Assembly: GCA_913063035.1 (NCBI GenBank)
Contig: CAJXYS010000002.1
Coordinates: forward strand, 1 to 64,000
Direction: 5' to 3'
Length of the DNA stretch: 64,000 nt
DNA from: an uncultured Maritimibacter sp.
GTDB lineage: Bacteria; Pseudomonadota; Alphaproteobacteria; Rhodobacterales; Rhodobacteraceae
The position numbers and the translations under genes are program-made. Numbering within the stretch: position 1 is the stretch's first letter; each line of letters begins with the position of its first letter. Below are positions 1 through 64,000 of the stretch, piece after piece. Under the pieces are notes generated by a model that ran no database searches, was not told where the DNA came from, and saw nothing but the letters and a program-made list of their open reading frames with translations.

Positions 1-515
<515 letters not shown>

Positions 516-853
516 AAGGCCGTTGCCGACCTGTCCTTGACGTCCGAACCTTCGCACATCGTCGTGCCCAAACGATCCGAAAACCGAATGAACACGTGAA
601 GCTGACACTCGCGTCATCGCCCGAAGGCTCGCGAGCCGATATGCGCCGGTCCATCCGTCGAAACGAACCAAACCGCCCACATATCTCTTCAGTCACCAGC
701 AATGTCAAAGAGCAAGAGAGACAAAATCAACAGACACGCCTACTAACCTTCAGCGCAGCCCGCCTCAAAATCTCTCGTTGTAGTCAAAACGCCAGCCAAA
801 CCAAAAGACCCAACCAGCGAACCCAACAGCGCCCCGCGCCGTCGGTGAAGGCG
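516..853 (-). other. rRNA operon leader (transcribed, no protein gene)
   Basis: About 340 nt between the rrn promoter and the mature 16S end. Open frames across it are low-quality and overlap on both strands with no ribosome binding site or recognisable product, so no protein is called. It holds the boxA-like site at 703-714. The remaining part of the gene-free stretch (883-1074) separates the promoter from the msrQ stop and shows only two A-rich tracts just upstream of the -35 box. Confidence 0.75.
703..714 (-). promoter_or_regulatory. boxA-like antitermination site of the rrn leader
   Basis: The minus strand reads TGCTCTTTGACA, close to the bacterial rrn boxA consensus TGCTCTTTAACA that recruits NusB/S10 to the transcribed leader. 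It lies inside the leader, about 190 nt before the 16S start, as expected. Confidence 0.65.
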
Positions 854-882
854 TATCTACGCACCAAAACAAATCTCCGCAA
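854..882 (-). promoter_or_regulatory. rrn promoter
   Basis: Minus strand: -35 TTGCGG (882-877), a 17-bp spacer, then -10 TAGATA (859-854). Two A-tract elements (GCAAAAAA repeated) sit immediately upstream of the -35, like an UP element. The predicted start near 847 gives a roughly 330-nt leader. The assignment rests on motif, spacing and position only. Confidence 0.65.
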
Positions 883-1074
883 GAGGTTTTTTGCGGGAAG
901 ATGACAGTTTTTTGCGCGCGGCCCGGATCGGCGCTAAATCTTGGGTTAAGGCGCCAAGAAACAACAAAAATGCCCCGCACCGCGCAAGTTCGTGTCCCGG
1001 CCTGCGGGCCGCGGCGTCCTGCCGGCGGCGAATCCGGTGCGGGCCACGGCCGGCCGTGCGGAATCGGGCGCCGC

Positions 1075-1707
1075 TCAGGTCGGTCCGAGTCCCCCGAGGC
1101 CGTTTCGAAGCCGGCGATTCCATCCCGCCCGCAGCGCCAGGAGCCCGAAGACCGCCCCCGCATAGGCCGCCGGTGCGAAGGTCACCGTCTTCACGAGAAG
1201 CAGATAGTGAATCGCCCCCGCCGCGGCGGCCAGGTAGGCCAGCCTGTGCAAGCGCTGCCAGGCCACCGCCCCCATCCGCCGGATCGCGCGGTTGTTCGCG
1301 GTCACCGCGAGCGGCACCATCGCGGCGAAGCCCGCCATGCCCACGGTGATATAGGGGCGCTTGTAGATGTCCTTCAGCATCTCCGCCCAGAGAAGCTGCA
1401 TGTCGAGCAGGACCCAGGTCAGGAGATGCAGGAGCACGTAGAAGAAGGCCAGCAGCCCCAGGGCCCGGCGATGTTTCATCAGGTTTATGCCCGCCACCCG
1501 CCGGAGCGGCGTGACCGACAAGGTGGCGATCAGGAAGACGAGCCCCCATTCGCCGAGTTCGTGCTCGACCACCTTGACCGGGTCCGCCCCGAGCCCGCCG
1601 GTGAAAAGACGGAAGGCCAGCCAGGCGGCGGGCAACGCCCCCGCGGCATAGACCGGCCAGCGCGGCAGGCGGCGGCCAAGCGTGGTCACGCGTTCGGCGA
1701 AGCGCAT
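1075..1707 (-). CDS. msrQ: MsrQ-type heme-binding membrane subunit of methionine sulfoxide reductase
   Basis: A 210-residue integral membrane protein of the ferric-reductase-like YedZ/MsrQ family. MsrQ is known to pass quinol or flavin electrons to the periplasmic molybdoenzyme MsrP, which repairs oxidised methionines. Visible support: five or six hydrophobic segments, the conserved stretch LIATLSVTPLRR near residue 60, and His residues in membrane segments (HRRALG, LLHLLTW, WQRLHRLAYL, IHYLLL) suited to b-heme ligation. The ATG at 1707 has a GAGG-type ribosome site. Length is normal for the family. Its partner msrP lies at 2158-3090 on the same strand, but the DUF2306 gene on the opposite strand sits between them, so msrQ is probably either read through or has its own promoter in 1708-1765. 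Confidence 0.9.
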   Translation of the reverse strand: MRFAERVTTLGRRLPRWPVYAAGALPAAWLAFRLFTGGLGADPVKVVEHELGEWGLVFLIATLSVTPLRRVAGINLMKHRRALGLLAFFYVLLHLLTWVLLDMQLLWAEMLKDIYKRPYITVGMAGFAAMVPLAVTANNRAIRRMGAVAWQRLHRLAYLAAAAGAIHYLLLVKTVTFAPAAYAGAVFGLLALRAGWNRRLRNGLGGLGPT

Positions 1708-1765
1708 GGGCTCACGCCTCCCGTGACGGCTTGAGCCGGTTTGCCCGGGCGCCTAGGATCACGCG

Positions 1766-2164
1766 GTGAGTATCGTGCCGCTTATCGAGTCGGGTCCCGT
1801 CGTCATGGCCCACGCCCTCGCCGCCCTTGCGGCGCTCGGGCTCGGACTCGTGCAGCTGGCGCAGTCCAAAGGCGGCCCACGTCACCGCGTTATCGGCTAT
1901 GCATGGTCCGGGTTGATGATCGGCGTGGCCCTGACGAGTTTCTGGATCCACGATCTTCGCGTGATCGGCCCGTTCAGCCCGATCCACATTTTGTCCGTGG
2001 GAACCCTGGTGGGCCTGGCCCTGGCCCTGCTGGCCGCACGGCGCGGCAATATCCGCGCCCACCGTCACGGGATGCTCTGGCTGTTCTTCGCCGCGCTGAT
2101 CGGGGCGGGCGCCTTCACGCTTCTGCCGGGTCGGGTGATGCATCTCGTCGTCTTCGGTCAGTAG
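1766..2164 (+). CDS. DUF2306-family small membrane protein
   Basis: A 132-residue protein with about four hydrophobic segments and the family pattern of an early [17 protein letters not shown] segment and a later [11 protein letters not shown] motif. DUF2306 members are predicted membrane proteins without an established role. The start is a GTG at 1766; there is no in-frame ATG nearby and the ribosome site is weak. It runs opposite to msrP and msrQ: its 3' end overlaps the msrP 3' end by 7 bp and its start is about 58 bp from the msrQ start, so it splits the usual msrPQ pair. The product is a confident family match; the function is unknown. Confidence 0.75.
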
Positions 2165-3090
2165 TGTTTCGTCAGGTCCATCCCGGCATAAAGCCCGGCG
2201 ACCTCTTCCCCGTAGCCATTGAACATCAGCGTCGGCTGTCGGCTGGAGAACAGTCCGCCGCCGATGCGCCGCTCCGTCGCCTGGCTCCAGCGGGGGTGGT
2301 CGACCTCGGGGTTGACGTTCGAATAAAAGCCGTATTCGCGGGGGTTCTGCATGTTCCAGGTGGTCGGCGGTTCTCGGTCGGTCAGGGTGATCCGCACGAT
2401 CGACTTGATCGACTTGAAGCCGTATTTCCACGGCACGACCAGCCGGATCGGCGCGCCGTTCTGCTTCGGCATCGGATCGCCGTAAAGCCCGGTGGCGAGG
2501 ATCGTCAGCGGGTGCATCGCCTCGTCGAGCCGCAGCCCTTCGCGATACGGCCAGTCGAGGATCGCCCGGCGCTGGCCCGGCATCTCCTCGGGACGCACGA
2601 GCGTCTCGAAGGCGACGTATTTCGCGCCCGGACCGGGCTCCACCCGCCGCAGCAGATCGGCCAGCGGAAAGCCGATCCAGGGGATGACCATCGACCAGGC
2701 CTCGACGCAGCGAAAGCGGTAGATCCGCTCTTCGAGGGTCACGCCGCCGAGGATGTCGTCCATGTCGTAGGTGCCGGGCTTGCCGACCATGCCGTCGATC
2801 TCGACCGGCCAGGGCTCGGTGGTCAGCTGGTGGGCATGTCGCGCCGGGTCGTCCTTGCCGGTGCCGAACTCATAGAAATTGTTGTAGCTGGTGATGTCCT
2901 CGAGGCTGTTCGGCTCGGCCTGCGTGGAATAGGGGCTCTTCACATAGGACAGCTCGGCCCGCGCCGGCAGCCCGATGGCCCCCGCAAACGCCGCCCCGCC
3001 GGCCCCGGCAAGCAACGCGCGACGGTTCATCCACGCGGATTTCGGGGTCACGTCGGACGACTTCAGCGATGTGCGGAAGCGATAGGGCAT
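2158..3090 (-). CDS. msrP: MsrP, periplasmic molybdoenzyme methionine sulfoxide reductase
   Basis: A 310-residue sulfite-oxidase-fold protein that, with MsrQ, reduces methionine sulfoxide in periplasmic proteins. A twin-arginine signal ([17 protein letters not shown]) near residue 22 marks Tat export of the folded Moco enzyme. The predicted molybdenum-ligating Cys is in [10 protein letters not shown], followed by the family stretches [11 protein letters not shown] and [19 protein letters not shown] longer frame exists upstream, but the ATG at 3090 has a clean GAGGAGA site 6-8 nt before it and gives the normal length. The 3' end overlaps the convergent DUF2306 gene by 7 bp. A divergent DUF302 gene starts about 214 bp away. 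Confidence 0.95.
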
Positions 3091-3304
3091 GGCGTCTCTC
3101 CTCGGATCTCTGCGTCCTAAACTAAGGCTTCGGCGCACGGGGTCCAAACACGGTCGCATCACATTCCCGCCGACCGGGCCGGGCGGGGTGCCGCATGGGA
3201 CGCGGAAATTGAGCCGGATCAATGCAAACGCCGCGCAGGCCGCTAGGCTGCATTATCGTAACCAGGGCAGCACCGCCCGATTCCGCACGAGGGAGGAACC
3301 CCAT

Positions 3305-3748
3305 ATGAGGCATACCGTATGCGCGCTCGTCGCCGCCGGTCTGATTGCAACGCCCGCGCTCGGCCAGGAGGCGATCACCTACAGCACCGATACGTCGGTC
3401 GACGACGTGATCTTCGCCGTGGAAAGCGAAATTCTCGCCAAGGGACTGGTCATCGACCATGTCAGCCATGTGGGCGAGATGCTCGCGCGCACGAAAGAGG
3501 ATGTCGGCGGCACCAAGGATCTCTACACCACGGCCGATGTCTTCGCCTTCTGCTCGGCGACGGTTTCGCGCGCCGCGATGGAGGCGGACCCGGCCAATAT
3601 CCGCTATTGCCCCTACACCATCTTCGTTTACGAACGCGCGGACGATCCGGGCACGACCGTGGTGGGTTTCCAGGATTATCCCGACGGGGCTATGCAGCAG
3701 GTCGAGGACATGCTCGACGAGATCGTGACGGCCGCCATCGGCATGTGA
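3305..3748 (+). CDS. Secreted DUF302-domain protein
   Basis: A 147-residue protein with a Sec-type signal peptide (cleavage after about residue 20, ATPALGQ-EA) followed by a DUF302 domain: the pattern FAVESEILAKGLVIDHVSHVG, then the central CPYTIFVYE strand. DUF302 is a small alpha/beta fold of unresolved role, often near stress or redox genes. The ATG at 3305 has the strong site GGGAGGAA; longer frames upstream lack one. It sits divergent from msrP and ahead of two exported fasciclin proteins, so the neighbourhood is biased to periplasmic proteins. Function is not assigned. Confidence 0.8.
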   Translation: MRHTVCALVAAGLIATPALGQEAITYSTDTSVDDVIFAVESEILAKGLVIDHVSHVGEMLARTKEDVGGTKDLYTTADVFAFCSATVSRAAMEADPANIRYCPYTIFVYERADDPGTTVVGFQDYPDGAMQQVEDMLDEIVTAAIGM

Positions 3749-3870
3749 GATCACGTCGCGTCACTTAGCCGTGATTTGAAAACGCGGGAAGGCCGGGCTT
3801 AGCGCGACGGCCTCCCCTGACAAGGGGGTAAGGTGACAGAAACCGGGTCATCCAGCATCCCCGGACGACC

Positions 3871-3921
3871 GTAGTCTCCCCCGATGCATGCGATGATGCA
3901 TTGCCAAAAACGGGAGACTAT
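3871..3921 (+). promoter_or_regulatory. Nested stem-loop that can sequester the fasciclin ribosome site
   Basis: TAGTCTCCC (3872-3880) is perfectly complementary to GGGAGACTA (3912-3920), with a possible flanking G-U pair (3871/3921). The right arm contains the Shine-Dalgarno GGGAGA for the ATG at 3924. Inside the loop, two ATGCAT copies (3884-3889, 3896-3901) can form a second 6-bp stem. In RNA this would hide the ribosome site. At DNA level it could instead be an operator. No experimental support. Confidence 0.5.
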
Positions 3922-3923
3922 AC

Positions 3924-4418
3924 ATGATCCGCAGAACCTTTATCGCGCTCGCCGCAGCCACCGCGATGACCGCCCCGGCCTTCGCCGACGGTCACGGCCA
4001 CATGGGCAAGGACATCGTTGACACGGCCGTCGAGGCCGGAAGCTTCGAGACGCTTGTCGCGGCCGTCCAGGCGGCCGGTCTCGTCGAGACGCTGAAAGGC
4101 GAGGGTCCGTTCACCGTCTTCGCCCCGACCGACGACGCCTTCGCCGCGCTGCCCGAAGGCACCGTCGAGAGCCTGCTCGAGCCCGGGAACAAGGATCAGC
4201 TGACCGCGATCCTCACCTACCACGTGGTGCCGGGCAAGGTGATGTCCGGTGATCTGTCCGACGGCATGATGGCCGCGACCGTAGAGGGCAGCGAGGTCAC
4301 CATCGGCACCGAAGGCGGCGTGACCGTCGACAACGCGAATGTCGTGACCGCCGACATCGAGGCGTCCAATGGCGTGATCCACGTCATCGACGCCGTGATC
4401 CTGCCGGGCGACAGCTGA
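3924..4418 (+). CDS. Exported fasciclin (FAS1) domain protein 1
   Basis: A 164-residue protein: Sec signal (MTAPAFA-DG near residue 22) then one FAS1 domain with its two hallmark boxes, [19 protein letters not shown] (H1 region) and [11 protein letters not shown] (H2 region), ending [15 protein letters not shown]. Single-FAS1 bacterial proteins are secreted adhesion- or surface-related proteins; a specific ligand cannot be read from sequence. The ribosome site is within the stem-loop at 3871-3921. A strong terminator hairpin follows at 4431. The next gene is a close paralogue, so the pair arose by tandem duplication. Confidence 0.92.
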
Positions 4419-4430
4419 TTTACACGGCGC

Positions 4431-4467
4431 ATCCGGGGCGGCCCACCGCCCCGGATTTCCTTTTATT
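4431..4467 (+). terminator. Rho-independent terminator between the fasciclin genes
   Basis: An 11-bp perfect stem (ATCCGGGGCGG / CCGCCCCGGAT, 4431-4441 and 4446-4456) with a 4-nt CCCA loop, followed by TTCCTTTTATT. It stands only 12 nt after the first fasciclin stop and 30 nt before the second start, so it should end or attenuate transcription between the paralogues. Confidence 0.8.
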
Positions 4468-4485
4468 GATTGGAGACCAACCGAC

Positions 4486-4977
4486 ATGAACCGCCGCACT
4501 CTTCTGACCACCGCCGCGGCCGTTGCCACGGCCGGCCTGGTGTCCGCCTGCGCGCCGATGGCGAGCGAGCCGGACATCGTCGACATCGCCGCGTCGAACG
4601 ACCAGTTTTCCACTCTCGTCGCCGCGGTCTCGGCCGCAGACCTGGTGGACACGCTGAAAGGCGATGGTCCGTTCACCGTCTTTGCACCGACCAACGCCGC
4701 TTTCGAGGCGCTGCCCGACGGCACGGTCGAAACGCTGTTGAAACCCGAGAACAAAGACCAGCTCGTCAGCATCCTGACCTATCACGTGGTGCCGGGTGCG
4801 GTGACCTCGGATCAGCTCGCCGGGCAGGAACTGCGCGTCGACACCGTGCAGGGCCAGGCCGTGCATGTCGATGGCACCGACGGCGTCATGGTCGACGACG
4901 CCACGGTGACCCAGGCCGACATCATGGCCTCCAACGGCGTGATCCACGTCATCGACACGGTGCTGCTGCCGGACTAA
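4486..4977 (+). CDS. Fasciclin (FAS1) domain lipoprotein 2
   Basis: A 163-residue paralogue of the preceding gene. The N-terminus differs: [21 protein letters not shown] ends in a lipobox (LVSA-C21), predicting signal peptidase II cleavage and lipid anchoring, and the paired arginines could also suit Tat export. The single FAS1 domain repeats the boxes [20 protein letters not shown] and [11 protein letters not shown]. The ribosome site GGAGA precedes the ATG at 4486. Thus one copy is predicted soluble and one lipid-anchored. Terminators flank it on both sides (4431 and 5002), suggesting separate control of the two copies. Confidence 0.92.
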
Positions 4978-5001
4978 GTCCCGCCGCCGCCTGAAACACG
5001 A

Positions 5002-5035
5002 AGCCCCGGCAGGCCACGCCTGCCGGGGCTTTTCT
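5002..5035 (+). terminator. Rho-independent terminator after fasciclin 2
   Basis: AGCCCCGGCAGG (5002-5013) pairs with CCTGCCGGGGCT (5019-5030) across a short loop, and TTTTCTT follows. It can also serve the convergent clpB gene, which ends at 5055. Confidence 0.8.
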
Positions 5036-5054
5036 TGTCAGGGCCGCCGGCCCG

Positions 5055-7673
5055 TCAGTGCACCACCGCGTCCTGCGGCGGCTCGCGACGCGAGTCCGAG
5101 ACGCGGTCGCCGACGATCAGCCCGTCCTCGCGGGCGCTGACCGGCACGGTGTCGCCATCCTTGACGTCGCCGGCCAGGATCATCTCGGCCAGCGGATCCT
5201 GAAGATGCTTCTGGATCACGCGCTTGAGCGGCCGGGCGCCGAAGACGGGATCGTAGCCCTCGTCGGCGAGCCACTTGCGCGCCGTGTCGTCCAGCACCAG
5301 CGAGATGTCGCGGGTCGCCAGCCGCTTTTCCAGCAGCCGCAACTGGATCGTCACGATACCGTCCATGTCGTCGCGCGTGAGCCGGTCGAACACCACCATC
5401 TCGTCGAGCCGGTTCAGGAATTCGGGGCGGAAATGGGCGCGCACCGCATCCATGACGTCGCGCTTGGCCTGGCTGGCATCCGCGCCTTCCGGCAGCTGGC
5501 TCAGCGCCTGCGAGCCGAGGTTCGAGGTCAGCACGATCAGCGTTTGCTTGAAGTCGACCTTGCGCCCCTGCCCGTCGGTCAGCTGACCGTCGTCGAGCAC
5601 CTGCAACAGCACGTTGAAGACGTCCGGGTGCGCCTTCTCGACCTCGTCGAACAGCACCACCTGGTAGGGCCGCCGGCGGACGGCCTCGGTCAGGACGCCG
5701 CCCTCGTCATAGCCGACATAGCCCGGGGGCGCCCCGATCAGCCGCGCGACCGAATGCTTCTCCATGAACTCGCTCATGTCGATGCGGACCATCGCGTTCT
5801 CGTCGTCGAAGAGGAAATCGGCGAGCGTCTTGGTCAGCTCGGTCTTGCCGACGCCGGTGGGTCCGAGGAACAGGAACGAGCCGAGCGGCCGGTTCGGGTC
5901 CTGCAGCCCGGCCCGCGCCCGGCGCACGGCGTTCGAGACCGCCGTCACCGCCTGGCGCTGGCCGATCACGCGGCGGCCCAGTTCTTCTTCCATGCGCAAG
6001 AGCTTTTCGCGCTCGCCCTCCAGCATCTTCGAGGTCGGAACACCGGTCCAGCGCTCCACGACCTGGGCGATCTGCTCGGGACGCACGGCTTCCTCGACCA
6101 TGACGTCCTCGTCCTGGTGCTGCTCGGCCTCGGCCAGACGCTTCTCGAGATCGGGGATGATCCCGTAGCTGAGTTCGCCTGCACGGGCCAGGTTGCCCTC
6201 GCGCTTGGCCTGGTCGAGCTCGGCCCGCGACCGGTCCAGTTGCTCCTTCAACGCGCGGGCAGAGGCCAGCTTGTCGCGCTCGGCCTGCCACTGGGCGGTC
6301 ATCTCGGCGCTCTGCTCCTGCAGGTCGGCGAGTTCCTTCTCGAGTTTCTGGAGCCGGTCGGCGGAGGCCGCGTCGGTCTCCTTCTTCAGCGCCTCGGCCT
6401 CGATCTGCAGCTGCAGGATCTGACGGTCGAGCTGGTCAAGCTCCTCGGGCTTGGAGTCGACCTCCATCCGCAGGCGGCTCGCCGCCTCGTCGACAAGGTC
6501 GATGGCCTTGTCGGGCAGGAAGCGGTCGGTAATGTAGCGGTTCGACAGCTGCGCCGCGGCCACCAGCGCCGAGTCCGAGATCCGCACACCGTGGTGCAGC
6601 TCGTATTTCTCCTTGATGCCCCGCAGGATCGATATGGTGTCGTCGACAGTCGGCTCGTCGATGAAGACCGGCTGGAAACGCCGCGCAAGCGCCGCGTCCT
6701 TCTCGACATGCTTGCGGTACTCGTCGAGCGTGGTCGCACCGATGCAGTGCAGCTCGCCCCGCGCCAGCGCCGGTTTGAGCAGGTTCGAGGCATCCATCGC
6801 CCCGTCCGCCTTTCCCGCGCCCACCAGGGTGTGCATCTCGTCGATGAAGAGAATGATCTCGCCGGACGCGGCGGTGATCTCGCTCAGGATCGCCTTAAGA
6901 CGCTCCTCGAATTCGCCGCGGTACTTCGCACCTGCGATCAGCGCCCCCATGTCGAGCGCCATCAGCTTCTTGTTGCGCAGGCTTTCCGGCACGTCGCCAT
7001 TGACGATCCGCAGCGCCATGCCCTCGGCGATGGCGGTCTTGCCCACGCCGGGATCGCCGATCAGGACCGGGTTGTTCTTCGTGCGCCGGCTCAGCACCTG
7101 CATGGCGCGCCGGATCTCCTCGTCGCGGCCGATGATCGGGTCGATCTTGCCGTCCGCGGCGGCCTCGGTCAGGTCGCGGGCATATTTCTTCAGCGCCTCG
7201 TAGCCTTCCTCGGCCGATGCGCTGTCGGCGGTCCGGCCCTTGCGCAGGTCGTTGATGGCCGTGTTCAGCCCCTGCGCCGTCACGTTGCCGGCCTCGAGCG
7301 CCTTCTTGGCCTCGGACCGCACGATGGCGAGCGCGGTCAGGATACGCTCCACCGGGACGAAGCTGTCGCCGGCCTTGGTGGCCAGCTTCTCGGCCTCGTC
7401 GAGCACGCGGGCGGTCTGGGTGTCGACGTAGATCTGGTCGCCGGCGCCGCTCACCCTGGCGATCTTCGCGATCGCCGACTCGTTGGCCGCCCGGACGAGC
7501 TTGGCGTCGCCCCCGGCTTTCTGGATCAGGTTGCTTGCGAGGCCTTCCTCGTCATCCATCAACGCCTTCAGCAAATGCTCGGGCATGACACGCTGGTGGG
7601 TCTCGCGCATGGCGATCGTCTGGGCCGCCTGGACGAATCCGCGCGCGCGTTCCGTGAACTTCTCGAAGTTCAT
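5055..7673 (-). CDS. clpB: ClpB protein disaggregase (AAA+ chaperone)
   Basis: An 872-residue hexameric ATPase that extracts proteins from aggregates with DnaK. Domains in order: N-terminal double Clp-N repeat (about 1-145), first AAA+ module with Walker [14 protein letters not shown] near 205 and Walker [15 protein letters not shown], a long coiled-coil middle domain rich in E/K/Q (about 400-525) that distinguishes ClpB from ClpA/ClpC, then a second AAA+ module with [12 protein letters not shown]. The frame extends upstream, but the ATG at 7673 gives the canonical [13 protein letters not shown] start and has a GAGAGGAG site. It is divergent from pyrF across about 185 bp; a heat-shock promoter is likely there, but I could not identify one convincingly. 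Confidence 0.98.
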
Positions 7674-7858
7674 GTTCTCAACTCCTCTCGTAAGCGCTTG
7701 CGAGTATCCGGCGCCCGACATGCGGCACGCGCTTATGCAAGCCTCGGCATGTATTTGGGGAGCGGGCCGTCCGATGACAAGCCATCGGACCGCGACACAA
7801 CTTGCCGCAGAGCGGCGCCGGCGCTACACAGCGCTGACGCCTGAAAGGAGATATCCCC

Positions 7859-8554
7859 ATGCCCGCCGCCGATGACCGCCTGATCGTCGCCCTCGACGTC
7901 CCGAACGCGCTCGAGGGCCTGCAGCTCTCCCAGAGGCTGGGCGACACGGTGTCCTTCTACAAGATCGGGCTCGGCATGCTGACGGGGGGTGGTCTCGCGC
8001 TGGCGCATGAACTCAAGGCCGAACACGGCAAACGCATATTCCTCGACATGAAGCTCTTCGACATCCCGGCCACCGTCGAGGCCGCGGTGCGAGGCCTTGC
8101 AGCGTACGACCTCGATTTCCTGACCGTTCATGGCGACCCGCATGTGGTGCGCGCCGCGGTGGCCGGCCGCGGCGACAAGCCGACGCGGATCCTGGCGGTG
8201 ACGATCCTGACCTCGCTCGACCGCGCCGATCTCGATGCGGCGATGATCGTGCCCGGCGAGATCGCCGAGCTGGTGACCGAGCGCGCGCGCCGCGCGCTCG
8301 CGGCCGGGGCCGACGGGGTGATTGCCTCGCCGCAGGAAGCCGCCGCCATTCGGGCCCTGCCCGAGGCCACGGGCAAGCTGATCGTCACCCCGGGCGTGCG
8401 CCCCGCCGGCGCGGCCGCGGGCGACCAGAAACGGATCGCGACGCCGGCCGCGGCCATCGCCGCGGGGGCCGACCATATCGTCGTGGGCCGCCCGATCTGG
8501 CAGGCCGCCGACCCCCGCGCCGCCGCCGAGGCCGTGCGCGCCGAACTGCCCTGA
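7859..8554 (+). CDS. pyrF: Orotidine 5'-phosphate decarboxylase
   Basis: A 231-residue TIM-barrel enzyme that decarboxylates OMP to UMP, the last step of pyrimidine synthesis. The DxKxxDI catalytic signature is seen as FLDMKLFDIPATV near residue 60, and the phosphate-binding end as VTPGVRP and ADHIVVGRPI. The ATG at 7859 is preceded by AAAGGAGATATCCCC. A copy of the stop-proximal repeat follows the stop by 9 nt (8564), then a 12-bp hairpin (8615-8651). Confidence 0.97.
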   Translation: MPAADDRLIVALDVPNALEGLQLSQRLGDTVSFYKIGLGMLTGGGLALAHELKAEHGKRIFLDMKLFDIPATVEAAVRGLAAYDLDFLTVHGDPHVVRAAVAGRGDKPTRILAVTILTSLDRADLDAAMIVPGEIAELVTERARRALAAGADGVIASPQEAAAIRALPEATGKLIVTPGVRPAGAAAGDQKRIATPAAAIAAGADHIVVGRPIWQAADPRAAAEAVRAELP

Positions 8555-8563
8555 TCCCGCACC

Positions 8564-8597
8564 GTCCAAGTGGCCGAAATATCCCCGCCGGAGGCAT
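8564..8597 (+). repeat. Stop-proximal intergenic repeat, copy A
   Basis: The sequence reads GTCCAAGTGGCCG followed by AAATATCCCCGCCGGAGGC and ATG. It starts 9 nt after the pyrF TGA on the same strand. Two near-identical copies are at 32698-32731 (reverse) and 61716-61752. The function is unknown; the fixed distance from stop codons suggests a 3'-UTR element. Confidence 0.75.
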
Positions 8598-8614
8598 GGA
8601 CCGCCGCGCAGCGG

Positions 8615-8651
8615 CTCTGACCGCCGGCGGCCTTTCCGGCGGCGGTCAGAG
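8615..8651. terminator. Strong hairpin between pyrF and dinB (terminator-like, no U tract)
   Basis: A 12-bp perfect inverted repeat: CTCTGACCGCCG at 8615-8626 and its complement at 8640-8651, with a 13-nt loop. No T run follows on either strand, so it may be an mRNA 3'-end stabiliser or a weak terminator rather than a classical one. Confidence 0.5.
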
Positions 8652-8689
8652 GGTCTAGACTGCCGTCACGACATCCCGGACGCCCGCGC

Positions 8690-9943
8690 ATGCCAGCCCT
8701 TTGCCGCGACTGCATGGAAACCTTCGACGCCGGCCGGCGCTGCCCGGCCTGCCGGGGTCCGCGCGTCACGGCCCATGACGAGCTCTTCACGCTCTCCATC
8801 GCGCATATGGATTGCGACGCGTTCTATGCCGCGGTCGAGAAACGCGAGAACGCCGATCTCGCCGACAAGCCGGTGATCATCGGCGGGGGCAGGCGCGGCG
8901 TGGTCTCGACGGCCTGCTACATCGCGCGCATCCGGGGCGTGCGCTCTGCCATGCCGATGTTCAAGGCGCTGGAGCTGTGTCCGGACGCGGTGGTTCTGCG
9001 GCCGCGCATGGACCTTTATGCCGAGGTCAGCCGCGCCATCCGCGCGATGATGACCGACCTCACCCCGGCGGTCGAGCCGCTCTCGCTCGACGAGGCGTTC
9101 CTGGACCTGACCGGCACCGCGCGATTGCACGGGGCGCCGCCGGCGGTGCTGCTGGCGCGGATGGTGCGGCGGATGGAGGCCGAGCTCGGCGTTTCCGGCT
9201 CCATCGGGCTCAGCCACAACAAGTTCCTGGCCAAGCTCGCCTCCGATCTCGACAAGCCGCGCGGCTTCTCCGTGATCGGCACCGCCGAGACCGCGGATTT
9301 CCTGGCCGACAGGCCGGTCGGCATGATCTGGGGCGTCGGCGCGGCGGGACAGGCCACGCTCGAGGCGCAGGGCATCCGCAGCTTCGCGGACCTCCGGCGC
9401 TGGGATCGCAAGGAGCTGCACGCCGCCTTCGGCAGCATGGGCGAGCGACTCTGGCACCTGGCGCGCGGGCAGGACAGCCGCCGGGTCTCGCCCAACGCGC
9501 CGGTCAAGAGCATCTCGAACGAGACCACCTTCGCCGAGGATATCGCCGATCGCGACCTGCTCGACGGCCACCTCTGGCGGCTGGCGGAAAAGGTGGCCGA
9601 CCGGGCCAAGGCCAAGGCGCTCGGCGGCGCGGTGGTCACGCTGAAGCTCAAGCGCAGCGACCACCGAAGCCTGACCCGGCGCGTGACCCTGCGCGAGCCG
9701 ACCCAGATCGCCGACCGGATCTACCGGACCGCGCGCGGGCTGCTGGACCAGGTGACCGTGCCCGGGCCGTTCCGCCTGATCGGGGTCGGGCTCTCGTCGC
9801 TCCGCCCGGCGGCGGAGTCCGATCTGTCCCCGGACCTGCTGGATCCGGACGCCGCACGCCGCGCCCGGGCCGAGCACGCGACCGACGCGATCCGGCGCCG
9901 CTTCGGAGACGGCGCGATCCTCAAGGGGCGGTCGCTGCGCTAG
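8690..9943 (+). CDS. dinB: DNA polymerase IV (Y-family translesion polymerase) with N-terminal zinc-finger-like module
   Basis: A 417-residue translesion DNA polymerase of the DinB/Pol IV family. The catalytic acidic residues are visible in AHMDCDAFYAAVE and LSLDEAFLDLTG, with the steric-gate region in DAFYAAV; thumb/HhH segments (GVGAAGQATLEAQGI) and a C-terminal little-finger domain follow. Unlike E. coli Pol IV, which starts directly at the palm, there are about 35 extra residues with a CRDC...CPAC pair that could bind zinc. The ATG at 8690 has a poor ribosome site, but starting later would remove the cysteine pair. It converges on the amidohydrolase gene with one base between the stops. 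Confidence 0.93.
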   Translation: MPALCRDCMETFDAGRRCPACRGPRVTAHDELFTLSIAHMDCDAFYAAVEKRENADLADKPVIIGGGRRGVVSTACYIARIRGVRSAMPMFKALELCPDAVVLRPRMDLYAEVSRAIRAMMTDLTPAVEPLSLDEAFLDLTGTARLHGAPPAVLLARMVRRMEAELGVSGSIGLSHNKFLAKLASDLDKPRGFSVIGTAETADFLADRPVGMIWGVGAAGQATLEAQGIRSFADLRRWDRKELHAAFGSMGERLWHLARGQDSRRVSPNAPVKSISNETTFAEDIADRDLLDGHLWRLAEKVADRAKAKALGGAVVTLKLKRSDHRSLTRRVTLREPTQIADRIYRTARGLLDQVTVPGPFRLIGVGLSSLRPAAESDLSPDLLDPDAARRARAEHATDAIRRRFGDGAILKGRSLR

Positions 9944-9944
9944 A

Positions 9945-10808
9945 TCACTCGGCGGCGAGCGCCATGTCCGACGCCCGGCCAAGCGCGGTCACCTTTGCCA
10001 CCACCTCGGTCATCAGGGCGCGGAAGCTCTCGAAATCGTCGCTGGGGCGCACCAGCGCCTCGTTCATGTAGAGCGACCGGTCGAGTTCGACCTGCACGAC
10101 ATGCTGGCGGCGCGAGGGGCGGCCGTAGCTCTGGACGATATAGGCACCGGCGAACGGGGCGTTGCGCGCGACGCGCAAGCCCGCCCCGGCAAAGATCGTC
10201 TCGACCTCCTCGATCACATGGGCGCCGCAGGCGGCGCCGAACCGGTCGCCCAGCACCACGTCGGGCCGCCTTGCCCCGCGCGGCGTCACACCCTCGAGCG
10301 CCTCGTGCGGCATCGAGTGGCAATCGACCAGGATCGCTTCGCCGAACCGGGCGTGGCTGTCCTGCAGAAGCTGGCGCAGCGCCGCGTGATAGGGCCTGTG
10401 ATAGCGGTCGATCCGCGCCGTCGCCTCTTCGCGGGAAATCTTGCCGCGGTAGATCTGGCGACCGTTGGAAACGACGCGGGGGATCACGCCCAGCCCGGAG
10501 GCAATGCGCGGATTGTGCACGGTCTGGCTGACGTCACGTATCACGGCGGGATCCAGCTCGTCGGCGCCGCGGTTCAGATCGACATAGGCGCGCGGCGCCG
10601 TGGCGGCGATCAGCGGGGCGCCGAAGTCGGGCGCGCGGTCGAAGAGGATATCGACGAAGGCATCCTCGGAGGACCGCACCGAGCGCTCCGTCAACTCCGT
10701 GGCCCGGAGGAAATCGCGCGGGTACTCCCGGCCGCTGTGCGGCGAGGAGAAGATCACGCTCGTGCTGTGGATCTCGGGGCGGATCAGGCGATAGGGCGTC
10801 TCGGGCAT
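9945..10808 (-). CDS. N-formylglutamate amidohydrolase family protein
   Basis: A 287-residue protein of the N-formylglutamate amidohydrolase (HutG-type) family, which hydrolyses N-formyl-L-glutamate to formate and glutamate in the five-step histidine degradation pathway. Family features: SSPHSGREYP near residue 22 (His as a metal-ligand candidate), VDLNRGADELDP, LVDCHSMPHEAL and QVELDRSLYMNE. The ATG at 10808 has an AAAGGA site. No other hut genes are nearby, so the true substrate may be another N-formyl or N-acyl amino acid. It is convergent with dinB. Confidence 0.85.
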   Translation of the reverse strand: MPETPYRLIRPEIHSTSVIFSSPHSGREYPRDFLRATELTERSVRSSEDAFVDILFDRAPDFGAPLIAATAPRAYVDLNRGADELDPAVIRDVSQTVHNPRIASGLGVIPRVVSNGRQIYRGKISREEATARIDRYHRPYHAALRQLLQDSHARFGEAILVDCHSMPHEALEGVTPRGARRPDVVLGDRFGAACGAHVIEEVETIFAGAGLRVARNAPFAGAYIVQSYGRPSRRQHVVQVELDRSLYMNEALVRPSDDFESFRALMTEVVAKVTALGRASDMALAAE

Positions 10809-10958
10809 GCGCGGGTCCTTTCGCTTCTCGATATAGCCCTTTTCTGCGCCACTCCAAAACCCCTTGAACCCCGTTCCGACTCCGATTATAGAGCGCCGGA
10901 CCAGCGTGGAGCCGGGCCCTCGCCCCTGGGCGGAACCCGGATCTTTTTCAGCGCGGAT

Positions 10959-11033
<75 letters not shown>

Positions 11034-11097
11034 TCGCGAAGACACGCGACGAAACGTAACCGAGGCGCACGCGCGCCGCGAGATGAGGAGAGGACCG

Positions 11098-11223
11098 ATG
11101 AAGGTCAAGAACTCGCTCCGTTCGCTTAAGAACCGGCATCGCGACTGCCGCGTCGTGCGCCGCAAGGGCCGCGTCTACGTCATCAACAAGACGCAGCGAC
11201 GGTTCAAGGCCCGCCAGGGCTGA
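11098..11223 (+). CDS. rpmJ: 50S ribosomal protein L36 (zinc-independent type)
   Basis: A 41-residue protein, [20 protein letters not shown] and onward, ending in RRFKARQG. It matches the C-minus paralogue of L36: longer than the 37-38-residue zinc-ribbon type and with a single Cys in place of the four zinc ligands. Such paralogues are known to replace the zinc form when zinc is scarce. The ribosome site GATGAGGAGAGGACCG sits before the ATG. A terminator follows 28 nt after the stop, so tRNA-Val-rpmJ looks like one short unit. Confidence 0.95.
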
Positions 11224-11250
11224 GCGACACGGAATTCCGTCGGAATGAGC

Positions 11251-11280
11251 GCCGCCGGGCCCCGCGCCCGGCGGCTTTTC
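11251..11280 (+). terminator. Rho-independent terminator after rpmJ
   Basis: A 10-bp stem (GCCGCCGGGC / GCCCGGCGGC, 11251-11260 and 11266-11275) with a CCCGC loop and TTTTC following. It also lies 13 nt beyond the stop of the convergent pseudo-caspase gene. Confidence 0.8.
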
Positions 11281-11292
11281 TTCGTGCCCGGT

Positions 11293-12951
11293 TCAGGGCC
11301 GCGTCATGCCCGCCAGCATCCGCACGAGCACCGCGCGGCTGAGATACCCGGTCACCTCGAGGCCCTGGGCACGCTGGTAGCGGCGGATCGCGGCACGGGT
11401 GCGGTCGTCGAAGGATCCGTCCACCTGCCCCGGGTCATGCCCCATCCGCGCCAGCTGCGTTTCGACCAGCATCCGGGTGATCGGGTTGAGCCCGAGGGCG
11501 CGCTCGCCCGCGCGCGCCGCCTCGAGGCGGCCCGCCTCCTCGCGGTCGCGTTCCAGCGCGCGAACCCGGTCGCGGGCAGCCTCCGCGAAGGCCCCCTCCG
11601 GATAGCGGTCGAGATAGTCGCGGTAGGCCGCGATGGTGTCCCTGTCGCGCGCCGCGTCCCAGGCGCGGCGTTCCGTTTCGGGGATACGCGCGCGCCGTTC
11701 CGCCTCGATCTGGTTTAGGCGGTCGCGCGCGGTCTCGGCATAAAGCCCGTCCGGGTAGCGATCGAGATAGCGCCGGAGGCCGGCCTCGCCTGCGCCGCGG
11801 CCCGTCTCGTCCCAGAAGGCACGGTCGGCGCGTTCCGCCTCGCGCCGGCGTTCCTTCGCTTGCGCCTCCAGCGCGGCGGCGCGGGCGTCCGCCGCGTCGG
11901 CCAGCCGGGCGATCTGGGCCCGGGTCAGGTAGCCGGTGACCGGCAGGCCCCCGGCGTCCTGCCAATCGGCGATGGCGCTGCGGGTGCCGCGCCCGAAAAT
12001 CCCGTCGATGCCCCGCGTGTCGTAGCCGAGCAGCGAGAGATCCTGCTGGACGCGACGCCGGGCGTCGCGATCGAGGCCGAGCGCCTCTTCCACGGCGCGG
12101 GCCTCCCGTTCGGGCTCTTCCTGCAAATCGACGATCCTCTCGCGGGCGTCCGCGGCGAAGATCCCGTCCGGGTAGCGGTCGAGATATTGCTCCAGCGCCG
12201 CGACCGTATCGAGATCGAGCACGGCGTCCCAGTAGGCCTGCTCGAAAAGCTCGGCCAGCCCGGGACCGGGTCCCGCGCCCGATGGCGGCACGAGCGCCGC
12301 CAGATCGGAAACGAAGCCCGCGCCGCGCACGCCGCGCGGAGCCTCGGCCAGCGCCTCGGCAAAGGTGACCCCGGGCCGGAGAAGCCCGTCCCGCAGCAGC
12401 CGGTCGAGATCGGCGGGACCGCCCGTGACCAGCAAGACGCCCTGCGGCACGTCCAATGCCCCAAGGCCCGGGCGCAGCCCGGCGCCCATGTCAGGGGCGC
12501 GATCGTCCGTGCCCAGCAGCACGACGGCGCCGCCGGGCTTCCGGGCCGCCAGGCCAAGCAGGACGGAGACAGGCAGCCCGCCGGCCCCGAGCCCGGCCAG
12601 CCCCGGCGCATCGGCATCCATCGGCAGGAACCAGCTTTCACCGGCACCGTGCGCGAAACGTCCGTTCAGCAGGATCACGACCCGCTCGGCCGTTTCCAGT
12701 CCGGTGACGAGGCGCGCCACCGCGCCGGGCATGGCCTCGGCCGAAAGATCGCGAAAGGCGGCTACCTGGAACCCGCGCCCCGCCAGCGCCTCGGCCGCGG
12801 CGACGCTTGCCTCTGCGCCGGTGACCCGCGGCATCTCGCGATAGTCCCGGTTGCCGATCACCAGCGCGATATCGGCCGCCAGCGCCGCACCGGTCCAGAC
12901 CACTGCCAGAAGCGCGGCGATGACCGCGCGCGCCATCGCTTTCGGTGCCAT
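11293..12951 (-). CDS. Caspase-like (peptidase C14-type) pseudoenzyme with WD-repeat-like segments and two peptidoglycan-binding domains
   Basis: A 552-residue secreted protein (Sec signal ending GAALA-AD near residue 26). Residues about 27-215 follow the bacterial caspase-like fold (IALVIGNRDYREMPRVTGA, then WFLPMDADAP), but the GH histidine motif reads LNGRFAHGAG and the DACR cysteine region reads LLGTDDRAPD; I find no cysteine anywhere in the protein. Three imperfect repeats of about 34 residues share YLDRYPDG or YLDRYPEG, and two peptidoglycan-binding-1 domains are present (GYDTRGIDGIFGRGTRSAI; GHDPGQVDGSFDDRTRAAI). The start is the ATG at 12951 with GGAGGATCC. It lies 19 nt downstream of the ligase-like gene, in an apparent operon. 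Predicted as a periplasmic, wall-binding, proteolytically dead protein. Confidence 0.75.
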   Translation of the reverse strand: MAPKAMARAVIAALLAVVWTGAALAADIALVIGNRDYREMPRVTGAEASVAAAEALAGRGFQVAAFRDLSAEAMPGAVARLVTGLETAERVVILLNGRFAHGAGESWFLPMDADAPGLAGLGAGGLPVSVLLGLAARKPGGAVVLLGTDDRAPDMGAGLRPGLGALDVPQGVLLVTGGPADLDRLLRDGLLRPGVTFAEALAEAPRGVRGAGFVSDLAALVPPSGAGPGPGLAELFEQAYWDAVLDLDTVAALEQYLDRYPDGIFAADARERIVDLQEEPEREARAVEEALGLDRDARRRVQQDLSLLGYDTRGIDGIFGRGTRSAIADWQDAGGLPVTGYLTRAQIARLADAADARAAALEAQAKERRREAERADRAFWDETGRGAGEAGLRRYLDRYPDGLYAETARDRLNQIEAERRARIPETERRAWDAARDRDTIAAYRDYLDRYPEGAFAEAARDRVRALERDREEAGRLEAARAGERALGLNPITRMLVETQLARMGHDPGQVDGSFDDRTRAAIRRYQRAQGLEVTGYLSRAVLVRMLAGMTRP

Positions 12952-12970
12952 GGATCCTCCGCGTCGCCGT

Positions 12971-14194
12971 TCAGTCGTAGCTGCGCTGGTCCTCGATGAC
13001 CTTGCCGTCATTCGGCAGCGAGCCAGGGGCGCAGAGTATCACTTTCCCGCGCAGTTTGAGAGTCTCCTCCACGGCCTTCTCGAAAACCGACGGATCCGTC
13101 GCCTCGGTTTCGACCTGGACCGTCATGGTGTCCATCTCGCCGTCCCGTCCCGCGATGACCCGGGCCCGGGTTACGGCGTCGTGGCGGGCGACGAAATCGG
13201 CCACCTGTTCGGGACGGACGAACATGCCCTTGATCTTTGTGGTCTGGTCCGCCCGGCCCATCCAGCCCTTGATCCGCGTGTTGGTGCGCCCGCAGGGCGA
13301 GACGCCGGGCAGGACGGCGGACAAATCGCCGGTGGCGAAACGGATCAGCGGATAGTCCGGGTTCAGCGTGGTCACCACGACCTCGCCGACCTCTCCCTCG
13401 GGGACGGGGTCGCCGGTGCCGGGCCGGACGATCTCGACGATGACGCCCTCGTCGACGATCAGGCCCTCCATCGCGGGGCTCTCATAGGCGATGTTGCCGA
13501 GGTCGGCCGTGGCATAGCATTGCAGGCAGGCGATCCCGCGGTCGGCGTATTCCTGCCGGAGCGAGGGGAAAAGCGCGCCCCCGCCCACCGCCGCCTTGGT
13601 GAGCCGCGACACGTCGAGGCCCAGCGCGTCGGCCTTGTCGAGGATGACCTTCAGGTAATCCGGCGTGCCGGCATAGGCGGTGATCCCGATATCCGCCACC
13701 GCCCGGGCCTGCAACTCGGTCTGGCCGGTGCCGGCGGGGAAGACCGTCGCACCGACGGCGCGGGCGCCGTTCTCGAAGATCATCCCGGCCGGTACGAAAT
13801 GGTAGGAAAAGCAGTTCTGCACCACATCGCCCTCGCCGATCCCGCAAGCATGGAGGAACCGACCCATGCGCCACCAGTCATGGGTGGTGCGGCCCGGCTC
13901 GTAGATCGGACCCGGAGACTGGAAGACATGCTCCACCCCGGCGATGCCCCCGGGAACCAGCCCGCCGAAGGGCGGGGTCGCCCCCTGCGCGCTGCCGATC
14001 TCGGATTTCCGCAGCACCGGCAGGCCGGCCAGCGCCCCGGGCGTGGTGATGGCGTCCGGGTCCACATCGGCCAGCAGCCCGGCCGGCCCCGCCGCGGCCC
14101 GGGCGCGCGCGATCTGGGCCGGCAGGGCCGTGGCCAGGGCGGCCTGCCGTTCATCGGCGCTGCGGGTTTCGAGAGCGTCGAAATGGCGTGTCAT
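12971..14194 (-). CDS. Phenylacetate-CoA ligase family (PaaK-like) protein with degenerate ATP loop
   Basis: A 407-residue ANL-superfamily protein close to PaaK in length and plan: an N-terminal helical part, LPVLRKSEIG, YAGTPDYLK, then PLIRFATGDLSAVL and the hinge GRADQTTKIKGMFVRPEQV, and the C-terminal catalytic Lys in NDGKVIEDQRS. PaaK-type enzymes activate aryl acids to CoA thioesters with ATP. The usual Ser/Thr/Gly P-loop (SSGTTGKP) is replaced by QSPGPIYEPGRTT, so its activity should be tested rather than assumed. The ATG at 14194 gives a sensible N-terminus. Its position beyond livF and a second acyl-CoA synthetase at the head of the liv operon suggests a role in using the imported substrate. 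Confidence 0.8.
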   Translation of the reverse strand: MTRHFDALETRSADERQAALATALPAQIARARAAAGPAGLLADVDPDAITTPGALAGLPVLRKSEIGSAQGATPPFGGLVPGGIAGVEHVFQSPGPIYEPGRTTHDWWRMGRFLHACGIGEGDVVQNCFSYHFVPAGMIFENGARAVGATVFPAGTGQTELQARAVADIGITAYAGTPDYLKVILDKADALGLDVSRLTKAAVGGGALFPSLRQEYADRGIACLQCYATADLGNIAYESPAMEGLIVDEGVIVEIVRPGTGDPVPEGEVGEVVVTTLNPDYPLIRFATGDLSAVLPGVSPCGRTNTRIKGWMGRADQTTKIKGMFVRPEQVADFVARHDAVTRARVIAGRDGEMDTMTVQVETEATDPSVFEKAVEETLKLRGKVILCAPGSLPNDGKVIEDQRSYD

Positions 14195-14252
14195 CGGCGA
14201 ATCCCTTTCATGGCAGGCAGGAACCGGCTGCGGCAGATGTTCGCAGCATAAC

Positions 14253-14270
14253 TGCATACAATAGTATACA
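14253..14270. promoter_or_regulatory. Candidate operator between the PaaK-like gene and the duplicated-domain gene
   Basis: TGCATACAATAGTATACA is a near-perfect inverted repeat (TGCATAC / GTATACA around AATA, one mismatch). It lies about 60 bp upstream of the PaaK-like start and 80 bp upstream of the divergent gene at 14350. Its AT-rich composition stands out from the surroundings and its size resembles GntR-family operators. The binding protein is unknown. Confidence 0.4.
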
Positions 14271-14349
14271 CGGTAGAGGATGGTGTAGACTTCCCGCGCG
14301 CCCCGGGATTCCCGGGGGCGTTTTCCGTGCGGGTGAGGAGGACCGAACC

Positions 14350-15162
14350 ATGACCTACAACATTGACGACAGGGTCGTCTTCCACCCTGACCTGGAGGTC
14401 ATGGAGGTCGATTTCTCCGGGATCGACTTCCGGGATTCCATCGAGGTGAACCGTTTCTACGACCGGGTCGAAGAGCTCATCGCGGAGACCGGCGAAGAGG
14501 TCTGGTTCTTCCTCGTGAATTATTCCGGCTTGCGGATCGAGCCCGACGCCTGGGCCGCCTTCACCCATCGGGGAAAAATGGTGAATCTCGCCCACTCCCA
14601 GGGCACCGTCCGGTTCGACCCCAGCCCCGAGACGCGCGCCCAGATCGAGCGCGACGCCAAGACCGAGGCCTTCGATCCCAATCTGTTCGCCGATCGCGAC
14701 GCCGCGTTGGCCCGCATCAGGAAGCTGCCCTCCAAGCGGCTTCACCACGCCGACCGCACCCCCACGCATCATCCGAGCGAATACGCGCGACGGGTCGACT
14801 TCATCGCCGCCGACGGGATCATGACCGTCGACTTCTCGGATTTCACCTTCGCCCATTCGGGCGATGTCCACGCCTTCTACGACCATCTCGAAAGCGCGCT
14901 CGACCGAACCGGCCGCAAGTGGTTCTTCCTGATCAACTACGAGAATTGCCGGATCAACCCCGAGGCCTGGGTGTCCTTCGCCACCCGCGGCAAGCGGCTC
15001 AACCTCGCGCATTCGCTGGGCTCGGTGCGGTACGCGCCCGGCTCCGAGACGGAAGAGTCGATCCGGATGCGGGCCGAAAGCCAGGAATTCGACCCCAACA
15101 TCCGCAACACCCGTGCCGAGGCACTGGAACGTATCGCGGAAATGCGGCGCCAACGGGCCTGA
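14350..15162 (+). CDS. Internally duplicated protein of unknown function
   Basis: A 270-residue cytoplasmic protein made of two tandem copies of one domain (about 8-125 and 145-270). Both copies share a beta strand (EVMEVDFSG / GIMTVDFSD), an amphipathic helix (FYDRVEELI / FYDHLESAL), the core WFFLVNY / WFFLINY, AW..F..RGK, NLAHSQG / NLAHSLG and FDPN near the end. The strand-helix-strand order resembles STAS/SpoIIAA-like folds, but that is only inference. The ATG at 14350 has GAGGAGGA. It runs opposite to the surrounding ligase and liv genes, so it has its own promoter, and converges on livF. I do not recognise a named family. Confidence 0.6.
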   Translation: MTYNIDDRVVFHPDLEVMEVDFSGIDFRDSIEVNRFYDRVEELIAETGEEVWFFLVNYSGLRIEPDAWAAFTHRGKMVNLAHSQGTVRFDPSPETRAQIERDAKTEAFDPNLFADRDAALARIRKLPSKRLHHADRTPTHHPSEYARRVDFIAADGIMTVDFSDFTFAHSGDVHAFYDHLESALDRTGRKWFFLINYENCRINPEAWVSFATRGKRLNLAHSLGSVRYAPGSETEESIRMRAESQEFDPNIRNTRAEALERIAEMRRQRA

Positions 15163-15203
15163 GCCCGCGCACCGCCCCGCCGGGGCCGCCGCCACGCCGG
15201 GCA

Positions 15204-16028
15204 TCAGCTGAGCCAGCGCTTGCGCCGGCGGTAGCTGCGCACGTCCCGGAACGAGCGCCGCCCCTCGTCACCCACGCCGAGATAGAATTCCTTGACGTCG
15301 GGGTTCTCGCGCAGCTCGGCCGCGGGGCCGTCCATCACGACACGACCGGATTCCAGGATATAGCCGTAATGCGCGTAGCGCAGCGCGACGTTGGTGTTCT
15401 GCTCGGCCAGCAGGAAGCTCACGCCCTCGTTCTCGTTGACGGATTTCACGATCTCGAAAATCTGTTCCACGAGTTGCGGCGCCAGCCCCATCGAGGGCTC
15501 GTCCAGCAGGATCGTCTCGGGGCGGCTCATCAGCGCGCGGCCGATCGCGGTCATCTGCTGTTCACCGCCCGAGGTGTAGCCGGCCTGGCTCCTCCGGCGC
15601 TCCTTCAGGCGGGGAAAATAGCTGTAGACCATCTCGAGATCCTTCTCGATCTCTGCGCGCCCGTCCCTGCGGGTATAGGCACCGGTCAGGAGGTTCTCCT
15701 CGACGGTCAGGTGTTCGAAGCAATGGCGGCCTTCCATGACCTGGATGACGCCCTTCTTAACGAGGTCCGACGGATTCAGATCCTGCACCCGTTCGCCGCG
15801 ATAGACGATCGTGCCCTTGGTCACCTCGCCGCGCTCGGACTGGAGGAGGTTGGACACCGCCTTGAGCGTGGTCGTCTTGCCGGCCCCGTTGCCGCCCAGC
15901 AGCGCGGTGATCCCGCCCTTGGGCACCGACAGGCTGACCCCTTTCAGCACGAGGATCACGTGATTGTAGATCACCTCGATGTTGTTCACCTCGAGCAGCG
16001 TCTCTTCGGTGTGTCCGGCGTCGAGCAT
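15204..16028 (-). CDS. livF: LivF-type ABC transporter ATP-binding protein
   Basis: A 274-residue ATPase of the branched-chain-amino-acid (HAAT) ABC importer class. Walker A GGNGAGKTTT near residue 45, signature TSGGEQQMTAIGRAL, Walker B ETILLDEPSMGL, and the LivF-typical EQNTNVALRYAHYGY. A basic tail of about 20 residues (SYRRRKRWLS) extends the usual length. It is the last gene of the operon, separated from livK by a stem-loop. Members of this class import amino acids, urea, short amides or aromatic acids; the two CoA ligases around this operon favour an organic acid, but that is inference. Confidence 0.93.
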   Translation of the reverse strand: MLDAGHTEETLLEVNNIEVIYNHVILVLKGVSLSVPKGGITALLGGNGAGKTTTLKAVSNLLQSERGEVTKGTIVYRGERVQDLNPSDLVKKGVIQVMEGRHCFEHLTVEENLLTGAYTRRDGRAEIEKDLEMVYSYFPRLKERRRSQAGYTSGGEQQMTAIGRALMSRPETILLDEPSMGLAPQLVEQIFEIVKSVNENEGVSFLLAEQNTNVALRYAHYGYILESGRVVMDGPAAELRENPDVKEFYLGVGDEGRRSFRDVRSYRRRKRWLS

Positions 16029-16084
16029 CTGTTTCTTCCCTTCGCGGTCCCGCGGCTGCGGGCTGGACCATCTTGTCTCTGTGC

Positions 16085-16111
16085 GGGCGCGGCGGCCGGG
16101 CCGCCGCGCCC
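16085..16111 (-). other. Very stable stem-loop between livK and livF
   Basis: GGGCGCGGCGGC (16085-16096) and its perfect complement (16100-16111) enclose a 3-nt loop. No U tract follows on the minus strand, so full termination is unlikely. Located right after the binding-protein gene, it could protect the livK mRNA 3' end and raise livK over livF expression, as hairpins do after other binding-protein genes. Confidence 0.55.
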
Positions 16112-16132
16112 CGTGTCATCCCTGGCCCCGGA

Positions 16133-17419
16133 TCACTGGCAGCGCAGGTCGAGGGCGTTTTCCTCGGCATAGGCCATGGAGTCGGCCTCGATCAGCGGCT
16201 CGATCACGTCGTCGTCGGACTTGATGAAGTCGGTGATCAGGTTCCATTCCTGGGCCTCGGCGTCCCACTGCTGGACCATCGCCTCGCCCGGTCCGCCATG
16301 ATTGGCGCAGCTCACCTCGAAGGCCGGGCCGAAGTTCGGCAGGCCGAGCTCGGCCATGCGTTCCTCGGTGATCTTCAGGTTCTCCATCCCGTCACGCATC
16401 ATGGCCGGGGTGATCTCGGCGGTGCCGTGAATCTCCTGCGCGGTGCGCGCCGCTTCCGCGGCCAGCATCGCGGCGTAGAGCCCGCGCGAGTAGAGCACGG
16501 TGCCGACCTGGTCACCCGCGCCCGCAGCGAGACCCGCATCGACGACATATTGCTGGATGTCCTCGTAGATCGGGTAATCCATGCCGGTGCCGTGCATCGC
16601 CAGCGCCTTGTAGCCATGCGCGGCCTCGCCGGCCGGAATCACGTCGTTCTCGGAGCCGGCCCACCAGTTACCGATGAAGTTCTCCATCGGGAAGCGGATA
16701 TTGGCGGCTTCCTGGACGGCAACCTGGTTCATGACGCCCCAGCCCCACATAATGACGTAATCCGGACGCTCGCGGCGGATCTGGAGCCACTGCGACTTCT
16801 GCTCCTGGCCCGGATGGTCAACCGCGAGCGTGGTCAGTTCGTAACCGTGCTTCTCGCTCAGCTTCTCGAGCGTGCGGATCGGCTCCTTGCCATAGGCGGA
16901 GTTGTGGAAGACCAGCGCGATCTTCTTGCCGGAAATGTCGCCGTCATTGATGTCGAGCAGGTGCGTGATCGCGACCGATGCGCCGTCCCAGTAGTTGGCG
17001 GGATAGTTGAACACCCATTCGAACACCTCGCCATTGGCGGCCGATGTCCGGCCATAGCCCATGGTGTGCAACGGGATCTCGTCGGCAGAAACCTTCGGGA
17101 TCAGCTGGTAGGTGATGCCGGTCGAGAGCGGCTGGTAGACGAGGCTGCCCAGACCCTTGGTCGACTCGTAGCATTCGACGCCCTTCTCGGTGTTGTAGGC
17201 CGTTTCGCATTCCGGCACCGAGATCTTCACGCCGCCGATGCCGCCGTCACGCTCGTTCAGAAGCGTCATGTAGTCCTCGTAGCCGTCGGCGAACGGGATA
17301 CCGCCGGCGGCGTAAGGGCCGGTGCGGTAGCTCAGCGACGGGAAGACGAGCTCCGCCATCGCCGGGCCGGCGGCGATCGTCGCTGCGAGCGCCGCTGCTG
17401 CCAGTTTCTTGAAGTTCAT
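16133..17419 (-). CDS. ABC transporter periplasmic substrate-binding protein (Leu/Ile/Val-type)
   Basis: A 428-residue periplasmic binding protein. A Sec signal (AAALAATIAAGPAMA-EL near residue 22) precedes a type-I binding fold; ISGKKIALVFHNSAYGKEP is the start of the second lobe. It contains paired Cys residues (ECETAYNTEKGVECYE; SCANHGG; C-terminal RCQ) that may form disulfides. It is longer than E. coli LivJ/LivK (about 365). The ATG at 17419 gives the signal peptide, with GGGAGGAGAGACC upstream. It is the specificity determinant of the importer encoded by livG/H/M/F. The substrate cannot be read from sequence. Confidence 0.9.
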   Translation of the reverse strand: MNFKKLAAAALAATIAAGPAMAELVFPSLSYRTGPYAAGGIPFADGYEDYMTLLNERDGGIGGVKISVPECETAYNTEKGVECYESTKGLGSLVYQPLSTGITYQLIPKVSADEIPLHTMGYGRTSAANGEVFEWVFNYPANYWDGASVAITHLLDINDGDISGKKIALVFHNSAYGKEPIRTLEKLSEKHGYELTTLAVDHPGQEQKSQWLQIRRERPDYVIMWGWGVMNQVAVQEAANIRFPMENFIGNWWAGSENDVIPAGEAAHGYKALAMHGTGMDYPIYEDIQQYVVDAGLAAGAGDQVGTVLYSRGLYAAMLAAEAARTAQEIHGTAEITPAMMRDGMENLKITEERMAELGLPNFGPAFEVSCANHGGPGEAMVQQWDAEAQEWNLITDFIKSDDDVIEPLIEADSMAYAEENALDLRCQ

Positions 17420-17489
17420 GGTCTCTCCTCCCTTGGATATTGACCGTTGCAATGTCCGGTTACCCGGTTCTGCGCTTATGGGCCCCGCC

Positions 17490-18566
17490 CTAGTGCGGGA
17501 AGGGCCAGAGCCTGAGCTTTTCCTTCACCGTGCGCCAGAGCGCGGCGAGCCCGTGCGGCTCGGCGATGAGGAAGAAGACGATGAGCCCGCCGACGATCAG
17601 CAGCTCCAGATGTGCCGCGAGATCGGTCGGCCAGCCGAGACCGCCCACCAGCACGTTCTTCAGCAGCACCGGCAACAGCACCATGAAGGCGGCCCCCGCG
17701 AAGCTGCCGAAGATCGAGCCGAGCCCGCCGATGATGATCATGAAGAGCGCCAGGAAGGACTTCTGGATGCCGAAGGCCTCGCCGACCTCGACCGCGCCGA
17801 GATACACGGCGAAGAACAGGGCACCCGCGATTCCGACGAAGAAGGAAGAGACCGCGAAGGCCGACAGCTTGGCCCGCAGGGGGTTCACGCCGATGATCTC
17901 GGCCGCGATGTCCATGTCCCGGATCGCCATCCAGCTGCGGCCGATCGTGCCGCGGGTGAGGTTACGCGCCGCCCAGGCCAGCACCACCACGAAGAGCAGG
18001 CAGATCATGTATTGCGCCCAGGCCGATGTCTCGGGTCCGGTCACGGGCACGCCGAAGACGGTGCGCTCCGGGGCGCTGATCTGCCCGGAGGCGGAGTAGT
18101 TGTAGAACCACGGCACCCGGTTGAAGAGCCAGACCAGGAAGAACTGCGCCGCCAGCGTTGCCACGGCAAGATAGAACCCCTTGATCCGAAGCGAGGGCAG
18201 TCCGAAAAGCACCCCCACGCCGGCGGTCACGAAGCCGGCCAGGATCACCACGAAGACGATGTTGAGCTCGGGAAAGGCGGTCATCAGCTTGTAGCAGGCA
18301 TAGGCGCCCACCGCCATGAACCCGCCGGTGCCCAGGCTGACCTGCCCGCAATACCCGGTCAGGATGTTGAGCCCGATCGCCGCGATCGCCCAGATCAGGA
18401 ACGGCACCAGGACCGCGTTGGCCCAGTAGTCGTTGATGGCGAAGGGAATGACGAGCAGGCCCACCGCGATCACCGCGTAATAGCGGTATCGGTCGAACTT
18501 GATGGGGAAGGTTTGCGCGTCGTCCTGGTAGGACGTCTTGAAGTCGCCGGCCTCGCGGTAGAACAT
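17490..18566 (-). CDS. livM: LivM-type ABC transporter permease
   Basis: A 358-residue inner-membrane permease with 8-10 hydrophobic segments and the LivM landmarks: NILTGYCGQVSLGTGGFMAVGAY near residue 75, the GFYLAVATLAAQ helix and the coupling segment GRSWMAIRDMDIAAEIIGVNPLRAK that contacts the ATPases. An N-terminal cytoplasmic extension of about 30 residues precedes the first helix. The ATG at 18566 lies 6 nt after the stop of the small membrane-protein gene, so the two are probably translationally linked. Confidence 0.95.
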   Translation of the reverse strand: MFYREAGDFKTSYQDDAQTFPIKFDRYRYYAVIAVGLLVIPFAINDYWANAVLVPFLIWAIAAIGLNILTGYCGQVSLGTGGFMAVGAYACYKLMTAFPELNIVFVVILAGFVTAGVGVLFGLPSLRIKGFYLAVATLAAQFFLVWLFNRVPWFYNYSASGQISAPERTVFGVPVTGPETSAWAQYMICLLFVVVLAWAARNLTRGTIGRSWMAIRDMDIAAEIIGVNPLRAKLSAFAVSSFFVGIAGALFFAVYLGAVEVGEAFGIQKSFLALFMIIIGGLGSIFGSFAGAAFMVLLPVLLKNVLVGGLGWPTDLAAHLELLIVGGLIVFFLIAEPHGLAALWRTVKEKLRLWPFPH

Positions 18567-18572
18567 CTGCGC

Positions 18573-18791
18573 TTACCCCTCTGCGTTTGTCTTGTTGCCG
18601 TTGCGCGGCGCCGGGCCGGTCTCGGACAGCTTGCGATAGGCCACGATCCCGGTGACGAGCCCAGCGGCGGCGAGCAGCGCGGCGACGATCCATTGCGCGG
18701 TCGTCAGCCCCTCGGCGGTCACGGCGAGATAGCCGAAGGCCCAGAACCCGGACCAGGCGATCACGTTCACGATGGCGATCAGCTTGTTCAT
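18573..18791 (-). CDS. Small two-helix membrane protein between livH and livM
   Basis: A 72-residue protein with two hydrophobic helices (LIAIVNVIAWSGFWAFGYLA and WIVAALLAAAGLVTGIVAY) and a short polar C-tail. The gene is 2 nt downstream of the livH stop and 6 nt upstream of livM, too tightly placed to be spurious. No family is recognised. It may be an accessory subunit or assembly factor of the permease pair. Confidence 0.7.
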   Translation of the reverse strand: MNKLIAIVNVIAWSGFWAFGYLAVTAEGLTTAQWIVAALLAAAGLVTGIVAYRKLSETGPAPRNGNKTNAEG

Positions 18792-18793
18792 CG

Positions 18794-19780
18794 CTACACC
18801 CTCTCGATGATCTTCTCGCCGAACAGGCCCTGCGGCCGGAAGACGAGGAAGACGAGCGCCAGCACGTAGGCGAACCAGTTCTCGGTCGCGCCGCCGACCA
18901 TCGGGCCGATCAGGAACTCGAAGAGCTTCTCGCCCACGCCGATGATCAGACCGCCCACGATGGCGCCCGGGATAGAGGTGAACCCGCCCAGCATCAGCAC
19001 CGGCAGCGCCTTCAGCGCGATCAGCGAAAGCGAGAACTGCACGCCCGATTTCGTGCCCCACATGATGCCCGCGACCAGCGCGACGAACCCCGCGATCGAC
19101 CAGACCAGAACCCAGATGAACCGCAGGCTGATCCCGACGCTGAGCGCCGCCTGGTGGTCGTCGGCCACCGCGCGCAGGGCCCGGCCATGCTTGGTATACT
19201 GGCTGAACAGCGTCAGCGAGATCACGAGGATCGCGGCGATCACGGTCGCGACGATATCAAGCCGGTCGATGAAGAACCCGTAGCCGAACCATTCGTAGGT
19301 GGTTTCGTCGATGGTCTCGGAAATGCCCTGCGGCAGGCCGACATCCAGCGTCTTGATGTCCGCGCCCCACATGATGTCCCCGAACCCTTCGAGGAAATAG
19401 GCCAGCCCGATCGTCGCCATGAAAAGGATGATCGGCTCCTGGTTGACGAGATGCTGCAGGATGTATTTCTCGACCAGGATCGCGAGCAGCACCATGACGG
19501 CCAACGTCAGCAGGATCGCGAGGATCGCCGGCAGGTGCCATCCGAAATGGTGGATCTCGGTGCCGAAGATGGCGTTGATCAGGTGGGCGAAGGGCACCTG
19601 GCCTTCCTGGAAGCCCACCAGCGTCAGCGCCGCGAAGAGCGCCAGCACCCCCTGGCTGTAGTTGAAGATGCCGCTGGCCTTGAAGATCAGCACGAAGCCC
19701 AGCGCCACCAGCGAATAGAGCACGCCGGTCATCAGGCCGTTCAGCGTGACCTCCATCGCGAAGAGCAGTTGATCAGGCAT
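18794..19780 (-). CDS. livH: LivH-type ABC transporter permease
   Basis: A 328-residue permease with about eight membrane helices. LivH landmarks: GVLYSLVALGFVLIFKASGIFNYSQG near residue 20, the coupling loop YTKHGRALRAVADDHQAALSVGI near 205, and MLGGFTSIPGAIVGGLIIG near 270. Internal length and order are normal. The ATG at 19780 has GGGAGG. It lies 32 nt downstream of livG in the order livG-livH-small protein-livM-livK-livF. Confidence 0.95.
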   Translation of the reverse strand: MPDQLLFAMEVTLNGLMTGVLYSLVALGFVLIFKASGIFNYSQGVLALFAALTLVGFQEGQVPFAHLINAIFGTEIHHFGWHLPAILAILLTLAVMVLLAILVEKYILQHLVNQEPIILFMATIGLAYFLEGFGDIMWGADIKTLDVGLPQGISETIDETTYEWFGYGFFIDRLDIVATVIAAILVISLTLFSQYTKHGRALRAVADDHQAALSVGISLRFIWVLVWSIAGFVALVAGIMWGTKSGVQFSLSLIALKALPVLMLGGFTSIPGAIVGGLIIGVGEKLFEFLIGPMVGGATENWFAYVLALVFLVFRPQGLFGEKIIERV

Positions 19781-19812
19781 GCGCGGCCTCCCTCGGCTTG
19801 GCGGGTTGCGGG

Positions 19813-20631
19813 TCAGTCATGGCTCACCCCCAGATAGGCGTCGATGACCTCGGGGTTGTTGCGCACCTCGTCGGGCGTGCCGTCCCCGATCTTCTTGCCG
19901 TAATCCATCACGACGACCCGGTCGGCGATGTCCATCACCACGCCCATGTCGTGCTCGATCAGCGCGATGGTGGTGCCGAACTCGTCGTTCACGTCGAGGA
20001 CGAAGCGGCACATGTCCTCCTTTTCCTCGACGTTCATGCCGGCCATCGGCTCGTCCAGGAGCAGCAGCTTCGGTTCCGCGGCCAGCGCCCGGCCCAGCTC
20101 CACGCGCTTCTGCAGCCCGTAGGGCAACCGGCCCACGGGCGTCTTGCGGATGTGCTGGATCTCGAGGAAATCGATGATCTTCTCGACCTTCTCGCGATGC
20201 TCGGTCTCCTCGCGCTGGGCCCGGCCCCACCAGAGCGCCTGCTCGAGGATGTTCGCGCGCATCAGCGTCATCCGGCCGGTCATGATGTTGTCGAGCGTGC
20301 TCATGCCCTTGAAGAGCGCGATGTTCTGGAAGGTCCGGGCGATGCCCAGCTCGGCCACCTCGTAGGGGCGCATCGCCGGGCGTTTCTCGCCCCGGAACCA
20401 GACCTCGCCCTCCTGCGGGTGGTAGAAGCCGTTTATGACGTTGAGCATGGACGACTTTCCGGCCCCGTTCGGCCCGATGATCGCGCGGATCTCGCCCTCG
20501 CGGATATCGAAGGAGATGTCCTTGATCGCGACCACGCCGCCGAAACGCAGCGTGATGTTCTTCATTTCCATCATCACGCCGCCGATCTGGCGGCCGTCGG
20601 GGGTGATGTAGCCTTCGCCGGAATCAAGCAC
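19813..20631 (-). CDS. livG: LivG-type ABC transporter ATP-binding protein
   Basis: A 272-residue ATPase. Walker A is GPNGAGKSSML near residue 55, the signature is the LivG-like LPYGLQKRVELGRAL, and Walker B is LLLLDEPMAGMN, followed by ALIEHDMGVVMDIADRVVVMDYG. The start is a GTG at 20631 with GAAAGG upstream; an internal ATG pair at residues 20-21 (MMEMKNITLRF) is an alternative giving a more typical N-terminus. It is the second gene of the operon, 60 nt after the acyl-CoA synthetase stop. Confidence 0.93.
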   Translation of the reverse strand: MLDSGEGYITPDGRQIGGVMMEMKNITLRFGGVVAIKDISFDIREGEIRAIIGPNGAGKSSMLNVINGFYHPQEGEVWFRGEKRPAMRPYEVAELGIARTFQNIALFKGMSTLDNIMTGRMTLMRANILEQALWWGRAQREETEHREKVEKIIDFLEIQHIRKTPVGRLPYGLQKRVELGRALAAEPKLLLLDEPMAGMNVEEKEDMCRFVLDVNDEFGTTIALIEHDMGVVMDIADRVVVMDYGKKIGDGTPDEVRNNPEVIDAYLGVSHD

Positions 20632-20691
20632 GGTATGGGCCTTTCATTCCTGGGACCGGGTGGGGCGCACGGCGCTGTCCGTCGCGACCGC

Positions 20692-22665
20692 TCATTCCGC
20701 CGCCACCTTCTGCGGTTTGACCGGGACCACCGCGGCGTCGCTGATTTTCAGCGTCGCCTTGATCTTGCCCTTGCGGCCGTCCTCGTAGGTCACCTCGGTT
20801 TCGGTGTAGACGCTGTCCGACCCGTCATAGAGCGCCTCGACGAGATCGTTGAATTTCTCGGCGATGATGTTGCGGCGAACCTTGCGGGTGCGGGTCAGTT
20901 CGCCGTCGTCGGCATCGAGTTCCTTGTGCAGCACCAGGAATCGGTGCACCTGGCAGCCGGACAGCATCGGGTCCTCGGCGACGCTCTTGTTGGTCTCTTC
21001 GACGTGGCTCTGGATCATCTCCAGCACCTTCGGGTGCCCCGCCAGTTCCTGGTAGGACGCATAGGCGATGTTGTTCCGCTCGGCCCAGTTGCCGACGGCG
21101 GTCAGGTCGATGTTGATGAAGGCGGTGCACATCTCGCGATCCGCGCCGAAGACCACCGCCTCGAGAATGTTGGGATAGAACTTCAGCTTGTTCTCGACGT
21201 ATTTCGGCGCGAACAGGCTGCCATCGGCCATCTTGCCCACGTCCTTGGCGCGGTCGATGATCCTGAGATGCCCGGTGCCTTCCTCGAAGAAGCCGGCATC
21301 GCCCGTCGCGACCCAGCCTTCCGGGTCCTTGGTCTTGGCCGTCGATTCGGCGTTCTTGTAGTATTCGACGAAGGTGCCGGGCGAGCGGTAATAGACCTCG
21401 CCCGTGTCGTCGATCTTCACCTCGACGCCGGGGCTCGGCACGCCGACCGTGTCCGCGCGCACCTCGCCGTCTGGCTGCTGGGTGATGAACACGCTGGCCT
21501 CGGTCTGCCCGTAAAGCTGCTTCAGGTTGATGCCGAGCGACCGGTAGAAGTCGAAGATCTCGGGCCCGATCGCCTCGCCCGCGGTGTAGCCGACCCGGAT
21601 ATTGGTCAGGCCCAGCGTGTTCTTGAGCGGCCCGTAGACCAGCAGGTCGCCCAGCCGGTACTTGAGGCGATCCGTGCCGGAAACCGGCTTGCCGTCGAGG
21701 ATCGCCGGCCCGACCCGCCGCGCATGTTCCATGAAATGGTCGAACATCCGTTTCTTGAGCGCGCCGGCGTCTTCCATGCGGATCATGACGCTGGTCAGCA
21801 TCGTCTCGAAGATGCGCGGCGGCGCGAAGAAGTAGGTCGGGCCGATCTCGCGCAGGTCCGTCATCATCGTCTCCGGGCTCTCGGGGCAGTTCACGCAGAA
21901 CCCCGTCCAGTAAGCCTGCCCGATCGAGAAGATGAAATCGCCCACCCAGGCCATCGGCAGATAGGCCAGCACCGAGTCCTTTTCCGAGAGGTCGTCGAAT
22001 TCCGACGAGGCGCGCGACGTTTCGATGATGTTCCGGTTCGACAGCACGACGCCCTTGGGCTTGCCCGTGGTGCCCGAGGTGTAGAGCATGACGCAGGTGT
22101 CGTCGTAGGCCTGCTTGGCCAGCCGCGCCTCGAGCTCATGCGCGAGCCGGGTCTGGGCGGCGCGGCCCTCGACCTGGATGTCGTGCAGCCAGTTGAGATG
22201 CGTGTGATCGTATTTCCGCATCCCGCGCTTGTCCTGGTACATCACGTGCTCGATGCAATGCACGCGGTCCTGCACCTCGATCACCTTGTCGACCTGCTCC
22301 TGGTCGCCGCAGACCACGAAGCGCGCGCCGCAATGCTCGAGCACGTAGGCCATCTCTTCGGCGACCGCGTCCTGGTAGAGCGGCACCGGGATCGCCCCCA
22401 CCATCTGCGCCGCGACCATCGACCAGTAGAGCGCCGGGCGGTTCCGCCCGATGACGGCGATGTAGTCGCCCTCGTCCACCCCGAGCACGAGAAAGCCCAG
22501 CGCCAGTGCGCGGATCTCTTCCTCGGCCTCGGCCCAGCTCCAGCATTGCCAGATGCCGAATTCCTTTTCACGATAGGCGGGCCGTTGACCATACGCCGCC
22601 GCGTTGCGCGCCAGCAGACGCGGAATCGTGTCCAGCGCGCCGGTCGCCTCTTTCTGCGTCGCCAA
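20692..22665 (-). CDS. Long-chain-type acyl-CoA synthetase (AMP-binding, FadD15-like)
   Basis: A 657-residue ANL enzyme that forms acyl-CoA from a carboxylic acid, ATP and CoA. The canonical P-loop MLYTSGTTGKPKGVVLSNRN near residue 200, YGQTEASVF near 385, the adenylate-binding WVATGDAGFFEEGTG and the hinge IIDRAKDVGKMADGSLFAP are all present. The frame stays open upstream to 22842, but a TTG at 22665 preceded by GGGAGGAGAAAAC is the best start. It is first in the operon with the liv-type importer, a layout that pairs import with CoA activation. The probable substrate is an aromatic or branched/fatty acid. Confidence 0.9.
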   Translation of the reverse strand: MATQKEATGALDTIPRLLARNAAAYGQRPAYREKEFGIWQCWSWAEAEEEIRALALGFLVLGVDEGDYIAVIGRNRPALYWSMVAAQMVGAIPVPLYQDAVAEEMAYVLEHCGARFVVCGDQEQVDKVIEVQDRVHCIEHVMYQDKRGMRKYDHTHLNWLHDIQVEGRAAQTRLAHELEARLAKQAYDDTCVMLYTSGTTGKPKGVVLSNRNIIETSRASSEFDDLSEKDSVLAYLPMAWVGDFIFSIGQAYWTGFCVNCPESPETMMTDLREIGPTYFFAPPRIFETMLTSVMIRMEDAGALKKRMFDHFMEHARRVGPAILDGKPVSGTDRLKYRLGDLLVYGPLKNTLGLTNIRVGYTAGEAIGPEIFDFYRSLGINLKQLYGQTEASVFITQQPDGEVRADTVGVPSPGVEVKIDDTGEVYYRSPGTFVEYYKNAESTAKTKDPEGWVATGDAGFFEEGTGHLRIIDRAKDVGKMADGSLFAPKYVENKLKFYPNILEAVVFGADREMCTAFINIDLTAVGNWAERNNIAYASYQELAGHPKVLEMIQSHVEETNKSVAEDPMLSGCQVHRFLVLHKELDADDGELTRTRKVRRNIIAEKFNDLVEALYDGSDSVYTETEVTYEDGRKGKIKATLKISDAAVVPVKPQKVAAE

Positions 22666-22779
22666 GTTTTCTCCTCCCTGCACCGGGGTGTCCGGTGGTC
22701 GCGGTCCGGTCTTTGGCCGAATCCACGGATATCGTGACACCTTCGTGCTGGGCGTCAATTTTTTCCTGAGTTTTGCCCG

Positions 22780-22797
22780 ATTGTTACGAATTGTAAC
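22780..22797. promoter_or_regulatory. Tandem ATTGTWAC site, candidate response-regulator operator
   Basis: ATTGTTAC (22780-22787) and ATTGTAAC (22790-22797) form a direct repeat with 10-bp spacing; the same bases also give an inverted GTTAC/GTAAC. OmpR-type regulators typically bind such half-turn-phased direct repeats. It lies in the 195-bp gap between the acyl-CoA synthetase/liv operon and the kinase/regulator operon, suiting control of both. Confidence 0.4.
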
Positions 22798-22860
22798 CGG
22801 CGCCATGGGCCTTCCCCCCGGGGCCGTGAGGGTGCTAGCCATAGGCCGGGAGGATCACCG

Positions 22861-24792
22861 ATGCAGATCGACGCGGACCGGACCGCCCGCCTGACCCAGG
22901 CGGGGCTGAACCTGATCCAGCAGGCCCTGACGATCTATGACGCGGAGCTGCGGCTGGCCGTTTGCAACCGCCGCTTCCAGGAGATGTTCGATCTGCCGGA
23001 ATGGCTGGTCACGCCGGGGGCGCGTTTCGCCGACACGATCCGCTTCCTTGCCGAACGCGGCGATTACGGGGACGTGGGCCCGCTCGAGGACTTCGTCCGC
23101 TCGCGCGTCGAGACCGCCCGCGCCTTCGAACCGCATTACATGGAGCGCACGCGCGCCAATGGCCGCACCATCAGCGTCGAGGGCAGCCCGCTTCCGCAGG
23201 GCGGCTGGGTGACCGTCTATACCGACATCACCGCGATCAAGCGCCAGGAGACGCTCTTGCGGTCCCGCTCGGCAGAGCTGTCGGAGCGGCTCGTGGCCTA
23301 TTCCGAGGAACTCGCCCGCACCAACCGCGAACTCGCCGCCACCATCAGCGCGCTGGAGGAAGCCAAGCGCGAACTGACCGAGATGGAAGCCCGCACGCGG
23401 CTGACCGCCGAGATGATGCCGGCCCATATCGCCCATCTCGACCTGAACGAACGCTACACCTATTCGAATCGCCGCCTGACCTACGTCATTCCGAACCGCC
23501 CGCAGGAGATCGTCGGCCTGACCGCGCGCGAGGCGCTGGGCGACACCGCCTATGCAGAGGTGAAACCCTATATCGACCGCGCCTATGCCGGGGAATCGAG
23601 TGTCTTCGAGTTCTCGCATCCCGACAGCGGGCGGCGCATCCGCGGCGCCTTTACCCCCGATCCCGGCAGCGCCGGCGGGGTGGGCGGGGTCTATATCCTG
23701 TCGATGGACGTCACCGAAGAGGCCCAGGCCCGCGCCGCGCTCAGCCAGACCCACAAGCGCGAGCTCGCCGCGCAGCTGACCAGCGGCCTGGCACATGACT
23801 TCTCGAACCTGCTGACGATCATCCTCGGGCTCCAGGGGCGGCTGGAGAAGCTCGACGGCCTGCCCGACCCGGCCCGCGAAATCGCGGCGACGACGCGGGC
23901 GGCGGCGTTGCGCGGCGGCCGCCTGCTCGACCGGCTGGCCGATATCTCGGGCCGGCGCGACATGCGCCCCGCGCCGACCGACCTGCCGGCCTTCCTGCGC
24001 GATATCCGCACGCTCGCCGCGCCCTCCCTGCCGCGGGCGGTCCGGCTGAGCGTCAGCGCCGAGGGTTTCGACCGGCCGGTCCTGATGGATCACGGCGCCC
24101 TGCAGGACTCGCTTCTGAACCTGATCCTGAACGCCCGCGACGCGATCGGCGATGCGCCCGGCGAGATCACGGTCCACGCCGCCCCGGTGCGCGACACATG
24201 GGTTGATGTCGAGGTCACGGATACCGGCTGCGGCTTCAGCGACGAGGCGCTCGAACAGGCGCTCAACCCGTTCTACACCACCAAGGCCGGCGAGGGCTCG
24301 GGACTCGGCCTGTCCATGGTCTACGACTCGACCAAGCTGGCCGGCGGCCAGGTGATGCTGGCCAACGCGGGGGGCGGGGGCGCCCGTGTCACGCTGCGCC
24401 TGCCGCTCCGCCCGGCGGCGGAGGCGCCCGCGCCACGGCTGGTCCTGCTGGTCGAGGACAATCCGGACCTGCGCGTCGAGACACGGGGCATGCTGCGCGA
24501 GCTGGGCCATACCGTGCTCGAGGCCGAAACCGCCGAGGAGGCCGAAACGCTGGCCGAGATCCCGGGCATCGACCTCGTGCTCACGGACATCACCCTGCCC
24601 GGCGGGCGCAGCGGGCTCGACCTTGCCGAAACCCTCCGGACGCGCGGCAACCCGACCGGCATCCTCATGATGACGGCGCTGCCGGTGCAGGATCCGCTTC
24701 GGGCCCGCGCCGAGTCGCGCTTCCCGCTGATCGCCAAACCCTTCGATGCGGCCGCGCTGGCCGCCTTCCTGAACGCGGAGCTCGCCGCATGA
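22861..24792 (+). CDS. PAS-domain hybrid sensor histidine kinase
   Basis: A 643-residue soluble hybrid kinase: an N-terminal PAS-like sensor (about 10-130, IYDAELRLAVCNRRFQEMF), a short coiled coil (140-190), a second PAS (195-300), a HisKA domain with phospho-His 312 in GLAHDFSNLL, HATPase with NLILNARDA, DTGCGFS and GSGLGLSMVYD, then a receiver domain (about 525-640) with acceptor Asp 576 (VLTDITLPGG) and the switch Lys in IAKPFD. No membrane helix is seen, so it senses something cytoplasmic. The start overlaps no other gene; GGGAGGATCACCG precedes the ATG. The regulator gene overlaps its stop by 4 bp (ATGA). It is divergent from the acyl-CoA synthetase/liv operon. Confidence 0.92.
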   Translation: MQIDADRTARLTQAGLNLIQQALTIYDAELRLAVCNRRFQEMFDLPEWLVTPGARFADTIRFLAERGDYGDVGPLEDFVRSRVETARAFEPHYMERTRANGRTISVEGSPLPQGGWVTVYTDITAIKRQETLLRSRSAELSERLVAYSEELARTNRELAATISALEEAKRELTEMEARTRLTAEMMPAHIAHLDLNERYTYSNRRLTYVIPNRPQEIVGLTAREALGDTAYAEVKPYIDRAYAGESSVFEFSHPDSGRRIRGAFTPDPGSAGGVGGVYILSMDVTEEAQARAALSQTHKRELAAQLTSGLAHDFSNLLTIILGLQGRLEKLDGLPDPAREIAATTRAAALRGGRLLDRLADISGRRDMRPAPTDLPAFLRDIRTLAAPSLPRAVRLSVSAEGFDRPVLMDHGALQDSLLNLILNARDAIGDAPGEITVHAAPVRDTWVDVEVTDTGCGFSDEALEQALNPFYTTKAGEGSGLGLSMVYDSTKLAGGQVMLANAGGGGARVTLRLPLRPAAEAPAPRLVLLVEDNPDLRVETRGMLRELGHTVLEAETAEEAETLAEIPGIDLVLTDITLPGGRSGLDLAETLRTRGNPTGILMMTALPVQDPLRARAESRFPLIAKPFDAAALAAFLNAELAA

Positions 24793-25508
24793 CCGCCACC
24801 GCCGCCGCACCGCTCGTGGCGATCCTCGACGACGAGCCGGAAATCCGCAGAATGCTCTCCGACGCGCTGGAGGAGGCGGGCTTTCGCACGGCGAGTTTCG
24901 CCCGCGCCACGCAATTCGAGGCCGCGCTGGCCCGTCTGGCGCCCGAGGTGTGCCTCGTGGACCTGGGCCTGCCCGACAAGGACGGCCTGGCGCTGGTGCA
25001 TCGCCTGGCGCTCGAGTCCGGCGCCGCCGTCATCATCGTGTCCGGCCGCGCGCAGGTGCAGGACAAGGTGACGGGGCTCGAACTGGGCGCCGACGATTAC
25101 GTCATCAAGCCCTTCGATCCGGCCGAAGTCGTGGCGCGGACCCGTGCCCTTCTTCGGCGCGGCCGCGCCGCCGACCGCGAGGCCCGGCGCGACACGGCGC
25201 GCTTCAACGGCTGGACCGCCCATTTCGACCGGTACCTGCTCGAGGACGAAACCGGCGCTGAGGTGCCGCTCAGCCATGCCGAAGGCGAGGTGCTGCGGCT
25301 CTTCCTCGACAGCCCCAAGCGGCTGATCTCGCGCGCGCAGATGCAGGAGGCGCTTGGCGGCGCGGCGGGCGAGAGCTTCGACCGCGCGATGGACGTGCGG
25401 GTGTCGCGCCTGCGCACAAAGCTTGGCGAGGATCCGCGCAACCCGCGGCTCATCAAGACGATCTACGGCGCGGGCTACATCTTTCTCGGCGAGGTGGACT
25501 GGGCGTGA
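24789..25508 (+). CDS. OmpR-family response regulator
   Basis: A 239-residue regulator: a receiver domain with acidic pair Asp14/Asp15, phospho-acceptor Asp58 (VCLVDLGLPDKDG) and Lys in YVIKPFDP, followed by a winged-helix DNA-binding domain (about 140-236; FDRAMDVRVSRLRTKLG and TIYGAGYIF). Translation is coupled to the kinase by the ATGA overlap. The likely target is the divergent promoter region, where an OmpR-style tandem repeat is seen at 22780-22797. It converges with the amidohydrolase gene with 3 bp between stops. Confidence 0.93.
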   Translation: MTATAAAPLVAILDDEPEIRRMLSDALEEAGFRTASFARATQFEAALARLAPEVCLVDLGLPDKDGLALVHRLALESGAAVIIVSGRAQVQDKVTGLELGADDYVIKPFDPAEVVARTRALLRRGRAADREARRDTARFNGWTAHFDRYLLEDETGAEVPLSHAEGEVLRLFLDSPKRLISRAQMQEALGGAAGESFDRAMDVRVSRLRTKLGEDPRNPRLIKTIYGAGYIFLGEVDWA

Positions 25509-25511
25509 CCC

Positions 25512-26708
25512 TCAGCCGAGCCGGGCGGCCGCGCCGGCCAGGACCCGGAGCCCCGTGACCAGGTCACCCTCGCCGGTGTCCTCGTCGAAGCTGTGACTGA
25601 TCCCGCCGATCGAGGGCACGAACAGCATCCCCGCCGGCATCAACCGTGCCACGCTTGCGGCATCGTGCAGCGCCCCCGACGGCATCCGCCGCCAGCGCCC
25701 GGGCACCTCCGCCTCGGCGGCGCCGGCGAAGGCCTCCTGAACGCTCGCATCCATCGCGACCGGGGGAAGCCCCAGCATCGGCCCGCTGCCGACCTCGAGT
25801 CCCCGGTCGGCGGCCGTCTCCTGGGCCGTCTCGCGGATGATCTCCTCCATCCGGTCGAGCCGGTCCGCATCCCCGTCACGCCACTGCATGGAAAAGGTGA
25901 CCGCCCCCGGCACCACGGAAGCGGCGTTCGGATGCACCGAGACGTGACCGATGGTCCAGACGGTTTCCGGGGCCACCACGCCGGCCAGGCGCGCGTTCAG
26001 CGCCGTGGCGAAGGCCGCCAGCCCCTGCACGGCATCGCGGCGCAGATGCATCGGGGTGGTGCCGGCATGGTTCTGCTGCCCGGTGTAGGTGATGCGCATG
26101 TCGCGAATCCCCACGATGGAGGTGACGACGCCGATGGCCTCCGCCGCCTGGTCCAGAACCGGCCCCTGCTCGATATGCATCTCGAGGAAGGCGCTGAACC
26201 GGGCCGGGTCGAGGAAATCATCGGCCATGTCCGCCATGCGCCCGCGCGCCTCCGCAAAGCGCGTCCCGCCGGCATCGGTCAGGACATCCACCTCGTCCAG
26301 CGGTCGCACCCCTGCCCAGATCGAACTGCCGGTGGTCACCCCGAAGCGGCCTTCCTCGTCCTGGAAGGAGACGACCGATATCGCCGGTCCGCCCGACTCC
26401 AGGCTGGCCCGCGCCACCTCCAGCGCGCCGATCACGCCGAGCGCCCCGTCGAGCCAGCCGCCTTCGGGCTGGGTATCGCTGTGCGAGCCCAGAAGCAGCC
26501 CGCCGCCGTCGGGATGCAGCCCGAAAAGATTGCCGACGGGGTCGAAATGCGGCGCCAGGCCCGCCGCGCGCATGCGATCGGCCAGCCACGCCCGCGCGGC
26601 GATGTCGGTCTCGGAATAGGCCGGGCGCACGACCCCGGTGCCCTCGGCCCCAATGGCACGGAGCGCGTGCAGGTCGGACAGGAATCTCTGGGGATCGACG
26701 GGGATCAT
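25512..26708 (-). CDS. M20-family Zn-dependent amidohydrolase (carbamoylase/allantoate amidohydrolase type)
   Basis: A 398-residue enzyme of the N-carbamoyl-L-amino-acid hydrolase/allantoate amidohydrolase/beta-ureidopropionase group. Metal ligands are seen in [21 protein letters not shown] (His, Asp), FQDEEGRFG (double Glu) and [10 protein letters not shown] (His), plus the late His in [10 protein letters not shown]. The HAGTTPM lid motif is typical. The substrate is unresolved: a carbamoyl or ureido compound is expected. The start is the ATG at 26708 with AGGAGG; the longer frame is ruled out by that site. A 32-bp palindrome lies 49 bp upstream, suggesting substrate-responsive repression. 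Confidence 0.88.
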
Positions 26709-26756
26709 GGGCGGCCTCCTCTGGCGGGTCTGCCGCAGTCTGACAGGCGGCGGATC

Positions 26757-26788
26757 GCCCGTCAATTTATCATGATAAATTGACGGGC
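26757..26788. promoter_or_regulatory. 32-bp perfect palindrome, probable operator of the amidohydrolase gene
   Basis: The arm GCCCGTCAATTTAT-CA is followed by its exact reverse complement; the centre is CATG at 26771-26774. The AT-rich core (ATTTATCATGATAAAT) is unlike the surrounding GC-rich DNA. There is no T run on either side, so an operator is favoured over a terminator. It sits between the fdh stop (26815) and the amidohydrolase start (26708). Confidence 0.6.
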
Positions 26789-26814
26789 AACCCCGCCATC
26801 CTCGTCGCGCGCCG

Positions 26815-29589
26815 TCACTCGGCCGCGATCTCCCCGGCCTTTTCGACCCGCACGGCGGCGAACTTGAATTCCGGGATCTTGCCGTAGGGATCGAGCGCCG
26901 GGTTGGTCAGCACGTTGGCGGCCGCCTCGACGAAGGCGAAGGGCACGAAGACCATCTCGGGCGAGACGGCGCGGTCGGCCCGCGCCATCAGCCGGATCGA
27001 TCCGCGGCGGGTCGTCAGGCGCACCATCCCCCCCGGCTCCACCCCGATCTTGCGCAGGGTCGCGGGATGCATGGAACAGTTGGCCTCGGGCTCGACCGCG
27101 TCGAGCACGCGCGCCCGCCGGGTCATCGACCCCGTGTGCCAGTGCTCCAGCTGACGGCCGGTGGTCAGGATCATCGGGAACTCGGCATCCGGCACCTCGT
27201 CGGGCGCCACGACCGCCGCCGGCGCGAAGCGCGCGCGCCCCTCGGCCCGGGGGAACCCGTCGCCGAAGACGATCGCCTGGCCCGGATCCTCGGGCGAGAG
27301 GCTCGGATAGGTGACCGCGTTCTCGCGCGAAAGCCGGTCCCAGGTTATGTTGTCGAGCGACGGCATGACCTGCTTCATCTCGGCGAAGACCTCCGAGGGA
27401 TGCTTGTAGTCCCAGTCGAGCCCCAGTCGCCGGGCCAGGTCCACGGTGATGCGCCAGTCCTCGCGCGCCGCGCCCGGGGGCGCGACCGCGGGCCGGCCCA
27501 TCTGGACCTGCCGGTTCGTGTTGGTGACGGTGCCGGTCTTCTCGGCAAATGCCGAGGCCGGCAGGATCACGTCGGCGAAATTGGCGGTCTCGGTCAGGAA
27601 GATGTCCTGCACCACCAGATGCTCGAGCCGGGCCAGCGCCGCGCGGGCGTGATCGACATCCGGGTCCGACATGGCCGGGTTCTCCCCGAGGACATACATG
27701 CCGCGGATCCGGTCGTCATGAACCGCGTCCATGATCTCGACGACCGTCAACCCCGGGTTCGGGTCGATCTCGCTGCCCCAGAGGCTGCGGAAGGTGTCGC
27801 GCACGGCGGCGTCGCTGACTTTCTGGTAGTCGGGCAGCACCATCGGGATCAGCCCGGCATCCGAGGCACCCTGAACGTTGTTCTGCCCGCGCAGCGGGTG
27901 AAGCCCGGTGCCGGGGCGACCGACATGCCCCGTCATCAGCGCCAGCGCGATCAGGCAGCGGGAATTGTCCGTGCCGTGGATGTGCTGGGAGATTCCCATG
28001 CCCCAGAAAATCATGCCCGCCCGGGCCGTGGCGAAATCGCGCGCCACCTGGCGCAGCGTCTCGGCCGGGACACCGCAGAGCTCGGCCATCTTCTCGGGGG
28101 CGAAGTCCTGAAGATGAGCCTTCTCGGCCTCCCAGTTCTCGGTAAAGGCCTCGATATATTGCTGGTCGTAGAGTCCCTCTTCGACGATCACATGCATGAT
28201 CGCGTTCAGCATCGCCACGTCCGTGCCCGGCTTGAACTGCACCCGGTGCGTCGCGAAGCGGCCCAGCCCGACGCCTCGCGGGTCCATGACGATCAGCTTG
28301 CCGCCGCGCTTGGCGAACTGCTTGAAATAGGTCGCCGCGACGGGGTGGTTCTCGATCGGGTTGGCCCCGATCACGATCGCCACGTCGGCGTTCTCTATCT
28401 CGTTGAAGGTCGCCGTGACCGCGCCGGAGCCGACGTTTTCCATCAACGCCGCGACCGACGAGGCGTGGCAGAGCCGCGTGCAGTGATCGACGTTGTTGTG
28501 ACCGAAGCCCTGGCGGATCAGCTTCTGGAACAGATACGCCTCTTCATTGGTGCACTTGGCACTGCCGAAGCCGGCCACCGCCGATCCGCCATGGGCGGCG
28601 CGCAGCCGCGCCAGCCCGCCGGCGGCGGCCTCCAGCGCCTCGTCCCAGCTGGCCTCGCGGAAATGGGCGGACCAGTCGGCCGGGTCCACGTTCAGGCCCT
28701 TGGGCGGCGCGTCGGCGCGCCGGATCAGCGGCCGGGTCAGGCGGTGCGGGTGATGGATGTAGTCGAAGCCGAACCGGCCCTTCACGCAGAGCCGGTTCTC
28801 GTTGGCCGGGCCGTCGACGCCGTCGACATACTTGATCCGGCCGTCCTTGACCTTCATCGACACCTGGCAGCCCACCCCGCAGAAGGGGCAGACCGACTGA
28901 ACCTCCTCGTCGTAGTCGGCGCTGTCGCCGAGCTGCTCCGCGTCGAGGACCGTGGCCTCCATCAGCGCGCCGGTGGGACAGGCCTGGACACATTCCCCGC
29001 AGGCCACGCAGGTCGACTCGCCCATGGGATCGTCGAAATCGAAAACCGGGAAACTGTCGTGCCCGCGGCCGGCCATGCCGATCACGTCGTTGACCTGGAC
29101 CTCGCGGCAGGCACGGACACAGAGATTGCACTGGATGCAGGCATCGAGGTTGACGCGCATCGCGACGTGGCTGTCGTCGAGCAGCGGCACGCGGTCGGGC
29201 TCCAGCGCCGGGAAACGGCTCTCGGCCACGCCCTGCAGGGCGGCCATCTCCCAGAGATGGGACGACCGGTCATGCGCCTCCTCGCGCGGCGGCTGGTCGG
29301 CGAGCAGAAGCTCCATCACCAGCTTGCGGCTCTTCTCGGCGCGGTCGCTGCCGGTGGTGACGACCATGCCCTCGGCGGGCTGGCGAATGCAGGACGCCGC
29401 CAGCACCCGCTCGCCCTCGATCTCGACCATGCAGGCGCGGCAATTGCCGTCGGCGCGGTAGCCCGGCGCATCCTTGTGGCAGAGATGTGGGATGCGCGTG
29501 CCTTCGCGCTTGGCCACCTCCCAGATGGTTTCGCCCTCTGCGGCGGTGACCTCTCGACCGTCGAGCGTGAAGGTGATCCTGTCGGTCAT
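26815..29589 (-). CDS. fdhF: Formate dehydrogenase alpha subunit, molybdenum-dependent (FdsA/FdhF type)
   Basis: A 924-residue cytoplasmic molybdoenzyme oxidising formate to CO2. In order: an N-terminal [2Fe-2S] ferredoxin domain (Cys37, 50, 53, 67), a His/Cys-cluster region, two 4Fe-4S ferredoxin motifs ([26 protein letters not shown]), a further 4Fe-4S (CPFCGVGC) and the bis-MGD domains. The active-site segment [13 protein letters not shown] carries Cys-His, so it is a Cys rather than selenocysteine enzyme. The C-terminal domain is molybdopterin-dinucleotide-binding ([16 protein letters not shown]). The start ATG at 29589 has AAGGAG. No fdsG, fdsB, fdsC or fdsD neighbours are present; diaphorase subunits and the sulfuration chaperone must be elsewhere or absent. 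Confidence 0.93.
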
Positions 29590-29769
29590 CGCGCGGCTCC
29601 TTCTCGGTCCGGACGCTTCCGGACTTCGTTCTCAGGCCCCAGCTTAGATCATATCCGGACCCGCTCCAAAATGCGGATGCCGACCGGATGAAGCCCGTTT
29701 GCGCCAGATCGCCGGGACGGCCTTTCCTCCGCCCGCAGGGCTGGGTAAGGAAGGCGCAAGGAGGTGGGC

Positions 29770-30423
29770 ATGGGCGAGATCATCCTGATCCGGCACGGGC
29801 AGGCCAATTCCGCGGCACAGGACGAGGAAAGCTATGACAGGCTGTCGGCGCTCGGCGCCGAGCAGGCTGCCTGGCTCGGGGACTGGCTGCGGGAAACGGA
29901 GCCGCGATTCGACGCGGTTCTGACCGGCAGCCTGCGCCGGCACCGCGAGACGCTGTCCGCGATGGGCGACGGGCTGGGCCCGCAGGCCGCCATCGACGAC
30001 CGGCTCAACGAGATGGACTATTTCAACCTCGGCCGCGCGCTCCAGGAGACGCGCGGGGTGCCGATGCCCGGGCCCGAGGAGTTCGCCGCCCACGCCCCCC
30101 AGGTCATGGAGGCCTGGCACCGCGCCGAGATCATGGGCAACGAGACCTTTTCCGAGTTCGAGCTGCGGGTCACCGACGTGCTTCACGAGGCCGCGACGCC
30201 CGGTCGGCGGGTGCTCTGCGTGACCTCGGGCGGCGTGATCGGGATGATGGTGCGCAGCCTGCTCGGGCTCGACCCGCGGCGGCTCGCCCATTTGCTGCTG
30301 CCGATCCTGAACAGCTCCATCCACCGCGTGCACGTGACGGATCACGGCACCTTCCTGGCCGGGTTCAACGCGACCCCGCATCTGGACCCGCCGGACCGCG
30401 CCCATGCGCGCACCCATTTCTGA
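29770..30423 (+). CDS. Histidine phosphatase superfamily protein
   Basis: A 217-residue phosphoglycerate-mutase-fold protein. The catalytic RHG motif is in EIILIRHGQANS near residue 10, a second Arg is in TGSLRRHRET, and Glu and the distal His/Gly region are in LNEMDYFNLGR and CVTSGGVIGMM. The usual distal His of the family appears replaced in VTSGGVI (commonly SHGG), so activity is uncertain. The ATG at 29770 has AAGGAGG; an upstream GTG at 29764 is less likely. It is first in a run with two saccharopine-dehydrogenase-type genes at short spacings. Confidence 0.8.
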   Translation: MGEIILIRHGQANSAAQDEESYDRLSALGAEQAAWLGDWLRETEPRFDAVLTGSLRRHRETLSAMGDGLGPQAAIDDRLNEMDYFNLGRALQETRGVPMPGPEEFAAHAPQVMEAWHRAEIMGNETFSEFELRVTDVLHEAATPGRRVLCVTSGGVIGMMVRSLLGLDPRRLAHLLLPILNSSIHRVHVTDHGTFLAGFNATPHLDPPDRAHARTHF

Positions 30424-30435
30424 GGGAGAGAGCCG

Positions 30436-31509
30436 ATGACACATCTCTGGGTCCGGGCCGAAAGCCGCCCGAGCGAACAGCGGGTCGGGCTGACCCCCGA
30501 GGGCGCGCGGGCGCTGATCGCCCGCGGCTTCCGCGTCACGGTGGAACGCTCCGGCGCGCGGGCGATCGGGCTCGCCGGCTATCGCGACGCGGGCTGCGAG
30601 ATCGCGCCCGAGGGCAGCTGGCCCGACGCGCCGGGCGACGCCATCGTGTTCGGCCTCAAGGACCTGCCCGATGACGGCACGCCGCTGCGCCATCGGCACG
30701 TCATGTTCGGGCATGCCTACAAGGGCCAGCCGGACGGGCCGCGCCTGCTGGCGCGGTTCAGGGCCGGGGGTGGCACGCTCTACGACCTGGAATACCTCGT
30801 CGACGGGGCCGGGCGGCGCGTCGCCGCCTTCGGCTACTGGGCGGGCTATGCCGGGGCGGCGGTCGGGCTGAAGGTCTGGGCCGCGCAGCAGGCCGGCACG
30901 CTGCAGGGACCTGCCCGGATCGGCGTCTACGACGGTCGCGATTCCCTTCTGGACGACCTGCGCGGCGACCTGGTCGCGGGCCTTTCCAACGGCGCCGAGG
31001 CACCCCGGGTCATCGTGATCGGCGCCTTGGGGCGGGTGGGCACCGGCGCCGGCGACCTGGCCGGGGCGCTCGGGCTTTCGGTGACGCGCTGGGACATGGC
31101 GGAGACGGCCCATGGCGGCCCCTTCCCCGAGATCCTGGACCACGAGATCTTCGTCAATTGCATCCTGGCCCGGCCCGGCGTGCCGGTCTTCGTGCCACGG
31201 GAGGCCATCACCGCGCCCCGCAGGCTGACGGTGATCGCGGATGTCTCCTGCGACCCGGGCAGCGCCTACAACCCGGTGCCGGTCTACGACCACGCGACCA
31301 GCTTCGACGACCCGGTGATCCGCGTCACCGCCGGCCCGCCGCCGCTCGACGTGACGGCCATCGACAACCTGCCCTCGATGCTGCCGGTCGAGTCGTCCGA
31401 GGACTACGCGGCGCAGCTCTTGCCCGCGCTCGAACGCCTCGACAGGATCGGGGCCGGTGTCTGGGGCCGCGCGAAGGCGGCATTCGACGAACACAGCAGA
31501 GACATCTGA
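30436..31509 (+). CDS. Saccharopine dehydrogenase (NAD, L-lysine-forming; Lys1-like)
   Basis: A 357-residue NAD-dependent dehydrogenase of the alanine-dehydrogenase/lysine-ketoglutarate-reductase fold. Seen: the N-terminal RAESRPSEQRVGLTPEGAR, the cofactor segment VIVIGALGRVGTGAGDLA near residue 195, and AIDNLPSMLPVESSEDYA, which is characteristic of Lys1/LKR. It interconverts lysine plus 2-oxoglutarate and saccharopine. Gap to the phosphatase gene is 12 nt with GGGAGAGAG as ribosome site. The next gene encodes the second half of a saccharopine pathway, so the pair probably works together; direction (lysine breakdown rather than synthesis) is inferred because bacteria of this group normally make lysine by the DAP route (dapB at 51574). 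Confidence 0.88.
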   Translation: MTHLWVRAESRPSEQRVGLTPEGARALIARGFRVTVERSGARAIGLAGYRDAGCEIAPEGSWPDAPGDAIVFGLKDLPDDGTPLRHRHVMFGHAYKGQPDGPRLLARFRAGGGTLYDLEYLVDGAGRRVAAFGYWAGYAGAAVGLKVWAAQQAGTLQGPARIGVYDGRDSLLDDLRGDLVAGLSNGAEAPRVIVIGALGRVGTGAGDLAGALGLSVTRWDMAETAHGGPFPEILDHEIFVNCILARPGVPVFVPREAITAPRRLTVIADVSCDPGSAYNPVPVYDHATSFDDPVIRVTAGPPPLDVTAIDNLPSMLPVESSEDYAAQLLPALERLDRIGAGVWGRAKAAFDEHSRDI

Positions 31510-31521
31510 AAGGAGGCCGGC

Positions 31522-32673
31522 ATGGCAAGGATTCACTGGTGCGGGACGGGACTGTCGGCGGTGCCGGGGCTGCGCCGCCTGATCGAGACGGGCCGGGACG
31601 TGACGGTCTGGAACCGGACGCCGGAAAAGGCGCGCGAGGCCGTGGGCGACCTGACCGACCGGATCGAGGCCTTCTCCAGGGACGCGCTCGCCGCGCAGCT
31701 CTCGGCCGGCGACGTGGTCGTCTCGATGCTGCCGGCCGACTGGCACGTGCCGCTGGCGGAGCTTTGCCTCGAGACGGGCGCGCATTTCATCTCGTCGAGC
31801 TATATCGCGCCGGAGATGCGCGCGCTCGACGACAGGGCGCGCGACGCCGGGCTCTGCCTGGTCAACGAGGTCGGGCTCGACCCCGGGATCGACCACGCCA
31901 TGGCGCACTGGCTGGTCGCCGACTACAAGGCGAGCGATGCCTTTGACCCGGCCAACAGCGTCTCCTTCACCTCCTATTGCGGCGGCATCCCGAAGCACCC
32001 GAACCCGTTCCGCTACAAGTTCAGCTGGTCGCCGCTCGGCGTGCTGAAGGCGCTCAAGTCCCCGTCGCGCTCCATCGCCGGGGGCGCGGAGCTGAACGTG
32101 GATCGTCCCTGGGACGCGCTGTCCAGCTTCACCGCGCCGCTGCCGGAGCCCGAGACCTTCGAGGTCTACCCCAACCGCGACTCGCTTCCCTTCATGAAGG
32201 ACTACGGTTTCGGCGCGGACTGGATCGTCGAACAGTTCGTCCGCGGCACGCTTCGGCTCGGCGGCTGGTCGGATGCCTGGGCGGACGTCTTCCGCGAGAT
32301 CGAGGCGATGGAGGACGGACCGGAGGCCGAGGCACGGCTGAAGGAGATGTCGGACCGCTTCTGGGCAGAGAACGCCTACGAGGAGGGAGAACCCGACCGG
32401 GTGGTGCTCTTCGTCACGCTTAAGGCGGCGCGCGACGGCGTGGCCGTCTACCACAAGACCTACGCGATGGATGCCTGGGGCGACGAGAGTGGCAATGCCA
32501 TGGCGCGGCTCGTCTCGATCCCGGTCTCGCTGGCGGTCGAGGCCGTCCTGGCCGGCGAGATCGCGCCCGGCGTCTCGGCGGTGCCGAGCGACCCCGAGCT
32601 GGTGGCGCGCTGGATGAAGATGGTGGGCCGGCTCGCCCAGCATCTCGAGGTGGTGGATCACCTGGCCGGCTGA
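31522..32673 (+). CDS. Saccharopine dehydrogenase family protein (Lys9-like)
   Basis: A 383-residue protein: an N-terminal Rossmann domain (ARIHWCGTGLSAVPGLR, VTVWNRTP), then NEVGLDPGIDHAMA, typical of the L-glutamate-forming saccharopine reductase fold (Lys9 or the SDH half of animal AASS), and SYCGGIPKHPNPFRYKFSWS, a strong family signature. It would cleave saccharopine to glutamate and 2-aminoadipate semialdehyde. It starts 12 nt after the Lys1-like gene with AAAGGAGG. After its stop lie 66 nt containing an inverted copy of the stop-proximal repeat. Confidence 0.88.
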   Translation: MARIHWCGTGLSAVPGLRRLIETGRDVTVWNRTPEKAREAVGDLTDRIEAFSRDALAAQLSAGDVVVSMLPADWHVPLAELCLETGAHFISSSYIAPEMRALDDRARDAGLCLVNEVGLDPGIDHAMAHWLVADYKASDAFDPANSVSFTSYCGGIPKHPNPFRYKFSWSPLGVLKALKSPSRSIAGGAELNVDRPWDALSSFTAPLPEPETFEVYPNRDSLPFMKDYGFGADWIVEQFVRGTLRLGGWSDAWADVFREIEAMEDGPEAEARLKEMSDRFWAENAYEEGEPDRVVLFVTLKAARDGVAVYHKTYAMDAWGDESGNAMARLVSIPVSLAVEAVLAGEIAPGVSAVPSDPELVARWMKMVGRLAQHLEVVDHLAG

Positions 32674-32697
32674 GCGCCGGCCGCTTCGCGGCGGATC

Positions 32698-32731
32698 ATG
32701 CCTCCGGCGGGGATATTTGGACCACTTGGAG
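32698..32731 (-). repeat. Stop-proximal intergenic repeat, copy B
   Basis: On the minus strand it reads TCCAAGTGGTCC, then AAATATCCCCGCCGGAGGC and ATG. It starts 9 nt after the stop of the DUF3775 gene in the same orientation, matching the geometry of copies A and C. It is also in the convergent gap behind the saccharopine gene, but there in reverse orientation. Confidence 0.75.
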
Positions 32732-32739
32732 GGCGGGGA

Positions 32740-33141
32740 TCAGAGGATCCCCTCCTCCGCCTCCTCGACGGAGATGCCGAGCCGGTCGAGCCCGTCCTCG
32801 AGGTAATCCGACAAGAGCGGGACGCCCATGAGGTAGGATTCGGTCGGGCCGGTGGCCTCGACCTTGGCGGTCTGGATCGCCTCGGCGAGATCTTCCGGTT
32901 CGTAGGTCTCGCGGCCGATCCACATCACCGCCACGAGGCTCGCCTTCTCGTCGTCGTTGAGATCGGCGATGTACTGGCGCAGTTCGTCCTCGGTCGCGTC
33001 GCTCGGGCGGTTCTCGAGGATCGAGTCGGCATCGGCATCGTCGCCGGGCGAATCCCAACGGCCGACCTTGGCGTCGAGTTCGCGCGCGCGCACGATGACG
33101 CGGGCGACCTTTTCGGGACTGATTTCAAGCGCTTCGATCAT
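32740..33141 (-). CDS. DUF3775 family protein
   Basis: A 133-residue acidic cytoplasmic protein. Family pattern: an N-terminal ISPEKVARVIVRARELDAK, then ELRQYIADLNDDEKASLVAVMWIGR in the middle and a C-terminal GVPLLSDYLEDGLDRLG. The role is unknown. The ATG at 33141 has GGCAGGAGGACC; the upstream extension is spurious. It follows the stress-related operon on the same strand but is separated by 76 bp from the SDR gene. Confidence 0.8.
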   Translation of the reverse strand: MIEALEISPEKVARVIVRARELDAKVGRWDSPGDDADADSILENRPSDATEDELRQYIADLNDDEKASLVAVMWIGRETYEPEDLAEAIQTAKVEATGPTESYLMGVPLLSDYLEDGLDRLGISVEEAEEGIL

Positions 33142-33217
33142 GGCTGGTCCTCCTGCCGCATGGGGCGGTATTGCCTGCATTCTGGGGCCAAGCGCCGCCG
33201 GCCACAAGGGTCCGTGA

Positions 33218-33958
33218 TCAGCCTTTCGCGCCGAACAGCCGGAAATAGAGCGGCGCCGGCAGGAACTGGCTGGCCCGGAAGATCCAGGAAAAGACGCGGG
33301 GGAAATTCGTCTGGAACCGCGTCGCCCTCATCGCGGCGACAACGTGGTCCGCGGCCGGTTCGGGATCCATGATGAAGGGCATCTCGAAGTCGTTCTTGTC
33401 GGTCAGCCGCGTGCGGATGAAGCCGGGATTGACGAGGCTGACCTTGACGTTGCTGCGGTTGAGATCGGCGCGGATGTTCTCGGCCAGGTGCATCAGCCCG
33501 GCCTTGGAGGCCCCGTAGCCGATGGCGCCGGGCAACCCGCGGAACCCCGAGAGCGACCCGACGATCACCACGTGGCCCCGGTCCCGGGCGGCGAAGCCGG
33601 GCACCACGCGCCCCAGCACCCGGGCCGCGCCGGTCAGGTTCACGTCGAACATCGTCTCGACCTTGTCCGGATCCCAGTCGGCGGTCTTCATCGGCCAGTA
33701 GGCGCCGGCCAGCCAGACGATTCCGTCGATCTCGCCCGTCTCCGCCACGGCCGCGGCGACCGCGTCGCTGTCGGTGACGTCGAGCGGCACCACGCGCGCG
33801 GTGCCGGGCAGCTCCGCGGCCAGGGCCGCCAGCCTCTCGGCGTTGCGGGCCGACAGGATCAGCTCCGCCCCGTCGGCGGCGAGCCGTTCGGCCAGGGCGC
33901 GGCCCAGCCCCTCGCTCGCGCCGACGAGCCAGTAGCGTTTCCCTGCGAGCGCGCTCAA
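33218..33958 (-). CDS. SDR-family oxidoreductase
   Basis: A 246-residue Rossmann short-chain dehydrogenase/reductase: cofactor motif GASEGLGRAL near residue 13, acidic turn SARNAERL, WLAGAYWP in place of NNAG, catalytic Ser (VGSLSGFRG) and YGASKAG with Tyr/Lys. The start is a TTG at 33958 whose TTGA overlaps the preceding gene's TGA, so it is translationally coupled. It is last of five overlapping genes behind the sigma-E-like promoter. The homologous R. sphaeroides operon lies next to rpoE-chrR; the substrate of this member is unknown. Confidence 0.85.
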   Translation of the reverse strand: MSALAGKRYWLVGASEGLGRALAERLAADGAELILSARNAERLAALAAELPGTARVVPLDVTDSDAVAAAVAETGEIDGIVWLAGAYWPMKTADWDPDKVETMFDVNLTGAARVLGRVVPGFAARDRGHVVIVGSLSGFRGLPGAIGYGASKAGLMHLAENIRADLNRSNVKVSLVNPGFIRTRLTDKNDFEMPFIMDPEPAADHVVAAMRATRFQTNFPRVFSWIFRASQFLPAPLYFRLFGAKG

Positions 33959-34515
33959 GGCCTTGGCCTCATCGTGGCGACCAGTTCGGCCACCTTGATG
34001 CCGAACTTGCGGAACTGGCTGCGGTTCATGATCGCCCCGTTCTCCATCAGGTACATCCAGTCGGTCACGTCCAGGACATGGCCGCCGGCCTGCTCGGGCA
34101 GCCGGATGCGGTAGTCGAGACGCACGGTCGCGCCTTCCTGCCGCCCGCGGCCGGTGCCGATGATGTCGGGCGCTTCCGCGGCGATGGTTCCGTCATCGGC
34201 GACCCGCAGCGTCCAGCAGCGGTCCTGGGTGGTTCCGGTGTCGTAACGGAAAGCCTCGGTCATGGTTCCGCAATCCCCGTCCCAGCGCGCCTCCATGTCG
34301 GCAACGAATCGCGAGGTGACCTTGCCGAGCGGGCCGTAGATCAGGCCCTCCGACAGGATCGGGCCGTTCAGACGCTCGCGGATGTCGAAGGCCGGAGCCG
34401 TGCCGGCGTAATCGGCAGGGCGCTGGGCACGGAACCCGGCATAGCGCCGGGCCAGCCAGACCGCGGCCAGGGCAAGCGCGGCGCCGATCACCAGACTGGC
34501 AAGGGAAAAACTCAT
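33955..34515 (-). CDS. DUF3833 family protein
   Basis: A 186-residue protein with one N-terminal membrane helix (LASLVIGAALALAAVWLA) and a DUF3833 domain: LNGPILSEGLIYGPLGKVTSRF and CWTLRVADDGTIAAEAPDIIG, with VTDWMYLMENGAIMNRS near the end. Other members are often lipoproteins; this one has no lipobox Cys. ATGA overlap with the MFS gene and TTGA overlap with the SDR gene mark a tightly coupled operon. Confidence 0.82.
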   Translation of the reverse strand: MSFSLASLVIGAALALAAVWLARRYAGFRAQRPADYAGTAPAFDIRERLNGPILSEGLIYGPLGKVTSRFVADMEARWDGDCGTMTEAFRYDTGTTQDRCWTLRVADDGTIAAEAPDIIGTGRGRQEGATVRLDYRIRLPEQAGGHVLDVTDWMYLMENGAIMNRSQFRKFGIKVAELVATMRPRP

Positions 34516-35747
34516 GAATCCTCCTTCAGCGGCGTCGTGGCCAAGAGGCCGACCGCAACGAATTTCAGGGCGCAGGGCAGCGCGGCATAGAGCAGCGTCA
34601 GCGTCAGCAGCGCAGAGGGCGGGTTGTCGGTCCCGCTTTCGAAGCCGCTCGCCTCGAGGAGCGGCAGCAGGATGGCCGCGGCGAAGGCCAGCGTGAACTT
34701 GGTCACGAAGGACCAGAGCCCGAAGCCCTGGCCCGCCTCGGGAGCGACCCGGGCGAGGCGTCCGGCAAAGATCGCCGGCAGGAGCGTCATGTCGGCGCCA
34801 AGCGCGGCACCGGAGGCGAGGCAGACCAGCGCGAAGAGGGTCGTGTCGCCCGCGCCAAGGAAGACCGCCACGCCGAAGGCCGCGATCGACAGCAACATGC
34901 CCGCCATCAGCACGCGCTTGGCGCCGTGGCGTTCCGCCGCCCGCCCCCAGAGCGGGGCGGCCGCCGCGGCGGAGATGAAGAAGAGCAAAAGCAGCGGTCC
35001 GTCCCAGCCGGGGGCCTGCAGGCGGGATTCGACGAAGAACAGGAAAAGCGTCGAGGTCACGGCGACCGGCGTCGCGTTGACCAGCGCCACGATCAGAAGA
35101 CGCCGCGCGACCGGGTCCGACAGAACCGTCAGCATGCCGGTGCCGCCGACGGCGCCGGCCCGCGACCACTCGGGGCGCATGAGCCAGCCCGCGAGAAGCG
35201 CCAGCGCCGCGAAGCCCGCGGCGAAGGCCGCGAAGGGATGGCCGGTGAGCTGCATCGCCAGGTTGGGCGCAATGGCCGCGAGGCAGACCCCCAGCAGCGC
35301 GCCGGTTTCGCGCCAGGCCGCGAGCCGCACATGGCCGCGATCCCCAAGCCGGGCGGCCGTCCGAACGCCCTGGGCGTAGAAGTTGATCGTCAGGAAGCTG
35401 AAGGCGGTGAAGAGCCCGGTCAGGCAGAGCCCGAACCAAAGCAGGGGCGCCACCGGCGGGGACACCGCGAAAAGCGCCAGCATAGAGATCGCCAAGAGCG
35501 CGACGCCAAGGCCGACGGCCAGCCCGCGACGCGCGGACAGGCGTTCGGATATCCAGCCGAGCACCGGGTCCTGCACCACGTCGATGAGCCGCAGCCCGAA
35601 GAGCACGGCGCCGAGCGCCGCCAGGCTGACCCCGTATTCGTCGACGTAGAATTTCGGCGCGTGGATATAAATCGGCAGCCCCGCCGCGGCGAGCACGCCG
35701 GCGAAGACCGAATAGGCTGGCAGGCGGGGCGCGGCCGCGCCGGTCAC
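34512..35747 (-). CDS. MFS transporter (MFS_2/GPH-like)
   Basis: A 411-residue, roughly 12-helix major facilitator. It includes GLRLIDVVQDPVLGWISERLSAR, the family's cytoplasmic motif with charged loop after helix 2, and FSFLTINFYAQGV. The start is a GTG at 35747 that overlaps the stop of the DUF1365 gene as GTGA; longer in-frame reading upstream belongs to the wrong frame of the neighbouring gene. Substrate is unknown. In R. sphaeroides the equivalent gene lies in the singlet-oxygen regulon, so a lipid- or stress-related substrate is possible. Confidence 0.85.
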   Translation of the reverse strand: MTGAAAPRLPAYSVFAGVLAAAGLPIYIHAPKFYVDEYGVSLAALGAVLFGLRLIDVVQDPVLGWISERLSARRGLAVGLGVALLAISMLALFAVSPPVAPLLWFGLCLTGLFTAFSFLTINFYAQGVRTAARLGDRGHVRLAAWRETGALLGVCLAAIAPNLAMQLTGHPFAAFAAGFAALALLAGWLMRPEWSRAGAVGGTGMLTVLSDPVARRLLIVALVNATPVAVTSTLFLFFVESRLQAPGWDGPLLLLFFISAAAAAPLWGRAAERHGAKRVLMAGMLLSIAAFGVAVFLGAGDTTLFALVCLASGAALGADMTLLPAIFAGRLARVAPEAGQGFGLWSFVTKFTLAFAAAILLPLLEASGFESGTDNPPSALLTLTLLYAALPCALKFVAVGLLATTPLKEDS

Positions 35748-36508
35748 CGGGTCACCTCGTCGGCCGGCGGCGGCGGCACGCGGCGGAACGGCGCGCGCTT
35801 CCACCAGAGCTTGAGCGCCTGCCAGTGGATCAGCGCCAGCACCCGCCGCGAGCCAAACGGCCGGGCAAGGCACGCGCCGAGGATGCCGCGGTTTGTCAGC
35901 GGCACGCGCCGGCCCGTCAGCGTGGCGAGCAACCCGCCATCGGGCGCATCGTAGTCGATCCAGATCCCGACCCGGTCGTCGCGGATGTCGAACCGAAAGC
36001 TGTAGCCGCCCGCCACCGGCTGGAACGGCGAGACATGGAAGACCTTGCGGGCGCCGAGCCGGTCCGTGGCCGCGATCGGGCGCAGGTCGTCGTGGTGACA
36101 GAGATAGGAATGACGCTGGCCGAAGGTGTTGTTGACCTCGGCCACGACGACACGCAGGCGGTCGGCGGCGTCGAGCACGAGCCAGAAGCTGACCGGGTTG
36201 AAGACATGCCCCAGCACCCGCGGCTGCGCCATGAGTAGGATCCGGCCGTCGGCCACGCGGTCCAGGCCGTAGGCGGCGAGGACCTCGTGCAACCAGGACG
36301 CGCCCCGGCCCGCACCGCGCTCGCCACCGTGATCCACGTCGTGCAGCGCCATCAGGTTGCCGCGGTTCCGGCTGAACAGCCCCGGTCCGGCAGCCGTGTC
36401 CGAAAGGTCTGTCAGGACGTAATCCACACGGTAGCGGAAGGCGTTTTCCACCGCCCCCTTGCGCCCGTGAAAGGTCTCGCCGCGGATATGATCCAGCGTT
36501 ACGCCCAA
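35744..36508 (-). CDS. DUF1365 family protein (candidate furan-fatty-acid / lipid modification factor)
   Basis: A 254-residue protein with the DUF1365 signatures HGRKGAVENAFRYRVDYVL at the N-terminus, GHVFNPVSFWLVLD in the middle (a conserved FNPVSF), NTFGQRHSYLC and KVFHVSPFQPV. The start is a TTG at 36508, overlapping the FAD-oxidase gene by 10 bp, with GGAGG upstream. DUF1365 genes co-occur with FAD amine-oxidase and cyclopropane/methyl-fatty-acid genes. In R. sphaeroides, homologues in the sigma-E operon have been linked to furan fatty acid synthesis, to my recollection; transfer here is inference. Confidence 0.8.
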   Translation of the reverse strand: MGVTLDHIRGETFHGRKGAVENAFRYRVDYVLTDLSDTAAGPGLFSRNRGNLMALHDVDHGGERGAGRGASWLHEVLAAYGLDRVADGRILLMAQPRVLGHVFNPVSFWLVLDAADRLRVVVAEVNNTFGQRHSYLCHHDDLRPIAATDRLGARKVFHVSPFQPVAGGYSFRFDIRDDRVGIWIDYDAPDGGLLATLTGRRVPLTNRGILGACLARPFGSRRVLALIHWQALKLWWKRAPFRRVPPPPADEVTR

Positions 36509-37788
36509 GCGGCCTGCCTCCGCATCGCCTCGACGACATCGACGGCACTGGCGAGGCCATCCTCGTGGAAGCCGTTTTTCATGTAGGCGCCACAGAACCA
36601 GCTGCGGTTCTGCCCCTGCAGCGCCCGCAATTCGCCCTGCGCGCGCAGCGCCGCACGATCATAGACCGGGTGGTCGAAGCTGGTGACGTCGTGGACGAGG
36701 TCGTCGCGCACCTCACGCTGGGGGTTCAGCGTCACGAAGAGCGGGTCGTCTTTGGGAATCGGCTGCAGCGAGTTCATCCAGTAGGTCAGCGGAATCCGGT
36801 CGCCCCCGGTCGTTTCCTCGTCGGCCTTGTAGACCCAGGAGGCCCAGCAGCCCCGCCGCTCCGGCATGAAGCTTTCATCGGCATGGAGCACCGCCGTGTT
36901 GGGCTGGTAGCGGATCGCCCCGAGGGCCGCGCGTTCCTCGGGGGTTGCGTCGGCCAGCATGCCGAGCGTGACGTCGGAATGCGTGGCGAAGATCACCTCG
37001 TCGAACACTTCCTCCACACCGCCCCTGGCCCGCAGGGTCACGCCCGCAGGCCCGCGGCGCACCGACGCGACCGGCGCGGCGGTGCGGATCTCGGCGCCCC
37101 GGGCGCGGATGGCGGCCTCGAGCCGGCGCACGTATTCGATGGAACCGCCCTGCACGGTGTACCACTGACGCTGCCCCGTCGCTTGCAGAAGCGCGTGGTT
37201 CTCGAAGAACCGAACCAGCGCCTGGGCCGGAAACTCGGTCATCTTTTCGACCGGCGTCGACCAGATCGCCCCCGAGATCGGCAGGAAATAATAGTCGCGG
37301 AACCAGCGCCCCAGCCCCAGAACCTCGAAGAGTTCGCCGAGCGTCATCTCGGGGTCGCGCGCCGTCTCGACGGCCTTGCGATTGAACTTCATGATATCCA
37401 GAAGCATGTCGTAGTAGCCGGGCCGCAGCACGTTGCGCCGCTGCGCGAAGATGCTCGAGAAGCTGCGCATGGAATATTCCAGCCAGCCGCCGCGGATCGA
37501 GGCGCCGAAGCTCATGTTGCTCTCGGCCACCGGCACGTCGAGCTCGGCGAAGAGTTTCGTCAGTTTGGGGTAGTTCTGGTAGTTGAACACGATGAACCCG
37601 GTATCGACCGGCTGATCGCCGCGTTTGCCGGCCAGTTTCGTCCGGGCATGTCCGCCCAGGCGGTCCTCGGCCTCGAACAGGGTCACGCGGTTCTCGCCCG
37701 CCAGCATGTGCGCGGCCCCGAGGCCGGAGATGCCCGCCCCGATCACGGCGATGCGTTTCGGGGTGGCGGGTGGATGTTCGAATGGCAT
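36499..37788 (-). CDS. FAD-dependent amine-oxidase-like protein (first gene of sigma-E-linked operon)
   Basis: A 429-residue flavoprotein: the Rossmann FAD motif IAVIGAGISGLGAAHML near residue 12, then FEAEDRLGGHARTK, and NAD(P)-binding-8/amine-oxidase-type segments (DTGFIVFNYQNYP; WYTVQGGSIEYVRRLEAAI; C-terminal NGFHEDGLASAVDVVEAM). Related proteins act on membrane-lipid acyl chains; the R. sphaeroides homologue next to rpoE is implicated in forming or modifying furan/methylated fatty acids under singlet oxygen. The start is ATG 37788 (GGAGCC upstream); the longer frame runs into the promoter region. A sigma-E-like promoter is at 37823-37852. Confidence 0.85.
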   Translation of the reverse strand: MPFEHPPATPKRIAVIGAGISGLGAAHMLAGENRVTLFEAEDRLGGHARTKLAGKRGDQPVDTGFIVFNYQNYPKLTKLFAELDVPVAESNMSFGASIRGGWLEYSMRSFSSIFAQRRNVLRPGYYDMLLDIMKFNRKAVETARDPEMTLGELFEVLGLGRWFRDYYFLPISGAIWSTPVEKMTEFPAQALVRFFENHALLQATGQRQWYTVQGGSIEYVRRLEAAIRARGAEIRTAAPVASVRRGPAGVTLRARGGVEEVFDEVIFATHSDVTLGMLADATPEERAALGAIRYQPNTAVLHADESFMPERRGCWASWVYKADEETTGGDRIPLTYWMNSLQPIPKDDPLFVTLNPQREVRDDLVHDVTSFDHPVYDRAALRAQGELRALQGQNRSWFCGAYMKNGFHEDGLASAVDVVEAMRRQAAWA

Positions 37789-37822
37789 GGAGGCTCCGCT
37801 CGTGTCGTTTTTGCTTACTTGC

Positions 37823-37852
37823 TGTTTACGCTGCCTTACCGGGCGCAGATCA
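37823..37852 (-). promoter_or_regulatory. Sigma-E (RpoE)-type promoter for the FAD-oxidase operon
   Basis: Minus strand: -35 TGATCT (37852-37847), 18-bp spacer, -10 TAAACA (37828-37823). It matches the plus-strand promoter in spacing and -35, and resembles the R. sphaeroides sigma-E -35 consensus TGATCC. The predicted start lies about 30 nt before the ATG at 37788. Confidence 0.6.
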
Positions 37853-37875
37853 CAAAATCTTTTTGCATTCGAAGA

Positions 37876-37905
37876 TGATCCAGTTCCCGACGCCGTGCGT
37901 AATCT
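37876..37905 (+). promoter_or_regulatory. Sigma-E (RpoE)-type promoter for rpoE-chrR
   Basis: Plus strand: -35 TGATCC (37876-37881), 18-bp spacer, -10 TAATCT (37900-37905). The expected start near 37912 excludes the upstream ATG at 37910 as the rpoE start. Paired with the divergent promoter, it indicates autoregulation by the ECF factor encoded just downstream. Confidence 0.65.
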
Positions 37906-38011
37906 GGGCATGTTCGACGCCGAGACCCTGGACAAACCGGATGCATCGCCTGTCCGACCCCGATATCGTAAGGGGAAGGACATCCCGCGAGACACGACAG
38001 GACAGGTATCG

Positions 38012-38560
38012 GTGACGGCCAGCGAGGAAAAGGACAGCCAGTGGATAGAATGCGTCATACGCATCCGGGAACAGGCGGATCAGGCGGCCTTCGCTGCCCT
38101 GTTCCGGCATTTCGCCCCGCGGGTGAAGGCGTTCCTGATGAAAGGCGGCGCGGACGAAGCCCTGGCCGAGGAATGCACGCAGGAGGTCATGGCGACCCTC
38201 TGGCACAAGGCGCATCTCTTCGATCCCGCACGGGCGAGCGTGGCGACCTGGGTCTTCACGATCGCGCGGAACCGGCGGATCGACGCGCTGCGCCGCCAGC
38301 GGCGCCCCGAGCCGGAGGATCTGCCCTGGGGGCCGGAACCCGAACCGGACCAGGCCGAGATCATGGGCCTGCAGCAGGACACCGAACGGTTGGGCGAGGC
38401 GCTTGCCCAGCTGCCCGAAAAACAACGCAGCCTGATCGAGCGGGCCTATTTCGGCGAGTTGAGCCACAGCGAGATCGCCGCCGAAACCGGATTGCCGCTT
38501 GGCACGATCAAGTCGCGGATTAGATTGGCGCTGGACCGGCTGCGTCATGCAATGAACTGA
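38012..38560 (+). CDS. rpoE: ECF sigma factor RpoE (singlet-oxygen type)
   Basis: A 182-residue ECF sigma-70 family member. Region 2: QAAFAALFRHFAPRVKAFL to WVFTIARNRRIDALRR; region 4: AQLPEKQRSLIERAYFGELSHSEIAAETGLPLGTIKSRIRLALDRL. The close resemblance to R. sphaeroides RpoE includes the spacing and the adjacent anti-sigma gene. The start is a GTG at 38012, chosen because the frame opens far upstream but the promoter start is near 37912; the ribosome site is weak. It binds ChrR until singlet oxygen or similar stress releases it. It precedes chrR by 15 nt. Confidence 0.92.
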   Translation: MTASEEKDSQWIECVIRIREQADQAAFAALFRHFAPRVKAFLMKGGADEALAEECTQEVMATLWHKAHLFDPARASVATWVFTIARNRRIDALRRQRRPEPEDLPWGPEPEPDQAEIMGLQQDTERLGEALAQLPEKQRSLIERAYFGELSHSEIAAETGLPLGTIKSRIRLALDRLRHAMN

Positions 38561-38575
38561 GTTGAACGACGACGG

Positions 38576-39235
38576 ATGAAGATGGACAAGATCACGCACC
38601 ACCTCGATGACAGGCTGTTGATGGCCTATGCCGCGGGTACCCTGCCCGAGGGCTTCAACCTCGTGGTGGCGACCCACATCTCGCTTTGCGACGAGTGCCG
38701 CGCCCGGCTGGGCGAATTCGAAGCCGTCGGTGGTCAGGTGCTGGAACGGGGCGACACCGTCGCACTGGCCGATACCAGCCTGGAACAGACGCTTGCGCGG
38801 ATCAGCGGTGACGCGCCCGCCGGGGACGACCGGAACACCATGCCGCAGCGTTCCTCGGTGTTTCCGGCGCCGCTGCGGGACTACGTGGGCGGCGATGCCG
38901 ACGCGGTGCACTGGCGCGCCGTCGGTGGCGGCGTCCGCCAGGCGATCCTGCCGACGTCGAACGCGGCCACCGTGCGGCTGCTGCACATCCCGGCGGGTGC
39001 GGCGGTGCCCGATCACGGCCACCGCGGGACAGAGCTGACGCTGGTCCTGCAGGGCGCCTTCCGCGACGAGGAAGATCGCTTCGCCCGCGGGGATATCGAG
39101 ATCGCCGACGAAGAGGTGCAGCACACGCCCGTCGCAGAGGCGGGAGAGGACTGCATCTGCCTGGCCGCCACGGACGCGCCGCTGCGCTTCCGCGCGCTGA
39201 TCCCGCGCCTGGCGCAACCGTTCCTGCGGATCTGA
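38576..39235 (+). CDS. chrR: ChrR anti-sigma factor (zinc ZAS plus cupin)
   Basis: A 219-residue anti-sigma factor. The N-terminal ZAS domain shows the metal-binding His/Cys pattern (HHLDDRLLMAYAAG, then THISLCDECRA with Cys pair). A C-terminal cupin domain carries DHGHRGTELTLVLQGAF and RGDIEIADEEVQH, the second metal site needed for stress sensing. The ATG at 38576 follows rpoE by 15 nt, with a second in-frame ATG at 38582. Zinc-bound ChrR holds RpoE inactive; singlet oxygen causes its release or degradation, as known in R. sphaeroides. Confidence 0.93.
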   Translation: MKMDKITHHLDDRLLMAYAAGTLPEGFNLVVATHISLCDECRARLGEFEAVGGQVLERGDTVALADTSLEQTLARISGDAPAGDDRNTMPQRSSVFPAPLRDYVGGDADAVHWRAVGGGVRQAILPTSNAATVRLLHIPAGAAVPDHGHRGTELTLVLQGAFRDEEDRFARGDIEIADEEVQHTPVAEAGEDCICLAATDAPLRFRALIPRLAQPFLRI

Positions 39236-39252
39236 AGCGGGCCGGCGGGCGG

Positions 39253-40431
39253 TCAGTCCTCCGACCCCGTCGCCAGGCTCGCGGCAAGCTGTTCCCCGGG
39301 CGTCTCCGGCGCCAGCTCCTCGAAGTCGAAATTGTCGAGCCGCCGCGCGCGCTGTCCAGCCTTGCCGGCGGAAATCTTGATCTCCGAGATGTCTTTTTGC
39401 GCCAGCGCGAAATGCCGGTCGAGGTTCTCGACCCGGTCCCCGAGCCGTTCGACGTCCTTGTGGAGCAAGCCGAGTTCCCTGCGGATCGCACCGGCCTGCT
39501 CGCGCATCCGCGCATCCTTCAACACCGCGCGCATCGTGTTCAGCGTCGCCATGCAGGTCGTGGGCGAAACGATCCAGACACGCTTGGCGAAGCCCTCGCG
39601 CACGAGATCGGCGAAATTCGCGTGCAGTTCGGCATAGACGGCTTCCGACGGCAGGAACATCAGCGCCCCATCGGCGGTTTCGCCGTCGATGATGTATTTC
39701 TCCGAGATCGCCCGGATATGCGCGCGCAAAGCGGTGCGCATCTGGCGCGCGGCCTCCTGTGCCTGGGCCTGGGTCTCGGCGGCGCGCAATGCCTCGTAGG
39801 CTTCCAGCGGGAACTTCGAGTCGATCACGATCGGGCCGGGCGGGTTCGGCAGGTGGATCAGGCAATCGGCGCGCTTGCCGTTCGCAAGCGTCACCTGGAA
39901 GCTGTAGGCATCCGAGGGCAGCGCCTTGGTCACGATGTCGTTCAGCTGGATCTCGCCGAAGGCGCCGCGCGTCTGCTTGTTGGACAGGATATCCTGAAGG
40001 CTGAGCACGTCGCCCGACAGTTTCTCGATATTGGCCTGGGCCTTGTCGATGGTCGCCAGCCGTTCCTGCAGCTCGGTGAGCGAGCGCGTGGTGCGCACCG
40101 CCGTTCCGTGCAGGGTCTCGCCCATCGATTTCTGCACTTCCTCAAGCCGCCGTTCCATCGTCTGGACCATCTGCGACTGCGCCAGCGACTGTGCCTCGGA
40201 CACGTGGCGCAGGCCGCCCGACAACTGGTGCTGGCCGTCCGAGAGCGCGCGCACCTGTTCGCCCAGCTGGGCCATGTGCCGTCCCAGCGGCTCCGCGGCG
40301 CGTGCCGACCGGGACGCCGACCGAACGGCCAGAACGACGAGCAGCAGAAGCAGAAGCAGCACCGCGCCCAGCCCCAGCCCCGCCAGCACGAGCGGATCGT
40401 CAAGCGCATATGTGGTTCCGCCAATTTCCAT
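39253..40431 (-). CDS. rmuC: DNA recombination protein RmuC
   Basis: A 392-residue RmuC-family protein. A short N-terminal membrane helix (LAGLGLGAVLLLLLLLVVLAV) precedes a long coiled-coil stretch (about 60-150) and the nuclease-like core (QTRGAFGEIQLNDIV, PIVIDSKFPLEAY and the following helical segment). RmuC limits recombination at inverted repeats. The ATG at 40431 overlaps the mutL stop by one base (TGATG), so they are translated together. Confidence 0.92.
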   Translation of the reverse strand: MEIGGTTYALDDPLVLAGLGLGAVLLLLLLLVVLAVRSASRSARAAEPLGRHMAQLGEQVRALSDGQHQLSGGLRHVSEAQSLAQSQMVQTMERRLEEVQKSMGETLHGTAVRTTRSLTELQERLATIDKAQANIEKLSGDVLSLQDILSNKQTRGAFGEIQLNDIVTKALPSDAYSFQVTLANGKRADCLIHLPNPPGPIVIDSKFPLEAYEALRAAETQAQAQEAARQMRTALRAHIRAISEKYIIDGETADGALMFLPSEAVYAELHANFADLVREGFAKRVWIVSPTTCMATLNTMRAVLKDARMREQAGAIRRELGLLHKDVERLGDRVENLDRHFALAQKDISEIKISAGKAGQRARRLDNFDFEELAPETPGEQLAASLATGSED

Positions 40432-42296
40432 CACGCGCGCCCGAACAGCTTCTCGATATCGGCGAGTTTGAGCTCGACATAGGTGGGACGGCCGTGATTG
40501 CACTGGCCGGAATGGGGCGTCGCCTCCATCTCGCGCAGCAGCGCGTTCATCTCCTCGGCCCCCATGCGCCGGCCCGATCGCACCGAGCCGTGACAGGCCA
40601 TGCGCGACAGCACCGCCTCGATCCGCGCGCGCAACGCCTGGCTTTCGCCGAGATCGGCCAGCTCGTCCAGGATATCGCGCAGAAGGGCCCCGGCATCCAC
40701 CTCGCCCAGCACCGCCGGGGTCTCGCGCACGGCGACCGCGCCGCCCCCGAAGGGCTCGACCACCAGGCCGAGCGTGGCCAGCTCGTCCGCCCGCGCCAGC
40801 AGCCGCGCGGCATCGTCATCCGACAGCTCCACGATCTCGGGGATCAGCAAGGCCTGCGCGGCGACACCGCGTTCGGCCATCTCACGTTTCAGCCGTTCGT
40901 AGACGATCCGCTCATGGGCCGCGTGCTGGTCGACGATCACGATCCCGTCGCCGGTCTGCGCGACGATGTAGTTCTCGTGCAGCTGCGCGCGCGCCGCGCC
41001 CAGCGGATGCGCCTCGGCATCCGGCGCCGGCGCCGCGTCGATGATCGCCTCGGTCCGCGCCGAGGGGCCGGTCCAGTCGGCGGCGGGCTCGGCAAGGCCG
41101 GGGGCGGCGGGGGACTGCGCGGCCCAGGCCGCCGCACGCGCCGGGGCCGAGGGCCGGTCCATCTGGTAGACCCGCGCACCGCCTGCCTGCCCCTCGGGCC
41201 GGAAGGCCCCGAGCGCCGCACCCGCCACCGTGGAGGACGCCCGGTGCCCGGCCTCCGCCAGGGCATGGCGCAGCGCCGAGACGATCAGGCCGCGTGCCAG
41301 GCCGGGTTCGCGGAAGCGCACCTCGGCCTTTGCCGGGTGCACGTTCACGTCGACACGCTCGGGCGGGCAGTCGAGGAAGAGCGCCGCCGCCGGATGGCGA
41401 TCGCGGCTCAGGAAATCCATGTAGGCGCCGCGCAGCGCGCCGATCAGCAGCTTGTCGCGCACGGGGCGGCCATTGACGAAGAGGAACTGCGCCACCGCCG
41501 AGCCGCGCGAATAGGTCGGCAGCGCCGCGAAACCGCTGAGCGCTAGGCCCTCGCGCTCGGCGTCGATCCGGAGGGCGTTCTCGACGAACTCGGTCCCGAG
41601 CACCCGCGACAGGCGCGCGGCCAGCGCGTCGAAGAGATCCCCGCTGCCGGCATCGGCGCGGAACGTGACGCGACCCTCGCCGCCACCGGACACGTCCGCC
41701 AGCGTGAACGCGACGCGCGGCTCGGCCATGGCAAGGCGCTTTACCACGTCCGTGATCGCCTGCATCTCGGCCCGGTCGGTCCGCAGGAACTTGAGCCGCG
41801 CGGGCGTGGCGAAGAAGAGATTGCGCAGTTCCACCACCGTGCCGCCCGACAGGGCCGCCGGCTTGACCGGCCCGACCCGCCCCCCGTCGACAGCGATGGT
41901 CGCGGCCTCCGCCGCGCCGGCGCTGCGCGAGGTGATCGTCAGCCGGCCCACGGCCCCGAGCGAGGGCAGCGCCTCGCCCCGGAACCCGAAGGAATGGATG
42001 TTCAGCAGGTCGGACCCGTCGATCTTGGAGGTCGCGTGCCGCGCCACGGCCAGCGGCAGATCGTCCGCGGCAATCCCGCAGCCGTCATCGGTGATCCGGA
42101 TCAGCGTCTTGCCGCCATCGGCGATCTCGATCCGCACCCGCAGCGCCCCGGCATCCAGCGCGTTTTCCACCAGTTCCTTGACCGCCGAGGCCGGGCGTTC
42201 CACCACCTCGCCCGCGGCGATCCGGTTGATCGCCGCCTCGTTCAACTGCCGGATGACCGGTGGATTCGGGCTTATGTTGGGGTCGGTTGCGCGCAT
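40431..42296 (-). CDS. mutL: DNA mismatch repair protein MutL
   Basis: A 621-residue mismatch repair protein: GHKL ATPase domain with [29 protein letters not shown] and the C-terminal dimerisation/endonuclease domain. The metal-binding nuclease motif is present ([12 protein letters not shown]), as is the C-terminal [11 protein letters not shown] motif and the zinc-like segment [13 protein letters not shown]. Thus it is an endonuclease-active MutL as in MutH-lacking bacteria. A variable linker (340-430) joins the halves. No strong ribosome site precedes the ATG at 42296. Confidence 0.97.
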
Positions 42297-42342
42297 ACCA
42301 CAACCGATAGCATGCGATACGGCGATTCGACCACCGGAATGG

Positions 42343-43659
42343 TCATTGCGTCGCGCTTAGACCCTCGGGCTGCCCGACCACCACGAAATGCAATTCATCC
42401 GGCTGCAGAAGCCGGGCGGCGACACGCTTCACGTCGTCGAGGGTCACCGCGTTCATCCGGTCGTTGCGGGTCTCGATATAGGTGATCGGGCGCCCCGCGA
42501 ACTGCATGCCCGCCAGGATGCGCGCGATCGCCCCGTTGCCGTCGAACCGCAGCGGGTAGGCACCCGTGATGTATTTCTTCGCGGCCTCCAGTTCGTCGGC
42601 GCTGACGCCGTTCTCAGCCACGTCGGCCCATTGTTCGCGGACGAGCTGCACGGCTTCGGCGATGCTCTCATTGGCCGACGCGACCTGCCCCATCACCAGC
42701 GCTGCGTGTTCCATCGGCGCAAGGAAGCTGTAGACCCCGTAGGTCAAACCGCGTTTCTCGCGCAGTTCGGTCATCAGCCGCGACTGGAATCCGCCGCCGC
42801 CAAGGATCTGGTTCATGATATGAGCGGCGAAAAAGTCCGGGTCGGTTTCGTCCATGCCCGCATGTCCGAAGACGGCGACGGACTGAGGGGTCTCGAAGGG
42901 CACGACCGTCGTGCCGCCCGCAAGCTGCACCGCGACGTCGTCGGGCATCGGCGCGCCTTCCGCCGGCAGGTCGCCGAGCAGCCGGTCGAGCAGCGGGCCA
43001 AGCGCCTCGGCGGTGATGTCGCCGACAACGCCGACATACAACCGGTCGCGGGCGATCGTGGCGGCATGGGCGGCCAGGATGTCGTCGCGCGTCAGCGCCG
43101 TGACGCTTTCGCGCGTGCCGTCCGGCGCATGTCCGTAGGGATGATCGCCGAAGGCCAGCCGGTCAAAGGTGCGGTTGGCGATCGCGCGCGGATCCTTTTC
43201 ATCCGAGGCGATGGTCGAGAGCACCTGTCCCCGCACGCGTTCCAGCGCCTGCGGATCGAAGCGCGGCGCCACCAGCGCCTTGCGCAACAACTCCAGGGAC
43301 TGCTCGCGGCTCTCGGTCAGGAATCGTGCCGACACGCTGACGGAATCCATCCCCGAGTTGAAGCTGAAGCGCGCGGCCAGGTCCTGCCGGGCCTTCAGGA
43401 AGCCCTGCGCGTCGAGATCACCGGCCCCCTCCTCGAGCAGCGCGGTCATCAGGTTGACCGCCCCGCGGCGATCCGGTGCATCGAGGCTGGTGCCGCCCTT
43501 GAAGCGCAGTTCCAGCGCGGTGAAGGGGATGGAATGGTCCTCGACCAGCCAGGCGGTGATCCCCCCGGGCGAGGTCACTTCCTGGATGTCGACGGCCGCG
43601 CGCGCGGGCAGCGATGCGCCGACAACGAGAACGAAGGCCGCGATCCAGCGCATCATCAT
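42343..43659 (-). CDS. M16-family peptidase homologue, catalytically incomplete partner
   Basis: A 438-residue exported protein (signal [15 protein letters not shown] near residue 21) of the insulinase/M16 fold. The zinc motif HxxEH of active M16 peptidases is replaced by [10 protein letters not shown] near residue 65, so it is predicted not to cut peptides. The C-terminal half has the usual [13 protein letters not shown] (substrate-handling RxxRGxxY). The ATG at 43659 overlaps the stop of the next M16 gene (ATGA) and has AGGAGGTGA. Active/inactive M16 pairs are known to form heterodimers. Confidence 0.92.
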
Positions 43660-44993
43660 TGGGTCACCTCCTGGTCGGAGCGCATGATCCACCCCGTCAC
43701 CGAGGCTTGCCGGTCGAAGACATCCTCGGCGGCGGCCAGGATCTCTTCGGCGGTGATGGATTGCAGCACCTCGGGCCAGGACTGGACGTCCTCGACGGTC
43801 AGACCGATGCTGAGCGCCGCGCCGTAGCGGCGGGCCAGCGACTGAAGGTTGTCCTGCTCGTAGATGAGCGCAGCCCGCATCTGCCCCTTCACCCGTTCCA
43901 GCTGCTCGGGGTCCACGCCCTCCGCCAGGAACGCCTGCAGGACCCGGTCGAGCGCCGTCTCGGCCTCTTCAAGCGAGACGCCGTCGGCCGGCACCACATA
44001 CATGCCGAAGCGCGTGGGGTCGTAGCTCGTCGGGTTGTAATAGGCAGAGGTCGCGATGGCGATCTGCGCGTCCAGTTGCAGCTTTTCCCCAAGCACCGAG
44101 GTCAGCCCGCTGCCGCCCAGAAGGTCGGCCAGGATCGAAAGCGCGGCGGCCCGGCGCTGATCGCCGCTGTTCCGTTCGGGCGCGAGGTAGTTGCGCATCA
44201 CATAGGGCTGCGCGACACGCGGGTCGCTGTAGCGCACACGCCGCTCGGCCAGGTGCGGCGGCTCGGCCGGGCGCACGCGCGGCGGCAGGTCGACCGACGG
44301 CGCGATGGGGCCGTAATGGGCCTCGGCAAGTGTCCGAACCTCGGCCGGGTCGACATCGCCGGCCACGACCAGCGTCGCGTTGTTGGGGGCATAATAGGTG
44401 CGGTAGAAATCCAGCGCCTTTTCACGATCGAGTTCGGCGATCTCGGACCGCCAGCCGATCACCGGCCGGCCATAGGGATGGTTGAGATAAAGCGCCGCGC
44501 GCTGCTGCTCGGCGAAAAGCGCGTTGGGCTCGTTCTCCACGCGCTGGTTGCGTTCCTCCAGGATGACGCCGCGTTCGGTATCGGCGTGCTCTTCGGTCAG
44601 CGCCAGGTCGCGCATGCGGTCGGCCTCGAGTTCCATCATCAGGCCCAGGCGATCCGCGGCAACCCGCTGGAAATAGCCGGTGAAATCCGGCGCGGTGAAC
44701 GCGTTGTGAGAGCCGCCATTGGCCTTGACGATCGCGTCGAAATCGCCCGGCGCCAGCTCGTCCGTGCCCTTGAACATCAGGTGCTCGAGGTAATGCGCGA
44801 CGCCCGACAGGCCCGCGGGCTCGTCCGCGGCGCCGACGCGATACCAGACCATGTGGACGACCACCGGGGCGCGATGATCCTCGATCACGACGGCCGTCAT
44901 GCCGTTGTCGAGTTCGAAGGTGGTCACGTTCTCGGCCGCCATGGCCGAGAACGGCAGCAGCGCCAGCAGGACGGCGGCAATCCGGGCAATCAT
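43656..44993 (-). CDS. M16-family zinc peptidase, catalytic partner
   Basis: A 445-residue exported peptidase (signal AVLLALLPFSAMA-AE near residue 20). Zinc motif HYLEHLMFKGT near residue 70 (HxxEH), with the downstream Glu expected in the following helix. It has the Y/F-rich C-domain. Predicted to be a periplasmic peptidase degrading leftover signal peptides or misfolded fragments; a specific target is not known. The stop overlaps the partner's start. Confidence 0.93.
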   Translation of the reverse strand: MIARIAAVLLALLPFSAMAAENVTTFELDNGMTAVVIEDHRAPVVVHMVWYRVGAADEPAGLSGVAHYLEHLMFKGTDELAPGDFDAIVKANGGSHNAFTAPDFTGYFQRVAADRLGLMMELEADRMRDLALTEEHADTERGVILEERNQRVENEPNALFAEQQRAALYLNHPYGRPVIGWRSEIAELDREKALDFYRTYYAPNNATLVVAGDVDPAEVRTLAEAHYGPIAPSVDLPPRVRPAEPPHLAERRVRYSDPRVAQPYVMRNYLAPERNSGDQRRAAALSILADLLGGSGLTSVLGEKLQLDAQIAIATSAYYNPTSYDPTRFGMYVVPADGVSLEEAETALDRVLQAFLAEGVDPEQLERVKGQMRAALIYEQDNLQSLARRYGAALSIGLTVEDVQSWPEVLQSITAEEILAAAEDVFDRQASVTGWIMRSDQEVTQ

Positions 44994-45077
44994 TGGTGGC
45001 GTCTCCCGTTGAAGGCTTCGGGTAGAAGATAATCGCGCAACGGCGCGTTCAACACTGTCTGACGCGGATGTGAGCCG

Positions 45078-45602
45078 TCATTCCGCCGGTTCGGGCGGCG
45101 CGGCGGGCGTGCGCACCCCGGCGCGGCGGAACCGCTCCAGCTCGGCGTAGCGGTCGAGCGACATGCGCCGGTAGGCCTTGTAATAGACATTCACGTTGAA
45201 AAGCCGCTCCAGCAGCCGGCCATTGTTGTCGCGCCGCCATTCGAGATCTTCGCGCGCCAGGACCGTGCGGATATCGGGGGCCACGCCGAAGCGGGTCGCG
45301 TAGCTGACCAGCCCGCGTTCCGAGGCCGGCACGCCGTCGCGGCCGAGAACCGCGGGGCTGCCGCCCAGCGCGGCGACCGCGTCGGCCTCGGGCGTGGCAT
45401 CGGCGCGGTTCGGCCCGCCAGGATTCGGCGCGGGCAGGGCGGCGTAGTCTTCGGGCATCTCCAGCGGCTTGTTGGGCACGATGCCGAACTCGTCAGGAGT
45501 GTCGGAGCTGAGGTTCATCAGAACCGGCGTCCGGTCGCCGCAGGCCGCCAGCGTCACCAGCAACCCGAGCCCAAGAACCAGCCCCTTGCGCACAGCCCTC
45601 AT
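45078..45602 (-). CDS. DUF3035 family lipoprotein
   Basis: A 174-residue protein. A lipobox (LGLLVTLAAC-GD) at about residue 21 predicts lipid attachment. The DUF3035 pattern is visible: DEFGIVPNKPLEMPEDYAALP and ATRFGVAPDIRTVLAREDLEW. It is standard between lspA and the M16 genes in this family. The ATG at 45602 has GGAGGACC; the next upstream ATG (45614) is less favoured. Function unknown. Confidence 0.85.
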   Translation of the reverse strand: MRAVRKGLVLGLGLLVTLAACGDRTPVLMNLSSDTPDEFGIVPNKPLEMPEDYAALPAPNPGGPNRADATPEADAVAALGGSPAVLGRDGVPASERGLVSYATRFGVAPDIRTVLAREDLEWRRDNNGRLLERLFNVNVYYKAYRRMSLDRYAELERFRRAGVRTPAAPPEPAE

Positions 45603-45655
45603 GCGGTCCTCCATCGATCCCTAGGCCGCAGGTTTAACGCAACTTCCACGGCCCG

Positions 45656-46126
45656 TCACCCGTTCTTCTCGGTCACGCCGAAGACCGCAAGCCCTATCGC
45701 GCCGCCGAAGATTCCGACGTCGGCCAGGTTGAAGGCGTAGGGGTTGTCGATCCCGCAGCAGGACATGTTCAGGAAATCGGCAACCGCCCCGTAGAGCACG
45801 CGGTCGAGCGCGTTTCCGACCGCGCCGCCGGCGATGGCCCCGGCCAGGGCGCGGTCCAGCGGCCGCACGAGACGGGCCCGCGCCCACCAGATCAGCCAGC
45901 CCGACACGGCCAGCGCCAGCAGCATGAAGCCCCAGCGCACCAACTCCGCGTCGTCGGCGAAAAGGCCGAAATTGACGCCCCGGTTCCAGCCCATGCGGAA
46001 ATTGAGAAACGGCGGCAGGACGTCGATCGCCAGCCGATGCTTGAGGTCCATCAGGTGCACGATGACCAGCTTCGACCCCTGGTCGAGCGCGAAGACGAGT
46101 GCCGCCATGCCCCAGAACCAGCGCAT
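45656..46126 (-). CDS. lspA: Lipoprotein signal peptidase (signal peptidase II)
   Basis: A 156-residue, four-helix inner-membrane aspartyl peptidase that removes the signal peptide of diacylglyceryl-modified prolipoproteins. Catalytic Asp residues are in [16 protein letters not shown] and [22 protein letters not shown] is the first conserved box. Located 10 nt after purH with GAGGAGACGG as ribosome site. Its products (DUF3035 lipoprotein, fasciclin 2, the 56256 lipoprotein) are nearby. Confidence 0.95.
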
Positions 46127-46136
46127 CCCCGTCTCC

Positions 46137-47726
46137 TCAGTGCCGGAAATGGCGCATGCCGGTGAAGACCATGGCGAGCCCGGCCTCGTCGGCGGCCGCG
46201 ATCACCTCCTCGTCGCGCATCGACCCGCCCGGCTGGATCACCGCCGTCGCCCCCGCCTCTGCCGCGGTCAGCAGCCCGTCGGCGAAGGGAAAGAAGGCAT
46301 CCGAGGCCACGACGGACCCGACCGTCGGCGGCACTTCCATGTCCAGGGCCTCGGACATGTCGCGGGACTTGCGCGCGGCGATGCGGGTGGAGTCGACCCG
46401 GCTCATCTGGCCGGCGCCGACGCCCACCGTGGCGCCGCCCTTCACGTAGACGATGGCGTTCGACTTCACGTGCTTGGCCACGCGCCACGCGAACAGCATG
46501 TCGGCCATCTCCGTCTCGCTGGGCGCGCGCCGGGTCACGACCTTCAGCGCCGCCGGGTCGAGCCGCCCGGTATCCTTGTCCTGCACGAGCAGGCCGCCCG
46601 CGACCTGCCGGAAGGCGGTCATCGGCGCCCCCGGATCGGGCAGGCCGCCCGTGGTCAGCAGGCGCAGGTTCTTCTTGGCGGCGAAGACCTCGCGCGCGGC
46701 GGCGGCGGCCTCCGGCGCGATCACCACCTCGGTGAAGATGCGCGCGATCTCCTCGGCGGTCTCGCGGTCGAGCGGCGCGTTCAGGGCCACGATGCCGCCG
46801 AAGGCCGAGGTCCGGTCGCAGTCATAGGCGCGGCGGTAGGCGTCGACCAGCGTCTCACCCCGGGCGACGCCGCAGGGGTTGGCGTGCTTGATGATCGCGC
46901 AGGCCGGCCCCTCCGCCGGGTCGAACTCGGCCACCAGCTCGAAGGCGGCGTCGGTGTCGTTGATGTTGTTGTAGCTGAGGGCCTTGCCCTGCAGCTGCGT
47001 CGCGGTCGCCACGCCGGGGCGCGCGCTGCCGTCGGTGTAGAAGGCCGCCGCCTGGTGCGGGTTCTCGCCATAGCGCAAGGCCTGCGCGAGCGTGCCGGCA
47101 AAGGCGCGGCGGCGCGGCGCCGTCTCGCCCAGCGCGCCGGCCATCCAGTTCGACACGGCCGCGTCATAGGCCGCGGTGCGGGCATAGGCGGTCTGTGCCA
47201 GCCGCTGCCGGAAGGCGTATCCCGTCGCCCCGTCATTGGCGCCCATCTCCTCGAGCAGGGCGTCGTAATCCTCGACATCCACGACGACGTTGACGAAGGC
47301 GTGGTTCTTGGCCGCGGCCCGGATCATGGCCGGGCCGCCGATGTCGATGTTCTCGACACAGGTCTCGTAATCCGCGCCCTGCGCGACCGTCTGCTCGAAC
47401 GGGTAGAGATTGACCACCAGCAGGTCGATCGCCCCGATGCCGTGGGTCTCCATCGCGGCGAGGTGGGCATCGTCGTCGCGCAACGCCAGGAGCCCGCCAT
47501 GGACCATCGGGTGCAGCGTCTTGACCCGGCCATCCATCATCTCGGGAAAGCCGGTGATCTCGGCGACGTCCTTGACCGCGAGCCCCGCCTCGCGGATCGC
47601 GCGGGCCGTGCCCCCGGTCGAGACCAGCTCCACCCCGCGCTCGGCGAGTGCACGGGCCAGGTCGGTCAGCCCGGTCTTGTCGGAAACGGATAGCAGCGCG
47701 CGGCGGACGGGCACGAGATCGGTCAT
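46137..47726 (-). CDS. purH: Bifunctional AICAR transformylase/IMP cyclohydrolase
   Basis: A 529-residue enzyme for the last two purine steps. N-terminal MGS-like IMP cyclohydrolase ([26 protein letters not shown]-type [25 protein letters not shown]) and C-terminal AICAR transformylase ([54 protein letters not shown]). The ATG at 47726 has GGAGAGAC; upstream extension belongs to another frame. Confidence 0.97.
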
Positions 47727-47757
47727 GTCTCTCCTCGGGGTCGGTTCGGGTCTCGGT

Positions 47758-49527
47758 TCAGTGGACCGGTTCCTCGTCCTCCGCAAGGTCTCGCAACCCC
47801 GTCGGGGTCTCTTGCGCCTTGGCCAGGGACCAGTCCACTTGCGTCGCATAGTCCATCACGACGGAAGAGAGAACGATCTGTTTTGTCGCGCGGGGCTTCA
47901 GCCGCCCCTTCTCGAGATAGACGCTGGTCTCGAGCGATAGGGTCGCCTTGCCGTCATGGCGGAACACCCAGACCTCGCCCGACTTCAGCGTCAGCGAGAC
48001 CGCCGCGCCGCCCATGTCGAGCGTGGCGTCCACCTCGGGATGCAGGTGAAAGCGGACATCGAAGGGCACGCCGCGCAAGGCGGTGCGGTCGAGAAGATGC
48101 TCGAAGCGGATGCGCTCGCCCTCGCCGAAGGCGCCGAGCGTGTCGGACCCGGCAAGGTGACGGCCATCGCGCCCCAACTCCAGCCACCGCCGATGGGTCA
48201 GGCCGTGGCTCTGCACGTAGCCGTCATGGCTCGCGATAAGCTCGAACGCCTCGGGCCCGCTCATCTGCTGCGTCTCGACGCGGCGCGGCCGGTCGACCAG
48301 AAGTTCGCGGTAGCGGTTGCCCGTCCAGCCCGTCGGTCCGAGCCGCGACGAGGAGTAGCCGTCGACCACGACCGTCGAATGCGAGGGCGTCGCCCGCCCC
48401 GCACGCCGCCAGGCTTCGCCGAAACTGCCGCCTGCCCCGCAGTTGACGATGAGCGGCCGGCGCCCCGAGGTCACCTCGAAGGCCAGCGTGGAGGCGTGAC
48501 CGTCATGGGAGGCTTCCGTCACCGGGGGCGGCGCGGCATCCATGATCAGGCTCGTCCGGCCGGCCGAGAGCCGCACGAAGCCCATCGCCGGGCCGCTGCG
48601 CGGACGGGGCCGCACCCGGGCCTCGGCCAGCGCATGGTCCAGCCGCCCGGGCGCGCCGCGCCCACCGCCATGGAACCGGGCCAGCCCGCCATCGCTGTGG
48701 CGCAGGGCGCGCAGCGTCGGCGCGATGCGGGAGATTGCCTCGAGATGGGCGGGATCGGCCGGCCGGTCCGCGGCGTCGAGCACGGCCGCGGCCCAGCTGA
48801 GCAGTGTGAAAACCTCCAGCAGTTCCTCCGGGTTGCGGGTCGGCAGGCCGCCCTCGGAATCGATCGACCGCCGGCACTCGGCGCCCAGCGCCCGGACGCC
48901 GGGCTTGACCAGGCGCTCCATGCCCTCCAGCGCGAGCCCGGCGGAAACCAGCCCGGCCGCGGCCTCGAAACGGGGCAGGCCCGGGCGCGAACTCTTCCAG
49001 CGGCGGTTGAGAAAACGCGCCTGGCGCGCAAGCGCCCGGAAATAGGCCTCGCGCGCACCGGCGTCCTGCCCCGCCATCAGGAACAGCGCGTGGTTGATCC
49101 AGCGGATCAGCCGGCGCCCGGCCAGTTCGGGCGTCCAGCCCGGCCCGCGCCCGGTGCCGTAACGCGCGATCCAGTCGGCAAGCCAGGACTGCGCCAGTCG
49201 GCGCGCCCGGCTGTCGCCCACCGCGGCCAGGTCGTCGAGCCACGCAAAGCTGTGAACCGCCTCGCGGAAAGGTTGGTCGGGCGGCTCGATCTGCCAGATC
49301 GACGCGCCAGGCGCCTCGAAGAGATGGCCCTCGAACATCAGGTTGCCGGCCAGCAGCTGCCGCCCCCGATGCGGGCTGCCGATGCTGCGGGGCTCGGGTT
49401 GCGAGACGAAGGCCGTTGCGCCGCGCGACAGGCCGGAGAGCCGCGCATGAAGCCGGGTCATGCCCTGTGACCATCTCTGCGCCAGCCCCACCGACGGGGC
49501 CGCGGCTGCCTGTTGGGTCGCCGCCAT
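47758..49527 (-). CDS. Heparinase II/III family protein
   Basis: A 589-residue protein of the heparinase II/III-like lyase family: an N-terminal alpha/alpha barrel (about 90-320; [38 protein letters not shown]) and a C-terminal beta-sandwich (about 380-570; [33 protein letters not shown] with the catalytic-region [17 protein letters not shown]). Such proteins cleave acidic polysaccharides by beta-elimination; the substrate here is unknown. There is no signal peptide, only a low-complexity N-terminus. The ATG at 49527 is weakly supported; residue 22 (ATG, TRLHARL) is an alternative. It sits between rsmB-type and purH genes. Confidence 0.85.
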
Positions 49528-49624
49528 GGATCGCCTTGCCTGCCCTGTTGTGTTCTTGGGGCGCAGGATAGCCCGGCGCGCCCACCCTGTCACCGGTCCG
49601 GCGTCGCGGCACCGTCGGGGCGTG

Positions 49625-50920
49625 TCAGCCCTGCACCAGGCAGGCGATGTAGAACCCGTCCATGCCGCCCTGCTCGGCCCAGAAATCCGGGCGCAGGCGC
49701 AGCGCGCCGCCGGGCGCGGCGGCCTCCGCCGGCAAGCCCAGCGCGGACGGGTCGAGCGGCCGCTGTTCCAGCGCCGGATGACGCGCCAGCGCGGCCGCGA
49801 CCTGGTCCTCGCCCTCGGCGGGCAGGAGCGAACAGGTGCAATAGACGAGCCGCCCGCCCGGCGCGAGCCAGCCGGCGGCCCGGTCCAGCAGCCGTGCCTG
49901 CAGGTCGGTCAGCGCCGCGATATCGCGCGGTTTCCGGACATGGGGCAGATCGGGATGCCGGCGGATGGTGCCCGTCGCGGTACAGGGCGCATCCAGCAGG
50001 ATCGCATCCGGCGCGCCCGCCGGCGCCCAGTCCAGCGCGTCGGCCACGACCGTTTCCGCGGCAAGCCCCGTCCGCGCAAGGTTTTCCGCAACCCTTTCCA
50101 TGCGCGGCCCCGAGATGTCGAGCGCCGTCACCCGCGCGCCGGCCGCGGCCAGCTGCATCGTCTTGCCGCCCGGTGCCGCGCAGAGATCGAGGACGGACTG
50201 CCCTGCCACCGCGCCGAGACACCGTGCCGGGATCGCCGCGGCGGCATCCTGGATCCACCAGCTGCCCTCGGCGTAGCCGGGCCATTCGGACACCTGCCCG
50301 CCAGCCGCGCGGCGCAGGCTGCCCGTGGCCAACAGCGCGGCCCCGAGCGCCTTGGCCAGCGCGTCGGTCTCAGCGGCCGGTTTCAGGGTCAGGTCAAGCG
50401 GCGCGCCGGCCTCGTGCGCGGCCTCGATGGACAGGACGGCAGGCTTGCCCCAGGCGGCCACGAGGGGTTTGCGCAGCCAGCCCGGCAACCGCTCGGGGCC
50501 CGCCTCCGCCCAAGGTCCGGCACCGGTCTCCACCGCCCGGCGCAGCACGGCGTTCGCCAGCTTGGCGAGCCGGCCGGTCTTGCGGTCCGCCCGCATCAGC
50601 CGCACGCCGGTATCGACGGCGGCATGGACCGGCACGTGATCGTGGAAGTGCTCGACCACCGCCAGGCGCAGGACGTTGCGCGCCTTGAGCGGCGGGGGCT
50701 TGGCCAGGTGCGGCGACAGCACCGCGTCGGCCCGCCCGAGGTTGCGCAGGACGGTCAGCGCCAGCCGCTGCGCGCGGGCACGATCGGCGGGCACGAGCGC
50801 GTCGAGGCCCGGCATGGCGTCGCTCAGCATCCGGCCCTCGGCGAGGACGGCCTGTAACAGCCTCAGCGCGGCGCGGCGGGGGGCAAGCCCGGTGGATGGT
50901 TTGCGATCCTTGTCGGTCAT
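49625..50920 (-). CDS. rsmB: RsmB-family 16S rRNA m5C methyltransferase
   Basis: A 431-residue SAM-dependent methyltransferase for 16S rRNA cytosine C5. An N-terminal NusB-like domain (LRLLQAVLAEG, NAVLRRA) precedes the Rossmann domain with the SAM motif LDLCAAPGGKTMQLA, ALDISGPRMERV, LLDAPCTATGT (acceptor Cys, PC) and VYCTCSLLPAEGEDQV (catalytic TC). The Nol1/Nop2/Sun order is complete. The ATG at 50920 is opposite the DUF1674 gene with 49 bp between starts. Confidence 0.92.
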   Translation of the reverse strand: MTDKDRKPSTGLAPRRAALRLLQAVLAEGRMLSDAMPGLDALVPADRARAQRLALTVLRNLGRADAVLSPHLAKPPPLKARNVLRLAVVEHFHDHVPVHAAVDTGVRLMRADRKTGRLAKLANAVLRRAVETGAGPWAEAGPERLPGWLRKPLVAAWGKPAVLSIEAAHEAGAPLDLTLKPAAETDALAKALGAALLATGSLRRAAGGQVSEWPGYAEGSWWIQDAAAAIPARCLGAVAGQSVLDLCAAPGGKTMQLAAAGARVTALDISGPRMERVAENLARTGLAAETVVADALDWAPAGAPDAILLDAPCTATGTIRRHPDLPHVRKPRDIAALTDLQARLLDRAAGWLAPGGRLVYCTCSLLPAEGEDQVAAALARHPALEQRPLDPSALGLPAEAAAPGGALRLRPDFWAEQGGMDGFYIACLVQG

Positions 50921-50969
50921 CGGCGAAGCCGTATATCAAGGGGGGAACCCGCACAAGAAAGCGCGTGAC

Positions 50970-51158
50970 ATGACCGAAGAGACAGAAACGACAAGGCCCG
51001 ACCTGCCACCCGCGGCGCACCGCGCGCTCGAAGAAGCCGCCGCGCGCAAGAAAGCTGCCCAGGAGGCGGCGCTGCCGCCCGAGCTGGGCGGGCGCGACGG
51101 ACCCGAGCCAACCCGTTACGGGGATTGGGAAAAGAAGGGCATCGCCATCGATTTCTGA
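50970..51158 (+). CDS. DUF1674 protein, succinate dehydrogenase assembly factor 4-like
   Basis: A 62-residue protein with the conserved C-terminus EPTRYGDWEKKGIAIDF, the hallmark of the DUF1674/SDHAF4 family, which in eukaryotes binds flavinylated SdhA to limit oxidant formation. The N-terminal part is charged and alanine-rich. The ATG at 50970 lies inside a longer frame that has no support upstream; rsmB is divergent 49 bp away. Role in bacteria is inferred from the family. Confidence 0.85.
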   Translation: MTEETETTRPDLPPAAHRALEEAAARKKAAQEAALPPELGGRDGPEPTRYGDWEKKGIAIDF

Positions 51159-51171
51159 GACCGCGCAGGGC

Positions 51172-51528
51172 TCAGCGCAGATTCAGGTTGGCCATGTCGC
51201 CCTGGCCACGCTCGCCGATGAAACGGATGCGCTGCCCGTCGGTCTGCACGATCTGGCAGTCGTTCTCGAAACTGCGGTCGCCCGCCTGCATCTCGCGGCA
51301 GAAGTAATTCCCCTGCCAGGCCCAGCGGCCGGTCACGTCGCGGCCGAAGGCCGAGCCGTCGATCCCGCCCTCGGGTGTCACGCGAAGATTGACGAAGAGC
51401 GCCGAAAGCGTGCGCCCCTCGACGATCGACAGGAATTCGGACTTGCTGGTGACGCGCTGCAGCTCGGCTGCTGCAACGGTGGGCAGGGCGGCGGCGAGGG
51501 CCGCGGCAGAGAGCGTCGGTCGGATCAT
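51172..51528 (-). CDS. Exported protein of unknown function next to dapB
   Basis: A 118-residue protein with a Sec signal (AAALAAALPTVAAA-EL near residue 21) and a mature part of about 97 residues with two Cys (NYFCREM, NDCQIVQTDG), perhaps a disulfide. Similar proteins are often mislabelled dihydrodipicolinate reductase because of this neighbourhood; nothing in the sequence resembles DapB. The ATG at 51528 has GGCAGGAGG. Function not known. Confidence 0.75.
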   Translation of the reverse strand: MIRPTLSAAALAAALPTVAAAELQRVTSKSEFLSIVEGRTLSALFVNLRVTPEGGIDGSAFGRDVTGRWAWQGNYFCREMQAGDRSFENDCQIVQTDGQRIRFIGERGQGDMANLNLR

Positions 51529-51573
51529 GTCAGCGTCCTCCTGCCCCCTATACGACGCAGAGGGCGAAGCGGA

Positions 51574-52383
51574 TCACAAACCGAGCACGTCGAGCATGTC
51601 GTATTCCCCGGGCTTCCGGTCCTGCCCCCAGAGCGCCGCCTTGACCGCGCCCCGGGCGAAAAGCCTGCGGTCGCTGGCGACGTGACGCAGGACGATGCGC
51701 TCGCCTTCGCCCGCGAAGATCACGTCATGCTCCCCGACGATGTCCCCGCCCCGTATCGCATGGAAGCCGATGGCACCGCGCGCGCGTTCGCCGGTCATGC
51801 CGTCGCGGGCGCGGTCGGCCACGTCGTCCAGCCGAACGCCACGACCCTCAGCCGCGGCCTCGCCCAGCATCAGCGCGGTGCCCGAGGGCGCGTCGACCTT
51901 GTGGCGGTGGTGGGACTCGACCACCTCGATGTCGAAATCGGCATCGAGCGCCGCGGCGACCTGCCGGGTGACCTGGACCAGAAGATTGACGCCCAGGCTC
52001 ATATTGCCGGCGCGCACGATCACGGCGTGGCGGGCGGCGGCGGCGATTTTCGCCAGGTCGTCCTCTGACAGCCCGGTGGTCCCGATCACGTGGGTGCAGC
52101 GCGCCTGCGCGGCCAGCGCGGCATGTTCCACCGTGGCCGCCGGCGCCGTGAAGTCGATCACCGCGTGGGCATGCGCGATCACCTCGAGCGGGTCGTCACT
52201 GACCGTGACTCCCATGGCGGCGGCGCCGAGACAGTCCCCGAGATCCCGCCCGATCCAGTCATGGCCCGTGCGTTCGGTCACGCCGGCCAGGTGGGCGGCG
52301 GGGTTTTCCCGAACCGTGTCGATCAGCATCCGCCCCATGCGGCCGGAGGCGCCCATGACGGCTATCCCGGTGGTCTCGCGCAT
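51574..52383 (-). CDS. dapB: 4-hydroxy-tetrahydrodipicolinate reductase
   Basis: A 269-residue enzyme of the DAP/lysine pathway that reduces the DapA product with NAD(P)H. Rossmann motif [13 protein letters not shown] near residue 12, catalytic [16 protein letters not shown], then the C-terminal fold ending [11 protein letters not shown]. The ATG at 52383 has GAGGAGAAGGCG; the frame's upstream part is another gene's shadow. It shares its upstream region with the divergent rbfA gene. Confidence 0.97.
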
Positions 52384-52494
52384 CGCCTTCTCCTCTCGCG
52401 TCTGGCACGGGTGTATCCGCTTGCGCGCAGCTTGGCAAAGCCCCGGTTGCAGCAGCGGGCGGCTTCGCTTATGTGGGCGCGACGAGGTGACCCC

Positions 52495-52908
52495 ATGAGC
52501 AAGAAATCCTTCAACAGCGGTGCCGGCCCGTCGCAACGCCAGCTGCGCGTCGGCGAACTGATCCGGCGCACGCTCTCGGACGTGCTGAACCAGGGCGACG
52601 TGCACGACCCGGACCTGAACCGGATGTCGATCACCGTCGGCGAGGTGCGCACTTCGCCCGATCTGCGCGTCGCGACGGTCTTCGTGCTGCCGCTGGGCGG
52701 CGAGGGCCGCGACGCCGCGATCGAGGCGCTGAACCGCAATCGCGGCGAACTCCGGCGTCAGCTGAACCGGTCGCTCACGCTGAAGCATTCGCCGGAGCTG
52801 CGCTTCGCCATCGACGAGACCTTCGACCGGATGGACGAGACCCGTCGCCTGCTGGAAAGCGACGAGGTGCAGCGCGACCTCGAAGACGGCGACGACGGCG
52901 CGGTCTGA
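52495..52908 (+). CDS. rbfA: Ribosome-binding factor A
   Basis: A 137-residue KH-fold 30S maturation factor: [20 protein letters not shown] at the N-terminus, then [19 protein letters not shown] and the arginine-rich [19 protein letters not shown]. An acidic tail follows. The start ATG at 52495 has GACGAGGTGACCCC; the frame extends upstream without meaning. It precedes truB by 19 nt. Confidence 0.96.
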
Positions 52909-52927
52909 CAGGACAACGGGGACGGGC

Positions 52928-53842
52928 ATGGGACGGAAACGCTCGAAGGGTCGCGACATTTCCGGCTGGCTGGTGGTGGACAAGCCCGCCGGCGTAACGT
53001 CGAGCGCGGTGGTCAACAAGGCGCGCTGGGCTTTCGGCGCGAAAAAGGCCGGCCACGCGGGAACGCTCGACCCGATGGCGACCGGGGTGCTCGCCATTGC
53101 CTTCGGCGAGGCGACGAAGACCGTGCCCTATGTGACCGACGCGCTGAAGGCCTATCGTTTCACCGTCCGGCTCGGGCAGGCCACGAACACCGACGACGCC
53201 GAGGGCGAAGTGATCGAGGCCTCCGACACCCGCCCGACCGATGACGAGATCCGCGCCGCGCTGGCGCGGTTCCGGGGCGAGATCATGCAGGTGCCGCCGG
53301 CCTTCTCGGCGGTCAAGATCGACGGGGAGCGCGCCTACAAACGCGCCCGCGCCGGCGAGGACGTGGCGCTTGCGGCCCGCCCGCTCTGGGTCGAGGAGCT
53401 GGAACTCGTCGACCGGCCGGACGCCGATCATGCCGTGCTCGAGATGGTGTGCGGCAAGGGCGGCTACGTCCGCGCGATCGCGCGCGACCTCGGGGCGGCG
53501 CTGGGCTGTTGCGGCCACGTGGCCGCGCTGCGCCGGATCTGGTCCGGCCCGTTCGAGGCCGAGGACGGCATCGCCTTCGACCTGCTGGACGAACTGGCCA
53601 GGACACCGGAGCTGGACGCGTATCTGCTGCCGCTCGAAACCGGGCTTGCCGATCTGCCGGAACTGCGCTGCACGCCCGAGGGCGCAGCGCGGCTCAGGAA
53701 CGGCAACCCGGGCATGGTACTGACGGCCGAGGCCGCGTATGGCGAAGAAGCCTGGGCAAGCTACGACGGCCACCCGGTCGCGATCGGGATCTACAAGGCG
53801 GGCGAGCTGCACCCCAGCCGGGTCTTCGCCCCGGGCGCATGA
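52928..53842 (+). CDS. truB: tRNA pseudouridine(55) synthase
   Basis: A 304-residue enzyme making pseudouridine 55 in tRNA. The catalytic Asp48 is in [20 protein letters not shown] and [26 protein letters not shown] are family boxes. Its C-terminal domain is somewhat longer than the E. coli core. The ATG at 52928 follows rbfA by 19 nt. Its stop overlaps the next start (ATGA). Confidence 0.97.
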
Positions 53843-54357
53843 TCGAACGCGCGCACCAGAAAGGCGACGCCCATTCCGTCGCCGTCTATTCCGACTGCGA
53901 ACGCTACCGCTATGCGCTGACACGGGTCTGGGACCCGGATGGCACCCGGGCGCTCTTCGTGATGCTGAACCCCTCGACCGCGACCGAGGTTCAGAACGAC
54001 CCCACGGTGGAGCGCTGCGAACGGCGGGCGCGGGCGCTCGGCTTCGGCGCGTTCCGGGTCTGCAACATCTTTGCCTGGCGCGAGACCGATCCTCGCAAGA
54101 TGCGCGCGGCCGCCGATCCCGTCGGCCCCGGGAACGACGCCGCGATCCTCGAGGGGTGCGCCTGGGCCGACCGCATCGTCTGCGCCTGGGGCACGCACGG
54201 GGCGCATCTGGGGCGCGGCGCGGCGGTCGAGGCGCTGATGCGCCGCACCGGCCGGCCGCTTCTTCACCTGGGCCTGACCAAGGACGGCCACCCGAAACAC
54301 CCGCTCTATATCGGCTATGCCCGCCAGCCGGAGCGCTGGCGGGACGAAGGGGCCTGA
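53839..54357 (+). CDS. DUF1643 family protein
   Basis: A 172-residue cytoplasmic protein. Family pattern: [44 protein letters not shown] and AWGTHGAH near residue 125. The role is unknown. The ATGA overlap with truB couples its translation. Confidence 0.82.
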
Positions 54358-54453
54358 CAGGCGCGCCCGGATCGGTTGGAATGCAGCCTGCGAAGGCAGC
54401 GCGGGGCGTTGGTGCCGCAGGCGGCGCAGACGGGAAACGAGGAAGGAACGGCG

Positions 54454-55365
54454 ATGCCGGTCATACCGGGCTTCACGCGGCGGCGAATCGATACCAACGG
54501 CATCACGCTCTCCGTGCAGGAGGCCGGAAACGGCGCGCCGCTCATCCTGCTGCACGGTTATCCGGAAACCGGGATGTGCTGGGGGAAGATCGCCCCGCGC
54601 CTGGCTGACCGGTTCCGGGTGCTCGTCCCCGACCTGCGGGGCTACGGCGAAAGCGACGCCCCCGACGACGACGCGGCGCACAGCGTCTATTCCAAGCGCG
54701 AGATGGCCCGCGACATCGCCGGGCTCATCGACGCGGCCGGCCATGACCGCGCCGCGGTGATCGGCCACGACCGCGGCGCGCGGGTGGCCTACCGCATGGC
54801 GCTCGACATGCCGGAAAAGGTCACCCGGCTCGGGCTGATCGAGATCGTCGCGACCGGCGATTTCTGGGAAGCCTGGAATGCCGAGATCGCGATGGCTGCC
54901 TATCACTGGACCTTCCTTGCCCAGCCCGCGCCGCTGCCCGAGCGCATGATCCGCGCCGATCCGACCACCTATCTCGACTGGACGCTCTCTAGCTGGACCG
55001 CGGCGCAATCGCTCGATTGCTTTTCCGCCGCCGCGCTGGAAAGCTACCGGACACAGATGCGGGACCCCGCGCGGGTCGCGGCCATGTGCGCGGACTACCG
55101 CGCCGGTGCCACCACCGACCGGTGGCACGACGCGGCCGACCGCGCGGCGGGGCGTCGCATTCAGGCGCCGTTGCGCTATCTTTGGGCGGAGACGGGTTTC
55201 CCGGCCCGCACCGGGGATCCGCTGGCGCTGTGGCAAGCCTGGGCCGACCGCGTGACCGGTCGCCCCGTCGCGGGATGCGGGCATTTCGCGATGGAAGAGG
55301 CGCCCGACGCGGTGCTGGAAGCGTTCGCGGACTGGCGAACAGAAGAGGATGAGAGCGACGCATGA
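54454..55365 (+). CDS. Alpha/beta hydrolase, haloacetate dehalogenase-like
   Basis: A 303-residue alpha/beta hydrolase: oxyanion-hole HGYPETGMCW, the nucleophile Asp in IGHDRGARVAYRMAL (Asp rather than Ser), HWTFLAQPAPLPERMI which matches the halide/lid region of haloacetate dehalogenases, and the catalytic His in GCGHFAMEEAP. It may dehalogenate haloacids or act as an epoxide hydrolase. The ATG at 54454 has GAGGAAGG; the frame's 5' extension is unsupported. Its stop overlaps the DUF5665 start. Confidence 0.85.
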   Translation: MPVIPGFTRRRIDTNGITLSVQEAGNGAPLILLHGYPETGMCWGKIAPRLADRFRVLVPDLRGYGESDAPDDDAAHSVYSKREMARDIAGLIDAAGHDRAAVIGHDRGARVAYRMALDMPEKVTRLGLIEIVATGDFWEAWNAEIAMAAYHWTFLAQPAPLPERMIRADPTTYLDWTLSSWTAAQSLDCFSAAALESYRTQMRDPARVAAMCADYRAGATTDRWHDAADRAAGRRIQAPLRYLWAETGFPARTGDPLALWQAWADRVTGRPVAGCGHFAMEEAPDAVLEAFADWRTEEDESDA

Positions 55366-55661
55366 CCAGCGAGCGCGACCGCGAAGAGGACCGTCTCTCC
55401 GGGCTGACCGACGAGATCGTGGCACTGCGCGTCGAGCTTGCGCGCCTCAACAGCCATCGTTTCATCCGCATCCAGAACTCGGCCTGGCGGTTGATCGGCA
55501 TGCAGTTCGCGCGCGGGCTCGCCTTCGGGCTGGGCTCGGTCGTCGGCGCGTCGCTCCTGGTCTCGGTCGTGGTCTTCCTGCTCTCGGAGATCGACTTCAT
55601 CCCGATCATCGGCGACTGGGCCGCGCAGATCGCCCGCGAGGTCCAGCAACTCGAGCCGTGA
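55362..55661 (+). CDS. DUF5665 family membrane protein
   Basis: A 99-residue protein: a coiled-coil-prone N-terminus (TDEIVALRVELARLNSHRF), a single hydrophobic hairpin (LAFGLGSVVGASLLVSVVVF) and a short amphipathic end. DUF5665 members have no known function. The ATGA overlap with the hydrolase gene couples it. Confidence 0.78.
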   Translation: MTSERDREEDRLSGLTDEIVALRVELARLNSHRFIRIQNSAWRLIGMQFARGLAFGLGSVVGASLLVSVVVFLLSEIDFIPIIGDWAAQIAREVQQLEP

Positions 55662-55699
55662 CTCCCCCCTTTTCTTCGCCGGGCTTTTCCCCTATACGG

Positions 55700-55787
55700 C
55701 CGCATCCGCCAGAGGGGCGGAGCCTCTCCACGGGCCTTGCTGGACGACATCCCGGCTTGCGCCATGAACACATGAAAGGAGACCCCG
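55700..55787 (+). promoter_or_regulatory. rpsO leader region
   Basis: A short hairpin (AGAGG / CCTCT, 55711-55715 and 55723-55727) and a GAAAGGAGACCCC ribosome site precede rpsO. In many bacteria S15 represses its own mRNA here; the structure in this group differs and the one seen is too small to identify. Low-confidence placement. Confidence 0.3.
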
Positions 55788-56057
55788 ATGTCGATCACGA
55801 CGGCTGAAAAGCAGGAACTGGTCAAGGAATTCGGCACCAAGGACGGCGACACCGGCTCGCCCGACGTCCAGGTCGCGATCCTGACCAAGCGCATCACGAC
55901 GCTGACCGAGCACTTCAAGACCCACAAGAAGGACAAGCATTCCCGCCGTGGGCTTCTGAAGCTGGTCGCCCAGCGCCGCAAGCTGCTCGACTATCTGCGC
56001 GGCAAGGACGAGGATCGCTACCGCGACCTGATCAAGCGCCTCGGCATCCGCCGCTGA
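55788..56057 (+). CDS. rpsO: 30S ribosomal protein S15
   Basis: An 89-residue S15: [43 protein letters not shown] and a terminal RLGIRR. Normal length. Strong ribosome site. The terminator is 26 nt downstream. In most proteobacteria pnp follows directly; here a lipoprotein gene on the opposite strand separates them. Confidence 0.98.
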
Positions 56058-56083
56058 GCGCCTGCGCGCACCGGACATCCGGA

Positions 56084-56120
56084 ACGCCCGCGCCACCTGG
56101 CGCGGGCGTTTCGCGTTTTG
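56084..56120 (+). terminator. Rho-independent terminator after rpsO
   Basis: ACGCCCGCGCC (56084-56094) pairs with GGCGCGGGCGT (56099-56109) with a short loop, followed by TTCGCGTTTT. Further on, a 9-bp inverted repeat (TTTTGGCGG 56116-56124 / CCGCCAAAA 56176-56184) faces the convergent lipoprotein gene. Confidence 0.75.
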
Positions 56121-56255
56121 GCGGGCATTCGCGGCGCAGGCGGAACCCCGGCACCGTCGCCGGCCGGCAGATCACCGCCAAAAGGCGCGAACGCGGCGCC
56201 GTGATCCTGATCGCGGACTCGGCCCGCCGGCCCCGGCGGGGCCGATGCGTGGCCT

Positions 56256-56972
56256 TTACCCGCCCGGTGCGAATCCCGGCCGGCACGACCCGGGTTCGGC
56301 CTCCACGATGGCGAACGTCCAGGGGCTGAGCACCGTGTCCGGGTCCTCGAGCAAAACCTCCCCGACGGTCAGCGCCGACAGGGCCTTTTGCACCCCGTCC
56401 TCGTTGAGCGAGACATTCGCGCGGGAGATCAGGGAACTCAGCGTCCTGTTGGTGCTGTTCACCCCCCAGGAGCGGATCGCCATCTCGCCGCGCAGCTCGT
56501 TCTGGCTGGCCGCGACCGCTGCGGTCAGCAGGCCGTCCAGCTCAAGGTTTCGCGTCCTCGAAACGATGTCCGCGGTCACCCGGACCCCGACGCCGACACG
56601 TTGCAGCCCGGCACCCGGATCCTCGGGCCGGCAGGGCTTGTTCGTGAAGGCGATCACGTATTTCTCGAGGCGATACTTGCCGCGACCGATCGAAGCCGAC
56701 GATCCCAGGTAGCTCAGGCGCCCGTTCTCCTGCTGTTCGTAAAGCCTGGTCTCCGCCTGCACGATGGACAGCCGGTTCCGGATATCTTCCCGGCTACGGT
56801 CCGACCAGCATTCCCCGCCTTCGATGCAGCCGCCGTTTGCATCCCGCCAGTTCTGGACCGGCTCCACGAAAAGGGCATGATCGCCGCCCCGGGAAATCGG
56901 GAAGAAGCCTTTAGGCTGCACGCAGGCCGCCAGCAGCAGGGCCGTCAGGCCAAGAGGAAAGATCACTCTCAT
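56256..56972 (-). CDS. Lipoprotein of unknown function between rpsO and pnp
   Basis: A 238-residue protein with a lipobox (LTALLLAAC-VQ near residue 17) and no recognised domain. The mature part has four further Cys (GGCIEGGECW, KPCRPED, GSCRPG), suggesting disulfides in an outer-membrane-anchored protein. The ATG at 56972 is used here; a GTG at 56981 in frame is the other option. It lies on the strand opposite to rpsO and pnp, splitting that usual pair, and shares the 295-bp gap upstream with pnp. Species- or family-restricted. Confidence 0.65.
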   Translation of the reverse strand: MRVIFPLGLTALLLAACVQPKGFFPISRGGDHALFVEPVQNWRDANGGCIEGGECWSDRSREDIRNRLSIVQAETRLYEQQENGRLSYLGSSASIGRGKYRLEKYVIAFTNKPCRPEDPGAGLQRVGVGVRVTADIVSRTRNLELDGLLTAAVAASQNELRGEMAIRSWGVNSTNRTLSSLISRANVSLNEDGVQKALSALTVGEVLLEDPDTVLSPWTFAIVEAEPGSCRPGFAPGG

Positions 56973-57267
56973 CACTCGCACTCACTCTCGTCGGGCCCGG
57001 CACATGTCCGGGCATCTCCACCACAGGCGCGCGGATCGACACACAGCGGCAACCGCCGCGCCTGGCAGAAGCCTAGCAGGCCTGCACGCGGGCCGGTAGC
57101 GCCACATCCCGCTTTCCTCCGGCGCGCATTTCCTGTAAGCCGCGCGCATCTGAGACGTGAGGCCACGGCCCCCGGGCGCATACGTAGGATGAGGGGGCGG
57201 CGGCAATGGGGCCGCCAAGCAAACGGGAGAGCCGGAACGCCGGCCGCTTCCAGATAGGATACGCTAG

Positions 57268-59391
<2,124 letters not shown>

Positions 59392-59417
59392 GGCGCGCCA
59401 CGCCGACACGAAAGAAC

Positions 59418-59452
59418 AAAGGCCCCGGAGCGCGATCTCCGGGGCCTTTCCC
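59418..59452. terminator. Bidirectional terminator between pnp and peroxiredoxin gene
   Basis: AAAGGCCCCGGAG (59418-59430) pairs with CTCCGGGGCCTTT (59437-59449); A and T runs flank both sides. It lies between the pnp stop (59391) and the convergent peroxiredoxin stop (59471), so it suits both. Confidence 0.8.
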
Positions 59453-59470
59453 GTTCCGGGGATGCCGGGC

Positions 59471-60124
59471 TTACGCCGGCGCCTTGATCTTGCGGAGATA
59501 GGGGAAGACCTCTTCCACCTCGCCGAAGCGGTCCCTGGCATCCGCGGTCGAGACCGACAGCGCCACGATCATGTCGTCACCCTTGCGCCAGTCGGCCGGC
59601 GCGGCCAGGTCCTTGCCGTCGGTGGCCTGGATCGCGTCGAGCGCCCGCAGGATCTCGTCGAAGTTGCGCCCGACCGACATCGGGTAGATCAGCATCAGCC
59701 GGATCTTCTTGTCCGGGCCGATGATGAAGGTCGTGCGCACGGTCGCGGTGTCGTTGGCGGTGCGCCCGTCGGGCAGGTAGGCCTCCGCCGGAAGCATGTC
59801 GTAGAGCTTGGCGATGTCCAGCCCGTCGTCGGCGATGATCGGGAAGGTCATGTCGGCCTTGCCGTAGCTCTCGACGTCGGCCTTCCATTTCAGGTGTTCG
59901 GCCACCGGATCGACGGAGATGCCGATCACCTTGGTGTTGCGCTTGGCGAATGCCTCGGAGAGGTTCGCGGCGGCGGCGAACTCGGTGGTGCAGACCGGCG
60001 TGAAGTCCTTGGGATGGCTGAACAGGACGGCGTAGCCATCGCCGATCCAGTCATGGAAATCGATGTTCCCCTCGGTGGTGTCCGCGGTGAAGTTCGGGGC
60101 GACGTCGTTGATACGCAGGGCCAT
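59471..60124 (-). CDS. 1-Cys peroxiredoxin (Prx6-type)
   Basis: A 217-residue peroxidase with a single cysteine, Cys45, in HPKDFTPVCTTEF; the Thr and Arg of the active site follow (VGRNFDEILRALDAI). No resolving Cys was seen. The C-terminal segment of the Prx6 group (DADRFGEV-type TADARDRFGEVEEVFPYLR) is present. The ATG at 60124 has GAGGAAGG. It detoxifies H2O2 and organic peroxides. Divergent from the aldehyde dehydrogenase gene by 143 bp. Confidence 0.95.
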   Translation of the reverse strand: MALRINDVAPNFTADTTEGNIDFHDWIGDGYAVLFSHPKDFTPVCTTEFAAAANLSEAFAKRNTKVIGISVDPVAEHLKWKADVESYGKADMTFPIIADDGLDIAKLYDMLPAEAYLPDGRTANDTATVRTTFIIGPDKKIRLMLIYPMSVGRNFDEILRALDAIQATDGKDLAAPADWRKGDDMIVALSVSTADARDRFGEVEEVFPYLRKIKAPA

Positions 60125-60267
60125 GAAATCCTTCCTCTTGGGGCATGCGGGATGTGCGACTCGTGGGTCATAGATATCCAGCGCTGCATATGCATGAACC
60201 CCCCGCCTTGCGGAAACCGGGGCCCGGTGACAGAGTGTCGCGCGACCAGACCAGAAGGGGACGGACC

Positions 60268-61707
60268 ATGCTCGAGAAACGGGACTTCTATATCGCCGGG
60301 GAATGGACGGCGCCGGCCGCAGGCAGCGATTTCGAGGTGATCGACCCCTCGACCGAAGATGCCTTCGCGGTGATCTCGCTCGGCGGCCAGGCCGATACCG
60401 ACCGGGCCGTGGCCGCGGCGCGCGACGCCTTTCCCGGCTGGATGGAAACACCGCCGGCCGACCGGATCGCGGTGCTGGAACGGCTCTACGACGTCTACAA
60501 GTCCCGGATGGACGAAATGGCCGCCGTCATCAGCCGCGAGATGGGCGCCCCGATCGACATGGCCAAGGCCCAGCAAGCGCCGGCGGGACTCGGCCATATA
60601 AAGAATTTCATCCGCGCCGCGCGCGACTTCGCGTTCGAGCGCCCGCTCGGCCCGCATGCGCCCGATGACCGCATCCTGATGGAACCCGTCGGCGTCTGCG
60701 GGCTGATCACGCCCTGGAACTGGCCGATGAACCAGGTCACGCTCAAGGTGATCGCGGCGATGGCGGCGGGCTGCACCATGGTTCTCAAGCCCTCCGAGAT
60801 CGCGCCGCTCTCGTCGGCCCTCTTCGCCGAGATGGTCGACGCGGCCGGGGTCCCGCCCGGGGTCTTCAACCTGGTCAACGGCGACGGGCCCGGCGTGGGC
60901 ACGCAGCTCTCGGCCCATCCGGATGTCGACATGATCTCCTTCACCGGCTCGACCCGCGCCGGGATCGCGATCTCGAAAACCGCGGCGGACACGCTGAAAC
61001 GGGTCCACCTGGAACTGGGCGGCAAGGGCGCCAACCTGGTCTTCGCGGATGCCGACGAAAAGGCGGTCAAGCGCGGCACGCTGCATTGCTTCAACAATAC
61101 CGGGCAAAGCTGCAACGCGCCGACCCGCATGCTGGTCGAGGCCGGCGCCTACGAACAGGCGGTGGAAACCGCGCGCGCGGTAGCCGAGAAGATGGCCGTC
61201 GGCCCCGCCGACGCCGAGGGTCGCCACATGGGTCCGGTGGTCAGCCAGGCACAGTTCGACAAGGTGCAGGACCTGATCCAGAAGGGCATCGACGAGGGCG
61301 CGCGCCTGGTGGCCGGCGGCCCGGGCCGCCCCGAGGGGTTCAATCGCGGCTGGTTCGTCCGCCCCACGGTCTTTGCGGATGTCACCAACGACATGACCAT
61401 CGCGCGCGAGGAGATCTTCGGCCCCGTGCTCTCGATCATGCCCTTCGAGACCGAGGAAGAGGCCATCGCCATCGCCAACGACACCCCCTACGGGCTGACC
61501 AACTACGTCCAGAGCGCGGACGCGGCCCGCCGCAACCGCGTGGCGCGGCGGCTCCGGTCGGGCATGGTGGAAATGAACGGCCAGCCCCGCGGCGCCGGCA
61601 GCCCCTTCGGCGGCATGAAGGCCAGCGGCAACGGCCGCGAGGGCGGCGTCTGGGGCATCGAGGACTTCCTCGAGGTCAAGGCCGTCAGCGGCTGGGGCGG
61701 GGCGTGA
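60268..61707 (+). CDS. NAD(P)-dependent aldehyde dehydrogenase
   Basis: A 479-residue aldehyde dehydrogenase superfamily protein. Catalytic Glu in HLELGGKGANLVF near residue 250, catalytic Cys in FNNTGQSCNAPTRML, substrate/cofactor segments TPWNWPMNQVTLK and EEIFGPVLSIM. Of the wide-specificity type; the substrate is unknown. The start ATG at 60268 (AAGGGGAC) gives the normal length; the longer frame is unsupported. A copy of the stop-proximal repeat follows its stop. Confidence 0.92.
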   Translation: MLEKRDFYIAGEWTAPAAGSDFEVIDPSTEDAFAVISLGGQADTDRAVAAARDAFPGWMETPPADRIAVLERLYDVYKSRMDEMAAVISREMGAPIDMAKAQQAPAGLGHIKNFIRAARDFAFERPLGPHAPDDRILMEPVGVCGLITPWNWPMNQVTLKVIAAMAAGCTMVLKPSEIAPLSSALFAEMVDAAGVPPGVFNLVNGDGPGVGTQLSAHPDVDMISFTGSTRAGIAISKTAADTLKRVHLELGGKGANLVFADADEKAVKRGTLHCFNNTGQSCNAPTRMLVEAGAYEQAVETARAVAEKMAVGPADAEGRHMGPVVSQAQFDKVQDLIQKGIDEGARLVAGGPGRPEGFNRGWFVRPTVFADVTNDMTIAREEIFGPVLSIMPFETEEEAIAIANDTPYGLTNYVQSADAARRNRVARRLRSGMVEMNGQPRGAGSPFGGMKASGNGREGGVWGIEDFLEVKAVSGWGGA

Positions 61708-61715
61708 CCGCCCCC

Positions 61716-61752
61716 GTCCAAGTGGCCCAAATATCCCCCGCGCGGCGCGCAT
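61716..61752 (+). repeat. Stop-proximal intergenic repeat, copy C
   Basis: It reads GTCCAAGTGGCCC, AAATATCCCCCG and CGCGGCGCGCATG. It starts 8 nt after the aldehyde dehydrogenase TGA in the same orientation. The front half matches copies A and B closely; the end has diverged. Confidence 0.65.
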
Positions 61753-61775
61753 GAAATCCGGCGCCGCAGGCGCCG

Positions 61776-62282
61776 TCAGCCCCCGCCGCCAGAGAAGTCG
61801 TAGCGGAAATTGCAGTGACTCGCGCCGGCCAGGATGGTCTGGGTGCGGCTCAGCCGCGCCCCGGGATTGAACCCCTCGATCAGGGCGAAATCCCGGTTGC
61901 AGGACAGCACCGCGCCCAGCTCCTCGATCCCGAGCGCGCGGTAAAGCTCGGCATAGCGGCAGCGCGTGACGTTGAAGGACAGCGTCTCGTCGGTCTGCTC
62001 GAGAACCTCGATCTCCAGCGCGTCGTCGCGCGTCCAATGCTGCAGCGTCTCGAGAAACGCCTCCGGCCCGTCACCGTACCGCTCCGACAGCGCCGCGCCC
62101 TGGTCCTGCGCGATCTTCACCACCGTGTCGCGCACCACCTCCAGCACCGCGTCCCGGCCGAAGCGGTCGGCCAGCGCCTCGACGATCGGCGCGACGATCC
62201 GGGCCTCGGTCTCGCGGCGGGTCAGGACGCCAAGCGTCTCGGTCAGGCGGTCGGGGGGCGGGGGTGGGCTGTCATCCGTCAT
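61776..62282 (-). CDS. L-2-amino-thiazoline-4-carboxylic acid hydrolase family protein
   Basis: A 168-residue protein of the ATC hydrolase family. Recognised by [39 protein letters not shown] and [13 protein letters not shown], with conserved Cys and Arg. The founding enzyme opens the thiazoline ring in the bacterial conversion of ATC to L-cysteine; most family members are uncharacterised. No cysteine-pathway partner lies nearby. The start is the ATG at 62282. It runs towards the aldehyde dehydrogenase. Confidence 0.82.
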
Positions 62283-62305
62283 GGGGCCAGTCTAGGCGCC
62301 GGGCC

Positions 62306-62959
62306 TCAGAACGGGCAAGGGGCGGAAAAGGTCATGCCCACGCCGCCATCGGGATGGCGCAGCCGCAGGCTCTCGGCATGGAGCTGCAGCCGGTCGGCGG
62401 CCGTCAGCGCCGCGCCGCTGGCGTAGAGCGGATCGCCCAGGATCGGGTGGCCGATCTCCTTCATGTGGACGCGCAACTGGTGGCTGCGCCCGGTTTTCGG
62501 AAACAGCCGCAGCCGTGTCGCGTCCGCCTCGCGCCTGACCACGCGCCACGTGGTCTCGGCGGGCTTGCCGGCATCGAAATCGACCTTCTGGCGCGGGCGG
62601 TTCGGCCAGTCGACGATCAGCGGCAGCGCGACCGTGCCGGTTTTCTCGACCACATGCCCCCGGACCCGCGCCACGTAGACCTTGCGGACATGGCGCCGTT
62701 CGAACTGAAGCCCGAGATGGCGCTGTGCCGCGCGCGTCAGCGCGAAGACCATGACGCCGGAGGTATCGAGATCCAGCCGGTGCACCAGCAGCGCCTCGGG
62801 GAAGGCCGCCTGCACGCGGGCCAGCAGGCAGTCGGCCATGTGCGCCCCGCGTCCCGGCACCGACAGCAGCCCGGCCGGCTTGTCGACCAGCAGCAGGTGG
62901 CTGTCGCGGTGGATCACTTCGGGCGCGCCCGGTGGCGGATCGTATACGAAATCGTTCAT
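62306..62959 (-). CDS. RluA-family pseudouridine synthase
   Basis: A 217-residue pseudouridine synthase of the RluA/RsuA type. The catalytic motif HRLDLDTSGVMVFAL is at about residue 60 (Asp in RLD), with LVDKPAGLLSVPGRG before it and RSHQLRVHMKEIGHPILGDPLY after it. No S4 domain. The length is at the short end, similar to RluE/RluA-like or tRNA-type members; the target RNA is not known. The start at ATG 62959 is used; an upstream ATG (62977) is also possible. Confidence 0.85.
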   Translation of the reverse strand: MNDFVYDPPPGAPEVIHRDSHLLLVDKPAGLLSVPGRGAHMADCLLARVQAAFPEALLVHRLDLDTSGVMVFALTRAAQRHLGLQFERRHVRKVYVARVRGHVVEKTGTVALPLIVDWPNRPRQKVDFDAGKPAETTWRVVRREADATRLRLFPKTGRSHQLRVHMKEIGHPILGDPLYASGAALTAADRLQLHAESLRLRHPDGGVGMTFSAPCPF

Positions 62960-63007
62960 CGGCGCCCGGGATAGCATGGCGGAGGCCGGGGGAAACCCCC
63001 CGGCGCC

Positions 63008-63394
63008 TCAATACTCGTCGAGATGCGGCAGGCCGTCGGCGCCGATCTCGTAATAATCGCCTTTCCAGCGCGTGAAGATGTGCTTCTCGAGCGTCAGCCC
63101 CGTGGGCGCCTCCAGCGCGCCGCCGGAGACCGAGATCCTGTCGTCGCCGTCCATCTCCCAGAACAGCGTCGCGCCGCAACGGCTGCAGAACCCCCGCCGC
63201 GCGAAATCGCTCGACCGGTACCAGGCCAGGCCCGTCTCGACGGTAAGCCGCATCCGGTCCCGCGGCACCTCCGTCGAGGCCCAGAAATGGCCCGAAACCT
63301 TGCGGCATTGGCCGCAATGGCAGGCGGTCACGGGTCGGGCCGGACCCTCGATCTCGAAGGCCACGGCCCCGCAAAGACAGCTCCCCGTCAGCAT
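63008..63394 (-). CDS. GFA (glutathione-dependent formaldehyde-activating) family protein
   Basis: A 128-residue zinc-binding protein: CLCG at residues 6-9, CHCGQC near 28, and CSRCG near 80, the GFA Mss4-like fold. The prototype condenses formaldehyde with glutathione, but most members are of unknown role. The ATG at 63394 has GAGGAGGGGAAG. Given the fdhF at 26815 elsewhere in the window, a formaldehyde/formate link is only a thought. Confidence 0.85.
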   Translation of the reverse strand: MLTGSCLCGAVAFEIEGPARPVTACHCGQCRKVSGHFWASTEVPRDRMRLTVETGLAWYRSSDFARRGFCSRCGATLFWEMDGDDRISVSGGALEAPTGLTLEKHIFTRWKGDYYEIGADGLPHLDEY

Positions 63395-63522
63395 CTTCCC
63401 CTCCTCGATGCGGTTACCGCTCCAGACTGCCCCAGCGCGCCCGCGATGCAAATTCATTTCGGCGGGCCATCGGGGGGCGTATCGGCTATGCTGGCCGGGC
63501 CATGACCCGGAGGCGCGCCGCC

Positions 63523-64000
63523 ATGAACCCGAACCGCCAGCTGATCGACCGCATCCAGGCCCTCGAGGAGGACCTGGAGCGGGAATTCGCCGCCCGGCGC
63601 CGCCAGTTCGCCTACCGGCTGGAGCGCGGCCGCGTGATCTTCGAGGACTCGGTACGACAAAGCCATCACGGCTTTCGCCGCGGGCTGCGCGACTACCTGC
63701 GCCATCCCAAGCCGCTGGTGGTCCTGACCGCCCCGCTGATCTACGGCCTGATCGTGCCGCTGGTCCTGCTGGATTTCTGCGTGACGGTCTACCAGCTGGT
63801 CTGCTTCCGGGTCTACCGCGTCCCGCGGGTCCGCCGCGGCGACTACATCGTCATCGACCGCCAGCATCTCGGCTACCTTAACGCGCTGGAAAAACTCAAC
63901 TGCGCATATTGCGGCTATGCAACCGGCCTCATCGCCTATGTCCGCGAAATCGCCGCACGGACCGAACAGTTCTGGTGCCCGATCAAGCATGCCCGCCGGG
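63523..64000 (+). CDS. Membrane protein with CxxC motif, running off the window (partial)
   Basis: An open frame from ATG 63523 (CGGAGG nine nt upstream; ATG 63502 is also in frame) to the window end, about 159 residues so far and still open. N-terminal charged, helical part (RIQALEEDLEREFAARRRQFAYRL), a hydrophobic helix (TAPLIYGLIVPLVLLDFCVTVYQLV), then a basic region and a Cys segment LNCAYCGYATG (CxxC), ending QFWCPIKHARR. The CAYC/WCPIKHAR pattern is shared with a widespread bacterial family of unknown function, as I recall it. A metal-binding or redox role is plausible but unshown. Confidence 0.7.
   Translation, partial: MNPNRQLIDRIQALEEDLEREFAARRRQFAYRLERGRVIFEDSVRQSHHGFRRGLRDYLRHPKPLVVLTAPLIYGLIVPLVLLDFCVTVYQLVCFRVYRVPRVRRGDYIVIDRQHLGYLNALEKLNCAYCGYATGLIAYVREIAARTEQFWCPIKHARR

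Follow-up and report, generated by a model that had tools for sequence, protein, structure and literature searches.

Discussions of caspase homologues in bacteria usually treat them as proteases and as the ancestors of enzymes of cell death. Pseudo-orthocaspases are recognised as a group (Klemencic et al. 2019, PMC6426788; SyOC of Synechocystis, PMC7889975), and 14 of the 582 alphaproteobacterial sequences in PMC6426788 come from Rhodobacterales. A caspase (Peptidase C14) domain combined with peptidoglycan (PG)-binding domains was reported in 11 of 671 prokaryotic metacaspase sequences by Asplund-Samuelsson et al. (2012, PMC3501461), where 25% of the alphaproteobacterial members are without an intact dyad. 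Both features are already known, separately. What is new here is that they meet in one widespread family of single origin, in which the substrate pocket is gone as well and whose members are annotated only or mostly as PG-binding proteins. We found no paper on this family in the literature.

The window analysed here is the whole stretch of 64,000 nucleotides from an uncultured Maritimibacter sp. (contig CAJXYS010000002.1). The first-pass annotation had described one of its genes as a caspase-like protein with lost catalytic residues, a signal peptide, three repeats and two PG-binding domains. Its coordinates were correct, with the gene lying on the minus strand, and all of these parts could be recovered (Table 1). 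The window translation contains NGRFAHGAG, with R98 at the His position, and LLGTDDRAPD, with D149 at the Cys position, as well as two copies of YLDRYPDG and one of YLDRYPEG.

Table 1. Features of the pseudo-caspase gene and its upstream neighbour (positions in the window)
Feature	Position	Strand	Basis
Pseudo-orthocaspase / peptidoglycan-binding protein, 552 aa, no Cys	11293..12951	-	ORF, Pfam, homologues, model
Signal peptide, residues 1-26 (basic n-region, hydrophobic helix, ALA-A cleavage-like site)	12874..12951	-	Sequence, by eye
Caspase-fold (p20 + p10-like) domain, residues 27-225	12277..12873	-	Pfam C14 28-93, VIA vs MALT1, family profile
R98, catalytic His position	12658..12660	-	Alignment with active Rhodobacteraceae C14 proteins
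D149, catalytic Cys position	12505..12507	-	Alignment with active Rhodobacteraceae C14 proteins
YLDRYPDG two-helix repeat 1, residues ~236-275, motif 256-263	12127..12246	-	Sequence, weak YfiO/TPR match, model helices
PG_binding_1 domain 1, residues ~296-345	11917..12066	-	Pfam, SleB PGB structures, model
YLDRYPDG repeat 2, residues ~376-414, motif 395-402	11710..11826	-	Sequence, model
YLDRYPEG repeat 3, residues ~427-463, motif 446-453	11563..11673	-	Sequence, model
PG_binding_1 domain 2, residues ~490-547	11311..11484	-	Pfam 495-545; lytic transglycosylase SltB3 5anz PGB match
PaaK-like adenylating-enzyme homologue, directly upstream, 19 nt gap (context gene)	12971..14257	-	Pfam, loci comparison

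In the Pfam-A search, PG_binding_1 (PF01471) matched two stretches of the protein well over its cut-off (103 bits, E 9e-30), and PG_binding_2 was also among the matches. Peptidase_C14 scored 24.1 bits against a curated cut-off of 21.4, over residues 28-93 only. A sequence search of solved structures gave a weak match of residues 24-118 to MALT1 (E 0.003), while both PG-binding stretches matched the PG-binding domains of lytic transglycosylases and SleB. PG_binding_1 was detected in all 70 family members, with D316, R324 and Q331 invariant and D511, R519 and Q526 nearly so across the family; these are residues typical of PG-binding domains. A predicted signal peptide, read by eye, was likewise found throughout the family.

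An AlphaFold2 model, built from an alignment of 70 family members, had a mean pLDDT of 92.6 and a pTM of 0.55, the latter leaving the relative placement of the head, repeats and PG-binding domains unset. Helix 4-20 of the model corresponds to the signal-peptide region. Foldseek returned MALT1 and caspases as the top matches. VIA-align superposed residues 25-225 of the model on residues 341-565 of MALT1 with Z 19.2 (180 residues, rmsd 2.9), and gave Z of about 14.5-16 for caspases 1, 6, 7, 8 and 9. The MALT1 paracaspase and caspases (PDB 7ak1, 3v55, 4i1r) are the closest solved fold, with Z 18-19 over the whole domain; however, these are active proteases, whereas the protein studied here is without catalytic residues. 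Additionally, a profile of the caspase region of the family picked up canonical C14 proteins from the same bacterial family at E values of 1e-15 to 1e-21 (Z set to 1000), active ones among them at 1e-18 to 1e-21. In a joint alignment, the canonical 'Y-A-G-H-G' and 'D-A-C-R' pair gaplessly with 'N-G-R-F-A' and 'G-T-D-D', and YxxYPxG-type repeats are also present on the canonical relatives. Since the C14 model scores over its cut-off, the pLDDT reaches 93, the Z against MALT1 is 19 and the family profile finds C14 proteins, descent of the pseudo-caspase from the Peptidase C14 / orthocaspase superfamily is secure. The caspase fold proposed in the first-pass annotation was therefore upheld, and a non-caspase fold is ruled out by the profile matches, the model and its superposition on MALT1.

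No homologue has a Cys at the nucleophile position (0 of 97), where Glu (31) and Asp (20) are commonest. The His position is occupied by His in 42 and by Arg in 27 of these 97 sequences, and a tree from which these columns were left out requires at least 16-17 changes between His and other states. Enlarging the set by 30 loci, with duplicates removed and locus L173 left out because of its wrong reading frame, gave again no nucleophile Cys, with His in 46/107 and Arg in 31/107 at the His site. The survey of about 105 homologues thus found the nucleophile in none. The Asp two residues before the Cys is Gly or Ala in 90/97 and is kept in one sequence (L012). Moreover, the pocket segment 'ATAPG-VA-DG-G-NSPFT' (14-17 residues, 'A-DG-g-NSPFT') is deleted in the aligned family members except L012, as is the later 'T-G-Q-PW' segment, for which L012 is partly intermediate. 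L012, which is sister to all other members, has no Cys either but retains GH, part of the segment and the Asp. From this one member we infer that the nucleophile would have been lost before other parts of the active site.

Even outside the active site, cysteines are rare: only two of the 97 homologues have any in the mature chain. As neighbouring genes average 0.76% Cys, about four would be expected in 552 residues, so the absence is not due to chance. The degeneracy noticed in the first-pass annotation is therefore real, both dyad residues being lost, but it is not a peculiarity of one gene, since it is family-wide and includes the pocket.

The window protein has none of the marks of an active orthocaspase: no His-Cys dyad, no Asp before the Cys and no DG..NSPFT segment. 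It counts as a pseudo-orthocaspase, resembling those of PMC6426788 in its bacterial p20 caspase fold (Pfam C14 over residues 28-93 only), the replacement of both dyad residues and the Rhodobacterales host. Nevertheless, the dyads described there are mostly YS, YN, FS or QC, whereas position 149 is here mostly Glu or Asp and position 98 His or Arg. The acidic specificity pocket is reported as conserved in the cyanobacterial YS and YN variants, while here the Asp before the Cys is lost and pocket segments are deleted. The PG-binding domains also set the family apart, the word peptidoglycan being absent from PMC6426788. The C14 and PG-binding architecture is shared with the metacaspases of PMC3501461, but those 11 sequences, which we compared by description only, are not presented as a single orthologous and uniformly Cys-less family. 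Active orthocaspases of Rhodobacteraceae (for example L030, L031, L059, L060) share the caspase domain by homology and also have YxxYPxG repeats of this type; in contrast, they retain GHG, DACR and the pocket segments and fall on the other side of the tree.

That tree (27 family and 20 other C14 sequences, quick-mode test, unrooted) places the family on one side of a branch with SH-aLRT 99. Full-length homologues with 39-50% identity occur in more than 90 other genomes, which excludes a chance occurrence. With the divergent L012 as a query and a cut-off of 1e-40, matches were found in 97 of 248 sampled Rhodobacteraceae genera. A search at 1e-25 of 289 alphaproteobacterial genomes, sampled from across the class, found only the genome of the window and one more of the same family, and all 80 loci with lineage-naming titles in a scan of GTDB species genomes belonged to Rhodobacterales-type organisms. 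Because the same dead version is kept in about four out of ten sampled genera, the pseudo-caspase is a genuine and widespread protein, probably a non-enzymatic one of the cell envelope, and not a single broken gene. The C14 model at E 0.001 misses 30 of 70 diverse members and the usual annotation reads 'peptidoglycan-binding protein', so surveys of bacterial caspases undercount the family.

Relatives annotated in this way lie on large plasmids in Paracoccus denitrificans PD1222 and other Paracoccus. One example is PDEN_RS23610 (WP_232290654.1) of PD1222, whose caspase head is dead as well and is followed by repeats and PG binding; its annotation is silent on the caspase fold. The relative on a large plasmid of this strain (L187:5158-6786) differs in having five YxxYPxG repeats and a single PG-binding domain instead of three and two. 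In R. sphaeroides, the PG-binding protein RSP_1880 co-precipitates with the divisome lipoprotein DalA (PMC10470522), and we mention it as a candidate member, as a lead only. At L076 (G023), two adjoining partial or full family matches represent a tandem duplication, in which there are several additional copies of the PG-binding domain. A caspase homologue at L046 (G027), from the same bacterial family, has lost the Cys (DAGYD) but kept the pocket segments and is an independent pseudo-caspase.

The gene order around the locus is FadD-like, livG, livH, livM, livK, livF, a divergent gene of unknown family, the PaaK-like gene and the pseudo-caspase. Beyond the latter lie rpmJ and tRNA-Val on the other strand, followed by N-formylglutamate amidohydrolase. 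Between livF and the PaaK-like gene, on the opposite strand, positions 14347-15162 (plus) encode a protein of about 270 residues with two tandem domain copies (WFFL[VI]NY...RINPEAW...RGK..NLAHS) and no Pfam match, and about 15 other loci carry it at the corresponding position. The tRNA-Val(GAC) and rpmJ (L36) at 10959-11223 (plus) are convergent with the pseudo-caspase gene, and a strong stem of 10 pairs lies between the two sides at 11251-11275. Further away, at 3924-4977 (plus), there are two successive small exported proteins, the second with a fasciclin domain and the first resembling its tandem duplicate. A defence system was rejected: there was no match to PADLOC models, and the neighbours are housekeeping and transport genes. 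A phage origin was also rejected, the PHROG matches being limited to the PG-binding domains of endolysins.

The PaaK-like neighbour does not qualify as a phenylacetate-CoA ligase, as the AMP-binding P-loop SSGTTGxP is absent. It is replaced by FQSPGP[IL]YEPG, invariant in the window protein (FQSPGPIYEPG) and 24 orthologues; motif A5 reads YATADLG, and the position of the C-terminal Lys is K, L or I. These proteins form a conserved odd subfamily of adenylating enzymes. The first-pass annotation had described this gene as co-transcribed with the pseudo-caspase and degenerate in its active site. It is indeed co-directional, ends 19 nt upstream and has an altered ATP-binding motif, but it is not an obligate partner.

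The reading that we favour, as somewhat better than an even bet, is a secreted periplasmic pseudo-orthocaspase that is held at the wall by its two PG_binding_1 domains and acts as a non-catalytic scaffold or adaptor. The main rival to it is that the PG-binding and repeat part alone does the work, the caspase domain being a remnant in slow decay. Such decay would fit with the caspase domain evolving fastest (mean pairwise identity of 32% versus 56% and 54% in the PG-binding domains) and with free drift at the former active site, where the His changed at least 16 times. Judging from the difference in identity, the wall-binding part may matter more than the head. However, ten close pairs gave dN/dS values of 0.05-0.28 for residues 27-225, near those of other regions, with few gaps; purifying selection still acts on the domain. 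The fold is also intact and modelled with high confidence, its Gly/Pro/Val framework (for example PQGV 169-172) is nearly invariant, and the Paracoccus member has lost one PG-binding domain while retaining the head. We consider a vestigial head unlikely. It is harder still to believe, and indeed barely credible, that a new active centre has arisen within the caspase fold. A basic residue at 98 and an acidic one at 149 do co-occur (48/75 versus 7/30, raw p 2e-4), but the association is gone on independent tree pairs (median p 0.69), and we rejected the pair as a replacement of the dyad. Catalytic residues elsewhere in the alignment were rejected too: a conserved Cys is found nowhere, nor is there a set of conserved polar residues. 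Among the conserved columns of the domain we saw no replacement catalytic site: the only polar residues conserved in at least 80% are Y37 and Q170, and the other strongly conserved columns are Gly, Ala, Leu, Val or Pro (A29, G60, G97, G140, G162, P169-V172, G177, G212).

Two further explanations involve partner proteins. The pseudo-caspase, the PaaK-like protein and the upstream ABC transporter of Liv type could form one functional unit, for example in envelope sensing for acid uptake or activation. Here and in 52 of about 76 loci with a readable flank, the PaaK-like gene is directly upstream on the same strand (with a gap of 21-517 nt in those loci), and the liv and FadD-like genes are syntenic as well. 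Yet about 22 loci are without it and have unrelated neighbours instead, such as histidine phosphatase, MATE or dihydrolipoamide dehydrogenase, and the products would reside in different compartments, judging by the signal peptide. Among 37 genomes of the same bacterial family, 16 have both genes, 13 the PaaK-like gene only, one (G018) the pseudo-caspase only and seven neither. The PaaK-less loci and the 13 genomes led us to reject an obligate link as a general rule, and a common unit is rather improbable. As it is kept beside unrelated neighbours, the pseudo-caspase appears to be stand-alone. A decoy or regulator of active caspases, in the manner of cFLIP and caspase-8, would follow the general precedent of dead caspase homologues, and five genomes (G001, G004, G007, G020, G026) carry the pseudo-caspase together with another C14 protein. 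Of the 17 genera of this bacterial family in which the pseudo-caspase was found, though, 12, including that of the window, have no other protein over the C14 cut-off and so no active caspase that it could regulate, and with the substrate-binding segments deleted it cannot mimic substrate binding. Both points make this role very improbable.

The fold by itself proves no function. Of the two roles named in the first-pass annotation, a scaffold is the best remaining one, while nothing specific speaks for a sensor. The wall-held scaffold or adaptor would be exported through Sec, given the signal peptide predicted family-wide, and would bind peptidoglycan via its two PG_binding_1 domains. Its caspase-fold head would serve as a structural or protein-interaction module that presents or positions another envelope protein beside peptidoglycan. 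The YxxYPxG two-helix repeats may act as spacers or extra interaction surfaces, and no chemistry would be expected of the protein.

In this large family of single origin, the fold is maintained by selection despite the lost active site and pocket, and the PG-binding domains would tie it to the cell wall. We put forward, tentatively, that the caspase fold was turned once into a structural or ligand-binding head of a PG-anchored envelope protein of Rhodobacteraceae, which might for example position wall enzymes or envelope complexes. As Paracoccus denitrificans, which is genetically tractable, has a member, the role of the family can be tested. If the proposal is true, these proteins would be a scaffold of the cell wall that derives from a caspase but has no relation to proteolysis or cell death.
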